64,000 nt of DNA from Isoetes taiwanensis (lineage: Eukaryota > Streptophyta > Lycopodiopsida > Isoetales > Isoetaceae), in assembly GCA_021234155.1 (NCBI GenBank), contig JAJEKV010000080.1, forward strand, positions 1,100,182 to 1,164,181, in the 5' to 3' direction. This document shows positions 1 to 64,000 of the stretch, in pieces. The notes beneath the pieces were generated by a model. That model was not told where the DNA came from, did no database searches, and saw nothing but the letters and a program-made list of their open reading frames with translations. The translations under genes were made by a program, and so were the position numbers. Positions within the stretch are counted from its first letter, which is position 1, and every line of letters starts with the position of its first letter.

Positions 1-614
1 AAAGTAACAAAAAAAATCGTGAAAAAAAACAAAGTAGTTCCCCAAATGCCCAAACGAAATAGATACTACCAAATGCTCAGTTCTGCTCTTGATTCTTGAT
101 GCCTTTCTACACTTCTTACATTGTGTCGATTTTGTGTGTGTCGATTTTGAGAAACACAAGAGGGTGCAGAAAGGTATGAATCGAAGCCATGTCAAAAGCA
201 AAGCCTAGAAGGAAGAATGCTCACTGACATAGACGTTTTTCGTATCCCCGTGTCCAAATTTCAGGTCTTATTTAATTTTCATGACTGTAGATTCATAAAA
301 TTATAGATGTGGAAGAGACACGTGGATAGGCTAGAATTGCAAGGAAGACCGTAGGCCCAGGCCCGATAGGGATAGTGTGCTAATAAAAAAAAAGGAATGT
401 GGGATGAGGAGAAATAGCGTAGTCACGGGTAGAGGTGGTGATGAGCAATAGAAGGATTGCAATGTAGGATGATAATAGTGGGTTCAACCTTTACAGGTTT
501 TGAACCAAATAAATGTTCACGGCGGCCATGATAAATTTTTTGTATAACTATATGTGAAAATGAAATGACATATTCATGTGCTTAACCTCCACCACTATTT
601 CATTTTCCCTAAAT
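1..614. other. No gene recognised
   Basis: AT-rich sequence with short A-tracts. I see no coding frame, RNA gene or repeat boundary that I can support. Confidence 0.5.
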
Positions 615-696
615 AAAGTAGCCTATAGTCACTCCATTCCATTTGCGCAATAAGCAAAGTAGCCTATAGTCACTCCATTCCATTTGCGCAATAAGC
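615..696. repeat. Tandem duplication, 41 bp x 2
   Basis: Two identical 41-bp copies lie head to tail (615-655 and 656-696), each starting aaagtagcctatag and ending gcgcaataagc. Perfect identity suggests a recent local duplication. It lies beyond the 3' end of the lectin gene. Confidence 0.9.
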
Positions 697-824
697 AAGC
701 TTAATAAAAAAAAGATAGCGATAAGGTTAAAGGTGTGGATATTGTTTTATTGACTTCAGCATTCAACTTATTGTTGCATTACACACATAAGGATTATGAT
801 AATATTATTAGCATATCCAACAGC

Positions 825-1592
825 TTAAGAGCTATAAGTAGAAATATCCCACGAATATACTCGATGCTCAGCCACAGCTGCACCCGTAGCTGCAGAGAAT
901 CCTACATACATCTTCTCATTCACAATTTTTGCCAAATCCAATGGTTGGCTAATGTCAGCTCGTGCAGGTTTATTTGCTTTTATACCATCAGCCAACCTCA
1001 CTTCCACCTTCTTACTGTTAGCATAATAATCAATCCAAGCTACAAACATAGAGTTTGTTGTGAAATCAACATTTGAATAGGTTGCCAAAGAAGTGACGCT
1101 GTTAACATCGATACCAATATGATGATCGGATGGATCCCAAGGATTCTGGTAGCTATCAAATTCTACAGCAAACAAATGGTTGCTAGAATTTCCATCTTTG
1201 TCTGGACTGATCAATCCAAAGTAACCTCCACCAGCATTGAAAGGCTTCGGGATATCAGCATGAGGGGAGAGGAAAAACGCCATGCCATCTCCTAAAGTCC
1301 TACCTTGTACTGTAACAAATTGAAAGACAAATTTGGTGGAGAAGGAAAGGGGTGTTTTGGACTGGATGAATCGGATTGGATGGGAGTAGATTGCTCGCCC
1401 CTTGGTAGTATCTACGGAATTATCCATTGTTAGTGCAATGTAGTTGCCATGGATGGTAGCGTTGCCTTTGAGATCAATTCCTTTGAAGGATGCTGGCATG
1501 GAGTATGAAAATTGGGTCATTCCATTTCTTGCAGAGATAGGATAAAGAGCAACACATACAAATAGAAAACTTACTATAAAAAACTTTCCCAT
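825..1592 (-). CDS. L-type (legume-like) lectin, secreted
   Basis: A single-exon frame of 255 residues encodes a carbohydrate-binding legume-lectin-fold protein. I start it at the ATG at 1592 because it begins with a signal peptide (MGKFFIVSFLFVCVALYPIS); the upstream in-frame Met at 1718 adds 42 residues with no lectin character. Visible family features are GDGMAFFLSP (sugar-binding Asp in the first loop), GGGYFGL, then AVEFDSYQNPWDPSDHHIGI with the Glu, Asp, Asn, Asp and His that bind Mn and Ca, AWIDYYANSKKVEV, and a C-terminal VGFSAATGA...YSWDIS strand. It ends after the lectin domain with no membrane segment or kinase, so it is a soluble lectin or the detached ectodomain of a lectin receptor kinase. 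All metal ligands are present and there is no frameshift. It is the best-preserved ordinary gene here. Sugar specificity cannot be read from the sequence. Confidence 0.88.
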   Translation of the reverse strand: MGKFFIVSFLFVCVALYPISARNGMTQFSYSMPASFKGIDLKGNATIHGNYIALTMDNSVDTTKGRAIYSHPIRFIQSKTPLSFSTKFVFQFVTVQGRTLGDGMAFFLSPHADIPKPFNAGGGYFGLISPDKDGNSSNHLFAVEFDSYQNPWDPSDHHIGIDVNSVTSLATYSNVDFTTNSMFVAWIDYYANSKKVEVRLADGIKANKPARADISQPLDLAKIVNEKMYVGFSAATGAAVAEHRVYSWDISTYSS

Positions 1593-3267
1593 ATCACTAA
1601 TATTGAAGAGAGCTAATGCAGGCAAGCCTAGATATAGGTTCCAATTGACGGCAAACATGCTTGGCATTGGCGGCAAACATATTTGGACTTGGCATGAGTG
1701 GGAAACGTGTTTGACCAATATCCTTATGCTAATAAGGTCATGATGTAAACATTAAATATTGATATAAGTTCTACACCATTGTGGGGGGAGATTATTTAAT
1801 TTCATGACGAGCTGGCAAGTTTGTCTTTGAGTTTTTCGTCTTTTGAAATAAGAGACAATGGTTGTTTTTAAGTAGTTGGATTTGAGATGATACCTACAAA
1901 AAACTTATCGGGGCGGCCAAGGCCGCCGCAAACATTTTGTTTGTTCGGATCGACGCAAAATATACTGGGTGAAAAGGATACTCGGTGTGAAAGAAGAAAT
2001 AGTGTGAATGTAGCCACTGCAAAAGAAAATTCGTCCCAGTCTAGAACTCAGTTTGAGAAACCCAGTGTTCAACGTTATGATCACGTTCTCTTTGGTGCAT
2101 GATTATCTTGTGTCACATTCCATCTTAGGCTATAGCGTAATGTATAAGAATTTGAGAAAACTAACTATTTCTCTGTCAAAGAAACCTAACCGCATGCTCT
2201 TAATAATAAATTTTTAAGCAGAGCAATGCTCCTCGGATGCATAACAAGAGTATTTCCCTAGGAGTATTTTCCCTTTGCTTTTATGTGTTCCTTATTTTAT
2301 GCAAACTACAATAATTGTTATGTTCAAGCATTTCTTATTTTAATCCTTTTTATCGATGTATTTATCGATGTAGCCTCTCATGTGCTAAGAAATAGTGTTC
2401 TTTTGGGGCCTGCAGCTTATGCCTTATGCACTTTATGCTTTATGCCTGACAATTGAAGTAATAAAAAAAATTCACAACATAAAGAATGCTTCTTCTCCAA
2501 CACCCAATAGAATCTTACACATGCCAATCACTTATGCATTTTCCACAATCGGATTCTAGCCACCATATCTATGAACACTAAAATATAGATTGATAACCAT
2601 ATTGATAAAAGCTAAAGAATAAACCATCTATTAGGTAGTGGCCAGCAATTACACAGACATCAATTACACATGCAACATATGCACCATTTTTTTATATTGA
2701 AGAAGTCCCCTTCGACAGCTTTTATCTGGTATCTTTCGCGTGAGGGAACTTCAATGCACCAAAATGGGGTACATAGAAAGAACTAAACTTGGCACAATTT
2801 GTAAAATCCAGATGCCATTGTTTGGCAAATCAATCCAGACATAGGGTAGTATCAGGCTAGACTAAAGAGCCATCCATTCCAAAAAATAAAAATGAGCAAA
2901 AAACAAAATAATAGTAAATGAACAAAGGACCAAAGCATCAAGCGCAGTTTTAAGCTTCAACTACAATGTCAACTACAATGCCTGACCAAAACCTTGTAGC
3001 TTCATTGTTGGTTATCATTACCTTGCTGCTTCGTATATAGTTGCTTTTTTGCCATCTAGCATCTGCAAAATGCAAAAACAATACATTCAACAAAATGCAT
3101 TACCAAATCAATTTGCAAGCACCATAGATGCTTTGACAGACTTTATTTTCAACCACTTTTTAGGAAGCTTCGAAGAACACAAAGATCTGTTGCGATTATT
3201 CCTGCATTTGCAAATGAAGAAGAAAATGGTGCTATTCAAATGTCTCAGACTTGATGTTTAGCATAAT
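1593..3267. other. Intergenic, no gene recognised
   Basis: The upstream flank of the lectin gene holds a weak TATA-like cctatatct on the minus strand about 40 bases before its ATG. The rest is AT-rich with no supported coding frame. Small open frames (1887-2102, 3049-3261) have no recognisable domain. Confidence 0.4.
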
Positions 3268-3850
3268 TTAAATTTTTGCCTTTTTAACTTCGTGGCTAAC
3301 TTGCCGCCTGCCCATTTCCAGCTTGGGAATTTCCCCCCTTTGGTGATTCTGTAGCATATACATGTGACTTAAATGTGCAAGACTGTCAATTACACAGGCA
3401 AAATGATCTATGGTTGATGTAATGACATAGCCTTCTCTCATCATTTTGAAATTTGCTTGGTTAGATATAACAACATCAGGTTTTATGCCCCTTCTTTGCA
3501 TATCCCCAAAACATTGCATAGCCTTGTCACCCTCATGATTTACCCCATATCCTCTTATCATGGCATTCTAGGATATGACATCTCAAACTGACAATCTGTC
3601 AAAGACTATTCGTGCTTTTCTAGCTGAACTACATTTCTCATACATGTCAACCAAGCTATTTCCAAGATTAAGAATATTATCAAACCCATTATGTACAACC
3701 TGGGAACGTAATTCTCGGCCCTTGCCTATGATTCAAATGAACCCACATGCTTTTAAATAATTTATCAATCGGCCCTTGCCTATGATTCAAATGAACCCAC
3801 ATGCTTTTAAATAATTTATCAAATCTTCATAAAGCTATTCCAGAATGATA
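3268..3850 (-). pseudogene. PPR protein pseudogene fragment
   Basis: Reading the minus strand from about 3850 gives pentatricopeptide-repeat sequence: a LKACG motif, GKGRELRSQVVHNGF, GNSLVDMYEKCSSARKARIV, then MIRGYGVNHEGDKAMQCFGD, MQRRGIKPDVV and IDHFACVIDSLAHL. This is the order of repeats near the C-terminal end of plant PLS-class PPR proteins, which bind organelle RNA. In-frame stops interrupt it: a TGA where DRLSV-RDV is expected and a TAG at the Trp of ISWNAM. A 54-bp tandem duplication lies inside the remnant. Sequence after IDSLAHLSHM no longer looks like PPR. Family identity is clear; which PPR gene it came from is not. Confidence 0.75.
3716..3823. repeat. Tandem duplication, 54 bp x 2
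   Basis: Copies at 3716-3769 and 3770-3823 both begin cggcccttgcctatgattc. The duplication is inside the PPR pseudogene and adds to its disruption. Confidence 0.9.
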
Positions 3851-4034
3851 CGTGAGGCATAACAGGAGTTACAAATATGGGGCTTGGTCTGGTAATGGCT
3901 TGAGCAGAAATATAAGGCTCCAAGCGAGATGTATCCTCATCTGTTTAACTTGCATCATCTATTCAAGAAATTTCAGAGCCATCAAAGCCACAGATATTTA
4001 GAATGAATACACCAATATCTAGACTGGTTCGTCA

Positions 4035-4461
4035 TCATAACATGTGCGGCTTATGCTGAATCAACACCATATCGTATTCCGCTTGAAATCTTATAGTATT
4101 TTGCGAATCTTGTTATACAGTATAGCAAATTTTGTACTTGCATACCCCACAAACGAGGAACATTACGTACGGTGTAGATTAAGGAATAAGGGGTGAATAT
4201 GCCTATCCAACAGCTCTCGTTGCCCGGAGTCACCCCCCGTGTGAATATGCACCCAAACCAAAGGGGGTTTAAGGGGAATTTTAATTTAAATGTGTTGGAC
4301 CCAATGGTTGTGTTAATTAATGTCAATGGTAGTTATATGTTGGTTGTTAATGTCAATGGTTGTTATGTGTTGGTTGTTATGTGTTGGAGGATTTAATTTT
4401 TATATGTTGGATGTTAATGGTTTGTGTTGCAAAAAAAAAAAAAATTGGCCCCTTTGGGGCC
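4035..4461. mobile_element. Foldback element, copy 1 (one arm lost)
   Basis: This shares interior and right arm with the copies at 17641-18128 and 26789-27213: the interior with tacagtatagcaaattttgt and cataccccacaaacgaggaa, the arm with gtgtgaatatgcacccaaac followed by a run of g and t, then an A-tract and a terminal GC palindrome ggcccctttggggcc at 4447-4461. The left arm is missing. A short TGTTGGTTGTTA-like tandem repeat lies in the arm at 4318-4390. No coding capacity, so it is non-autonomous. Confidence 0.7.
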
Positions 4462-5095
4462 TTAGGGACGCCACACCCCTTGTGACAAAAATTTTAGAAT
4501 TCAAACCAGAAAAAAACTAGAATTCATTTGAGGCTTTCATCACCTGTAGCTTTTGAATTTGATCACAATAAAACAAATAGAACATAAGTAAAAGTTACCA
4601 TAAAGAGAGAGCAAATTGATCCCATTATTCTGAAAGTCATAAAGTTTGCAACACCCATACACAAACATTTTTCAACTGGAATTTAACAGCAGCCTTTAGC
4701 CTCCATGGATTCTTGTGGTGAGAAACCAAAGTGGGAAACTTTTCTGCTTGTTAGCACAAGGATCTAGAAGCCTTGGAATTTGCTTAATAACTGCCTCAAA
4801 ATCTAAAAATGCATGGTAACTTTTTGCAAGCTTCATTCGGAATGAGCCATAAAACAATATCCAATAGCGCAATCCTGTATTAATCAGCTGGTAGGATGTG
4901 AAAGCCTACCAAACCCGGTCGAAAAATTGCTGTTTTAGCATAGATAACTTAACCAAACATATCATAAACTATCAAAAAGATCTCGGAGAGAGCTTTCCAA
5001 CGCAATAAAAATCATCTCAAACAGAGCTCTGGATCAAAAGTTATGATAAGAAATGTGTTGCCGGCGGGGAAACTGCACTACATGCACCCTTCAAG
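4462..5095. other. No gene recognised
   Basis: I see no coding frame or repeat structure that I can support in this interval. Confidence 0.4.
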
Positions 5096-5291
5096 CCCTT
5101 CATGTGCCCATTATGCACCACACACACAAAAAGAGGGCTTTTGTTGTGAGTCATTGGTTGTTGACCATTGAAAAAAAAAGCTAAAATCAATGGCCCTTCA
5201 TGTGCCCATTATGCACCACACGCACAAAAAAAGGGCTTTTGTTGTGAGCCATTGGTTGTTGACCATTGAAAAAAAAAGGCTAAAATCAATG
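5096..5291. repeat. Tandem duplication, about 98 bp x 2
   Basis: Two near-identical units begin cccttcatgtgcccattatg at 5096 and 5194. Each contains gggcttttgttgtgag and an A-tract, and they differ at only a few bases. Confidence 0.85.
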
Positions 5292-5425
5292 GCTCAGAAC
5301 TGGTGCACTCTAGATATACACATTAGTACATCCATTTGAATACATCACGAAATCATAGGAAAACCTTAGTGAAAAGCGTACAAAAACACAAAGAAAACCC
5401 CCTGTTATTATGCTACATATTTGAG
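5283..5425 (+). repeat. Dispersed 130-bp repeat, copy 1
   Basis: This matches 20398-20515 (same strand) and 24850-24975 (opposite strand). Shared landmarks are cactctagatata, tagtaca, aaaaccttag, gtacaaaaaca and the end ccccctgttattatgctac. All three end at the same point, so it is a defined repeat family, possibly a LINE 3' end or short element. Confidence 0.75.
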
Positions 5426-5754
5426 ATCTGAAATATGTGTACAGCCACGACCATATGCCTTCATCAGTTATTTTTAGAAAAATGGAGGAAAAGGAAGAAG
5501 CCCAAACGACCCATCTTCATCTGAACTCCGACCTAAGTCCAACGAGACCAACTTTTCCATTTGCAATGGCTGGTAGGTTTCTATTGTTTTTTCCTTTTAT
5601 TTTTGCAAGCATGTCAGAAATAAAATATGCAGAAATAAAACATCGTGACTTTTGCTATTTGTGACTTATAGCCATTGACAGCTAAATCCCAGCTGTCTTA
5701 TGTTGTCGGACAACCCTGTGTGCAATGCATCTAGTCTATACTTATCCAAAGACG

Positions 5755-5957
5755 GTTTTTTTTTGGGTTGCCCCTAGGGGGGCAAACCCTCGTTTATGTG
5801 GGTATGTGGGCATATCCAAGTATATGCTGGCATATGCCTAGCATATGCTGGTGACTGCTAAAAACTGGTTGTGCCCTCGTTTATGTGGGTATGTGGGCAT
5901 ATCCAACATATGCCTAGCATATGCTGGTGACTGCTAAAAACTGGCTGCTGCCTGTAA
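5755..5957 (+). repeat. Composite repeat with internal tandem units
   Basis: After ttttgggttgcccctag there are two copies of a unit containing ccctcgtttatgtgggtatg, ...gcatatgctggtgactgc and taaaaactgg. The same start and end, with a diverged centre, occur inverted at 48421-48525. Both copies sit just beyond the 5' side of a broken gene (P450 here, CPBP gene there). Confidence 0.65.
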
Positions 5958-6909
5958 ATGCTAGGTCATCCAGCCCCATTCCTTCGCAGGCCTGGCTATG
6001 GCGCAGCTCGACCCTTCTTCTTCTTCCAAGCATTTTCCAAAGTTCTGCTGTTTTGTGAGCAGATCATTTTTATATGGATTGGAAACTTCTGTATTCTGTT
6101 CTACTAGGCGCTCTCTCAATCCTTGTTTTATTTCTGTCCAAAACATGGTGGCGAATGCATTCAATGACCAAAGCAATGGCAAAGCAGGGCATTCCATGCC
6201 CCCCTTATACTTTCATGGACGGACATTTTACAGAGCAGAATATAGCAAAAGAGGCTATCTCCAAAGATATCAGCACTATCTCGCACGATTTTTCCTCCAG
6301 GCTATTCCCTTTTCTTTGCATGTACTCTAAAATTTATGGTAACATTTTACCTTGCTTCTTTACCTAGGGCTCTAGATTAGGTTTAGGTATAAATTGCATG
6401 GATTCCGACTACTTCTGTATGTTCAGGAGGGCCATTTCTAACCTGGTGGAAGACAGTTCCTATACTTGACGTGACAGAGCAAGCTTGGTAGTGGAAGTGC
6501 TATCATCTAAATTTGGCTTTTATCAGAAGTCTCCACACATGGAGTTTTTGTTTGGAAAAGGATTGCTCATGGCTTCTGGCGAGAACTGGGTGAGGAAGGT
6601 AATTTGCACCCATTTCATCTCTATTTTTACTATGAAAAATGTCCATACAGTTGGTCAATTTCTAGTGCAATGGAATATGCTGAAAAATAAAATTTGTCTC
6701 TGTTTGGGTCTAGTCTAATCTTTTGCTTTAAGAGTGCAGAATAAATTTTTTATGAATGGAGGTTAACCTTCTCTGAAATTAATTTTCTGACTTATTGGCC
6801 ATTCCCCATCGTTTAATGTCAAACAGTCTATATATTGAAATTGCTTGAAAAACTTGTCCTTTTTTCTTGTTAATACGTAGGTTCGTTTTGAGTCTTGTTT
6901 AAGCTGGAG

Positions 6910-6917
6910 CTTGAAAG

Positions 6918-6921
<4 letters not shown>
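6910..6921. repeat. Target-site duplication, left copy
   Basis: cttgaaagtctt, identical to 7705-7716. The pair brackets the LINE inserted in P450 exon 3. Confidence 0.85.
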
Positions 6922-6948
<27 letters not shown>

Positions 6949-7704
6949 GTTGAAGGACGTCAGACTTTATTCAATCAAAGAGTCAAATACAAGTATAAAT
7001 GCAGAGACAGGAATAAAATCTCAGCGGATAAGCGGAGACCCACCGAGTGAAGCAACCTGCCTAAGCATAAGAGTGCACATCCAACAACTCCTCAAAAATC
7101 AATCGCCTCTTGCGAGGGGCAAGTGAAGAACAATGATACGACTTTACAATGTAACCTTGAGCTTCTTGGAGAACACGATTATCCGCCACATCCGCACCTT
7201 TGAAGATTACCGTCTTCGTCTTTTCCAGATAGTCCAAAGCAACCATCCCGGCTGCTAGATGAAAAGCCCGGCCTTGTAACTCGGGTCCGTGTACTTGGGT
7301 AAATTGCCAAAAGCGGTTGTTGACTTGTTAGTGAAACCTGAAAAGGGAAAACAACCAGTCCCATACCTGCCTAAGGTGTTCACACATGAAAAAGCAATGC
7401 TCAATGGTCTCGATCCACGCTTGCATACGTGATACACGATTTGATATTCTAGGGTTAAACTTATGGACAAGCACATTAACCCGCAGACATCTATGAAGAA
7501 TCTGCCACCAAAGAACTGCCACTTTAGGATGAAGTAGCTTGTCCCATGCCCAAGACCACACCTTCTGCCATTGAAGAGGAGGAAGTTGAAGAGACCACTT
7601 ATTAGACGGAGGAAGAACATCAGTATCAAGCAACAACTGATACATAGAGTTCACAAGTTTGCACTCCTTAATTTCTTCATGACAAACCCATGCCAAAATA
7701 TCTT
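6922..7704 (-). mobile_element. 5'-truncated LINE inside the P450 exon
   Basis: The insert has its poly-A tail as a T-run of about 27 bases at the left (6922-6948) and a minus-strand coding remnant at the right, encoding the C-terminal zinc-binding region of a plant LINE reverse transcriptase (WDKLLHPKVAVLWWQILHRC, then a His-Cys motif IEHCFFMCEHLRQVWDWLF). It is bounded by the 12-bp TSD, so it was reverse-transcribed into this site with 5' truncation. Length is about 0.78 kb. Confidence 0.85.
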
Positions 7705-7716
7705 CTTGAAAGTCTT
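7705..7716. repeat. Target-site duplication, right copy
   Basis: cttgaaagtctt, matching 6910-6921, at the truncated 5' end of the LINE. Confidence 0.85.
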
Positions 7717-8943
7717 GCTGGTACATCATACACCTCTCTGCTTTCTGAGTACAGGGCCTGCTTGAAATATGGCATCCTGCACTGATAATCTGATACAGAG
7801 CTGGGAGGGGCGGATCAGACAAAAATCCTCTGCGGAGATTGAAGTGCATGAAGACTTTATAAAGACAAGTGACGATGTGATATTTAGATGTTTGTTTGGC
7901 TCCCAGTCTGAGAATGGGAAACAATATTTTCAGCTGGCAAGAAAACTGTTGAGTGCTTATCCAAGGTAAACAGTTCTCAAGTAAGTTAAAAGCAAAGCAG
8001 AAAAAAAAATTGTTGAAAACATTTTGATGATTGTGGCTGAGAGTATTTATCTTGTAGTTTTGTGTCTACAAAAGTGAGCCAGATTTCAAGAAAAATAGAC
8101 AGCTGCATCTTGGAAATAGTAGACAAATGCAAGGAAAACATAGCAAAGGGATGCCATGGGAATGAAATTTTGGCATCCATTTTGAAGGTTGGGGGAGAGG
8201 AGTTTGGCACCAAGGAAGCAGTTGAAGAATGCAAGACATTACTCATTGCGGGCCACGCGACAATCGTAGCTCAACACCTAACATGGACTATCATGTTGCT
8301 TGGATTGCACCAAGATTGGCAAGAGAAGGCTTACCAAGAAGTCAAAAGTGTATTCCAAGGAAGTGATGCCTCCAATCAAGAAATGCTTCATAAAATTGTA
8401 AGTGAAAAGTTGTTGGAGTCTGTCGAACAGTTTGGACTTTAGCTAACGAGACATTTTGTATGTTAACATATTTGTTTGTTCATTTTGTCTTTAGATCACC
8501 ATGATCATCTATGAATCATTGCGCCTTTATCCTCCTGGTACTTATACCACAAGGCACGCCGTGAAGGACATGCAGTTGGGTGATGAGACACCCATTTTTA
8601 TACCCAAGGGGTTGTCTATAGGAATTAATGTTCTAAAAATTCATCACGACCCAAGCAACTGGGGCCCTAATGTCAATGTGTTCGACCCGGAGAGATTCTC
8701 ACAAGAGTTTTTAAGGCATGTAAGAACTCATTTGGAGGTTATCTTCCCTTTCTCATGGGTTCTCGAGTTTGTGTTGGACAATCCTTGGCTTTCCATGAGG
8801 CCAAGATCGTCCTCTCATCATTGTTGCTTAGGTTCCAGTGGCACCTCTCCCCCAACTATAAACATGCCCCTCAACTTGGCCTTACACTTCAACCCCGACA
8901 TGGCATCCCTATTATTATAACACGAAGAACTCCCTTACAATGA

Positions 8944-10570
8944 TCCATTGATTATGCGTTTTCCCTTCTCTCATTTCATGTTTGTCTTAGTCTTGAATGC
9001 ACTCCAAGCATTTACTTGCATGATTAAAATGATTAAGGCCTAATATTTATGAGGAATTTAATGTGGTGGTGATTTGCCAAAGAGGAGTTTGTGCCTATTC
9101 AGAATGGTGTGAAATTCGCTTTTAATCTAATTAATCAGAGATTAAGGGAAATTGAGTCCTTGTATCTTGGCCACCAAACTCAAGGAATGGAAATTTTAGT
9201 AGAGGAAGATAGAAAACACTGGGGTTTTTAGCTTCAAATTTTCATTTAGGGCTTTCGTTTCTTTGGCTCTTCTTTTTGCTTTTTTTTTCCCTTTCCTTTT
9301 TACACTGCTATGAGAGGCGATGAAATGTACAAATTTGATCGTCGCACATTTGATGATTATTATCCCAACATGAGTAGTGGCATTACAGGATGAATTTGTG
9401 CTAAGGTGTTATGCTTGAATGACGATTTTTCCATCTCTTATCTGTTATCCAAGCACGAGAGTTTTTAGAAGTAACTAGCCTTGCATTACAGCTTATAGTT
9501 TCTCCTTATGTTTTGTCAAAGTGCGTTATATTTGTATTCCCAGAATATGTATATAGTTTCTTCTTATGTTTTGCAAAATCTGAACGAAATGCAAGTTTAC
9601 GTTTTGCAGGTCTAGACATCTTAGATATTGTAAGACATCTTCTGTTAAATTGAGGTCACGTTATAATTAACATGTGATGTTGGTTCTGGTTTTGAAATCA
9701 TGCTCAACCCAATTATGAAATATTATAGTGTTGTTTTAGATGTACATGTATGTTGGCAAAGATTTGATACTGCCATATACTCTATTTTAACATGAAACTC
9801 TAAACTAGACTGAAAATTAGATGAAGGAATTACATGTCTAAACCAGGAACCTCAAACCTAAGCATCAAACGTCCAAATTAAAAGCAAACCCCTGAAGGTG
9901 TAACACACAAAAAGAATGCATCAAGCTAGAGCAAAGTATAGCAACCAAGTTCCACAAAAACGATATGCTAGCATAAGTTATTCTTTGATTGCATTTTTAC
10001 TGCATTTGCATACTCCTACAACAATCGAATGGGCTGTAAGGAAAAATATAATAAGAGAAATACATACAATAGAAAAAAGGAATCACATTAGCTCATTGTT
10101 TATTAATTAAAGCAATGTTATTAGAACATTGAATCATTTACTAGAGGTTCGAGTCCTCGTATTTTATATTATAAAACCTTAGATATTTTGGTGGAGGTCC
10201 AAGTCCTTGTATTTCATATTATAAAGCCTTAGGCGTACTTGTATTTCTGAGACAGACCTAGCCCCTCCACCTAGACTATCACACCAACCGTCTACAACTA
10301 ATTTTTGTGCAAGTTATCTCAAACTTAAGCTATAGGAATTCAACAACACATCTGGACAATAAGTTATGGCTCAAGCACTCTTACATCATATTGATACCAT
10401 TCTTACACCATATCAATGAAATTCTAGATTAGCACTCTTGGTCTTGGCCATCCACCGGTCCAAACTTAAATCATAGAAACTGCATCGTACCCCCTGCATC
10501 AATGCTCATATATGGCTATGATTCCTATAGGTGCCATATCTAGGTCTTGGAATTGTTGTTGATGCTTTAC
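8944..10570. other. Intergenic, no gene recognised
   Basis: AT-rich. Two B-box-like stretches (ggttcgagtcc near 10147 and ggtccaagtcc near 10195) lie in a local imperfect duplication, but no tRNA fold or clear SINE could be supported. Confidence 0.4.
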
Positions 10571-10650
10571 AAGATAAAAACAACAAAATGAAGACCAAGC
10601 AAACACACCCTCAGGCCACCGGAGGGCAACCCTCCGTGCGCAGCACCTTG
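10571..10650 (+). repeat. 80-bp repeat with inverted partner
   Basis: It is the reverse complement, with few changes, of 23539-23622; landmarks are caccctcaggcc and ctccgtgcgcagcacc. It probably belongs to a LINE 3' region or another small dispersed family. No coding content is claimed. Confidence 0.75.
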
Positions 10651-10931
10651 TTTTTTTTGGGAGCTTTTGTAAGCTGCGAATGGGAAGATAAAGCTATTCA
10701 AATCAAAAGTTTTTTCTAAGATACTATTGTCTGATTTTGCGACCTTATTAGAGCAAGCTTAGACAAAGATTGAAATCTACAGTCTATGATGAGCTACTTA
10801 TTTGCAATAGATGAACTGTAAATTAACTAATAAAAAATGAACATTTTAATAAGAGAGATTACTTGAATACGACAGTGAGAGATGAATGGGTTCCAAGTAT
10901 ATATAAGCGCCCGAGACCGCATCATATAGGA

Positions 10932-11324
10932 TCACATTTCATTAGGACTCAGACCTCTGACTTTAAGCTTTATCACAGAACTAACCTTGCAGCATATTAT
11001 AGCTTGAGCTTCTTTGATCTTCAGCTTTTCATCACCTGAAGGACTTGTTGCACTTGCTGCATCTTCTTTCCCTTTGCTTGTTTCACCATCTCCACCAACT
11101 GTGGATCCTTCCCTGCTTGAGCTGGAACTAGCTCCTGACCCTGCATTTGCTGACCCTGCACTTATATTGGCAGTAGCACGTCTAACAGACTGAGGGTCAA
11201 CCAAATACCATAGGTTCTCAAACTCTAGAACCTCCTGAATGCTTTGTTTCCAAATTTGAAATCCACTTTCTCCTTTGAAAACCTCTATAGCATTAAGCAA
11301 ATTTGCTCCAAACCTGCTCGACAT
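10932..11324 (-). pseudogene. Ty1/copia gag N-terminal fragment
   Basis: 130 residues starting MSSRFGANLLNAIEVFKGES, then GFQIWKQSIQEVLEFENLWY, a Ser/Gly-rich linker and EAQAIICCKVSSVIKLKVRG. This is the N-terminal part of plant copia Gag, the capsid protein of the retrotransposon, and is homologous to the frame at 51069-51461. It stops at NEM where Gag should continue, so only the 5' end of the element remains. A primer site lies just upstream. Confidence 0.75.
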
Positions 11325-11351
11325 AGTTATTTACCTTCAATTGGATCTACA

Positions 11352-11363
11352 GCTCTGATACCA
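11352..11363 (-). promoter_or_regulatory. tRNA-iMet primer-binding site of copia element
   Basis: On the minus strand this reads TGGTATCAGAGC, complementary to the 3' end of initiator tRNA-Met, 27 bases before the gag ATG. The expected LTR end (CA) next to it is not clear. Confidence 0.7.
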
Positions 11364-11365
11364 AT

Positions 11366-11976
11366 AAAGAAAATAAGCAATGAACTTCAATGTAATATTT
11401 CCTATTCAAACAATCTAAAGAATAGATCTAGCAATGAAAAGTAGCAACCAAATGCTTGCCTTTAGACAATTTCTTTACCACAAACTTATTAGCCAATAAT
11501 TCCTTAAACCATTGAAAAAGTGCTACAATAAAACAACTGTAGCTTTGGTATTGACTAAAAATATAATATCATTGACTCGATCTCCGACAGCCCAAGCCCG
11601 GCATAAAAATGTCTTCCGGCTTCTGCAACACAGAGTTAATCCAGCATAAACCTTATTACAATCCTTCTTCAGTTTTATTGGCTTCGATCCGGCCGCTATG
11701 GCGGACTGATCGAGCAACATTCGTCAAGCTTTCCTATTGCAGACTTTGAATCAAATTTTCCCCCTTTAAAACATGCTAGGTGTCATCGAAAAAATTCACC
11801 TACTAAGAATAAGAGTAATCAATGGTTCGTAACCATGGCATAATAATACCATAGCCCCTCACTAATACCATAGGTATAACCTAACTCTGCTTAGCCCATG
11901 CCTTAGATTAAATTCTCTGCTTAGCCTCTGACCTTAGCTTAACTTCCCAATTCCATGAAGACCTTCTTTGATATGT
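11366..11976. other. Probable copia LTR remnant, boundaries not seen
   Basis: By position this should hold the 5' LTR of the copia fragment, but no second LTR is available to define it. No coding frame is recognised. Confidence 0.3.
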
Positions 11977-12663
11977 TTAATTATAACATGACAATCTTCT
12001 ACAAAAAGGAATAGGACCGTTAGCATCAAATAAATCCGAAATTGTAATCAAACCTTTGTCTTGCCACAGTTTCGCTTGATCTGGGAAATTTCTGATAAGA
12101 CAGTGGGTGCTGTTTTCTCCACGGAGGTAAGGATTCCAAAATATGTTTTGAGAAAGAGAAATACCTTTCTTCCATGAATACATTCCTTTTACCTGCTGCC
12201 AAGCCATAATCCATTTCCTTATCAAAGGAGGACAGTTGGTAGGGATCTTGAATTCGAAAAAGGCTGCATCCGGAAGCAACATTTTGATGTTCCAGCTATA
12301 TGGTTTGCATTTGAGGATGTAGTGCTTAATGAGGACTGTAACCGGATGCTGAATGTTGTCAGTAATGGCCCTGAAGAAATACTTTGCTGCCAGGGCTGTG
12401 GCATGCTTCTCAATATTGATGATGCCTAACCCTCCCATGGACCTGGGTTTGCAGCATTCATCCATAGAGACTGGAGTCCAGCACTTTCTATTGCTGCCAC
12501 AAGAGATAAATCTCCCAAGAATTCCTTGTAGCTTTCTGTAGACATACTTAGGAGCGAGAATGAAGGAGGATTGATAGACATGGGTTGAGGCAAGTGATCC
12601 GTTAGAGTTACCTATGCGGAACAGAATGTAGGAGTAGTTGCTTTGTTTATTAAAAGGAAACAC
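11977..12663 (-). pseudogene. L1-type LINE ORF2 fragment
   Basis: A 228-residue open frame matches the region after the RT catalytic core of plant L1-like LINEs: MGGLGIINIEKHATALAAKY, WIMAWQQVKG and SQNIFWNPYLRGENS are hallmark stretches. The RT active site and endonuclease are absent. Tail and TSD were not found. Confidence 0.8.
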
Positions 12664-14197
12664 GAAAGAAAGTTTGAATTAGCATTTTTTAACAAACAGA
12701 AACAGTTATCTAGTATGTTGCCGCTATTACATATGCAAGGCTCCAACTGTCAATTCAACTGTTACCCTTCAGTTTCATGTCAAGGCTCCAACTATACAAT
12801 GAACATCATATATCATGGATATGGTTTTTTATATATCTATAAGTGGTATTTCTTAGTGAAGTCTGAACCATCTAGCAATATAATTGAAAATCTCATGATT
12901 ATTAGAAGCAGCAGAGGTGAAAGCAGTGGCTCTCTCTAAAAATAACCATTGGGACTTTCACAAAGAATGTGAGAGGCATGTAGTTTAGAAAATTGAAGAA
13001 GCTCCCACTCCACAACCAGCAAAAACATACGAAATAATAAGAAAAAAGAAAGAGACCCATCATATCTCTATGGTCTAGATGCTCAGTCCTTGAGCTTATA
13101 CTTCAAAAAGTGTTGCAGCTTTAGGAAGTAGAGCGGCGATTCATAACTCTCCACATTCCTTATTAGAAAAGCTATGGCACACGTTTTCAACAGTTTCTTT
13201 AATCTGATTCATTTGCAATTTTTATCAACATTAGAAGAGTCAGATTCACTTGTCTGAAGATGCGCTGTCAAGAGAAGCCCTATAGTTGCCAAAGTAGGAT
13301 AAAGGGACTCTGCCACCAGATTTGTTATAGCTCCCATTGATGGAGCTTGCAAGGACCACCAAATAATAAGACAAAGGAAAGATATCAATCAGATTTCCCT
13401 GGTCTGATCGTGCTACTAAATAAATGATCGTGCTACCAAATAAAGTCTTATTATTGTAATCTCTACACAACCGAGCTCCTGGATTTAAATCTGCACCTTT
13501 TTGCTAGGCTATAGGGAGGGTTAAACCATTCCCATAAAAAACCCACTTTGATCCTACCTGAAAAGTCATCTTCAAAATCTAGTAGAGCTGCATGCAACAA
13601 TTTTAGAAATACAGAGCAATCAAGATACTAACCTTTTCCTATTTTTTCATGCATAACCGGATCATCTTGGCAAGCAATGGAAATTTGATCAGGAATTTGG
13701 GTCTCTGCATCCATATAAAAAGGGGGTTTATTCAGTTTATCCACTATCTTTAGCTTATCTCGTCTGCCATGCTGTCTTCTAACATCCCCACTCTTCTATA
13801 TACAGGGCCCTTATTTTGCAGCTGAAGCATTTGTTAGCTGTAAGTTGTGTTGAAGAGAACCCATACGATTTTCGCAATAAATAGGCTTGCATGTATCATT
13901 TTCTAGCTAATTAAATAAAGATCAAATGCGTTGCCAATGTGAAACTCATTAATGAAGCTCCAGACAAAGAAAACATACCTTATTAGTAGCAGATGCAGAA
14001 GAGATGGCCGTGCAAAGCAATAGCCTGTCGGTCGCTGGTGCTATATGAGATATAATAGAGATGCAAGAGAGATGGTCGTGCAAGGTATGAGGAAACCTGA
14101 GAAGCAGCCGAAAAGAACTGTGATAATGCAATGACGAATCTGCCGCCATGGTGGCATCTACCGGGACTCATCAACAGAAGGATTATCTGTTCTCTGC
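12664..14197. other. Intergenic, no gene recognised
   Basis: Small open frames exist on both strands, but none has a recognisable domain. Confidence 0.4.
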
Positions 14198-14502
14198 TCA
14201 GCTCTTGTGATCTTCACCTCTGAGAACTTCAAGCATAAATTTACTGACAATCTTAGCGTACCTTTTAACAGCAGAAGCCCCAGTCGAATCCTCGTCCCCT
14301 TGATCTTCCTCACCTAAACCAATCAGGGTATAATATTCTGAAAGAGATGACAGATTGGAAGTAAGGTGCTCTACGACGTGCACGGGGTCCCGCTACTGGG
14401 CGGCCATAGCTTGAAAAGGGGAGGCTCGGAAGCAGGAACAGAAGACGAAGGACTTGCAGTCGCAAGTGGCGCCATAGCTGAGAACCTTGCCGGAGCAACC
14501 AT
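14198..14502 (-). pseudogene. WPP-domain protein (MAF1-like), frameshifted
   Basis: From the ATG at 14502 the minus strand reads MVAPARFSAMAPLATASPSS then FKLWPPSSGTPCTS and a stop. In the next frame it continues EHLTSNLSSLSEYYTL, LGEEDQGDEDSTGASAVKRY and AKIVSKFMLEVLRGED. LWPPS, NLSS and the D-x-S-G-x-S-A-V-x-x-Y-A-K segment are the signature of the plant WPP domain, which targets MAF/WPP and RanGAP proteins to the nuclear envelope. About 100 residues, shorter than the 120-150 typical of MAF/WPP1 proteins, with part of the middle lost. One frameshift near 14385-14400 separates the halves. Alternatively it is an intact gene with an assembly error. Confidence 0.65.
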
Positions 14503-14739
14503 TTCGAGCAAGGTGTATTAGACAAACGAAATACCCTAACCCCTAAACGCCGAGCTTTGCCGCTATGGCTGTTGCAGACCTTGCCCTGATCCACCATAGC
14601 CGAGGAAGTCCTAAGCTAGAGCGAGAAGACGAAAAAAAAATCAAAGGCATCTCGACCGTTAATATTTTAACTCAAAACCTGGGCCGTCCGATCTAGAGCG
14701 GATCCAAACAATACACTAAAACATTATAATATAGGATGT

Positions 14740-14950
14740 CTGGTGTAATGGGCATGCTTACAACTTGAATGGGCTTGAAATGGGTTCAATGTCTCATTGC
14801 AAAAGTGGTCATGATCATTGTATAAAGTTAGTGGGGGAAGGACCCACTTCAGCCATGTATAGTATTGGGGGCAGGTCCCATCTGGGTGTGTATCCCATAA
14901 GTGTCATCTTCTCGTGGACATTAAAAATTTTATACATCTATGCAAAGTGT
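14740..14950 (+). repeat. Retroposon 3' end
   Basis: It ends in ctcgtggacattaaaaattt followed by atacat. The signature GAC-R-TTAAAA plus a T-rich tail recurs at 16480-16515, 20993-21070 and 27480-27565. It is probably the 3' UTR of a truncated LINE, with no coding part recognised. Confidence 0.45.
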
Positions 14951-14983
14951 GATTGTACCCATCCATGTTATAAACATTTCTTT

Positions 14984-16480
14984 TCTTTTCTTTTTTTTTG
15001 AGAGAAAGAAGCTTTTTAGTCATTAATTATAGAAAACAATTACATATTGTCATAGGCATATCCAAAATGATAAGCCAAAATATTCAAGCTAATAATAATA
15101 AAAAAGTTTTAAGTAGCTTGAAAAAGCAGGAACTTGAAAATTCTGGAATTTAGCAGTGAAGATATGTATAGATCCAATGAAGTCAGTCTAGAAGTGAATC
15201 CAGAACTCCTTAGCAGCTGATCCTCTGTATGAAGATAGAATATGTGATGTATTGAACCTGGCAAAAGAAAAAAAGTCAGAAGTTATAGGAAGTCAAGAAG
15301 TGAAAGTGGTCTCGAATGAAAGGTTGGTAAATGGGGATTTGATTGTTCCCCCAGTCAACCAGCTCAATGAGTCTAACAGAGTTGCAGGTGGCCATAAGAT
15401 GGATCAGGGGTCCCAAAGCAATCATCGTCCCCTATGATAATAATAGCTCTCTGTAGAGTTCAAACTGGCTTCGGTCATTTCTCTCGCCATATCTATAAAT
15501 GAACCACCATATTGTTTGTCATTAGGTGAGTGCCTTTACGAGGAATTCTGCCCAAAGAACTTCCCTTTGTGGAACCTCGCTTAATTTATCCATTAGCTGC
15601 CCTTTGGTCCCAAATCCGTAAAACCGCCATCATGATTGAATTGAAATGTATCATTCCTGTTTCTTTCTAGTCTTGCCATTATGTTCTCTTCAGCACTGTC
15701 ATATTGGAGATCAAGCTTGAACTTGCAATTCCAAAGGTAATCTAGCAACAACAGCATTTGAATTAGTAACATGATCATGACAATGAAGTTTAAAGCTATT
15801 AAAGGCACCAGCAAAGTTTCCCAACAGATTCCATTTGTTGTCATATTTTTCAAAGATATTTATTTTTGTGAGCAAAGGGCCATCATTTCAATGTAAAAAA
15901 TGATTTGAAGTTTTATCCAAACAATAGAAATTCGATGACCACCATGAAGACACCTATTTCTGTGTTTCCAGATATTCCAAAGAATGATGTAACAGATTGA
16001 ATTCTTAAGCAAATCATTATTAGAGAGAAATTCAATAATATTTCTAGGCCTAGGAATATCAAAGATATTAAAAATCCAAACCCATAAGGTGTCTAAATTT
16101 TGACATGTAAAAATATGCTGAGCATTTTCAATTGAATTACAGCCAATGGGACATAGCTGAGAAATAACATGATCTGGTCTCGAATAAATTCTGTGAATAA
16201 GCTCCAAACAAGGAATACTTTTGTTAGCTAACAACCAAGCAAAATAGGTAATCTTAGGCTGGCAATAATTTCTCCAAATACTCTTGAAGAGCACAGATTC
16301 AAATTCAGGATTTATATTCCAGTACTTGGCAGCTTTAGACTTAGGAGAATCTTGAGTTAAGTAGGCATAAATGCTGGAGACTTTGTAGATCTTCTTTCCT
16401 CCACAAGACCAATGAATATTGCACTCAGAATTGGGATCAATTTTAATATTTCTCAAAGATCTCATAATATGATCATAGAT
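14984..16480 (-). mobile_element. LINE 3' part: RT zinc-binding region and 3' UTR
   Basis: Minus-strand frame 15860-16465 (201 residues) encodes IHWSCGGKKIYKVSSIYAYL, then SIWRNYCQPKITYFAWLLA, a zinc-binding ENAQHIFTCQNLDTLWVWIF and IILWNIWKHRNRCLHGG, the C-terminus of plant L1-type ORF2. A T-run at 14991-14999 is the poly-A tail. The 5' side appears interrupted by the insertion at 16480-17450, with ORF2 continuing beyond at 17455-17600. Confidence 0.75.
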
Positions 16481-17450
16481 AAAGATAAAGATAAATATTT
16501 TAACGTCATGCCACTAGGCAGCGTCCTAAGACATGTGACGGCAGAACAGGTGACCGAAGTCCAAAATAGAGCAAAAAAAAGGGGGGGTTGGCCCCAACAC
16601 AGAACAAAAGAGGACAAAATCCATCACTACACAATATACATACTATGGGCAAACGCCCAAAGCAAATCACGGCCGTTCACGCTGAGAAACTAAGAATATC
16701 CCAACCAAGGATTTGCAGGCCACTGGTCAAGAACAATTGCCAAGCCTCCCCGATAGACCGCCCATTTCTTCTGGAGCCTGGCCTCGCGAACTTTGCAAAG
16801 CTCGTCTCGTCGCCGAGTTAACTGGACTGGAGATAGATCCTCTTGAACCGAAAAATGTGTTCCCTTGAGGTGACTGCCATGCTGCAAAACGTAATACCTA
16901 TCTTGTGGTGTCGAGAAACGGACCAATAGATGGCGAGGTCGATCTGGCCGATGGGCACCCACTCTCTGCGCTGTGAAGGCACCTGGACGTATAATGTGCA
17001 TGGTGTCAGTAAAGAAGTGAGCCGCTACATCCATATCCGACCCCGAAGACGTTTCCGGAACTCCCACGAGGCGTAGGTTCAGCTGACGATCCTGCTCAGG
17101 CTGAAGTTCAGGCTGATGTGCGTTAGCTGTGTCACCTGATGCAGGCCCTTGCATATGGTCCTGAGCTACCTTAGGTAGGGGGGCATCCCTATCCACACCT
17201 GAATGCTGCTCCACTACTGCCTCAGTCTGGACCATCTCATCTGCGCACAATATGTGTGGAGTGTTCGCCGGTACTGGAATATCAGATAGGATTAATTGCC
17301 TGAACAAGATTTTGAACATTCGCAACACCTGAATCCAACTGTCCAAAGGCAGTACCACGGATGTATCTGTTACTGTGAGGTGGGAGGTGATATCCTCAAG
17401 TTGGGTTGTTAGAATTCTGTCAGAGGAAGTACCACCAATTATAACTTTAA
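16480..17450 (-). mobile_element. ORF1-only LINE-like retroposon
   Basis: The minus strand encodes a LINE ORF1-type RNA-binding protein: SWIQVLRMFKILFRQL, a linker, LNLRLVGVPETSSGSD, DRPRHLLVRFSTPQDRYYVL, GSHLKGTHFSVQEDLSPVQL and CKVREARLQKKWAVYRGG, ending at 16690. After the stop comes about 200 bases of 3' UTR ending gcatgacgttaaaat and a (TTTATC)n tail at 16480-16498. No ORF2 follows, so this resembles an ORF1-only element depending on RT in trans. It seems to have entered an older LINE ORF2. A relative is at 21625-22386. Confidence 0.6.
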
Positions 17451-17454
17451 ATCT

Positions 17455-17600
17455 GGCCTGCCAAATATTCCCCAAGCAAGAAATACCTTTGCTCAACCAT
17501 TTTCTGTAAATTCTAGGATGCTTCAAAGCTAAAAGTCTATGATCTCGAGTAGCCAAGTTTGGATTCCAGAAAATGCTAGAGTTGTGGCAGGACTCAATAA
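17455..17600 (-). pseudogene. LINE ORF2 piece upstream of the insertion
   Basis: Encodes SSIFWNPNLATRDHRLLALK and HPRIYRKWLSKGISCLGNIW, the ORF2 stretch that normally precedes the zinc-binding part at 15860-16465. It is now fused in frame to the ORF1 piece, giving a chance chimeric open frame of 335 residues. Confidence 0.6.
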
Positions 17601-17640
17601 TTGGATCATGTTGATAACAACTACACACACAACAACTATA

Positions 17641-18128
17641 AACAATCAACACACAACTACTATAAACATTATTAACACAAACCATTGCATTTAACACATT
17701 TTAATTAAAACCCCCCTTAAACCCCCTTTGGTTTGGGTGCATATTCACACGGGGGGTTACTCCGGGCATCGAGAGCTGTCGGATGGGCATATTTGGCCTT
17801 TGTTCCTTGATCTGGACCGTACATAGCGATCCTCGTTTGTGGGGTATGCATGTACAAGTTTTTATATACTGTATATTGAGATTTGTAAAATACTATAAGG
17901 TTTGAGAGTTTATACTTAATGGTGTTAATTTTATACATATATTGTAAATATATTTTTGGGGCTCTCGCTGCCCTACGTAACCCCCCGTGTGAATATGCAC
18001 CCAAACCAAAGGGGGTTTAAGGGGGGTTTTAATTAAAATGTGTTAAATGCAATGGTTTGTGTTAATAATGTTTATAGTAGTTGTGTGTTGATTGTTATAT
18101 TAAAAAAAATTTTGGGCCCTTCGGGCCC
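17641..18128. mobile_element. Foldback element, copy 2, perfect 120-bp arms
   Basis: Left arm 17641-17760 and right arm 17977-18096 are exact reverse complements over 120 bases, around a 216-base loop that holds no gene. Outside the right arm is an A-tract and the terminal palindrome gggcccttcgggccc (18114-18128). The corresponding palindrome is missing on the left, where the element abuts the LINE piece. Perfect arms imply recent insertion or arm-to-arm gene conversion. Confidence 0.85.
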
Positions 18129-19563
18129 TAACTAACGCAACAGTACCACTAGTTCAAGAAAATCAACTATCAAAATAAATACCCCCTTCTATTGTAAACT
18201 GCACATTGTCATGCATATGCATATGCTAGTGCATATGGTAACATGTGCTGTATCCACAAATAAGAATATTCATAGGATCAAAAACAAGATATGATTTATA
18301 ATCATCCCCGAGCTGCCAAGATTGCGAATTCTTCTCTAGAAAAACCACAATTATGGCAATGTCACAGTAGTTTTATAACAAAGTTGGGCAATCCCTAATG
18401 GTTGTTTCCAGAAGCACATAATCTGTAACATCTGGTGCAAGATCTCCAATAAATATGGAATGATGTGGATCAGAATCACCACGCCTGTCCCTATGCCAAA
18501 AGATGCCCAGTTTAACCGAAGAAGTTGTTGACAATTTGGCATTGGCATTCCATTATAAGTTTGAAGCACTTTCTCTGCTCGAATGGGTTAAAATTCAACC
18601 ACTTTTCCATTTTTATATATTACGACTATTCCATCTCTACGTTGAAAGGAAGTATATACATCTGCGATATATACAATGTTGGACCAAAAACTTCCTTCAA
18701 ATTTTCATCCGCAAGAACTGCGGAGAGATTCTCCAAAATACCCATACATCGGTATCGACACATATTCTTCGGTGAATGACTCACTCCAAATTTTACATCT
18801 AACAAACAAAGATTCCAACCTGCATTACACCAAAGGCATGGGGTTATTGCAATTTCTATAGTTTTTACAATATTACATGCATTTGAACCAACATTCCAAT
18901 TGCATGATGATGTACGGGTTAAGTGAGCCAATGCCATCGCATCATGCCCGCTCCACTTGTCAATAGCGGTATATGAAGAACTTCCTCTAGTAAGGAATGT
19001 CCTTCAACATTGGCCACCACCAAGTCCTTGAGAGTAGACCCGAACAAATGGTGTTCGGATGGCGAACTAGTTCACGAATCGCATTTTGTGGCTTTTGCCT
19101 CGTGCTATAACACGAGAACAAACTTCAATACAAATCAACCCCAAAATACTGGCCGGATGTTGAAACACAAAGACGCACCATTTTCTTAGCAATGACAGAA
19201 AGCTTATACGCCTACGTGGTTTCACTTAAAGAAGCTCTAATTTTGTTGGATCGCTCAATAAGATCATTATGTTTTGATCTAACATCTAATGTAAACATAA
19301 CTTTTGCATAAAAGTTGGTAGCAACCGGCCGGTGAGGTTACTCTCAAAGAACTACAATGCATCCCAACTTACGGTACCTACAAGATAATAACCAGGCCGG
19401 GCATGAATGTAAGCCCACAAGACACACAAGGTCGGTTGAACTTGTACAAATGCGTTCAACAAAGAAGAACAACTTGGGCGGTGAAATCCGGTCTGTTTAC
19501 TCAGATATTATTTTCCGAGAATTTTGTTGGAACACCTAGCATTGGAACACCCAAAGAGCTCCA
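18129..19563. other. No gene recognised
   Basis: The largest open frame is 18626-18937 (minus, 103 residues, with LENLSAVLADENLKEVFGPT). It is faintly armadillo-like but too short to call. Confidence 0.35.
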
Positions 19564-20199
19564 ACATCATCTTGGGGCCATAAACATACATAGCGATCTC
19601 TCGAGAAAAAGCAACGCTTGATCTAACGGCTAGTCCACGAGGGACCACAAGAGAAATATGGTCACAATCCACATGGACAGCGAAGAACGGTGGATTAACT
19701 TCGCCATGCAACCTTGAGTTCAAACGAATCGAGCTCCCCACGAGAGGCGGCACAAAAAGGAACCCTTGATCTCCGATTCATGAGATCCGGATCCATGTAA
19801 TTGCGAGAAACAAAGCCAGCTCTCCTTTCACCTTTCCCCAAGACCTTTCACCCAAAGGTAGCTTCGGCACATAAAGCTTCCACCTTATAAGGCTGTTCTA
19901 CCCTTCTATGCCCTTATGGGCTAAGTCTCGGAAGGCCTCACAAAGCACCAAACCATGGTGCCATCAAATCCATGATCTCCGACTGTCTACACCGACCGCA
20001 CCAACCGGGTCCTGAAAAGACAAGAAAGTAACAGTCCGGGCCGGAGGCCGAGGCGGGTATGGAAGCATTACCCATAGAATCCAAAGATTGACCTACATCT
20101 ACTAGAGGCTTTTCCGCCATCGAAGATCGTAGATCATCTTCTTGTCATATCTATGCCATCATCTCTTTACATCATCTTGGGGCCATAAACATACATAGC
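19564..20199. repeat. 31-bp direct repeat bracketing 574 bp
   Basis: The sequence beginning acatcatcttggggccataa occurs at 19564-19594 and 20169-20199. Copies match over 31 bases. The DNA between has no recognised coding frame. This may be a local duplication or the edges of an insertion. Confidence 0.6.
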
Positions 20200-20397
20200 C
20201 ACGGAGAAGTTTACGGCATCAACACAGGCCTCAAAGGTCCCATCCCTGCGGCATTCAACTAAGATCTCAATTATCGCCCTAATCCACACAACCCTAAAAA
20301 CAACCCTAAAAATAATGGGAGGATATTCACACCCACCACAGAAGTCTCCACCACAGGATTTGCCCCCTTTTCTAAAATCAACGGCTAAGAAAAAAGT

Positions 20398-20515
20398 GCA
20401 CTCTAGAAATACTATTTAGTACACCTGGATGAATACGGCCACCAAATCATATGAAAACCTTAGAGAAAACAGTACAAAAACAGAAAAAAAACCCCCTGTT
20501 ATAATGCTAGATATT
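20398..20515 (+). repeat. Dispersed 130-bp repeat, copy 2
   Basis: Same family as 5283-5425 and 24850-24975, with cactctagaaata, tcatatgaaaacc, gtacaaaaaca and ccccctgttataatgctag. It abuts the LINE fragment that follows. Confidence 0.75.
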
Positions 20516-20946
20516 GGAGACCTTATTCCATGAGATGATTAAATTCCTCATAAGAGGGGAAGTGTTTGAGCCTGGCCTGATCTCAGAGAAAGCAGAATGA
20601 GGAAGATGATGATTGACAGAGGGGTGCCCTTCCAAAATACTATTTTGAAGCCAATATTTGATGAACAGAGTTGCAGGATTACCCTGACTAAAAAGAGACT
20701 TCCAGACATATTTTCCTGCCAAAGCATAGCCTTGAAGTAGCAGGTTTTTGCATCCAAGACCACCCTTGCTTTTATTCTGAGTAACATAATTCCAATTTAC
20801 CATGTGATTTTTTCCCCAAATGTAGTTCCTAACTATCTTCTCAATCTGCTGATAAATAGATTTAGGAGCTAGAAGAGCAGAAGGGAAGAAAATATGAGAA
20901 CTAGAGAGAACAGAGTTTGCAATGATAGTTCTGCCAGCTAAAGAGA
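20507..20946 (-). pseudogene. L1-type LINE RT-thumb fragment
   Basis: The minus strand encodes a LAGRTIIANSVL-like stretch (20900-20946), then KSKGGLGCKNLLLQGYALAG, KYVWKSLFSQGNPATLFIKY and NLIISWNKVSNI, the segment just after the RT catalytic core in plant LINEs. Nothing remains of the catalytic core or the zinc-binding end. Confidence 0.75.
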
Positions 20947-20984
20947 GGCAGCTACCATAGTTGTTGAGTTATAAACATTTCCAT

Positions 20985-21070
20985 TCGCCGTGCCCATCCA
21001 TGGAATAGAATAGAATAGATTTTTTAATATCCACAGAGACCAATAGGCCATGGGACCATACAGTGCGCTA
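20985..21070 (-). repeat. LINE 3' end with (TTCTA)n tail
   Basis: On the minus strand: ggcctattggtctctgtgga, tattaaaaaatc and a TATTC/TTCTA tail. It matches the plus-strand 3' end at 27480-27565 closely and probably terminates the retroposon whose ORF1 is at 21625-22386. Confidence 0.6.
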
Positions 21071-21624
21071 GAACAACCCAAAACATGACCAAACATAATA
21101 GAAACATTACAAAACTTGGGCAAAATGCAGATGAAACTATGACATGGCACTTAGGCTAGACAATCAAATCAAGCTTTACATACCATCACAAAACACAAGA
21201 ACAAATAGAAATAACAATATAAAGAAGAACAATGGCTCCCGGAGGATTCACCTTTGATCAGTGTATAACCCATGAGAGTTCAACGGAGGGGTGTTTTTTG
21301 GACCATTTGTGTACGTATACTTAGGGATTAGGGGTGTTTTTAGGCACTGATCTAGAGCAATATCTATACACAAAGGGGTCAATTGCCTTTTAAAAATGTG
21401 TATACAATGGGGGGTTTTTTGCTACCCTCCGAACGCAGATGCCATATCCCTTTTATGTAAAAGTGCATCCCCCAGGCAATGGCTATATAAAAACTATCCA
21501 TGGATCAAATGGCTACTGATCCCTAATGATAGCCTGACCTCCTCTTTATACTGCCCACTTCCGTTGCAGGCGAGCTTCTCGTACCTAACCTAATTCCTAT
21601 TTCGTTTGCGGAGCTATGCTGGAG

Positions 21625-22386
21625 TTAGACCCTCTTGGACAAAAAGGTGGTCCCTTTTAGATTATTGCGCACCTCAACATATACAGCCTGGAAATCGCAT
21701 CTCTGAAATGGACTAAGAGGTGACGAGGACTGTCGGGTCGTGCTGCTCCTACCCAATGTGCAGAGATGATGCCATCTGCCTGTATATGCATCACCTGGGT
21801 AAAAAAAATGCTCCACCTCATCTGTAGCAAGACAACCACTCGTCTCCTTAATACTGACAATACGCAGGTTCAGGACTGGAGTGTGCTGATCATCCTCTAG
21901 TCGCCAACCTGTCTTAGAAGTGGGAATATTTGCCTGTCTAGTGTACAACAATTCCTCAGTAGAAGTCCGTGTGGACATGTCTACTCTGTCCACATGCGCA
22001 GGCACTGTGACAGACACTGGTGGTGACATAGTAATGTTACTTGCTGACTCAAGCACTAGCTTCAAGAGCTGTATCCAGCTTTCCAAAGACAAATGAACAA
22101 ATGTCCCTGTGATGGTGGTGTTGGATCAGATCGTTTGAATCCTGGCAAGGACTGCTGGTGGCAGGCATTCAATCTGAGCGTCTAGCTTAACCAAAGACAT
22201 ATCTAGAATTGTATCTGTCAATGCATCTATTTGCACCAAAATAGACCGTTGGGATTCAAAAAAGGGAGTAGCGAGGAGATTTAATGGTAGAATCATGATG
22301 TCCTTGTCATGTTCTTGGCTTTGCAGGTTATGTTTGTGAGTCATGGTAAGTATAGGGAGTGACCAAGAAATGTATTTTTTGTGCAA
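21625..22386 (-). pseudogene. LINE ORF1-like remnant, second copy
   Basis: Two frames (22126-22386 and 21625-22092) make one degraded ORF1: LDAQIECLPPAVLARIQ, then SLESWIQLLKLVLESA, a linker, LNLRIVSIKETSGCLATDEV and YVEVRNNLKGTTF. It parallels the ORF1 at 16690-17450 segment by segment. No ORF2 lies between it and the 3' end at 20985-21070, apart from the unrelated fragment at 20507-20946. Confidence 0.55.
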
Positions 22387-23538
22387 CTTCGGACTTCAAT
22401 ATCCTAAGGGGATTTGACTCAAAAAATATTGTCACTAGGAGTAACTACCACAAAGATTGCATGGAAGACGGCCTTTAAGAATTTTGGGAATCCTTTTGAC
22501 TTCATACAGATATTGCATTATCAGACATTGGATGTCAATAGTAGGCCCCACCCCACAAGCTTGGAACCAAAGAAATGTCTTGGCCGATAAATGTTATGTA
22601 GTTATAATATATATGAGTTTCTTCTATCATTGATCTCTGAATGTGGGAGGAAGCGTCCTTCGTGTAGAATGCTAACTTGGTATTATAGTATATTGTATCA
22701 TTATAATGGTTCTTTTGACATCGTTTTCACGTGCTTTAGACCATAAATTAAGCAACTATTGAAAGGTTTGATATATTAGTGCACAATATTTTTTAATGAC
22801 CTTGATTTACCTACCGACTTTCATATTCATGTAATTTCTACGAACTGCAAGGTAAAGAGCATGTTGTTCAGACGCCAAAAGTGGCGGTCATTATGCTAAT
22901 GCAAATATAAATGCAACGTCTAACCACTTGATATTATCAAAGGGTCATTTGCTCAACTCTGATTGAGGTTACACGTAACAAAGTTTTCAAGGATAATGGT
23001 TAACATAATTTCAAATATCTTGAAAGCATTGAAGCACATTAAAGTTTGGCACGAAGAAAGGGATGTGTTGGATCCAGCAAATGACGGATCTGTTCGATTT
23101 TTAGTTGGAAGCTTTGTGTCGATTATAGGAGCTTGTTATCTTGGATTTCACATGGTTATTAGAATTTAGCATTCCCATTAATCCTCATATAATTTTGCTA
23201 AATTGTTCAAATAGATTACTTTTCTATAATCTAAAGCAATGGTTTCCCTACATGGATTGCAAATAGTATATTGTTTTGCAACACATTGTACTTGAGGGTG
23301 GGTCACAATGAGCAAGATCCATATGTTCTTCGACATATAGACATTAGTTGTTTTGTAATGGATGTTAAACATGCTCTTCTTTCTAAAGTGACAAGAGAAA
23401 TGAGCATAGCTCTTCTTTTTAAAGTAAAGAGGATACTAAACAAGAGAAATAAGTATCGCTAAAGGCAAGCATTGGTCTAGGAAAATAATTGGCCTTTAAG
23501 TGTAGAACTCAATATGTGGGCATGAACACAATAAGGAA
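22387..23538. other. No gene recognised
   Basis: No supported feature. The open frames at 22963-23169 and 23271-23462 lack recognisable domains. Confidence 0.4.
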
Positions 23539-23622
23539 CAAGGTGCTGCGCACGGAGGGTTGCCCTCTGATGGCCTGAAGGTGTGTTTGCTTGTTTTTTT
23601 TTTATTTTGTTGTTTTTATCTT
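23539..23622 (-). repeat. Inverted partner of the 10571-10650 repeat
   Basis: Contains caaggtgctgcgcacggagg and ggtgtgtttgcttg. It matches 10571-10650 in reverse complement. Confidence 0.75.
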
Positions 23623-24582
23623 CTAACATATTATACAATCTACTTTATACTCGAACATTTGGTATAGTGGATGGAAAAGAATGCATGCTCTTTTAGCAGT
23701 CGCGTTCCAATAACACTTGAAAGAAGCAAAATATGCTAAGATTTAGAGAAAAAAACTAATGTACTGCATGCTTTGCCATAAATAGAAGAAAGATCTAACA
23801 CCCACCAAAGCAGAAAGTTCAAAAAGGGGACCTTACCTTATAAAACCTTAAGGATATGTGCATTCACAAAACTTCCATGAAAAGCTCCAAAGATCAACTT
23901 TAGAGTGATAAAATGGAACCTGCCTGTAGAAATTAAAGGTTTTTTCAATTAAATTGGCAAGCAAGTTCGAGAGAGCGCATCTAAAATACTCTGAAGAAAC
24001 CTATGCTAGACTGAAGAACCAAAAGAGCAACTCGCCTACTGATGCATAAATAGTCAACTGCTCATAATTGTTTAAAATGTTCATAAGCCCGTGTTAAAGA
24101 GTCGGATATCACAAATACAAATAGATGCAGAGGAGATGTAGGTTGAGAAGGAGAAAACGCTGACCGACTTGCTAAAACCATTTTTTATCTTCTCAACTCT
24201 AAATTCTGACCTGAATGCATGCTATAATCTTTTGAATTGATGTTATATTCTTCTTAAATCCTGAGCTAGTGTTAATCTCCTTAAATTCGGCCAGAAGCAA
24301 GTCAATGTTCTGTAAGCATGGGTTGGATATATAGTGGCCTTGGTGGTGCTGCACCTCTTTCTTATATGCTTTGCAACCATCAACTGCAGGCTAGCTACGG
24401 ACTAACATTACATCGCGCATAGTGGTTTCCCCGTCTGAACCTCAAAATGGTACATAATATCTTCAGGCAACCCAAAAAGAATTGACTCATATAATAAAAT
24501 TGGTCAAAAAAAAGTTTACCATCTACTTTTTCCTTACACTACATGGGAAGAGCATTGCACTACATGGTTTGCCCGTTGGGCT
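23623..24582. other. No gene recognised
   Basis: AT-rich sequence without a supported frame. Confidence 0.4.
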
Positions 24583-24861
24583 GTGCAACCAGAGCACTGC
24601 CTGATGCTTGCCAGTTCTGATCCCGAGCTTTTGCAACAATATCTCAATGGTCGTTTTTCTCAAAAGATATGGGACGCAATTACCTTGGCCCAAGTGAAAA
24701 CTGGTCATTATCATGCACACATAAATCCCACCTTGGCACCAGGGCCCCAAGCTTATTTGCTTGCTTCATTGTCCAGGAACAAGCTTGTAGCTATTGCATC
24801 GATTCGCACAGGGTCCCACAGGCTACGGATTGAGACAGGTAGATGGGAATATGTAGCATAA
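24583..24861 (+). pseudogene. LINE C-terminal fragment (non-L1 type)
   Basis: Encodes LLASLSRNKLVAIASIRTGS, then HRLRIETGRWE. This matches the same segment of the LINE at 32433-33386 (KAELSRKKRQVIAKLRLSSH, SLQIEKGRE), just before its zinc-binding motif. It ends directly at the dispersed repeat that follows. Confidence 0.55.
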
Positions 24862-24975
24862 TAACAGGGGGTTTTTTTTGTATTTTTGTACAGTTTTTGC
24901 TATGGTTTTCATATGATTTGATGGGCGTATTGCGCGAGGTGTACTAATCAGTATATCTAGAGTGTTCCTAGTATT
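24850..24975 (-). repeat. Dispersed 130-bp repeat, copy 3
   Basis: Reverse-complement copy of the family at 5283-5425 and 20398-20515, starting gtagcataataacaggggg on the plus strand. Confidence 0.75.
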
Positions 24976-26217
24976 TTTTGATTAAAAATCCATTTCTCCA
25001 TGGTTTACCCCTAACTTTCCTTTGTGAAAAGTCGAGCGCATGCAAAACTCGATTCTTCTATTCTATTCATTCCTTTTTTCCGTCCCGGATTCATTTGCTC
25101 CAAGCTATGCTTTGAAATGCCTACGGCGGTCACCTTCTTCTGAATCGTGTACTGGCACCTATGACGGTCATGGAAATACAGAAGATCTTCTTCCGAATCG
25201 TGTACTGGCACATAATCGTGTATTGTTGAAGGCATGGGCATTTCGTACCGTTTACTTCAGTGATTAGGTTTGAGCTTCTTTTCTCCTCTAAGTGCGCATG
25301 GCATTTTCCAGGTAAATTTAATTCATGCAGATGATTCTGAAATGCCGAAATGTTCCTCAGATGCACCACCAGGAAAAGCCGTGGTTTCAAGGAAAGTAGG
25401 TGAAGAAAGAGCAATGTCTTAGAAGCCATCTGTGATAAAGCAAGAAAGAGTTTTCTCTATTGAAACAAGGCCAATTCACTATATTCCAAATCCCGCAACA
25501 AGTGTCTGGAGCTAAAACATCATTGGCGAAGTGTTCACCATTCCTGGAATTGACTCAAGTTTCCATCCTCCAGCAACAAAACTAGTAGAAATTGAACCGT
25601 GGCATCTGATCTTGTGCTGATAATTCCAAGCTCCCAGTTAATTTCCTTCCTTTGATGTTTTGGTCAATCAAAACTTGGAGTTCAGGACTTGGGTTTTCTG
25701 TGTAGTTGGAACTGGATACCGTATGTGCTTCTTGTTTGCCTTTATCATTTTCCACAGGGCCTATTAGCAATAAGCTGAAATTCCTCATATTTTCACAAGG
25801 CCCATTAGCAATAAGCTAAAATTCCTCTAATCTGTGAATGCGAAGGCAGTTGGGCAATGGTGAGAATGATAAGGAATTTTATGACAGGGAACTTTATGTA
25901 GAGTAGTTGGCAGTGGTTAAGAATGATAGAGAATATAAAGAAAGGGCAGCTGAGCCCTGAGTCATGAAGAATTGTTGCAGTCCCTTTGAAAACATTATGC
26001 TGGCATCTGCAGTCGTGGCTTCCAATAAAACTGATATGCAGCTCACGGATTACCTTTACCTTACCTTTACCTTGAAGCCTACAGACTTGGCTGTCTTCTT
26101 CTTCACTCAATCGGGAAAACTAGCAGTGATCAATAAGGGATATGAAATATTGTTCCGACAAAAACATGTTCTATATTGAACTAGTAAAAACAAGGGCAAT
26201 CAGAGATATTCTAATGC
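24976..26217. other. No gene recognised
   Basis: It contains an imperfect local duplication (attagcaataagct at about 25757 and 25804) but no supported coding frame. Confidence 0.4.
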
Positions 26218-26295
26218 AGAGTTCAAGTTATTTAGAAGTGAGACCATTATTGCCATAGAGTTCAAGTTATTTAGAAGTGAGACCATTATTGCCAT
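26218..26295. repeat. Tandem duplication, 39 bp x 2
   Basis: Copies at 26218-26256 and 26257-26295, each beginning agagttcaagttatttagaa. Confidence 0.9.
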
Positions 26296-26788
26296 CTTCA
26301 TTTTTGGGCTTAGGAGATAATGAAGAAGAAATGAGAATATCAGACAAAAGGTACCTAGAGTGGTTAGTTAAATAAAAAACAATGTCAGTATTACATGTTT
26401 CATTTGGATCATGAGGCTATTGCGGGATTTTTAAGCCATTGTGGTTGGAATCCGACGTTCGATTCCCCAGGGGGATTTTACCGCTTGTATATTTTTTGCG
26501 AATGTGTGTAAGAGATGCTTTTACAATATTGTAAATGTGTTAAGATGTCCTACCATAAAAACCATGTTGTGTTCGGGCCCAAAAATACACATTACCTCAT
26601 TTAACTCATTTAATACAGTCTCTCTCATTGTTTCTAACATTTAGTATAGTTTATAGTTCCTAAATTTCTTTTATAATATCATTATAATTTAAACGACCTG
26701 TTTATATGCAATACCTTTTCTAAGGCGCTGAATGTGCATTGCTCTTTGGATTTGCCCAAGCTTGATTTCTGGGGAGTTTGCTTTGTGA
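26296..26788. other. No gene recognised
   Basis: No supported feature. Confidence 0.4.
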
Positions 26789-27213
26789 GGGCCCGAAGGG
26801 CCCAAAAAAAATTTTCATATAACAAACAACACATATCTACCGTTAATATTAATTAATACAAACCATTGCATTTAACACATTCAAATTAAAATCCCCCTGA
26901 AACCCCCTTTGGTTTGGGTGCTTATTCACACGGGGGGTGACATAGGGCAGCGAGAGCCCCTAAAATGATGTTTCGCATGTACGAAATCAACACCATGTAG
27001 TATATTACCTCAAATCTTATAGTACTTTGTAAATCTTGTTATACAGTATAGCAAATTTTGTACATGGATACCCCACAAACGAGGAATTTTATGTACGGTG
27101 TAGATTAAGGAATAAAGGGTGAATATGCCTATCCAACAGCTCTCGATGCCCGGAGTCACCCCCCGTGTGAATATGCACCCAAACCAAAGGGGGTTTCAGG
27201 GGGATTTTAATTT
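26789..27213. mobile_element. Foldback element, copy 3
   Basis: It begins with the terminal palindrome gggcccgaagggccc (26789-26803), then an A-tract, a left arm ending acacggggggtgac, a loop with tacagtatagcaaattttgt, and a right arm from gtcaccccccgtgtg, cut at 27213 where LINE sequence starts. The arms are diverged compared with copy 2. Confidence 0.8.
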
Positions 27214-27567
27214 GAAGATGAAAGCCATACTCTTCTGAGTTGCCCTACTTTTGAGATAGTCCGGAATCATTTTTTGACCTTAGCATTCCATTCCACGCTT
27301 CCACAACTTCTCAGAGCACCATTTGTGCATGACTTGGTATTATACATACTTGAGGTTCTAGACGAACGTCTTCAATTACTGAGCCCTCAGTAGTCATTAT
27401 CTCCGATTGTCTAGTATCATCATTACTGCAAAGGTTTTTCCCTTAAAAATCTTTCGAGGCAGGGTTTTTTAATCCTAGTAGTAATGATTGTACTAGCCCA
27501 TTGTATGGGTCCCATGACCTATTGGTCTCCGTGGACGTTAAAAAATCTATTCTATTCTATTTTTTTT
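27214..27567 (+). mobile_element. LINE 3' end: C-terminus, 3' UTR, tail
   Basis: The plus frame encodes EDESHTLLSCPTFEIVRNHF and LVLYILEVLDERLQLLSPQ then a stop, the zinc-binding C-terminus of a LINE like that at 32433. The 3' UTR follows with tctagtatcatcattactgc, then ggtctccgtggacgttaaaa and a (TCTAT)n tail. The same 3' UTR is at 48745-48965 (minus). The LTR retrotransposon inserted just past the tail. Confidence 0.7.
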
Positions 27568-27577
27568 CCCCCTTCTG

Positions 27578-27582
27578 GGAAA
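27578..27582. repeat. TSD of the LTR retrotransposon, left
   Basis: ggaaa, matching 42548-42552. Confidence 0.8.
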
Positions 27583-29124
27583 TGTGACGCTCCCTGTATA
27601 TATACGACACCCAGCCGTATACATACAGGGACTTTCCCCTCCCATGGCAACCAACTTGCCATGAGCAGGGCCCTCCGTCTATTTCGGGCCATCTATGAAA
27701 TGATGCCCGAAAGAAGGACACGAAGGGGTCATTCGGCCCACGCCTTCAATGGGACTCCTACGTCACGGAAGCATGAATACAAGGGTTAGCACACAGCATA
27801 AATTATATATAAATAACCACCACGAAGGGTGGTGCATCCATCCAAATACCAACGGCATAGAATATGCATCTAACCTAAGAAAACACCCAAACCCCAGGTT
27901 CTACCCCGGCTCAGACTCCAGTGAGGATCGAATGACTACTGGGCCTCAAGAGATCAATGACCGAGTCTTGGCATGGCGTTAGGCGCATAGAACATCGGCT
28001 AGGGTTGTCCGCTCCATCCGCCCCTCCCAGCACACTTTGCGGATGGGTCAATTCATGCTATGGCTTTGCTATAGCCTTCCCGAAGACGCAGGTTCTAGGG
28101 ATCACCCTTTGAGCCTACTCCGTGTTCATGGCCTTTGGTCCGATGAGGCAGGTGGAAGCGTCCCCTTCCGTAATCACAAAGTGGTTCCATGGGTGAGCTA
28201 GAGAATACGTGCCGCATCAGGTGACCCCGCATCCGTGCAGACTTACTCACCCTAAATCTACTCAAAGTGCAAGGTGCTCCATACGGATCACACCTCTACA
28301 CCCGTGGGGAGTGTCGGACCCATACCCGCCCCTCGTGGCCCGGCTATCGAGGCCCTAGCCCATCAGAGGAGTCTCGTGGGCCTTGTATGCTCATGCAAGA
28401 CCCCACCCCTCATGTCACCACTTTGTGTTCCTTGTCCGGTGCTAAGCCGCACCATAGCATCTAGGACCCTGGGTTCTTGTGCACAGTGCCGCAACTAATG
28501 GGAATAATACAAGGGCTCTATCCAGAGCATACTACAATACATGGGCTCGTGAGGTCTCTACCCCCGTAATCCCCATCTCCTGTGCTAACTAAGCAAAGAA
28601 CTACTAAACCATCAACCAAAGCACGTACAGAGACTAGAGATAAAGAATACTCACCATATCAATCAAGGGTTAGCCTAACAAGTAAACCACAAAGAAAACA
28701 GAGAGAGAACACACCACAGAGAGGCGCTATGCTATAAATCGACATAGTAACCCATCTTGACTAACCGTCAAATCGGTCTTGGGCTGCTCCATCTCGACTA
28801 ACCGAAGGGCGCTCGACTCGCTCCTCCTCCTCCATCCCCAATTGCTCCCAATTCGAATTGGGGCACAAAAGCCCTAATTTGGGTGTCCAAAATGGAAACC
28901 ATGCCTTGCCCAATCGATTTGGGCCAAGTGGCATCCCCTTGTTGGTGCTAATTAACTAATTTAGCTTAATTAGGGTAATTAGGCTATATACTTTATAATT
29001 ATCCACAATGGATTTATTAACATAGCTAAATAAAACCATTGTGGTCGGCCCACTTAGCCAATTACCCCTTATGTCCTAGTGACGTGTCCCGCATACGATA
29101 CCGTATGAATGCCCGAACGCCACA
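27583..29124 (-). repeat. LTR (3' LTR of the minus-strand element)
   Basis: 1542 bp, aligned end to end with 40986-42547. Differences are mainly substitutions and small indels near CG dinucleotides. Confidence 0.88.
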
Positions 29125-29139
29125 TTCTCCCCACCTTAA
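29125..29139 (-). promoter_or_regulatory. Polypurine tract
   Basis: On the minus strand AAGGTGGGGAGAA abuts the 3' LTR start TGTGGCG; it would prime plus-strand DNA synthesis. Confidence 0.7.
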
Positions 29140-32100
29140 AAATGATGCTCGTCCTCCGAAGATCGGGACTCTGTTGTTGCGGGGCAAAGACATCATGATC
29201 ATCGCTTAGGAGTGTTAAAAGTGAACAGTGAAAGTTTGTGGAAGTGTCACTGTTTCATCCGTGGTGACGAGCTCACACTCTATCTATGTTAGAAAGCATT
29301 CTTTCTATAGATACAGGTAACTGATTATATATTAAAGACAGGTATAGATATAAAGAACTTCCATTTGTTGTTATATTATAATACAGAGTTGTTAACCTCG
29401 CACTGATTAATAGAAAGTCATTCTAATCATATTAACTTTTGTGTGTATATGTATTATATTCTCCCTTCACTTTACAATTTCGTTTTCCTATTTTGGTACA
29501 ATTTTAACAACTCATATATTGCTACTGTGAGTGTTTAGATGCCTCTGACATTTATAGTTACCCTTTAATAGAATTATATATTGTACCGTATATTCCATTT
29601 TGACCTATATACGTTAACGTTATCTAAGTCTCGTTATTCCCTTAGGAGTTTGTGTAAGACATACATAGTATACTTATCCCCTTCTATTTTATTTGATTAT
29701 GTGTTTAATAACTTGCTGATTATCTTTAATGTTTCTACAATCACACTTTCTATCTTTAGGATAGATTACAGTCACATGAGGACACATATTAATTCATTGG
29801 TTATGTTTGTACATTTACCAGACGTCCCGATATTCTTATATTTGAATTACTTATTTATTTTATTGTTATTTTCATAAATTTATCACACATACAGGTACAG
29901 GTACAGCTGACGTATACATTCAACGTAATTGGTACCGCCCCGATCGCTATCCGGCAGTGCTATGGCTATGCAATCGTCCTGTATCACAGAAGGCCAGTTG
30001 GGAGACTATGGTGTTCATGGCGGAAGCATCGAAACCATGCGTGGTCTGCCCTGAGCCTTTTAGATGATGATAACTGAGGAGGTCCTGGGCTCCTACTTGA
30101 AGTAGAAGTGCTGAATGTTGGGAATAAGGAGTGTTAAGATACCCCTAATTTGGATGGATACTGAGAAAAACCGGTATGACGATGTTTGGTATCTAAGTGA
30201 AATCTTTGGACCTAAAAATTACAAGGATTGATGTATGATGCGGCATCTAGGTTGCTATTCAATGTAGAAGGAGACTGATATAGCACGATATATATCCGGT
30301 GGAGAAGTGGTTTATGATTATCTACTATAGACCATGTTAAGGAGGTACTATGCCAAGGTGGAAACCGGATTATAAGTACCCAGCCTCGAGAGGGGAAAAC
30401 ACTTTAAAAGTGTAGGTTTGATTCGTGGAACGGTAGAGAATAATGTGTATGAGGATGTTGATCCATAAATTATGGATTATAAAATTACACATATATTGTG
30501 TTTGGTAAAGAGATTGATGTTCCTGAGGTGTGAAACAAAGACGCAAGATTATAGACGACTAAGAAGACCACGTAGGCACGTGAATACACTTAATAACGTT
30601 GGTCAAATGCATGATCCTTATGCGAGGTGAAAATTAAAGAAATGGCCAGATCCTATGTCCCGGACGGGGTATGTAGACACCGGATAAGAGATCGACAATA
30701 GTGTGGGACGTAGTTTTCCCACAAGGTGAAGAGAGCTGAGGTCGAACCCGACGAAAGGCGAGAATAAGCATTCTCAGAAGACTGGCTGGAATGGAAGACG
30801 AGAATTGCTAGCAAAGGGTGCAACCGTCTGAAAGCTACAAAGTATGTTGGAGCTCTGGCGAAGCTTATTCTATGAAGGAAAGTTGACGTTGAACTAATGA
30901 TACATTAGGAAGGCAAGTAATGTACCCACACGACAAGTGGGAGACAAGAGGTGCTTGAAAGTTGTTGTAAACAACGTTTCAAATATAGAAAGTTTGGAGG
31001 GACACTTTGAAGAGACCAAAGCCTGGAATATGAAGAAGGGAGGCATCCAATGAACATCTGGCCAAGGAGGATGTACTCTGGACTTGGTATCGTGTGCATC
31101 CCGAGGAGTAGTTCCGCGTTGGTAGATGTGTATTAGGACCATTTACTAGGAACATAACTAGAAAAAGATAGGGTATATACTAGAACTTTTAGTTCACATA
31201 TATGAATACGGAGGTAATGAAGATAAGAATTCCTATAGTAGACATCAAGTATGGCCACTAGGAACTTAGGGTGGCATGTGCCCCTATGGAATTTATGACT
31301 AGAGCGTGAGGACCAAGGCAACCTAAGGATAGAGAGTCTAGAAGGTGTGGTGTGAAATCCACAGCATATATAGGAGAAGCATCTAGGGCTACGTCAACGA
31401 ATCATATATGAGTCAAGAGTTAGGGTTGGTGCACACATGTTACTATATCTCATAATAACAACGTAGTGGCTCTGGCTGTAGGAAGGATTTAGTAGTATTA
31501 CATACTACACTAGCGAGGATATCAAGGATGTCGATTGTGACATCCGATGTATGTCATATTAAAAGATAATAGAATATTCGCATTACAAAGGCGAGGGAAA
31601 TATTACTTGACAAGGTTTACGGCATAGCATAATGATATGCTTATATACGAGATATTGGGTTAGGTATGCTTTACCGGAGATACGCATTCAAGTTATCCTA
31701 ATGGTTAGAGTTGATTATCTTAGATACTGCATACTAAGGAAGACGAGAAAAGTTTAAATGAGTGAGAATAGCTAGAGTAAGTCTAGCATATACGGTGATG
31801 TTATTCGTTCAAAAACATCCCGAGGATGGTTGGAACGTATTGGAATAACCGATAATGAGAGCTTAACTACTCAAAGGTTCTAGATACCAATGTATTAGTT
31901 CAACGTTATAAGCTAAGAGCATTTATTTGGTTTTGGGAATGAAAAGATATATAAGAATATCGCTATCCCTCGATGGAAGATAAGAAGGAGTACGATGACT
32001 TTGGCGATTATACCTTTAGGGGTAACCAAGAAGAGGGCAAGACATAGGAATTCCAAGTCCCGATAAAAAATCAAGACGAGGTGTATTGATCGAATCTGGT

Positions 32101-32340
32101 TAAGGTTATATAGACCAGTAGTCCATGTAATCGAAGAGTTACCCTACACGCGGTGAACAATTCTAGGTACAGAAGTAGAAGCTGGAGGATCCGTTTCCTT
32201 GCGGCATAGACCCGTTAGAGATTATGACTTCGAAACTCTTAAGAGGGTAAGGAATTGGATAATCATATGGCGGTTACTAATGAAGATTGAAACATTGGAT
32301 TTTCCTATTAGAAGACCAGGGGGTTTTAGTGCCTCCGCTT
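29140..32340. other. LTR element interior, no recognisable coding
   Basis: About 3.2 kb between the polypurine tract and the nested LINE. Open frames (for example 29581-29877 plus and 30894-31142 minus) show no retroviral motifs. Confidence 0.45.
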
Positions 32341-32432
32341 CATTATTATTATTATTATTATTGTCACGCCTTCAGACCCTCAGGTCTATCAGCAAAAAAG
32401 TACAGCAATATTCAGTCAACAAGGGCTCACCG

Positions 32433-33386
32433 TTAGGTGAGCAAATTTTCAGCCATTTTATATAATGCTAATAGCTCATCTCTCGATTTCAAGTATTCAT
32501 ATAGGTAAGCTCCAAGTTCGAATGGGGGTAAATCTAACAGATTTGAAAAAGAGCCACATGTAATATTGTGACTTTCTCGAATATGATCGAAAGCCGAACA
32601 TCTAATCAATGCATGTTCTTCATCCTCCACTTGTGTTTCAAAACAACATTGACAAAAGCGCAACTCTCTTGGAATCTTTTGCTCTCGCCCTTTTTCAATC
32701 TGTAAAGAGTGAGAACTGAGCCTAAGTTTAGCAATTACCTGACGCTTTTTCCGGCTAAGCTCCGCCTTTAAGTAGCCTTGCTCCTCGTATATTACCATCG
32801 CATTAACTTCTTGCCTATAGAAATTTCTTTTAACCCCAAGATCACCACGTGGCCACATCTTCTGTAATGCTCGCTCAATCACAAATGCACGTAACCCCAC
32901 ATCTGTGTCTGGGAGATCATTGAGATCTATACCCCAAAATGTCACCCAATCCACAAGATGACTATACCACCCTGCATGACGCTGTAACTGGGATTCTAGC
33001 AGTGCCTGTCTGGGTATCCTAATGTCATCCATACTCTGTATCCTCTGGTAATAGGTTAGGGTTTGAAACAATGCTTCTACCTCCAAAGGATATAATCCTG
33101 CCTCTGCTAGTAGCATCTCATAGGGAGTTTGCACTTTTACCCCCAGCTCCTCCACCAGAAATCTCTTCTGCACCTGTTCAATCTCTAGCCACTTTGCCCT
33201 GGCCAAACCTGGCCCCCAAGCTGGACAACCATAAAGTACAACTGTTTGCACCATCACTTTGAACATAAGCCTCCTAAGAGACCAACTCCAAATGTTTCTC
33301 TGGCGCCATAAACTGAGGGAGTAATACAAAGCACCTGAGACCTCCGGACACTCGTTTCCCCGCTCCCATTGACCACTTGTAATCAT
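32433..33386 (-). pseudogene. LINE ORF2 C-terminal domain
   Basis: 317 residues follow the RT core: VLYGCPAWGPGLARAKWLEI, EQVQKRFLVEELGVKV, QRHAGWYSHLVDWVTFWG and KAELSRKKRQVIAKLRLSSH, then a zinc-binding CQCCFETQVEDEEHALIRC and SAFDHIRESH. The C-x2-C...H-x4-C motif preceded by EDEE is shared with other LINEs here (27214, 24583). It runs uninterrupted to its stop at 32433 but is out of frame with the RT part. Confidence 0.75.
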
Positions 33387-33402
33387 TAGTAAACTTCGAT
33401 CC

Positions 33403-34401
33403 CTAAATATTTATACTTTGTTTTACTTGTTCCAAAATTTCCCCATCCAGATACATCACCACTGAATCTCGAGAGCCAACCACCATAACTTTGGTTTTAT
33501 TTTTATTCACTTTCATACCTGTTTTTTCGCAGAACTGCTCAAGCACATACAACAAACGTTGCAAACCCATTTCTGTCTTAGATACCAGTACCACATCATC
33601 GGGCGTAAGCGAAGCTTCTTGAAGATAATCCCCAACCTCCACTCCTACATCCCTCTCATCCATGCCTCAAGCTCATCGATAAAAGGCCAAAAAGTGTAGG
33701 TGATAAAGGACACCCTCTTCACCCCTATATTGCTCTCCACCTTCTCTAATCCATCTAATGGGAATGTGAGTTCCACCAATACTTTTTTCATACAGCCGAA
33801 GCAATCGCCTTTTGAGTGAGAGTGGCACTCCCAATTTCTCCAGTCGTGCCCCCAATTGTGTAATGAGGCACTCTATCAAATGCTTTCGTAAAATCAACAA
33901 AGCAAAGAATATAATGCATTACCGCACCCTTAGCTCCCTCGCCATGATGCGCCAAAGTCACTAAGTGGTCCACGATTAGGAGTGATCTCTGCGAAAAAAC
34001 CTGCTGGCATAAGGCTCGCCCCCGCATATCTGCCCAAAGATGAAATTTTTTTCTCAAGTACAAAATTCAAAGGCTTAGCCATCCCACTACTAATCATAAT
34101 AGTGCGATAATTCGAACACAAAGTCGGATCTCCGGCTTTTCGGGATAGTTACAATCCGCTCAAGCACCATTGGTTGGGAAAACCCGTTAAAAGCCAAGTT
34201 AAACACCTCGGCCACTTTAGCATGAAGAATTTCTCCTCCCCATTTAAGCATCTCAACGGCAAAACCTTCGGGATCATGAGCTTTTCCATTCGCCATCTTT
34301 TGCAAAGATAGCTTAACATCCTCGGCATCAAATATATCCGCACGCCTCCGTGCTCTAAATCCATAGGAGCCGCCCACATCTTGTATAAAGTTCACGGGCA
34401 T
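33403..34401 (-). pseudogene. LINE reverse transcriptase core, frameshifted
   Basis: Successive minus-strand frames give RT motifs in order: KMANGKAHDPEGFAVEMLKW, NYRTIMISSGMAKPLNFVLE, FVDFTKAFDRVPH (motif A, catalytic Asp), then ASLTPDDVVLVSKTE (motif C). The last keeps the Asp-Asp pair but has Thr-Pro where Tyr-Ala normally stands. FCEKTGMKVNKNKTKVMVVG follows. At least three frame changes break it, so this copy is dead. Confidence 0.78.
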
Positions 34402-34419
34402 AATCTAGTAACTCATGTC

Positions 34420-35598
34420 TCACGAAATCTCCCCTCGCATTAGATGCAAAGGTTTCGATTTAGCCCAAAAATCTCTAGGAAAATGCTGGAGTTCTTGTGC
34501 AAGCTTCTCTTGCCATTCCTTTTCCCATATCCTTTTTTTCCTTTTTGTGATCTTCTTAAATTTCTTTCTAGCATCCAGTTTTGCATATGACTGATAGAAG
34601 GCACGCCTGGCTTCTACACATTCTTCATCCCACCACGGTTGGCATTTTCTTAGGTGCACACCACCTTTAGTCTTTCCAAAAACACTAGAGGCCACTGCAT
34701 ACATTGTATTCATAAGCAATGTATTTTTTTCTACCAAATCTCCTGACCAGTCAATATCTTGAAGAGCTTTCTCTAATTCTATTGCATAATCTGCTGCCTT
34801 TTTCCATCTGCACTTTACCTTACCCTGTGGGGCGCTTTTAATACTTGCTTTGCTCAGCTTTAAAGACAGATTGAATTTTAATGCAGCATGATCTGATTCA
34901 GGTTCTGCCTCCACTCTAAAATCATCTACGAGCCTCAGCCAAGCAGGTTCTCCCACTAGATAATCCACCACACTAGCCCCTTGTGGTCGAACACAAGTCA
35001 TGCTGCAAGAGGAGGGAAATTTAGGTATACCATTCAGAATTACCATTTCAGAAGCCTCGCAAAGCTGAAGCACAAGATTACCCATATCATTTTCCACCGT
35101 ATCGTCAGATAATCTTTGCCAACCTGCTAATTTCATCTCATAAGCGGATAATTCCTGCAACCATAAATCTCTTATCCCTTCCAATTTGATACCTGCTTGG
35201 TGCTGAGCAATCCGACCATTAAAATCCCCAGCCAAAAACACTGGTCCTTTCAATTTAAATTCAGCAATGTCACGTGCAAGATGTATAAATGGATCTTCGG
35301 CAGTAATACCTGATTGGTTGTATACAGAACTATCTGGAGGAGCAAAATATACCACTGCAACATAAACCACAGTTTGCCCTCTAATTTCTAGCCACATGTA
35401 TTGTTTAAATTCACATGTTTTGACTACTTTTATCATTTGGGCATACTGCTGGCGCGCATAACAGGCAATGCCACCAAAGCCTCTGCCTCTTCCCGTGCCT
35501 TTTATATTCCATACTGATTCTATCAGTGCAAAACCTGGTAGATTTCCCAATCTACTAGTCTCATGTTCCCATGTTTCTACAATGACAAACAAGTCCAC
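34420..35598 (-). pseudogene. LINE APE-type endonuclease
   Basis: A 392-residue open frame contains the endonuclease/exonuclease/phosphatase motifs: the VETWEHE metal-binding Glu region, FGGIACYARQQ, VFLAGDFNGRI (Asp and Asn), SVVDYLVGEP and a C-terminal SDHAALKFNLSL with the catalytic His. This domain nicks target DNA to prime reverse transcription. After it comes a basic linker leading into the RT. The frame is intact over the domain. Confidence 0.8.
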
Positions 35599-36070
35599 TG
35601 TTTCTAAAATTGATGCAATCGTAACTTGTTTCTGTCGCTCAAACCATTAATATTCCATATCATGCACCGAGGGTCCCGAGTTCCTATTCATCACTCTTAG
35701 CCTGTCCTCCGTTTTCTTTTATCCACAACCTTGCCTCCTTGAATGTATGCATGCTTTCCTTTCTTTATACGCCGCATCTTTTGCAATTTACCCTTAAATT
35801 CCTCTTCTTTCTTCTGAAAGTTAAATCATCGTTTAACCAAAGATTACGTCCTTTCAAAGACACTCTTGTTAAACATGACTCGTTCGAACTTGCAAGTTTT
35901 GAAACTTAATTATGATTGGCCTCGGTTTACCCATTTGTTTTTTTTCCCACACGGAAACAATCCGACAAAACCGAGGATCATGTAGGTGCATTGTATTCTC
36001 AAAAAGTCATTCCGGCTTTTTGTCACATCTACTTCTTCTTCGAAGGCGGCGACTTAATATTCATTAAACA

Positions 36071-36439
36071 TTAGCGGGCTTGCTCTTCTCTCATGACATT
36101 GCTAACACAAGATTCTACATGCTCAGCGATTTTTTCTACTTTGTCATTGCCTTCTACTTCTCTCTTCTCCTGATCAATTTTAATCTCTTCTACATAATTC
36201 CCCACTGATCCCAACTTTTCCTTTACTGATTTTAATTCAGTATTTGCAGCTATCAGCTCTTGCTTCACAGATTTTAAATCAGTGTTTGCAGACACGAGTT
36301 CCTGTTTCATAATGCCAATTTCATGTTTCAAACTGCCAATTTCACTTTGCAATTGACTAACCTTTTCATGCAGTTGGAGTTTTTCCATGTCCTGAGCTGC
36401 TAACCGAGCATCCTCTGCCTCCCATCTTGACTGCAACAT
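36071..36439 (-). pseudogene. LINE coiled-coil ORF (ORF1-like)
   Basis: 122 residues of heptad-rich sequence with near-repeats: KQELVSANTDLKSVKQELIA then ANTELKSVKEKLGSV. A long coiled coil upstream of the endonuclease is typical of a LINE ORF1 trimerisation region. The stretch from 35599 to 36070 that should hold the rest of ORF1 has no open frame. Confidence 0.6.
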
Positions 36440-36494
36440 TCAAAGGGATCAAAAGTTGAGGTTGACATGCTAACTTAAGATAACTAGGTTAGGT

Positions 36495-37530
36495 GTGACA
36501 AAACATGGCGAAACGCAAATTAACTGAAGGAACCTTTAGAAAAGGCCTTGGACTGTGGTAGAAACCTTTGGAACTATGGCATAATCCCATGGGAAAATTA
36601 TAGTTTATGTACGGGGTTAAAGTACCATAAGTTTAAATTCATCCCTTTTAGGTCATGTAAGTTATTAGAGCTTATTTATTGCACTATCCTTATTGTTTTT
36701 TTTGGATCATTGGATCCAAGCACAGTTCCATGAATATGCCAAATGAAGGGCTGTGGAATTTCCACATCAGACCTACGTATTAGTTTGCGCACCCCATACG
36801 GCCATTATACATACATACATACATAGTATACTTCAATCTATACACATAAAAAATGCACGAACACCATTGCATTCATAAAACAGAGAGAAGACCACTGCAA
36901 CAAAGAGCACTGCAACAAAGAGCACAAAGAGCACTGCAATAGCCGAAAACCCTGAAAACAGTCTCTGGTGTTGCATGATGAGCAAGCAGCCGAAAACCCT
37001 GAAAACCATGAAAGCAGTCTCTGGTGTTGCATGATGAGCAAGCAGCCGAATCTCTGCTGCTGTCGAATCTGAAGAAAGATGACGCATTGAAGCCGAATCT
37101 GCTGATGATGAAGAAAGACGAACAGCCGAATCTTCGCCTAATCTCTGCCTTCTGTCTACGCCCTAATCCCTGCCTTCTGTGAATGAGCCGAAATCGAAAC
37201 AGAACTAAATCGAAACAAAACTAGAACAGAGCCCTGCACCTCCATCGCACTGTCTCTGTCTCCGTCCAAAAATGCACTGCGAAGCCGCAGATCAAATATA
37301 GAAAAACATATGCATGTAAGAAATGTCTAATTTGAGACCATGGACACAATCCACAAAAGAAACAGAAACCCCCCCTTTCTCGCGAAACCATTGCCAAAAT
37401 CTTACTCTCAGATAATTTGGCAACCTTATAGGTCAACCCCTTAGGTTAAGATACTCCATGGTGGCGTACCTTTATTGGGTGACGTGTCAGCTTATTTATA
37501 CATATACCATATAAATACATGGAACGTCAC
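36495..37530 (-). repeat. Candidate second LTR end
   Basis: The right boundary reads tggaacgtcaca followed by ttcaccccctcttag; on the minus strand this is a purine-rich tract then TGTGACGTTCC, the same arrangement as the outer element. Reading into the tract gives NAEDNIIF, stop, EGVNVT, parallel to SEDEHHF, stop, GGENVA at 29125. The left boundary tgtgacaaaac at 36495 is a guess. No second copy was found, so it may be a solo or truncated LTR of a related element. Confidence 0.4.
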
Positions 37531-38949
37531 ATTCACCCCCTCTTAGAAAATAATGTTGTCCTCAGCATTGGGGTTAGTTAAACAAATGACGGTTAATCGA
37601 AAACTGCAATAGAAGGAAGTATCCTTAAACCTTCTTATGATAAGTATGTTAAATGCACCTTGGTGCTTAAACTCTTCTATGCAGATCCATACATGGGCAA
37701 GTCACGTACTGCTTACTGGCCTGCACATGTGAATACATCAGCATGTACAAGTCCAACATAGAGTTGGCCCCTGCCCATTTGGGAAGTAGGTGGTACAGCC
37801 ACATCATAAGAACTACAAAGGTTACATTTCAGCTAAGTTAGAGCAGAGCTCTAGCATTGTGGGATGAGGATATATGTTTGTTATGCACATAACATGTACA
37901 CATACGATAAACATGCTGGAGAGGTAATCTAGGTGGTGACACTAGGAGAGAAAGACGAGCGTATCCTAAAGTTACTGATGAAGGATCTGGAGATACGTTT
38001 GAAATGTGCAAAGGACCTTAATCCGTTGCATGCTAGGGTATGCGGTGGTAGTTGGCACTTGAAGTAAATGTCAACGGCCAATAGAATAAAGCTTAAGGTA
38101 GTGGGGTTGAGTAGTACAATAGTACAATTCCAGGATAAGTAGCGAATAGCAGTTGCCTGCTAAATGTCCGAACGTGTCTTGCATAGACACCTAAGATGAG
38201 CTTTCCCATATGATCCATACCTGGATCAGGCAGAGGTGACGCCATGGGTTACATGGAGGTATAAGTTAGGATATATATATATAGGACTCGAACATGGATA
38301 CAAGTCCGTGTTGTCTCAACATAGATAATTGTAGAAAGGCTCACAAAGTACAAGGCAAGCACCTTGATGACTCTAGGTAATTCACGATTTATCTGAAAGG
38401 CTCACCCGCTCTTAGGCCATGACTATGGCTTAAATCACGGATGTCAAGTCATTTGGAATACCGAGCGATGAGTATGACATCATGACGAGAGAAATGTAAT
38501 GAGTAACATTTCGGGATGTAGGATAATGTTGGATTATAACCTCCAATGATAGGTAGGTTTACAACATAAGGATAGATAGATAGATAGTATAATAGCGGCT
38601 TAGAAGCCACAAGGCGGTTAAATAAATGTAAAAGGAGTAATTGGATTGGTGACTCTACTAAATATTGATCACAACTAAAGGATGATTTGTATACGATGTG
38701 GCAGACGTAAGGGCCAGAATACTGAAAATCGGCCATAGTCGTAGAAAACATGTTGACGAAATAAAGGACCCTGATGCATGATATTTAGCAATCTGGATAG
38801 AAAGGTTATTACCTAACATGAAGGGTGGTCATTGCTAATATACAAAGGTAGACTTGCGGCTTGAAAGGCAGCAAGAGCTGAAAAAACTCCTTAAAGATTT
38901 GATGCATGGCTTAGGGAAGAAGACTTCCATGTCCTAAGACAACATGGTG
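37531..38949. other. LTR element interior, no recognisable coding
   Basis: Purine-rich plus strand with no supported frame. A short GATA microsatellite lies at about 38571-38588. Confidence 0.4.
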
Positions 38950-38954
38950 AATTG

Positions 38955-39170
38955 AATTGACCAAGGATATTTTTAATAAATAGATAGATAGGTAGATAGC
39001 ATTTATATGTCATGCCACATTGGCAGCGTCCATGAGGACATATGACGGACCCCCAGAGACTTGAACACAAGATCTCGGAATAGAGGAGGCCTATCTTGAG
39101 GGGTCTTTGGGTGGTACTGTCCTTTGGGATATTCACATAACCTGTTGGAATATGTAAGTTCATTTGTGGA
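38955..39170 (-). mobile_element. Putative tRNA-derived SINE
   Basis: On the minus strand a B-box-like gtgttcaagtctc (39056-39068) is followed by a 3' part (ccgtcatatgtcc, ggacgctgccaa, gtggcatgac) and a (TATC)n tail. That 3' part matches the end of the ORF1-only LINE-like element at 16504-16541 before its (TTTATC)n tail. A SINE sharing its 3' end with a partner LINE is the classical arrangement. The A box is not clear. Confidence 0.5.
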
Positions 39171-40052
39171 ACTTAACGCCATTTGGGCACTAAAGGAATG
39201 GTTGGAAATACTTTGCCCCAACCATATCTAGATACCCTAGAAGGAGGTGAGTAATCAACAATGGTTGGGTGGCATTGGATTGTACGGGAGAACAGCTCTA
39301 AAAGAGGGTAGACTGCTGTCACTTTGACAGGCGTGTGGTACAGATAATTAATGACATCCATATAGATGGTGAAGTTTGGCACAAAGTGTTGACAATATTG
39401 TGGGGGTTCTAACAATCACTCACTACGTATTACAGAGTTTGTACCGTGGTCTGGGAAAATGGTCCATAAAAAGAACACGACCATTGGGAAGAAGTAGTGA
39501 GGAGTGGTAGGATGAAAGCTACCCATGGTCTAGAGGGGTGCTGCATGGCAGTCCCTAGTTGGTTGGGCGAAAAGAAATCCTTTCTCTAGGAAATGAGACG
39601 AGTCAAGGTTTAGACACTAGAGAGAGATAACGTTAATTATAAATATGTCTATAAAACATTACTTATATAACGTCGAATAAGGTCTAATATAAAGCATATG
39701 AATGTAGTATGGATTGAATCATGGCAAGGGCCGAAGAAACTGTGTTATCAAGGCATCTACCAAAGGACAATAATAATTAAAGTTATGGATCGAGGAACGC
39801 CGATAACTGGACATTATTATCGTCGCCTAAAGAATATCCAAGGATATAACACATGCTGCTATTCTAGAGAGTTGCCCTGTCGTTAATTAAATTCCGGAAT
39901 TAGTCCCACCAAGTGAGTTGATGTTATCATAACAAGTTGGCCGGACTTGCTAGATTACGTCGTGTCATTTGGTCGGTTTATTCCTAGGGGATACTAGCTT
40001 TATATATGGTTAACAGTTATCCGGTTGACTATGGCAGAGAAAGGTCAACTCC
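39171..40052. other. LTR element interior, no recognisable coding
   Basis: No supported frame. Confidence 0.4.
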
Positions 40053-40187
40053 CGTGGCCATGGCAAGAGTGCTTACTCCGGCGGCTATGGCGAGAGAGCT
40101 TGCTCCGGCGGCTATGGCGAGAGAGCTTGCTCCGGCGGCTATGGCGAGAGAGCTTGCTCCGGCGGCTATGGAGAGAGAGCTTGCCCT
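40053..40187 (+). repeat. 27-bp minisatellite, about five units
   Basis: The unit ggcggctatggcgagagagc plus ttgctcc recurs with a strict 27-base period (starts at 40080, 40107, 40134, 40161). Because 27 is divisible by 3 it stays open in several frames (for example ARELAPAAM repeated), which explains the overlapping open frames here. No real protein is claimed. Confidence 0.88.
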
Positions 40188-40264
40188 GGCGGAGTTGCTG
40201 CCTCCACTTCGTGGGTTTACCAAAGGCACGGCTCTAATTTTAAGATATAGATGCATTATAAATA

Positions 40265-40515
40265 TTGGAAAAAGGGTTATATCCCTTCAAGAAAGAAGTT
40301 GGCTTATTGGTGAAGGTGTTGGTTTGGGTGCAGAAGGTCAGGGGTTCAAGACCCCATAGTGCCTTTTTATATAAAAGTTGCTATGCAGAGAAATAGAGTA
40401 CTATATGTGTATAAGAAATGTGTGAAACACCTATGTTGCCTTCAAGAGAGAGTTTGGTGTGGTGGTAGGCACCTAGGCTTGGAGTTGGGAGGTCATGGGT
40501 TCAAATCTGGATTGC
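40265..40515 (+). repeat. Two tRNA-like (A/B-box) units
   Basis: Two successive segments each hold a possible A box and a B box: ggttcaagacc at 40343-40353, and tggtgtggtggtaggc near 40455 followed by ggttcaaatc at 40498-40507. They look like heads of tRNA-derived SINEs rather than tRNA genes, because no full cloverleaf with an acceptor stem is visible. Confidence 0.45.
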
Positions 40516-40969
40516 GGCGCCAAAATAATATGTACATAAAAAAAAATACGAAAATTTTTATACGGCAAAAATACGTTTTATACGGTCGGGCAAGGCCGAC
40601 AAAGATTATAATGTTTCTCTCACCGTCGTGAGTCGATCAAAAGCAAGCGGCGCCTCCCGAGTTGACTTCGGGCCCCTCCTTGACCATTTTTCGCCAAATA
40701 ACTAACGATCGTTCTAGGGTATTTGGGGTACGCCCGATCCAATGGAGCCATTTTTGCCTTCATCCCAGCTACCTACAAAAACTTATAGCCCCTCCAAACT
40801 TGGGTCCTCCAGTCGCCCTAACTTCTTTAAACCTACAATTTCTTACTTTAACCTAACACAAAGCCAAACATCAAAGAACTAACAATCACACTAACTTAGC
40901 CTCCTACCTAGCCGAATTAACTACGAAGTTAGAGTTCCGTTGCGGCTATGATTCCTGGTCAACCGTAAT

Positions 40970-40984
40970 CATGGCTCGATACCA
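40970..40984 (-). promoter_or_regulatory. Primer-binding site of the LTR element
   Basis: On the minus strand TGGTATCGAGCCATG resembles the initiator tRNA-Met primer site (TGGTATCAGAGC type) and lies two bases from the LTR edge. It fixes element orientation as minus. Confidence 0.65.
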
Positions 40985-40985
40985 T

Positions 40986-42547
40986 CAGGACGCTCCTCAT
41001 ATATATATCGACACCCACCCGTATACATACGGGGACTTTCCTCCCATGGCAACCAACTTGCCATGAGCGGGGCTCCTCCGCTATTTCGGGCCATCTATGA
41101 AATGATGCCCGAAAGAAGGACACGAAAAGGGTCATTCGCCCACGCCTTCAATGGGACTCCTACGTCCGCGGAAGCATGAATACAAGGGTTAGCACACGGC
41201 ATAAATTATATATAAATAACCACCACGAAGGGTGGCGATCCATCCAAATACCAACGGCATAGAATATGCATCTAACCTAAGAAAACACCCAAACCCCAGG
41301 TTCTACCCCGGCTCAGACTCCAGTGAGGATCGACTGACGGCTGGGCCTCAAGAGATCAGCAGACCGAGTCTTGGCATGGCGCTAGGCGGCATAGAACATC
41401 GGCTAGGGTTGTCCACTCCATCCGCCCCTCACATTGCACACTTTGCAGATGGGTCAATTCATGCTATGGCTTTGCTATAGCCTTCCTGAGACGCAGGTTC
41501 TAGGGATCACCCTTTTGAGCCTACTCTGTGTTCATGGCGCCTTGGTCCGATGAGGCGGCAGGTCGGGAAGCGTCCCCTTCCGTAATCATCTGGGTTCCAT
41601 GGGTGAGCTAGAGAATAACGTGCCGCATCGGCGACCCCCCCATCCGTGCAGGCTTACTCACCCTAAATCTACTCAAAGTGCAAGGTGCTCCATACGGATC
41701 ACACCTCTACACCCGTGGAGTGTCGGACCCATACCCGCCCTCGTGGACCGGCTATCGCCCTAGCCCAATTGTAGGAGTCTCGGGGAGCCTTGTATGCTCA
41801 TGCAAGACCCCACCCCTCATGTCACCACTTGTGTTCCTTGTGCGGTGCTAAGCCGACCATAGCATCTAGGACCCCGGGTTCTTGTGCACTGAGCCGCAAC
41901 AACTAATGGGAATAATCTGGGGCTCTATCCGGGATACATACTACAATACATGGGCTCGAGAGGTCTCTACCCCCGTAATCCCCATCTCCTGTGAGTGCTA
42001 ACTAAGCAAAGAACTACTAAACCATCAACCAAAGCACGTACAGAGACTAGAGATAAAGAATACTCACCATATCAATCAAGGGTTAGCCTAACAAGTAAAC
42101 CACAAAGAAAACAGAGAGAGAACACACCACAGAGAGGCGCTATGCTATAAATCGACATAGTAACCTACTGACTAACCGTCAAATCGGTCTTGGGCTGCTC
42201 CATCTCGACTAACTGAAGGGCGCCTGACTGCTGCTCCTCCTCCTCCATCCCCAATTGCTCCCAATTCGAATTGGGGCACAAAAGCCCTAATTTGGGTGTC
42301 CAAAATGGAAACCATGCCTTGCCCAATCGATTTGGGCCAAGTGGCATCCCCTTGTTGGTGCTAATTAACTAATTTAGCTTAATTAGGGTAATTAGGCTAT
42401 ATACTTTATAATTATCCACAATGGATTTATTAACATAGCTAAATAAAACCATTGTGGTCGACGCCCACTTAGCCAATTACCCCCTTATGTCCTAGTGACG
42501 TGTCCCGGCGTGCATACGTATACCGTATGAATGCCTGGAACGTCACA
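40986..42547 (-). repeat. LTR (5' LTR of the minus-strand element)
   Basis: 1562 bp, partner of 27583-29124. Its first bases (plus-strand left) are diverged from TGTGACG; its right end keeps CGTCACA before the TSD. Confidence 0.88.
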
Positions 42548-42552
42548 GGAAA
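42548..42552. repeat. TSD of the LTR retrotransposon, right
   Basis: ggaaa, matching 27578-27582. Confidence 0.8.
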
Positions 42553-43137
42553 GGATAAAAATTTTCTCCTATAAGTAAAGAATATATTGGGGGTTATATT
42601 AACTTCCAAAAATCAACCCCATCTGACCCTCTGCCTCAAGCCTACCCTACTGCTAGTTTTGTTTTTTTTCAGTGTTTTTGGCCATCCGTCGTTAGGGATA
42701 ATGTGCCGCAAGAGGCACGTTTGCCTACAGTAAGAGCTTGACAAACTCATGGAGCAAGCGTGTCCAATCCAGATGAAATTGCTTTTTTCGGCACATTTTC
42801 CAATCTAAAGTTAAGGGAAGACAAAATTCATGTCACTTAGCATTAACCACAAATTCAAGAAAATATTGCCCGTCTGTTTAACACCACAAAGAAGACAAGA
42901 ATATTACATGTTTTAATCTGGGCATGTAAACAAAGGAAATGGAAATTTCCTCCCCCATAATGTTACAAATGCGCATGTCATACATCCTATATAGATGCAT
43001 CCTGTGAGACATTAAAAGAAGTTGATTCTGGTAGTAATAAAATTGCTTGAAGAAAGTTTACCATCTGCTTATTCTTACAATTTCTGCCCTTTTTTTTCTT
43101 AAGGATAAAGAATTTTCATTTATAAGTGGGTGAAAGC
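42553..43137. other. No gene recognised
   Basis: Flanking DNA of the LTR element without a supported frame. Confidence 0.4.
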
Positions 43138-43447
43138 ATGCTACGGTGTACCACTTTTGGAACCCTCAAAAGTACCTACACTGGGTACTTTTAAATTTGG
43201 TACTTTCATAGTTTTCTTTCCACTAAAATCAATAAAAATAATTTGAATAAGGTCAATAACATGTCAATCTATAGTATCAATGGATAACCATACCATTAGA
43301 AACTAAAACGAATCAATCAACTCTCAAACTTATTGTTTATTGAGACATTTGTGCAAGTTTCTAGTACCCAGTACTGGGTACTTTTCTGGGTAGTTTTGCA
43401 CTCCCTAAAAAGTAATTTATATGGTACACCCTAGCATGCTTTCACCC
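43138..43447. mobile_element. MITE, 310 bp with 26-bp terminal inverted repeats
   Basis: The ends gggtgaaagcatgctacggt (plus gtacca) and its inverted match pair over 26 bases with one mismatch. The interior carries several inverted gtaccc/gggtac motifs. aagt flanks both ends (43134-43137, 43448-43451) and may be the TSD. No coding capacity; the superfamily is not assigned. Confidence 0.8.
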
Positions 43448-43451
43448 AAGT

Positions 43452-44618
43452 AGACTTTTACAAAGCCCTATAGCACACAACACCCTCGTGAACAAGTTTA
43501 AAAAAGAGGGGTAGCTACGAAGCCCTTTTTCCTTACAATGAGAATAAATTCAAGGAAGAAGTTATTGAACAATGAAATAATAATGATATAGGACAACAAT
43601 CTTGGACTAGTGCATCCTTATGATCTTAAGGCACTATGAGAGGTGACAGCTCCATGAACCATATATACCTAGGACCATATGTTTCGACGTCCCAACATCC
43701 TTTTTAAGGCGAAGGGCTTAAGATGGGCATTTTGCCAGATACAGGGCTTCTCGTTTCATATGAGACTTCATAATCATATCCAACTTGCGAGCCTCACAAA
43801 GGGAACAACTGCAACACGCCATTGAAGTAATCTGTTATAGACATTATAAAGACCCGTTGTTCATTCAAGGACACTTGGGAACAGAAGAATGCCCTGTAAT
43901 GCCTTCTAGTTGCATTATCTAGACTAACTGCAACCTAATTAGATACTATCATTATCAGTTGCGTGAATGAAACAAGGACACATAGAGATATGACGTAGGT
44001 CAGAGACCTTTCTCAAAAGATCACCATACCAGTGAAAACCTTCTAGGGCTCTTTGCTATTGCAGTTTAAACTCATGGTTCATTATAGTATGGGCCACAAG
44101 AAGTGGCTTTGAAAGACAAGACTTGGTTAGATCTGGGCTTGTTATTAATTTGATCCAATTGTGGTCAGAATTTTGATGCAAGATATTGCCTCGTAGATGA
44201 TGCCTGGACTTGATAAGAGCAAATTCTTTTAAATGCTTGGTCCTTGTCTGAAAGTCTTTCAAGTATTCATCTCCTTTCCTCGCTCTGCATCTCAAGTACA
44301 GAGGAGAAATGATAGCCTTTGTACGGATCACCTAAATGAAATTGAGCAAGGCCAACTGAATGAAACTTAGTCTCATGTTCTATAAAAAAATGTGCATGAT
44401 GGAAAAGATGAAATTACACCTATAGAAATTACACACTATAGAAATGAGTCGGGACACTAGCATCTGTAAGAAAGAACGAAAAGACCTCTAACGACTTGCT
44501 ACTGCTTTAAACAACACTACCAATGCAATGCTTGGTTGATCTATCAAAGAGAATATACAAAAAATAGATACGAGTTTGCATATTACTTTGACTGGTGGTC
44601 CATATAGCTAGCCAAAAA
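43452..44618. other. No gene recognised
   Basis: No supported feature. Confidence 0.4.
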
Positions 44619-45302
44619 ATATGCAACTGTATGGCATGATAGATCTATGACCTCTTAGCAGTACTTCTAACAATACCTTGCTCTAAATTGTCATCTTCTG
44701 CAAAAAAATTAGAAGGATACATGACCCATATAGTGTGTGCTATCAACAGGCTAATTGATTGGCTATGTTTCTGCAGAAAGGAACAAGTGAAGGGGAAAAT
44801 GCATCGTCTTCTTATCTCGTTAAACTTAGCATTCTTTAAGATACAAATTAGAAGGCTTGGGATATTGCACAAAAGGATACTGTACAGAGCAGTTACCTTT
44901 AAGAATAGCTACAAGAAACAAACCAATTAACATGCTCAATTTCTGAATGGATACAAAAGAATATGCAACTGTATGGCGTGAGAGATTTACGACCTCTTAG
45001 CAGTACTTCTGACATTCCTTGCTCTAAGTTGTCATCTTCTGCAAAAAATCAAAAGGATACATGACTCATATAGTGTGTGCTATCAACAGGCTAATTGATT
45101 GTCTATGTTTCTGCAGACAGGAATAAGCAAAGGGAAAAATGCATCGTCTTCTTGTCTTGTTAAACTTGGCATTCTTCAAGATACAAACTAGAAGCCTCGG
45201 GATATTGCACAAAAGGATACTGTACAAAGTAGTTACCTTTAAGAATAGCTGCAAGAAACAAACCAATTAACATGCTCGATTTCTTAATGGATATCACATC
45301 GT
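44619..45302. repeat. Tandem duplication, about 342 bp x 2
   Basis: Two units starting atatgcaactgtatgg at 44619 and 44961 match through their length with scattered changes. Open frames on both strands are duplicated with it but show no domain. Confidence 0.85.
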
Positions 45303-45485
45303 CTGGAAATAAATGGAAATGAAGAAAGCTCACCTTAAGTTCAAACTATTCGTGCATATCATCTTCATATCCTTCACTGCACTAACTGTATACATGGAGC
45401 AGCATTCTCTGGATCTAGCTCTATACTTGTTTTGTAACACGCTTGGCTCTGTCAATATCATGATGAATTTAACAAGCAGCCCACA

Positions 45486-46110
45486 TCACAGCATTAGGAG
45501 GGAATGCATATCACATACCCACCCCTCTGCATCATTTAGATACCCTGTTCTTGCAAGTAGGTTAATCATGCAACTACAATGCTCCAAAACTGGTCTAATT
45601 CCGTGGTCATTTCTCATAACCTGGAAATAATAATGACCATCATCAACCAACGCTGCATGGCTGCAAGCTGACAAAATATTGTGAGCATAAGCTGCAATCA
45701 TGGCATTCCTTGTGACGAGATTTCATTTGGGCATCTCATCAAACTTCTTATGTGCTTTGTTCAGATGACCACAATTGCCATACATGTTCATAACGGTTGT
45801 GTCCACAACCATCAAAATCAGATCTATTCAGAGTGAAATAGACACTGATGATGATGCCCTCTGTTAGGGCAGCAAGATTCGCACAGGCATCCAAGGCGTT
45901 AACACAATTAGTAACCTTGTCTGGAAGCATAACTTTCTGTTACATTTGTTGAAAGAGCTCAACAACTTCTATGGCTTTGTGATGCTGAATATACTACAAT
46001 CATTGAGGTCCACAATACTACATGTTGAAATGGATTATATCAAAGACCTGTGCCTCTAATAGACTGCCACTCTTACTGTCCATACTGACTATAGAGAAAT
46101 TACCACAGCA
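45486..46110 (-). pseudogene. PPR protein pseudogene, second
   Basis: Minus-strand reading in shifting frames gives GSLLEAQVFDIIHFNM, WTSMIVVYSAS, LFQQM, stop, QKVMLPDKVTNCVNAL, DACANLAALTEG, then NILSACSHAALVDDGHYYFQ, VMRNDHGIRPVLEHCSCMIN and LLARTGYLNDAEGWV. These are the last repeats of a plant PLS-class PPR protein. Frameshifts and stops make it non-coding. It is a different paralogue from the remnant at 3268. Confidence 0.75.
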
Positions 46111-46878
46111 ACATCATATTCATTTTCGTTACCTATAAAATTCGCAATAATAATGAACCTTGCCAAACTTTCTTACAGTATTGTAGAGACTTTCTTCAGT
46201 TTGGTACTCAAAAATGGCATAATACATGAGCAAAGCTTCACTACCACCAGGGGCATGGAGTTGCTTAGTATTTAAGAGGTCTATGGCCTGATCATTTGGA
46301 GCTAGGAGAGTGAGCTTACACCCTACATTTACAAGCCTTGCTAAATTCCAAGCAAAAGATGTAGATTCACTACAAGCTCAGCCATGCTGGTGCCAGACCT
46401 GGAGCCCCCGCAAAGTAAGATGTTGCAAGGTTTGATTAAAAATGGTCTATTGAGGTCCAAATCAATCTGATCTGCTGAAACCATAGGATCAAACTCTGAA
46501 GCTCCTTCAGGAAAACATTGACTTAACAATGCCACCATTCTTAGATACTGCACAAGATGCTTGCACAGACCTGGGAATAAGTAGAACGTTGATTCCATGA
46601 ACTATACCAAGGGCATCGACATCAATAGTTCTCACAAAAAATCAGCTGTCCTATACTGGACTCACGCTAGTCTTTAGTGACAATAAGTCAGAAAATATCA
46701 TAATTTCTAACTAAGATAAACTGGTAAAATAGAAAATGCGAATCAAGCAACCATATTCTCTGAGCAGTTTAAACAGTGTTCCAAAGACTCCAACCGACAT
46801 GGTTCTCATTCAATGCAAACTACGACTAATGAAGAAACCAAATGAAATAAACCAAAAAATATCTACAAGCTCTAGTAC
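46111..46878. other. Unresolved, possible decayed gene ends
   Basis: The minus strand near 46640-46560 reads RTIDVDALGIVHGINVLLIP, faintly like the end of a fasciclin (FAS1) domain, but too short to call. The 3' exons of the CPBP gene should lie here and were not recognised. Confidence 0.25.
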
Positions 46879-48406
46879 CTCGAGGAGATGATAGCATATA
46901 GTACATAGAACCAGTCAAAGCAGCTGGCAAAATAGCTGCAAATGTCTGAGCAAAAGGATAGAAATAAAGGCAGCATTGAAGTCTGCATCATACAGGCAAG
47001 ATTATAGCCGTTTGGATAAATCTCTATCTGCAGACGAAACTTACTTACTAATGAAGAGAGACCTTGTTTTGTCTCTTCCAGTCCAGTAGCACTCATTTGT
47101 ATATCATGAGCTAGTCCATCCTAAATGAGCAAATTACATGAATTAACAATTTATATACATAGACTTAGTACGCTATTGTTGCATATAATTTATTTGCATT
47201 TCAAACCTGGATTGCAACTCTGAAAAACAACTCTTCAGCCAAAGTCCTTGCTATGACTACAAGGAAAAACTGCCAAGAAAACAGATGATGTTCATGCTTT
47301 GTTTTGTATTGAAACAATTTTAAGTTACTTAAATACCTGCCATGGTCCCATGCCATAAAAAAACTCCATGAGCCTCTCATCTTTGACATCTCTCAAGGCC
47401 CTTGCAGGTGGCCAATTCTTCACAACCTCATCCTGATCAAATTCAGATGTTTCTCTTAAAAATTATACAAGGTACCTCATGGCCCAGGAAACTCATTCTG
47501 CCCATATTTACTCACATGAAGAATGAAGAGCAGTAGCATGATTGGGGGGGACAGCATATCCCAACCCAATCATTACAGCATCAGTGCATAACTGGAATCC
47601 GCCCCAGCAATCCACGCCTGTAAAGGTGCACATGGCACTGCCTGCAACCACTAGTTCTCCATATAAACCTGACCATCAACCACATATTAGTCTTCAAGCT
47701 GATTTTGTATTATTTAAATTAAAGCCAGATACCAAATAAACAGATCCATTTCTATTCAAATTCAAGATCTATACCAAGGCCATAAAGAACTCTGAAAGGA
47801 TCAGAAAGGTAATCAGATTCTGAAGGGGAATTGTTGATAAAGTGCTCCCTCCATTTTGTACCCTGAAGCCATGAATATCAACTCCGAGGACAAGCAAGGA
47901 TCATGTGTGGGGGGAAGAGACCTCAAGGGCGTACATGTCTCCGGTATCTATGGTGGTGCGTTTCCCTTCCGCATAATCAGTCTGACATGATGAAGAGAAT
48001 CCAAGACTTGCAAATCCAGTTGATGCTTCTTGGGGGTCGCTATAGCCCGATGCTCTATCTGAACCTTCAAAGCAAATTCTTCCCCAGTATCCTTTTTCTT
48101 TACTTGAAGAACCTTCGAATGCAGGAAATAGTTACAAGAATCTAGGGGACCAACATGAGCTAAACTACAGATAATTTGAATTAAACGAAAAAACGATAAT
48201 CACATTTGAAGTATGGCACGCCAAGTAATCTTATGCGGATAAAATGGTTGAGTGTGTATGGCAGAGACGGCGCCCGCTAAGCAGACATTGAGGTTGAGGC
48301 TTGCACTCTCACGACGATCACCATGCAGTGCAAGACTAGTGGCCCAGCATCGGATTGCAGCTTCGATCTGCTGCCAGTTACCCGGTCCAGAACATCCTTG
48401 ATCCAC
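46879..48406 (-). pseudogene. CPBP (CAAX-like) membrane protein gene, BCM-like, partial
   Basis: Minus-strand exons with GT-AG junctions and matching phase: 47775-47862 (GTKWREHFINNSPSESDYLS), 47516-47668 (GELVVAGSAMCTFTGVDCWG...), 47337-47432 (DEVVKNWPPARALRDVKDER...GMGPWQ), 47207-47269 (FFLVVIARTLAEELFFRVAI), 47049-47120, and 46879-46982 (FAQTFAAILPAALTGSMYY). AEELFFR is the EExxxR motif of CPBP/CAAX-like intramembrane proteins. Exon content resembles the plastid members linked to chlorophyll balance (BCM1/BCM2), an inference from memory of the family. One surplus base in a run of seven G (47544-47550) and another in the last exon shift the frame. The 5' part (47870-48406, with TTIDTGDMYALEV) is only partly readable and the C-terminal exons are not found. 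Confidence 0.6.
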
Positions 48407-48420
48407 AACGCAACTGACCG

Positions 48421-48525
48421 TGCATTTACAGGTTTTTAGCAGTCATCAACATATACTGAGTATATTCCAGCATATACTCAGTATATCCCACAAACTCACA
48501 TATTAGGGGCAACCCAAAAATTACC
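48421..48525 (-). repeat. Partner of the 5755-5957 repeat
   Basis: On the minus strand it starts ttttgggttgcccctaatat and ends gatgactgctaaaaacctgt, the same ends as 5755-5957, with a centre of cagtatatgctgg-type repeats instead. Confidence 0.6.
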
Positions 48526-48744
48526 AAAATGTCCCTACTTTTACTAAAATGATTAATATGGCTCCAACAAAAGGCATGTTGATATGTTGATATCATCTTC
48601 TGGTCTTAAACCTGAAATCTACCTTCAGGGCATTCTATACTAGAATAAGATATTTCTAGTTAATTCAAAGTTGATATGCTCTCTTTTGAATTGCTCGACG
48701 TTCCTTGGATTTAAAACATATAATTTAAAAGACTCAAACGATGT

Positions 48745-48965
48745 TTGAAATGACGTTTGAGATTAGATTTTTAATGTGTATGAAGATCAAGAGGTCATGA
48801 GTCTTTTACAATGGGTAATACAACCATTACTACTAGGATTGAAACCCCATGCCTCGAAAGTTTTTCAAGGGAAAAACCTTTGTAGGTAATGATGATACCA
48901 GATAATCAGAAAAAAATAAGTAGACCACGATGACTACTCAGGGCTCAATTGCTCATCTAGAATCA
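48745..48965 (-). repeat. LINE 3' UTR fragment
   Basis: Reverse complement of the 3' UTR at 27370-27565: tgagccctgagtagtcat, ggtatcatcattacc, aatcctagtagtaatgg, then a diverged tail with cattaaaaatctaatctc. Confidence 0.65.
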
Positions 48966-49759
48966 ACTAAGTTAAATCTCCAACACATGTTGGCGGTGTT
49001 TCCAGGCAATTTGCACTGCCAACACCTGTAGCAAATGCAATCTACTCCCCATCAACACTGTGTGTTAGACCTCCAACATGTTGGAGATTTGTCTAAGCCA
49101 TCTGCACTGGCAACGCCAGTGGAAGTTTGCATTGGACAACGTTTTCTCGTTGAGAGTAAAGATGCAATGCCCTATCCAATGTCTGATTTTTATAAATATC
49201 TTTATTGAGATGTCGAGTGACCTCACCTTTGTATTTGTTATCTTTGTTCGTGGATCTTAGAGACTTGAAGGGGTAACGATCAGACTTTGGCTCGTTTGAT
49301 TGAGGTGTAGCAAAGGGGTTAACATGCACCACATAAGGTCCCCCTTGCTGATGCAAGAGAATAGAAGGAGCTATCGCCTCCAGAAGGCTGAAATAGCAGA
49401 TATACAGTAGCAATCAGCCACCAATCCTCCCTTCCCCCTTCCCCCCACCCCAGCCCTTGCCCCCAATATGTACATTTTGGAAAGATCACAAAGTAAGCTT
49501 TCCAACGCACCAAAGAATACTCTGATTCGAGTTTAGATGCGCCAGATATAAGCAGAAAGGTACTACCATCGCAAGATTCTTGAGAGGACCAAATTAATCA
49601 TATCCAAAATGGTGATCATCTGCCAAAGAACCCCTGCAATTTATGCACCGTTGGAAGGATCACGAAGTAAGCTTCTTATCATCTCAAAGTATATTCTATT
49701 GTGAAATTTAATGGTTGATTATATTCATAAAGTTTGAAGGATACATTTTAATGCTAGTG
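48966..49759. other. No gene recognised
   Basis: No supported feature. Short inverted and direct copies of a ccaacatgttgg-like motif lie at 48975-49090. Confidence 0.35.
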
Positions 49760-49774
49760 AGATATGAAACTCAT
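49760..49774. repeat. LINE TSD, left
   Basis: agatatgaaactcat, identical to 50897-50911. Confidence 0.85.
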
Positions 49775-50896
49775 GTGTATATGGCTTCGTTCATGTTTGC
49801 TCCATAGTCAAAAGTACAACTTATCGTCAGGGTTGTCAGGAACTTCATTTGGGGGGAAACAGAAGAGGGTTCTGCAGTCAAAGTCAGTTGGAAAAAATGC
49901 ATGTTGCCAAAGCATTTTGGCAGCCTTGGGATGTTCAATTTTCTTTTGTAGAGCAAGGTGATGATTTCTAAGTTTATTTGGATAATTTTGAATAAGGTGG
50001 ATCATGAGTCCCTGGATTCCCTTCTTGTTTATCAGTCTTTGCAAATGTGCATTTCTTTTGGGTCTCCATATGTTAGACCAATTTTCCCTTGGGCTCTGTT
50101 TTATCCACTGACTGCATACCATAATGCGTCTCCATTTCTTAGAGGATTATTAGTCGCATGGGAGATTGTACATTCTCTGTTTCATTTTCACCATCTTGTG
50201 CACTACTCTTGTGCAAGTTGTTGGTGGATCCCATTGGATGGTGGTCCTCTGGTATCTTCAGCCCACCCATTGACGCAGCGTCGATGGAAATCAGCAGGTG
50301 TGTATATGATATCTGATTGATATACTAATCAAAGGCAGTTGCTGACATGGGAAGAGTCCAGAGGTATCTGCACTTTGTCCTTATGTGCACAGAGGGACGA
50401 GACAATTTAGCATTGCTTCTTCCTGTGTAGACATGTCAGACATGCTTGGTTGTGGCGTCAATGCCTCTTTTATTGCAATTTGAATAGCCAGCCGGTGTTA
50501 TTAGCAGTCTATCCAAGTGGCTGAAAAAATTTGGCAAAGAAGGCGTTTCATTTGGCTTCTGCATGGATCATCTGGTCCATTTGGAAAAGAAGGAATCTTT
50601 TCATATTCAAGGGTCTTGCTTGTTCAGACGCACAGGTCCTTCTTGATGCCCAACAACAAATTGTCAGAGCATTCAGGTGCTCATCAATTGATAATGAGGT
50701 GAAGAGCCGTATTTGGGAGCGCTATCTTCAGATTCACATTTACTCATGAGATTTTGCTTGCTCCACATATTGTTTAGATGTTGTATTTGAGTGGGGTGGC
50801 ATTGCTCTGGTGGACATTCTCTCCACTGAGTTTTTAGTCCCCATTGTACTTTGTAACTTTCTCTGGATAATAAAGGCTCAAGTCCTTAAAAAAAAA
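49775..50896 (+). mobile_element. 5'-truncated L1-type LINE
   Basis: A 1.12-kb insertion bounded by a 15-bp TSD, ending aataaaggctcaagtcctt plus a 10-A tail. Coding remnants in shifting frames are FIWIILNKVDHESLDSLLVY just after the RT core, then the C-terminal LASAWIIWSIWKRRNLFIFK. The aataaa lies about 20 bases before the tail, consistent with a polyadenylated transcript. Confidence 0.88.
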
Positions 50897-50911
50897 AGAT
50901 ATGAAACTCAT
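50897..50911. repeat. LINE TSD, right
   Basis: agatatgaaactcat after the poly-A tail. Confidence 0.85.
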
Positions 50912-51042
50912 TGGTGAACTAATATTTGAAGTTGTTGATATATAAGCTAGTATTTATTGAATATAATGTATTAAGAGAGTTGATGACACGAATCATCTTT
51001 TGAGATAAATTAATTTGGTTTTAACACATCAATTTCTTACAT

Positions 51043-51054
51043 TGGTATCAGAGC
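51043..51054 (+). promoter_or_regulatory. tRNA-iMet primer-binding site of copia element
   Basis: tggtatcagagc, one base after a likely LTR end (tttcttaca at 51033-51041) and 14 bases before the gag ATG. The LTR start is not resolved; it cannot extend left of the LINE TSD near 50911 unless that LINE is nested in it. Confidence 0.8.
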
Positions 51055-51068
51055 AAGGTTGAGATAAA

Positions 51069-51590
51069 ATGGCAAGCAGGTTTGGTGCAGGACTGCTAAA
51101 TGCAGTTGATGTTTTTAAGGGAGACTCTGGGTTTCAAGTCTGGAAGGAGAAGATGAAGCATGTGCTACAAGTAGAGGACTTGTGGGACTTGATAGAATTA
51201 CATGAAGCAAATGGAAATATGAGGAATACTGCAAGCGGAACTATACCTGTTGCAGAAGAAGAAAGTGGATCTTCAAATGAAGAAACTGTAGGAATGCAAC
51301 CACAAAAGATGAGCATGACTTCAAGGAGAATGGTGTATACAGATAGTGCAAAGGTGAGAGAAGCACGAAGAATCATTATGAGTAAGGTGAGCTCCAGTAT
51401 AGTCCTAAAGCTAAGAGATATGAATCCTAGTCAAATGTGGAATTATATGCTTCTCACTTGAAAACTTCATCACAATTAGACGTGCTGGAAAGTGAATTAA
51501 GGAGACTAAAATTTCATGATAAAGATAATGTCAATGAGTTTTTCCCAACCTTTGACAACATTATTGCTGACTAAAGGGTTCAGGAGTTCT
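51069..51590 (+). pseudogene. Ty1/copia gag, truncated
   Basis: 130 residues starting MASRFGAGLLNAVDVFKGDS, then GFQVWKEKMKHVLQVEDLWD and REARRIIMSKVSSSIVLKLR, the N-terminal region of copia Gag. After a TGA at 51459-51461 the neighbouring frame continues TSSQLDVLESELRRLKFHDK and DNVNEFFPTFDNIIAD, the expected next part, so a one-base shift broke it. It then ends in unrelated DNA. It is the same type as the minus-strand copy at 10932-11324. Confidence 0.8.
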
Positions 51591-52496
51591 TTATACACAA
51601 CAACCGCAGGTTTTAGAAATTTCAAGAGCAATAGCCTGTCTTGGAAGTGTAGGGGTGTAAATTTTTGGAAGGTTTATTTCCTTAGGGTTTATGGTCTTTT
51701 TTTCCTTTTTTTTGCAAATTCAAGTTAACCAGCAATTTACCCGCATCATCGTAGCCCCCACAACATTCTGATAACGAGAAAGGTTTAACTAACTTCCACT
51801 TCTTGATATCATCCTCAAACATGGTGATATTTAACTTGATATTAACATCGATATCAAACCTTTCGATTATTAACAATACGATGTCGATGGTACAAGGTAA
51901 ATTGTACACGATAGAAGGAAAAAAAACTAATGCTACAAGATAAATTGTACACCATGTGATCTACATATTAACTAGGAAATCAAGAGAACAAAAAAATATA
52001 ACAAAAAATAAGTGCATGGCTAGATATGAGGATAAAAATATCGCGAATAAGGGGCAATGTAGCCATGCATTTATATGATCTGGATGCAACATTTTCTCTT
52101 CTGCAATTCCTCAATCATGCGAACGCAACATTGATGCCTATATTTATGCTTACATTGATGCCAACAACCAACATTGATGCAAAGAATGTTACCATCGAGA
52201 TTAAGCTTCGAACATTTGCCTATTGTAAATTTTTTTACTGTAACATAAACCCTGAACTCACCCTAAACCCGGTACTGGTAGTTCCGGCCTGGACCTGCGA
52301 TCCAGCAAGGCGATCCTTGCTTCCAATTTTGTGCAGGTGTGGGAGTTCAAATCACTATCTCTATTTCTGCAGATTCGTAGGGTCGACCACTATCACTATC
52401 TCTGGTTTTGATTTCCGTTTGCGAATCCCTGTTTGCAGTGTTGTAAATCACTGTTTTTAAGATTGGTTCAGAATTGGACTTGAGGAAGTTGGAAAG
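51591..52496. other. No gene recognised
   Basis: The open frame 52026-52460 (144 residues) has biased, repetitive composition and no domain I recognise. Confidence 0.4.
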
Positions 52497-53204
52497 ACTG
52501 TGTCAGAATGGAAATTTGAGAAGGAATGGAAATTTGAGAAAAACCTTGCAGAGCCTGTTTTACGATCTGAGGTTGGAGCATTTATTGTCAATGGCTGCGA
52601 TTATAGAAGAGGCCACGGTGAAGTAGTATTTATGCCATTGATCCTGTTGAACCTGGATTGTTTGCTTGCTAAACTATATGAAGGAATCAGCAAGACAGCA
52701 GATTGATGAATGGTTGGTTTATAATAGAGCTTCATGCTTTCGCTCATATTTACTGCAGAGAGTGGTTTGAATAGCGCATGACTATTAGTGACCATGTTAT
52801 GCATCTGCCTCAACGATAGCAAGACTGCATTTCCTGGACTTGGATCAGCCATCACAGCTATTGATACTACGTTTGATGGGAAGTGGGTTCTTGCTATTAC
52901 AGATAATTATTTAATTCTTATTAATACCACTTTCAAGGACAAGGATGGAGAGCTTAAAACAGGGTTTACGGGTCGCATGGGAAACAAGATTTCTGCTCCT
53001 AGGCTGCTGAAGCTTACGCCTATTGATGCATATCTTGCCGGAGAGAATCAGAACCTAGCCCCTAATCTTGCCGGAGTGACACAGTCTTTCCATTCTGACA
53101 CAGTCTTTCCAACCCTTGTCAAAGACATATCATCATTACATCGTTTTGTATTTAACTTCATAATCCAGAGACATTTTAACATTACAGGTCAAAGGACATC
53201 TTGA
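52497..53204 (+). pseudogene. VID27/CYPRO4-like fragment
   Basis: Two pieces of a plant VID27-family (CYPRO4-like) beta-propeller protein. 52497-52545 reads SEWKFEKEWKFEK, an internal duplication of the family's SEWKFEK. 52788-53204 reads [60 protein letters not shown]. The sequence diverges after LAGENQ, ending in unrelated residues. Most of the protein between the two pieces is missing. No introns are evident within the second piece. This is a broken relic of a normally conserved single-copy-like gene; the functional copy would be elsewhere. Confidence 0.75.
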
Positions 53205-53561
53205 ATCAGTCAATGTGGATCAGAATTATTGTCACTGCTAGTTGAATATCACGAAGTACGACCACAGAAGATTATATTCTTCAAGGTAGGTTCACACGCC
53301 TATATCTTGTATAACTTGTTGTTTGGTCTCAATTTTTAATGTTGTGATAAACCTGAAAATGGAAGCTTTGAAGCTAGATAGCTTGTCCTTTTATGAATGT
53401 GAGCTGAACTTTGTGCTTTACTATAAATGACATATATTGCTGAAAAAACATTGCTTCATAGAGAAAAAATCAAAATAGAAAGCTTCATAGAGCAGAAATC
53501 AAAATAGATAGCCCTAAACCATACTATTATGTACTGAAAAGTTCATATCTAATATGCATCC

Positions 53562-56500
53562 TTAAACACGGGTCTTCATAGGAGCAAACCTTCCTAACAG
53601 CATATTCAAATACTCTTTTGAAAGTACTAGTTGGGTGGGGGAAATGTCATTTCTGGGATCAACTCCTAGGACGTGACAGATGACGTAGGGGAGGTGCTTG
53701 CATGGCACGTACTTCTTTTTTTTCTCATGTCCCATATAATCAGCACATGTGCAAGGAGGCATGCGATTGATAGAAACTCTATAAGTTGCAGTAGGTCTTT
53801 TAAGATGGAAATCCACATGTTGTGAAGGTATGACCACCTCAATCATCTCCACATCAACTTCCATATGCATGGCATCATCTAATCTGGCCATGACATCATG
53901 TGCTAGTTGCTTTCGCTTGTACATCCTTTTTCCAAATCTAAGCATGACACTGCTAGCAGTTTCTTGTGTTGCCTGAGTTGATGGCATGTCTATGTTAGGC
54001 ATGCCATTCATATTAACACCACGAATGGTGTATCCTCCTTTTTCCAACCTTCTTAATTCCCCTTTCAACACTGGCCAATCCCTTGGTCGTTCAGGTATGT
54101 CTAAAAGACACTTTTTGGGATTCCAAGTATGCTCCATGTGATCTGGACAAAACCATATCCATTGCCTACTTTGTCCTTTTGGATGTACAATAGTACCATA
54201 GTAACTTGGAGCAGCTGTGGCATGAGGGCCAGAATTTATAAAGGCATTGCATTTTTTATTGCGTGGCTCTTTTAGGCCCTGGCAACGAGCTTTACTTGTA
54301 GCATATGTGTGTCTAATTGCCCAAGAGTTATCTTCTACCTGTATTTCACAGACATTGAACATAATTCCAAAGTTTAGTGTCTTTCTTGTATCATCATCCA
54401 CTACAAATCTTGGACGATTATAAGCAAACTTGTCTGGTCGGTGAGAACCAGAATTACTATTGTTATATTCAACTGAAGATCTACATCTCTTCAAAACTGT
54501 TTTATCATTTCCACCAGATGTTGGTGGTCGAGTTGGAAGACCACATCTGATAGTTTCAGCATGAACAGCCTCGACGCATTTTCTAGGGGTAATACCGCTA
54601 TTGATGGTCGAACTTAATCGTGCCATCATGTCTGTCACACCTGGCCCAACACCGACATAATGTTTGTCACTGTATGCCTTGGCTTTGGAGCATTGTAGCA
54701 CAGCCTCAGTAAGGTCAAACAGGCATGCATCATAAAGATTCAAGGTACGCTTGTACCCGGTCGCTATCAACCAACTTCCATGTCTTGATTCAGAAAGATT
54801 AGTACTAGGTACGTGAATTGCTGCACTGATGTCCTTCTCTGATATCATATAATTACCCCATCTGGAAACTCTCTGATGCCACCAAGATAACCAATTAGCT
54901 AGACAAGGTAAATTACTTTCAGAAACTTTACCTGGCCACCAGTCAATGATTTCATTATAAACTGACTCTGCTTCCTTTGCTGTCACACATCTTTGCCATT
55001 TCGTACACAAGGATAAATGGGCTGATCTAAACTCTTCAAAGACGTATTTGTTTGTATGTCTTTGTAGGCATTGATGGAAATGGAAGACACAATATCTCTC
55101 CCGACCAGTCAGCTCTTGACCATTGTTATATATTTCTTGAATTGCATTCCAATTCGCTTGTGCCTTGTCTGCCATAAATCCATAAAATTGAGGAGGTTGA
55201 AAACCCTTTGAAAGCATGATCTTATTTATTTTTTTCCAAAACTTCTGCTGGGCCAGACAATCCTCTGTCTTCATCTCACATGTGGCTATGGTTAGAAGAG
55301 ACCGCATCCTACATATGTTGACATTGCATTAGTAGTTAGTATACATGAAATCAACAATTGGAGTGACAGATACAATGAACTTACCCTGGATCATAAACAT
55401 GGCAAGCCAAAGTAGTCCACCCACTTATTCGCTTCACATGGTCAAAGTGCACCCATGATTTGCCAAGATCTCCACCAGGCCTCATCCTATTCACCAGGTC
55501 CACACCAGAACCTGGTCCTGTAGAAGACATCTTAAATATGTAGCAATTTTCCATCTCATTTATGTGAAGTTGATGTGAGAACTTAGATCCCCAAAAATAC
55601 TGAAACTTGCAATGTTGCTTGAGATAGATAATTTTATTATAATCATCTGATCCAATCTTGCAATTGTCCCGACACTTATCTATCCATCTCCTTAGCCTGT
55701 TAAACTATCAAAAAAGTTAGGTTTGGACATGACATAGAAATTATTACATATGGTGAAATATTTTACACTCAATACCTGGATTGATTGCACAGTGGTTCCA
55801 GCTTTTCTAGAAACTCCTCGACCTGCTTTTTATCCCATGTCTGGCTCTTCTCAATGTCAGCTTCAGATATCAAATTCTTACTTACTATTTCAAATGCTAT
55901 CTCATGTTGTGTTTGTCTTGGCCCAACTCGATGGCCGCCTTTGGCATGTGTCTCAACCAAGGCACGAACGCTTGCAAGTTCTTCTCTACTGGCCGCGACC
56001 TTAGTCGGATGCAGGTGTTCCCCAATGTGAAAAGCAAGTCTTGTATGTGTATCATTCTTTGTGAGGCAGTAGTGCATAGTGACAGGACATTGTGATATGC
56101 ATACTGGTACTTCCTTGCAATATGCACAACAAAGGGATCCATAGAACTCAGGAATTTCTCCAACATGCGGCCTGGTCTTGAGGCTGCCCTTCCAATGAAC
56201 TTCATTTTCTTCCACATGTGAGAGATAGAAATCACATGATGGATTTAGACATTTTAGATGACCACAACAGTATGAAAGTCTTACAACCCCAGGGAATATA
56301 GGAATGGTAGTATGCGACGGGTCAGTCCATATATGGGGATCCATATTTTGTTGCATACCAGCCATTGTAGACCATGCATCTGAACGGGGTGGTAGTTCGA
56401 AGACTACATTGCCATTACAATGGGGTGGCAATGTTTTTACAGATAGAGGCTTCTTTACTAAATGAAAGAAATTTTTTAATTTGCTTCCCCCAATACTATT

Positions 56501-56907
56501 CAAAATTAGTTGGAAACTGGAGACAATATTATCACCCTTGCTACCTTGATTAGATGACGGTGAAAGAACTGGTATTGGGGTGTCAACTGTATTCACAAGA
56601 ACTGGTGCTCCAAACACTGTAATGTTGGTTCCAAAACTTTCGTGAAATTCAAAAATCAATTCACAGTTATCATTCTTTTTTTCTTTCACAACAGTTGTCA
56701 ATTCATCTGCACTCTCAGATGATTTAGATTGCACTACACACAATGACCCTTGTTTGAATCCGAAAGACTGGCAAATAAGACTTGCACTAACCTCGCATAC
56801 ACCTTTAGAAAAAGGAACTTGAAGACTATGGCGCTTACCAAGAGATGTGATAGAGATAGATGATCCATAGTAGCTAGCTTTGGTAATGCGACAAAGTATG
56901 AATGAAT
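53562..56907 (-). CDS. MULE-like transposase with SWIM zinc finger
   Basis: Three minus-strand exons join in phase at GT-AG sites: 56907(?)-55776, 55696-55385 and 55308-53562, about 1050 residues with no break. The first holds a Cys/His region, SYCCGHLKCLNPSCDFYLSH then CCAYCKEVPVCISQC and FHIGEHLHP, like the WRKY-GCM1 type fingers of Mutator-like transposases. The middle reads SWVHFDHVKRISGWTTLACH; the third starts with MRSLLTIATCEMKTED, then FYGFMADKAQANWNAIQEIY and RYCVFHFHQCLQRHT. Those Asp residues are plausible parts of a DDE centre, but the final Glu is not assigned. Near the C-terminus, PPCTCADYMGHEKKKK then YVPCKHL is a SWIM finger (C-x-C...C-x-H). The start is unresolved: the frame is open upstream to an acceptor at 56908-56910 and an earlier exon is likely. 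Its neighbour is the divergent methyltransferase gene. Confidence 0.72.
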
Positions 56908-57462
56908 CTGTTTCCTTTTATTAACTGTACCACTACGAAATATGGTAATTACAATACGAATTTTGTTATGATATTATTTTTAATTGGTGGCACATTGCAT
57001 TTTCGTATTGCTTAAAGATATCACAGATAAAATTAATTATTGGGGTTATACGAAATATGTTTGAGAAATGTTACAAAATTCACTATTTTAATATTTATAT
57101 AATATTGTTTTTATTTTTTGGTATAGTATTTAAAGTTCGAGACTACTGAAGGCTTGTTGTGGTATCACAGTATGCTAAAGGCGCTTCACTATCCCTCAAG
57201 GTAAACGGAATCATCTTCGTTATGCTTGTCCAGTAACTCAAGTAGGTGAATTTGTCCACTAACTCAAGTAGCTGTAGATTAGTTTGGTAGATCAATATAG
57301 ATTGTTGATCATTTGTAATCCCTCAATTAATGAATTATTATAATTCTTTTGTAAATGTTCTTTCAATTTTTTTTCCTAGTGTTTCCAGTTTTTCTTTCAA
57401 TAGTTCTTTCAAACGTTTCAAAGTTTGAATTTATAATACGATTTTTTTTAATGATGTATTTT
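56908..57462. other. Divergent upstream region
   Basis: AT-rich DNA between the transposase and the palindrome array. It may hold non-coding or short 5' exons of either gene; none could be fixed. Confidence 0.35.
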
Positions 57463-58165
57463 TGGGGCTGCGGCGCCATAGCCCCTAATTATGCTTAAAA
57501 ACTTTGTAGACTTGAAATTATAAAAGTAAAATTTAAAAATTATCAATTTAATATTTGAATATTAAATTTTTAATATAATTTTTCTTAATGATCTATTTTT
57601 GGGGCTGCGGCGCCATAGCCCCTAAATATACTTAAAAAATACGAATTTTAAAATAAAAAAACAAAGTAATTATTAATTAAATTTATAAACTTATAAATTT
57701 TTAAGTTTTTAGTTTTAATGGCGAAACTGGGGGCTGCGGCGCCATAGCCCCTAATTATGCTTAAAAAATACGAATTTTAAAATAAAAAAACAAAGTAATT
57801 ATTAATTAAATTTATAAATTTATAAACTTATAAATGTTTAAGTTTTTAGTTTTAATGGCGAAACTGGGGGCTGCGGCGTCATAGCCCCTAATTATGCTTA
57901 AAAAATAAGAATTTTAAAATAAAAAAATAAAGTTATTATTAATTAAATTTATAAATTTATAAACTTATAAATTTTTAAGTTTTTTGTTTTAATGGCGAAA
58001 CTAGGGGCTACGGCGCCATAGCCCCTAATTATGCTTAAAAAATAAGAATTTTAAAACAAAAAAACAAAGTAATTATTAATTAAATTTATAAATTTATAAA
58101 CTTATAAATGTTTAAGTTTTTAGTTCTAATGGCGAAACTAGGGGCTGCGGCGCCATAGCCCCTAA
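57463..58165. repeat. Six-unit array of GC palindromes, about 135-bp period
   Basis: The motif ggggctgcggcgccatagcc plus cc recurs six times (centres near 57475, 57611, 57741, 57878, 58015 and 58151) with minor changes (cgtcat in unit 4, ctacgg in unit 5). Each has a GGGGCT/AGCCCC stem around GGCGCC. Spacers of about 110 bases are extremely AT-rich and are homologous to one another in units 2 to 5 (cgaattttaaaataaaaaaa, tttttagttttaatggcg). It occupies the divergent promoter space of the transposase and methyltransferase genes. Confidence 0.9.
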
Positions 58166-58340
58166 ATATGCTTAAAAATAGGATTAGAAAGAAAGATTAT
58201 AAAACGATTTGATATTAAAATAAGAAAGATTATGGATATACTTGTTATTTTTCAATTTTGTGCTTATTTAACTGATATTGTTTTCTCTTCTCAACAGTCA
58301 CTGCAGATGCTGCTATATTTGTGGATGTCAACATCTTGGT

Positions 58341-61300
58341 ATGGTGTCAACCCGTACTGATCCAAATTATAAGCAAGCAGTTTGGACACCACCAAAAAGA
58401 AGAAAGAGATTAAAAAAATTACCTTGTGAGTTGTCAGAAAAGATGTCTGAGATGGAAGTCAGTATCGAGAGAAATGTAGAAGAGACACAAGAGACAAGCA
58501 TGACTGACAAATCTGATGTTGATCCTAGCGCATTAGAGGCGTCTGCGGAAACACAGACTCCTTTACCAATTTCACAGATTTCTAAAAAAAACAAGGACAA
58601 GAAAAAACAAGTAGATGCACTTGATGATCAGACCCTAGATGTAGTTGATGCTGCATTTACTGCTGAAATTGTGTCTGATTTATTGCAACAGGTAAGAATT
58701 AGCAGGGCTACTCCACCACCTCTTATACCTTTGTGTAGGATATTGAAGCATGAGGCAGTTAGAACTGTTGCATCAAATACGTCCAACATGAAAGAAACTT
58801 TTAGAAAGGATGGATACATTATGGAAAAAGGGTCTTTCATTCTATCAATACTAACTCCACGTCAGGAAAGCATACCAGTGGATGATGGGATTCTAGCAAG
58901 TTGGTTGGAGACAAGTAAATGATGCCTTTGAGGAAAGCATTTTACAGTCTGAAGATTGGAAAGATCTATCAGGTAAAATGTTTCTGTGTTGGGATGGCAA
59001 TCATAGAGCAGCTGCTTGGATGCAAGAGATTAAGTGTCACTATCAGTGGAACGCAGACAAGCATGTTTCTGTTCATGCAACTTTCATTGACATAGATCAC
59101 TCTCAAGAAACACCTCTTCTAGCTGCCTTGAATCGAATAAATGAGTAAGTTTTTCGTTTAATATACTTTTGCTAATTCGTGTAGTGTTTTTTTCCATACT
59201 AATTTTGTAGTTCTATAGGTTGAATGAAGTGGGTGTAGTTCGTACTACGCTGAAAGACACATTGTTCAGCGTGCATCGAGTTGCAAATTCAAATCCAGAG
59301 AAGTATGCTGAACGCCTACGTGCTGAATTTTTAAAGTCCTTGAGGTCCAAGGAGAGTATTTCTACCTCAAGTGGCAGTGCAACTGAAGCATGGTATCCAT
59401 TGACGCGACTTGCATATGCCAAGATATTATACCAGGTATTTCCTTTCTTTGTAGTCTTTCAAGTTTTTAATTTACCACACACTTGGATTCCTACTGACTA
59501 TGAATAATTCATATAGCAAAACATAAACAGAGATATTGAATTGGAAGTTAAGAGTTATCCATCAATCAAGGAAAGCCCTGAAGAGATTGAAAACATTTGT
59601 AAAAGGAAAGTGTATGAAAGATGGCAACAGAAATTAGGAAAGTATTTGGCTATTCTAAATCCAGCCTTGGGGTTAAGTTGGTTAACTGCTGTGACAACTA
59701 TGGAAACACAATCCAGACACATGAAAATAACAGTTGAAAAACTGTTAGAAATGGTGAAGGCCAAAGTCCCAAACAATGTTAGAGACAGATGGATGCATTG
59801 GCTGACATCAGGAGCTGCCTTGACAAGTACATACATGATTCCTGATAATGATAAGCAGTTCAGGGAATGGGTGAAAAAGGAAACTTGGCTTGAGCATGTG
59901 CTAAAGAGGAGCTTGGGCTTTTATGAGAGCACAAAAATAGACTTCGACTTGACCTTGGATGTGCCAAGAGGGGAAGACATAGAAGGTTGGTTCCGGAATT
60001 TCAAGCTAGATTATCGAAAGGAAATGTTTAGTACTATTGAGAAGCATATGAGTTCAACCTTGCCCTTCACCGAGGCCTATGACTTGGACAAATGTGCTAT
60101 GCGAGTTTGTTTCAGGTACTGATATTCAATATTTTTACATGCTTTTTTGTCTAGAATTTATAACTTTGATTTTTAATTCAGATATTACAAGCACATTGTC
60201 AGCAAAGGCTACGCAGTTTCTCTACCAAGGGAGATGACTTCTTGGAATAAAAAAGAAGCCCCAAAAATGTTTTCTAAGTACAATCTAGATAGAAAAGGAG
60301 GTTTATCTAGCTATGAATATGCTAACTGCCCTTGGTGGATTGATTTCCCAGATGGAAAATATCCTAAAGAAGAGGAGGAAGAATGGAGAAATCAACAGGT
60401 TGGTAACAAGTCTGGAAGGGAAAGCTTGAATGCCAACCATGAATCTTTCGGAGAACAGTCACCAGTATCGAAGTCCAATACCAATGCCAATATAAAAAAT
60501 GTAAGAGCTGCAAAAAGGAAACGAAAATTGGTATTGCAGGATGAACATGAGGACATTCTTACAAGTGCACAATCAGAAGGTGAGCATTCATACAAGCATT
60601 CTACTTTTGTGTGTAATGTTGATTTGGAAATGGAAGTAGGAGATGTGGTTGAGATGTGCTCTTTACTTAAATCAAGAAAGGAAAGATTATTCAGTAACAT
60701 GAGAGAGTTTGCAAAGAACCATTGCAGGTTGTTCAATAAAATAAAATTGCAGAGAAATGGTAAGTCCAGGGATTGGGGTTTAGATTTGGTTGTAATTGAT
60801 TTACCAACCAATGACATGCCCTTGCCAGGAATGAGTGTGCCGGAATGGAACTCCTGTAATGAAGATTTGGTTGATGCATGTCTGACTATTGGGAACTTGT
60901 GCCTCAATGACTCAAGCTGGTTGGTTATTATATGTGCGGATGATGAGTCTATGATGGTGAGGTCTTTTGCTATTAAAAATAATCTTGTCATCTCTCGCAA
61001 ATACACTTTGATCTATGATAAGCCCTTTGGTTATAAAGAAGATAAATTGGGGGTTTTTGAGGCAAATAACCTGGATATTTATATCATCGCACGAGATGGT
61101 AAGTCCCCTACTTTTCATTGCACAAAAGGGTTTATTGTGGGTAAGATGGAGCATAACAGGACCGTATTGAAGCAAAAGATCTGTGATTGCACAAGCCGCG
61201 GATTGCTGACAGGTGATATTGTGAACACTCTGTCATAACATTTGAATTTTTATTGGATATGTTGTGTCCAAAGGAAGGCATTGTGGTTGACCTTCTTGCA

Positions 61301-61718
61301 GGGACAGGATCATTAACAGAGGCATGTGCTAAATTTGGTTCTCACTATTTTGGTATTGAGAAGGAGGACACTTGTTGATTTTGTTAAGAACAAAAGACTA
61401 TCTAGAATTTTCGTGCAGAATGAAAATATAGAAGTACATGCGGAACCGATTAAAAATTCTAGTGGACTCATCTCTACCTTGGGAGCTGAATTGGAAGAAC
61501 CCGAATAGTAAGGTTGATAGTGTCTATCTAACTTTTATTATATTAGTTATTTGCCTCCATTGCCATCACTGACATAATTTTGTTTTCCTTGTAGTTCATT
61601 GCCTATCTATGCGGAGAGAGTGGCTATAGCAATGGCCTTAGAATCTTCCCCAGAAATGAAGGAATGTGGCAAGAGGAAGACTTCTATTTATGTGGATGAT
61701 GAGTGTGTTGAAGAGTAA
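58341..61718 (+). pseudogene. ParB/Srx-like domain fused to N6/N4 DNA methyltransferase, frameshifted
   Basis: Five exons: 58341-59144, 59219-59435, 59517-60115, 60182-61507 and 61595-61718. All junctions are GT-AG and phase-consistent, giving about 1022 residues. Basic PPKRRKRLKKL near the start and AAKRKRKL later look like nuclear signals. Residues about 125-300 resemble a ParB/sulfiredoxin fold, with LIPLCRILKHEAV and MFLCWDGNHRAAAWMQEI (G-x-H-R motif). A helical middle is unrecognised. The C-terminal part has methyltransferase motif IV-like LVVIDLPTNDMP, WLVIICADDE, a KPV-like HSVITFEFLLDML, then motif I VVDLLAGTGSLTEA and FGIEK. Motif IV before motif I is the class-beta amino-methyltransferase order. 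Frameshifts: one extra base near 58915, one missing near 61221, one extra near 61366. The product as read is dead unless these are sequence errors. Nuclear DNA modification is the inferred role; adenine versus cytosine is undecided. Confidence 0.75.
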
Positions 61719-62206
61719 ACAATACACAACTTACTTTTCTTTATTAGCAATACATTGAAGATAAACTATGCATCCTTCTATTACATATCCACTTCCTAAC
61801 TTCTTATTAGTAATTTTGAATACTATTTCATTACATCTTCGTTAAAGTTGTTCTTCATGAATTCCTCTTTTTTTTTTTCGAAAGTGTTATTCCTTTTGCA
61901 AATGTCATCGTTATTTAAATTTACTTTGTTAACAATTGTATTCTGCTAAATTACATCTGTACATTAAAGTAAGTGGCTTCATTCTTTAAAGTAAGTGGCT
62001 TAATTTTTTAAATTTACTTTGATAACTATTATAACGTAATACAAGAACTATGAGTATTACACAGTACCTAATTCGAGTGCACCATGCTATCAATGTTAAG
62101 TAACTTATTTTTTAACAAAAAACCTAAAAAACCATGAAAAAAAAAACCTGGCTTTGAAAATCCCCGAAGTGTAGCCATATTCATAAGAACCATAGCCAAA
62201 ACAAGG
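61719..62206. other. No gene recognised; short tandem repeat
   Basis: The 3' flank of the methyltransferase gene. A 22-bp unit with aaagtaagtggctt occurs twice at 61966-62010. No terminal inverted repeat was recognised. Confidence 0.4.
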
Positions 62207-62770
62207 ATGGATGCTGAAAGAATATTGAAAACAAAAATAGACCAGAGTAAGGTTATGGAAGATAAGGAAGCTTCCCAAATTCTGTTTGCAAAAGGTAAAG
62301 GCAACGACGAAAATAGGAAAAGAGGTAAGCTTGGTAACTGCAATCAGTATGGGCGCTTGAAAATTGACTGTCCTTCAATGACCAAAGAGATTAATTGCTA
62401 TAATTGTGGGGGGATCAAATTGTTCATCTCCTAAAATTGCATCAAGAGGGAGAGAAAAAGGAGGAAGGGCAAATTTAGCAGCTAGGGGAGAGGAAGGGGA
62501 AGATTCAGAAACACAAGCTCAGAAGCAAATATAGCAGAGGAAGTGCGACTTGAAGAAGACAGTACAGGAGAGGAGGATGAGGATGAGGATGAGGTAAGAA
62601 AGCACATAGTTTTTTTTGCTAGTCATGACAAATTTGATGACAATGATTTTCTAATTTTAGATAGTGGAGCAGAAAAGTCCATTGCATGCAACTCAAAAAT
62701 CCTGAAAGAGAAGAAGGGAAGCCAAGGTGGATATATTCAAGTGGGCAATGGTGACTGTTGAGGGTAATCC
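62207..62770 (+). pseudogene. Ty1/copia gag zinc knuckle and protease fragment
   Basis: Successive frames encode GNCNQYGRLKIDCPSMTKEI and INCYNCGG (degenerate CCHC knuckles), an acidic stretch EEDSTGEEDEDEDEVRKH, and FLILDSGAEKSIACNSKILK, the aspartic protease active-site region (D-S-G-A) of copia polyproteins. Frame changes and an immediate stop after VGNGDC show it is dead. No RT or integrase follows. Confidence 0.75.
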
Positions 62771-64000
62771 TGGCAAAACCCTCAACTAGAATGGTTTAGG
62801 ACCTCCAGGTTGCTTCAGGCAACCACTCTAAACCTAAATCTTGCAAAAACTTCTCACCACAAGCCTGTTAGTACAACTTTCCCATTTCAAGAAAAAACCC
62901 TGTTTCCTCTTTTCAATACCAAGCACAAATAACTGGAGAATTTTACTTGGAAAAGTATGAGTGTGATCCCAACACTTGATATTAAAAGAGTGCAAAATCC
63001 TTTTTGAAGTCAGACAGTTCTAGATACTTGAAAAATCTATGCCTGACCTAGTCAAAAATTGGTCAATACTCTCGGCAGAGAGCAGAAATTCTCAAATGTT
63101 TTGTGAGATATTATTTTTGATCTGGGACAACTGGGACTGATCTAATTGCTCTTGTAGGTAAAGTGCAACACCTTTTTTGGGGTTTACTTTGAATGCTGAA
63201 TGAACAGAGAGTAATTTACCACTGACAGACTGTGTTTTTGATGACAGAAATATTTATTTATATGTTTTTTGTTTTTCCTGAGACAGAATAGAAGAGAATT
63301 ACTGAGGTTTTGATAATAACATATGGACTGAACCTTTGCTAGAGAGTTTTGTAGCGAAAAGATAGGTTCTTTCTTGACTCTTATCAGATAGCTAGGACTT
63401 AGCTTTGACAAATATTTATATGTTTTATGTTTTCTTTGAATGCAAGATGACTATTCTTATGAAGCCTAAGTAGGATCTTTCTAATATGCAGTAGAAAAAA
63501 AAACTAGAACAATATGTAGCAGATATGCATAACTTTCTTGAAAAGGAAGTTGAGAAAAGGAAATTTTACCAAAGTCGGATTTTCATTCACTTAACAAATC
63601 ATACAGGCGTTCCACATAACTTCAAATAACTCACAATTCAGGAGTCAATAATACTTCCGGGATCGGACAGAATAATTGGTCAGCTTTACTGCTCAATCAA
63701 GTAAATTGATGCAGCAAGGAAGGTCGAATTCACAAGCAGAAGATCGTATTGACATGTATTTCGCATCCACAATCTCCCAAATGCGCAAAAGCCCTTGAAA
63801 TTTCCCGGTCGATTTGCCCCCTTTTGAAAATGCTTGGTTCTGCTCCAATTCTTGCAAGATCCAAAGATTATCCGTCATTTAGCACGTGTTTTGGAGTTCT
63901 TGGGATCACTCAAGTTAAATCGGGAGGGTACAGTCATGATTAGGTAGTTCCCACTACTAAAAAATCCGTTTCTTGGCCTGCAAATCTTAGGGTTCTTGTT
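62771..64000. other. No gene recognised
   Basis: Sequence downstream of the copia fragment with no supported coding frame on either strand. Confidence 0.4.

Follow-up and report, generated by a model that had tools for sequence, protein, structure and literature searches.

A methyltransferase-like gene carried by a candidate Mutator-like DNA transposon of Isoetes taiwanensis

Introduction

The closest described counterparts of the gene reported here are algal. In the excerpted text of PMC12477816, the Ectocarpus transposon Sola1-1_Ec32 carries, on the strand opposite its transposase, a gene for a 1104-residue protein that combines a ParB-like part with a methyltransferase; the same excerpt refers to Iyer et al. 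2011 and Petroll et al. 2025 for counterparts in green and red algae, and proposes as a possibility that the algal ParB-methyltransferase proteins bind the very transposon that carries them and modify it. No further transposon-borne ParB-plus-methyltransferase protein appeared among the literature matches listed, and Iyer et al. and Petroll et al. could include plant cases. ParB-methylase fusions occur in phages and bacteria too, and a nicking activity is noted for a bacterial one in the excerpted part of PMC5512222.

A second line of comparison is provided by the VANC proteins of Arabidopsis VANDAL transposons, which, according to the excerpts, remove silencing (PMC5735166; PMC10398659), bind motifs repeated in tandem in the non-coding parts of these elements, and carry the domains DUF1985 and DUF287 (PMC5735166).

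Here we analyze a gene of the lycophyte Isoetes taiwanensis in a 64,000-nucleotide stretch of DNA, referred to below as the window. From the nucleotide sequence, an original prediction had read this gene as an acquired, five-exon plant gene joining a ParB/Srx-like domain to a class-beta amino-methyltransferase, an architecture without a described plant family. The latter point agrees with the literature matches listed, among which there is no plant case, the cases reported in the excerpt of PMC12477816 being algal. Transposon-borne proteins of the ParB-plus-methyltransferase kind are already known from algae; what is new is the setting in a plant genome, the Mutator-like 9-bp duplication and the conserved array of sites.

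Results and Discussion

The gene lies in an insertion

The methylase-like gene is part of a DNA insertion and not a free-standing host gene (Table 1). The inserted element is bounded by two perfect copies of the 9-bp sequence GAAGTGTAG and interrupts a copia gag, the start of which, upstream of the insertion, is recognized as DUF4219 (E 4.9e-6, just below the cut-off) behind what we take to be a tRNA-primer-like site at 51043, and the remainder of which includes a zinc-knuckle-like stretch (weak matches only). With one copy of GAAGTGTAG kept and the insert removed, the gag frame is open for 113 codons over the junction (27 before it and 86 after); a second frame is likewise open, over 61 codons, and the gag has two frame shifts of its own upstream of the insertion. 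A 9-bp match was also obtained in 53 of 2000 shuffles of the two border stretches. Since neither the duplication nor the open frame is decisive alone, place, repeat and frame must count jointly. Both ends of the element start with GGG, and terminal inverted repeats were found neither by end-to-end alignment, the best score of which (19.5) is below the 95% value of 200 shuffles (21.5), nor by an ungapped scan at a score of at least 15. A target-site duplication of 9 bp is typical of Mutator elements, and the non-TIR MULEs are without terminal inverted repeats. The gene that had been predicted to be an acquired gene of the plant genome is better read, given this 9-bp-flanked insertion in gag, as accessory cargo of a DNA transposon.

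Table 1. Positions in the window of the element, its genes and its borders
Feature	Positions	Strand	Remarks
copia gag, split by the transposon	51043-51652 and 62175-62760		
Target-site duplication (9 bp), left copy GAAGTGTAG	51644-51652		perfect match to 62166-62174
Inserted DNA element	51653-62165		10,513 bp; bounded by the duplication within copia gag
VID27-like (WD40-like) gene fragment	52782-53201	+	inside the element; PF08553 VID27, E=9.3e-13
Transposase-like gene	53562-56917	-	at least 3 exons (56917-55776, 55696-55385, 55308-53562); residue pattern only
Site array	57464-58178		six copies of the 22-bp near-palindrome GGGGCTGCGGCGCCATAGCCCC, between the two divergent genes
Methylase-like gene, exon 1	58341-59144	+	NLS-like basic stretch; GNHR within the putative ParB-like region; frame break (+1) near 58911
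Methylase-like gene, exon 2	59219-59435	+	
Methylase-like gene, exon 3	59517-60115	+	
Methylase-like gene, exon 4	60182-61507	+	linker and methyltransferase-like domain; frame breaks near 61230 and 61370
Methylase-like gene, exon 5	61595-61718	+	C-terminal ~40 residues and stop
Target-site duplication (9 bp), right copy GAAGTGTAG	62166-62174		

The five-exon gene of the original prediction stands as regards its exons and its four GT-AG introns (74, 81, 66 and 87 nt), and falls short in that the reading frame is not continuous: three breaks interrupt it, the second of them -1 or +2 and the third +1, and the spliced length of 3070 nt is not divisible by 3. A by-eye reading of the gene sequence found no GT-AG intron that removes the breaks. 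One candidate, GTGATA...GGAAG at about 61213-61276, was rejected because it would remove ITFEFLLDMLCPKEG, which is partly inside the PF01555 match described below; another, the exon 1 donor CAG/GTAAGA combined with an AG directly before the second reading, was rejected because it hits a stop. When the breaks are read through, the joined segments give 1023 residues with zero internal stops, in which GNHR is at 219, DLPT (the motif IV position) at 746 and LAGTG at 913; this last is the center of motif I, VVDLLAGTGS, encoded at about 61283-61312 in exon 4. NLS-like stretches are KRRKRLKK at 19 and KRKRK at 651. Because of the three frame breaks, this copy of the gene probably does not function, unless its sequence contains errors, and the full-length protein may not be made from it.

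The methyltransferase part

A resemblance to amino-methyltransferases is evident at motif I. The last 291 residues, with the breaks read through, match PF01555 (N6_N4_Mtase) at E 3.2e-5 with 24.4 bits, slightly below the curated cut-off of 26.7 bits, and the match spans profile positions 171-219 of 221, i.e. motif I only; it is kept at E 1e-4 when the whole joined protein is used, for which PF01555 and PF16050 are the only Pfam families at E up to 10. PHROG 3008, 'DNA methyltransferase', matches the same part at E 6.4e-6, and the best NCBIfam match is CcrM (E 0.01). Searched as four single-frame pieces, the gene gives no Pfam match in three of them; the piece from exon 4 stops short of motif I and matches only CDC73_N (E 0.0096, below the cut-off).

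Motif I also carries the comparison with phage proteins. Against a ParB-methylase profile built from all 85 of the phage and viral loci (L001-L085), the whole protein scores 10.5 bits, above all of 200 shuffles, the transposase-like protein of the same element scoring -1.7. The whole-protein score exceeds the shuffles because of motif I alone: the motif I segment reaches 17.6 bits, a value attained by none of 5000 shuffles (best 6.8), and the segment from motif IV to motif VIII, at -0.9 bits, is matched or exceeded by 228 of 5000 and is not beyond chance. Alignment by hhalign with four phage proteins likewise picks out motif I, at E 0.0026 and a probability of just 11%.

Class-beta amino-methyltransferases have the catalytic motif IV (D/N/S)PP(Y/F/W), which 84 of the 85 ParB-methylase proteins from phages and viruses contain; it is absent from the corresponding place in the Isoetes protein, where DLPT is read, and for this reason catalysis by the methyltransferase-like domain is doubtful. 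The class-beta order is supported by position: motif I lies ~110 residues from the C-terminus, after the motif IV place, and since only those ~110 residues follow it, the remaining half of a Rossmann methyltransferase would have to precede it. Thus the predicted class-beta amino-methyltransferase is borne out at motif I, by PF01555 and PHROG 3008, and by its order along the chain, and is called into question by its non-canonical motif IV.

Among PDB sequences the methyltransferase region has six matches, the lowest E being 0.068; two of the matched chains carry the name Methyltransferase and align at motif I, with E 0.85 and 0.91. In tblastn of the region against phages, among the 20 of 297 records listed, the smallest E is 0.07, for terminase genes, and DNA methyltransferases appear at E 0.3. 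In viral contigs, searches with exon 4, with the transposase and with the ParB and methyltransferase regions gave no confirmed relatives, nor did a search of a genome contig collection with exon 4.

The putative ParB-like part

The N-terminal part of the protein is a putative ParB-like domain on account of its order of elements, which in the region around WDGNHRAAAWMQEI can be read by eye as that of ParB/Srx: strand-R-helix-G-strand-GNHRxxA-helix-strand. Scores do not distinguish the segment from chance. Against the phage ParB profile it obtains -1.0 bits with a 40-residue insertion cut out and -1.4 bits uncut, and these values are equaled or exceeded by 1791 of 5000 shuffles and by 2800 of the same 5000, respectively; excising the insertion gave no gain in ParB matches. 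Pfam, PHROGs, NCBIfam and PDB sequences yielded zero significant matches to the region (unrelated ones only, at E of at least 0.14), hhalign gave no significant match to the four phage proteins, and both records listed by tblastn against phages stand at E 7. All 85 phage and viral profile proteins read GHGR where the Isoetes protein reads GNHR. Structure prediction, which had been proposed as a check, was poor for the ParB region: AlphaFold2, given the region alone and without relatives, returned a pLDDT of 41. The profile searches with joined exons that had been proposed with it recover an amino-methyltransferase at motif I and no ParB/Srx, and the predicted ParB/Srx-like domain, lacking statistical support, comes down to a GNHR seen by eye.

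The transposase-like gene and the site array

On the opposite strand of the same insertion, and divergent from the methylase-like gene, is a transposase-like gene whose reading is uninterrupted over 1066 codons and a stop; its first in-frame Met is only at codon 185, so a further upstream exon is likely. By eye, the protein has zinc-ligand-rich stretches, D466, D532, a CxxH at 558 and E658 in this order, and toward its C-terminus a SWIM-like CxC..CxH at 1004-1023. Because Pfam, at E up to 10, gave no MULE or SWIM match (unrelated families only, at E of at least 0.11), membership in the Mutator superfamily is something that we infer, from the residue pattern together with the 9-bp duplication, and we refer to the product as a presumed Mutator-type transposase. 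The VID27 fragment in the element is possibly a captured piece of a host gene. A perfect 27-nt inverted repeat, GTTGGAAAGACTGTGTCAGAATGGAAA, is present at 52488-52514 and 53087-53113, its two arms lying near and within this fragment.

The stretch between the divergent genes holds an array of sites, internal to the element and away from its ends. The 22-bp unit GGGGCTGCGGCGCCATAGCCCC is palindromic at 18 of its 22 bases, and its copies, spaced 129-137 bp apart, are each embedded in a 38-bp conserved core. The window contains six sites with at most one mismatch to GGGGCTGCGGCGCCATAGCCCC and elsewhere none with up to three; 100 shuffles produced 0 sites. In the six cores, 36 to 38 of the 38 bases agree with the majority. 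Conservation is concentrated there, as can be seen from the outer copies scored against the majority of copies 2-5: copy 1 agrees at 38/38 core bases vs 53/106 outside the core, and copy 6, read to 58200, at 37/38 vs 13/32. The observed-to-expected ratio of CpG reaches 1.6 in the array, against values of 0.46 for the element and 0.51 for the window, and two CpGs are kept in every one of the six cores; this retention is a hint only, since it concerns one locus and a short array with a GC-rich core.

Comparison with described systems

By its description in the excerpt of PMC12477816, the Sola1-1_Ec32 protein shares with the Isoetes protein the status of a DNA-transposon gene placed opposite the transposase, the N4/N6 methyltransferase and the approximate size (1104 vs ~1,020 residues); a ParB-like part is claimed for the former and possible in the latter. 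Unlike Sola1-1_Ec32 as described there, the Isoetes element has a 9-bp duplication and a SWIM-like transposase, of Mutator-like and not Sola1 kind, a plant genome as its host and an array of 22-bp sites, and its protein has an unconfirmed ParB part and a degenerate motif IV. With the phage and bacterial ParB-methylase fusions (PMC5512222, in the excerpt) it has in common the claimed ParB-like part and an amino-methyltransferase in class-beta order. In the four phage proteins that we aligned the methyltransferase is close behind the ParB part, whereas a linker of ~450 residues separates the two in the Isoetes protein; the phage proteins have GHGR and mostly (D/N/S)PP(Y/F/W), against GNHR and DLPT here, and only motif I aligns. 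A prokaryotic-type amino-methyltransferase in a eukaryote is also seen in rotifer N4CMT and the Marchantia 4mC methyltransferase (PMC8885841, PMC12344493); those, as the excerpts present them, are host genes, whereas the Isoetes gene is transposon cargo.

Like VANC in the excerpted accounts, the Isoetes methylase-like gene is a transposon-borne accessory gene; unlike VANC as characterized there, its protein has neither DUF1985 nor DUF287 (Pfam, E up to 10). VANDAL elements are of the Mutator type, and we know of no methyltransferase domain in VANC.

Proposed role and alternatives

The explanation toward which we lean, with somewhat more conviction than doubt, is that a Mutator-like DNA transposon of 10.5 kb, lodged in the copia gag, carries the gene as an accessory and that the gene's product is a self-marking or anti-silencing protein. 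The protein of ~1,020 residues would consist of a putative ParB-like N-terminal part, a linker and a C-terminal class-beta amino-methyltransferase-like domain; it would enter the nucleus, bind the near-palindromic array between both genes and mark or shield the element's own DNA or chromatin, and the expression of the transposase would thereby escape silencing by the host. It would be a functional analogue of VANC and no homologue. The marking or anti-silencing mechanism is unproven. A more specific version, in which a plant Mutator-like transposon has its own DNA-marking system whose ParB-methylase recognizes the 22-bp array and writes 6mA or 4mC, so evading the 5mC-based silencing of the host, seems to us unlikely; if true, self-marking by 6mA or 4mC would be a second anti-silencing strategy, evolved independently of VANC. 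By analogy with the nicking activity noted in the excerpt of PMC5512222, a nuclease role is possible as well.

That the gene is a host gene, taken from bacteria or phages and now a stand-alone epigenetic enzyme in the manner of rotifer N4CMT or the Marchantia 4mC enzyme, would suit its introns, its NLS-like stretches and its methyltransferase match, and the capture of bacterial amino-methyltransferases by eukaryotes is on record (PMC8885841 and PMC12344493, as excerpted); its location beside a transposase-like gene within 10.5 kb of inserted, 9-bp-flanked DNA, the breaks at three places in this copy and the degenerate motif IV make such an origin very improbable. Rather less improbable, if still on the unlikely side, is a catalytically dead methyltransferase domain that serves as a DNA-binding or scaffold module only, in which case the protein would be an anti-silencing or transposition co-factor that does not mark DNA. 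The DLPT without a P-P-aromatic catalytic motif and the failure of the motif IV-VIII segment to match the phage profile point in this direction; the well-preserved cofactor loop of motif I points the other way, and in a single copy the state of the whole family and the decay of that copy look alike.

Two further doubts concern the parts that would recognize DNA, and each falls only a little short of an even chance. The tandem array could be unrelated to the methylase-like protein, being a promoter repeat, as its place between two divergent genes might suggest, or a binding site of the transposase itself. Transposases of the Mutator type often bind repeated sites; the sites of this array, however, are internal and lie away from the element's ends. 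Comparably open to doubt is the ParB reading: the N-terminal part could be an unrelated domain with a GNHR by chance, as the lack of a significant family, PDB or hhalign match, the profile score within the shuffles and the uniform GHGR of the phage and viral proteins would have it, against the by-eye fit of the element order and the recurrence of the same domain pairing, with opposite-strand placement, in the brown algal transposon (PMC12477816, in the excerpt).

For the transposon accessory gene that we favor, the candidate target, i.e. the six conserved 22-bp near-palindromes with their retained CpGs, makes the function of a transposon methylase open to a test of binding and methylation. If other copies confirm the gene, prokaryote-type methylase cargo, already reported in algal transposons, would be present in a Mutator-like element of a plant as well, and the finding would be relevant to claims that plant DNA contains 6mA and 4mC.

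Other features of the window

The remainder of the window contains, on the minus strand, a single open reading at 828-1751 that matches the legume-lectin domain PF00139 (E 2e-59) and a LINE-type endonuclease domain at 34423-35646 (Exo_endo_phos, E 2.5e-5), and further minus-strand readings between 7.3 and 33.4 kb are LINE-like by eye only. A 27-bp tandem repeat of 5.3 copies lies within an open reading at 40049-40192.
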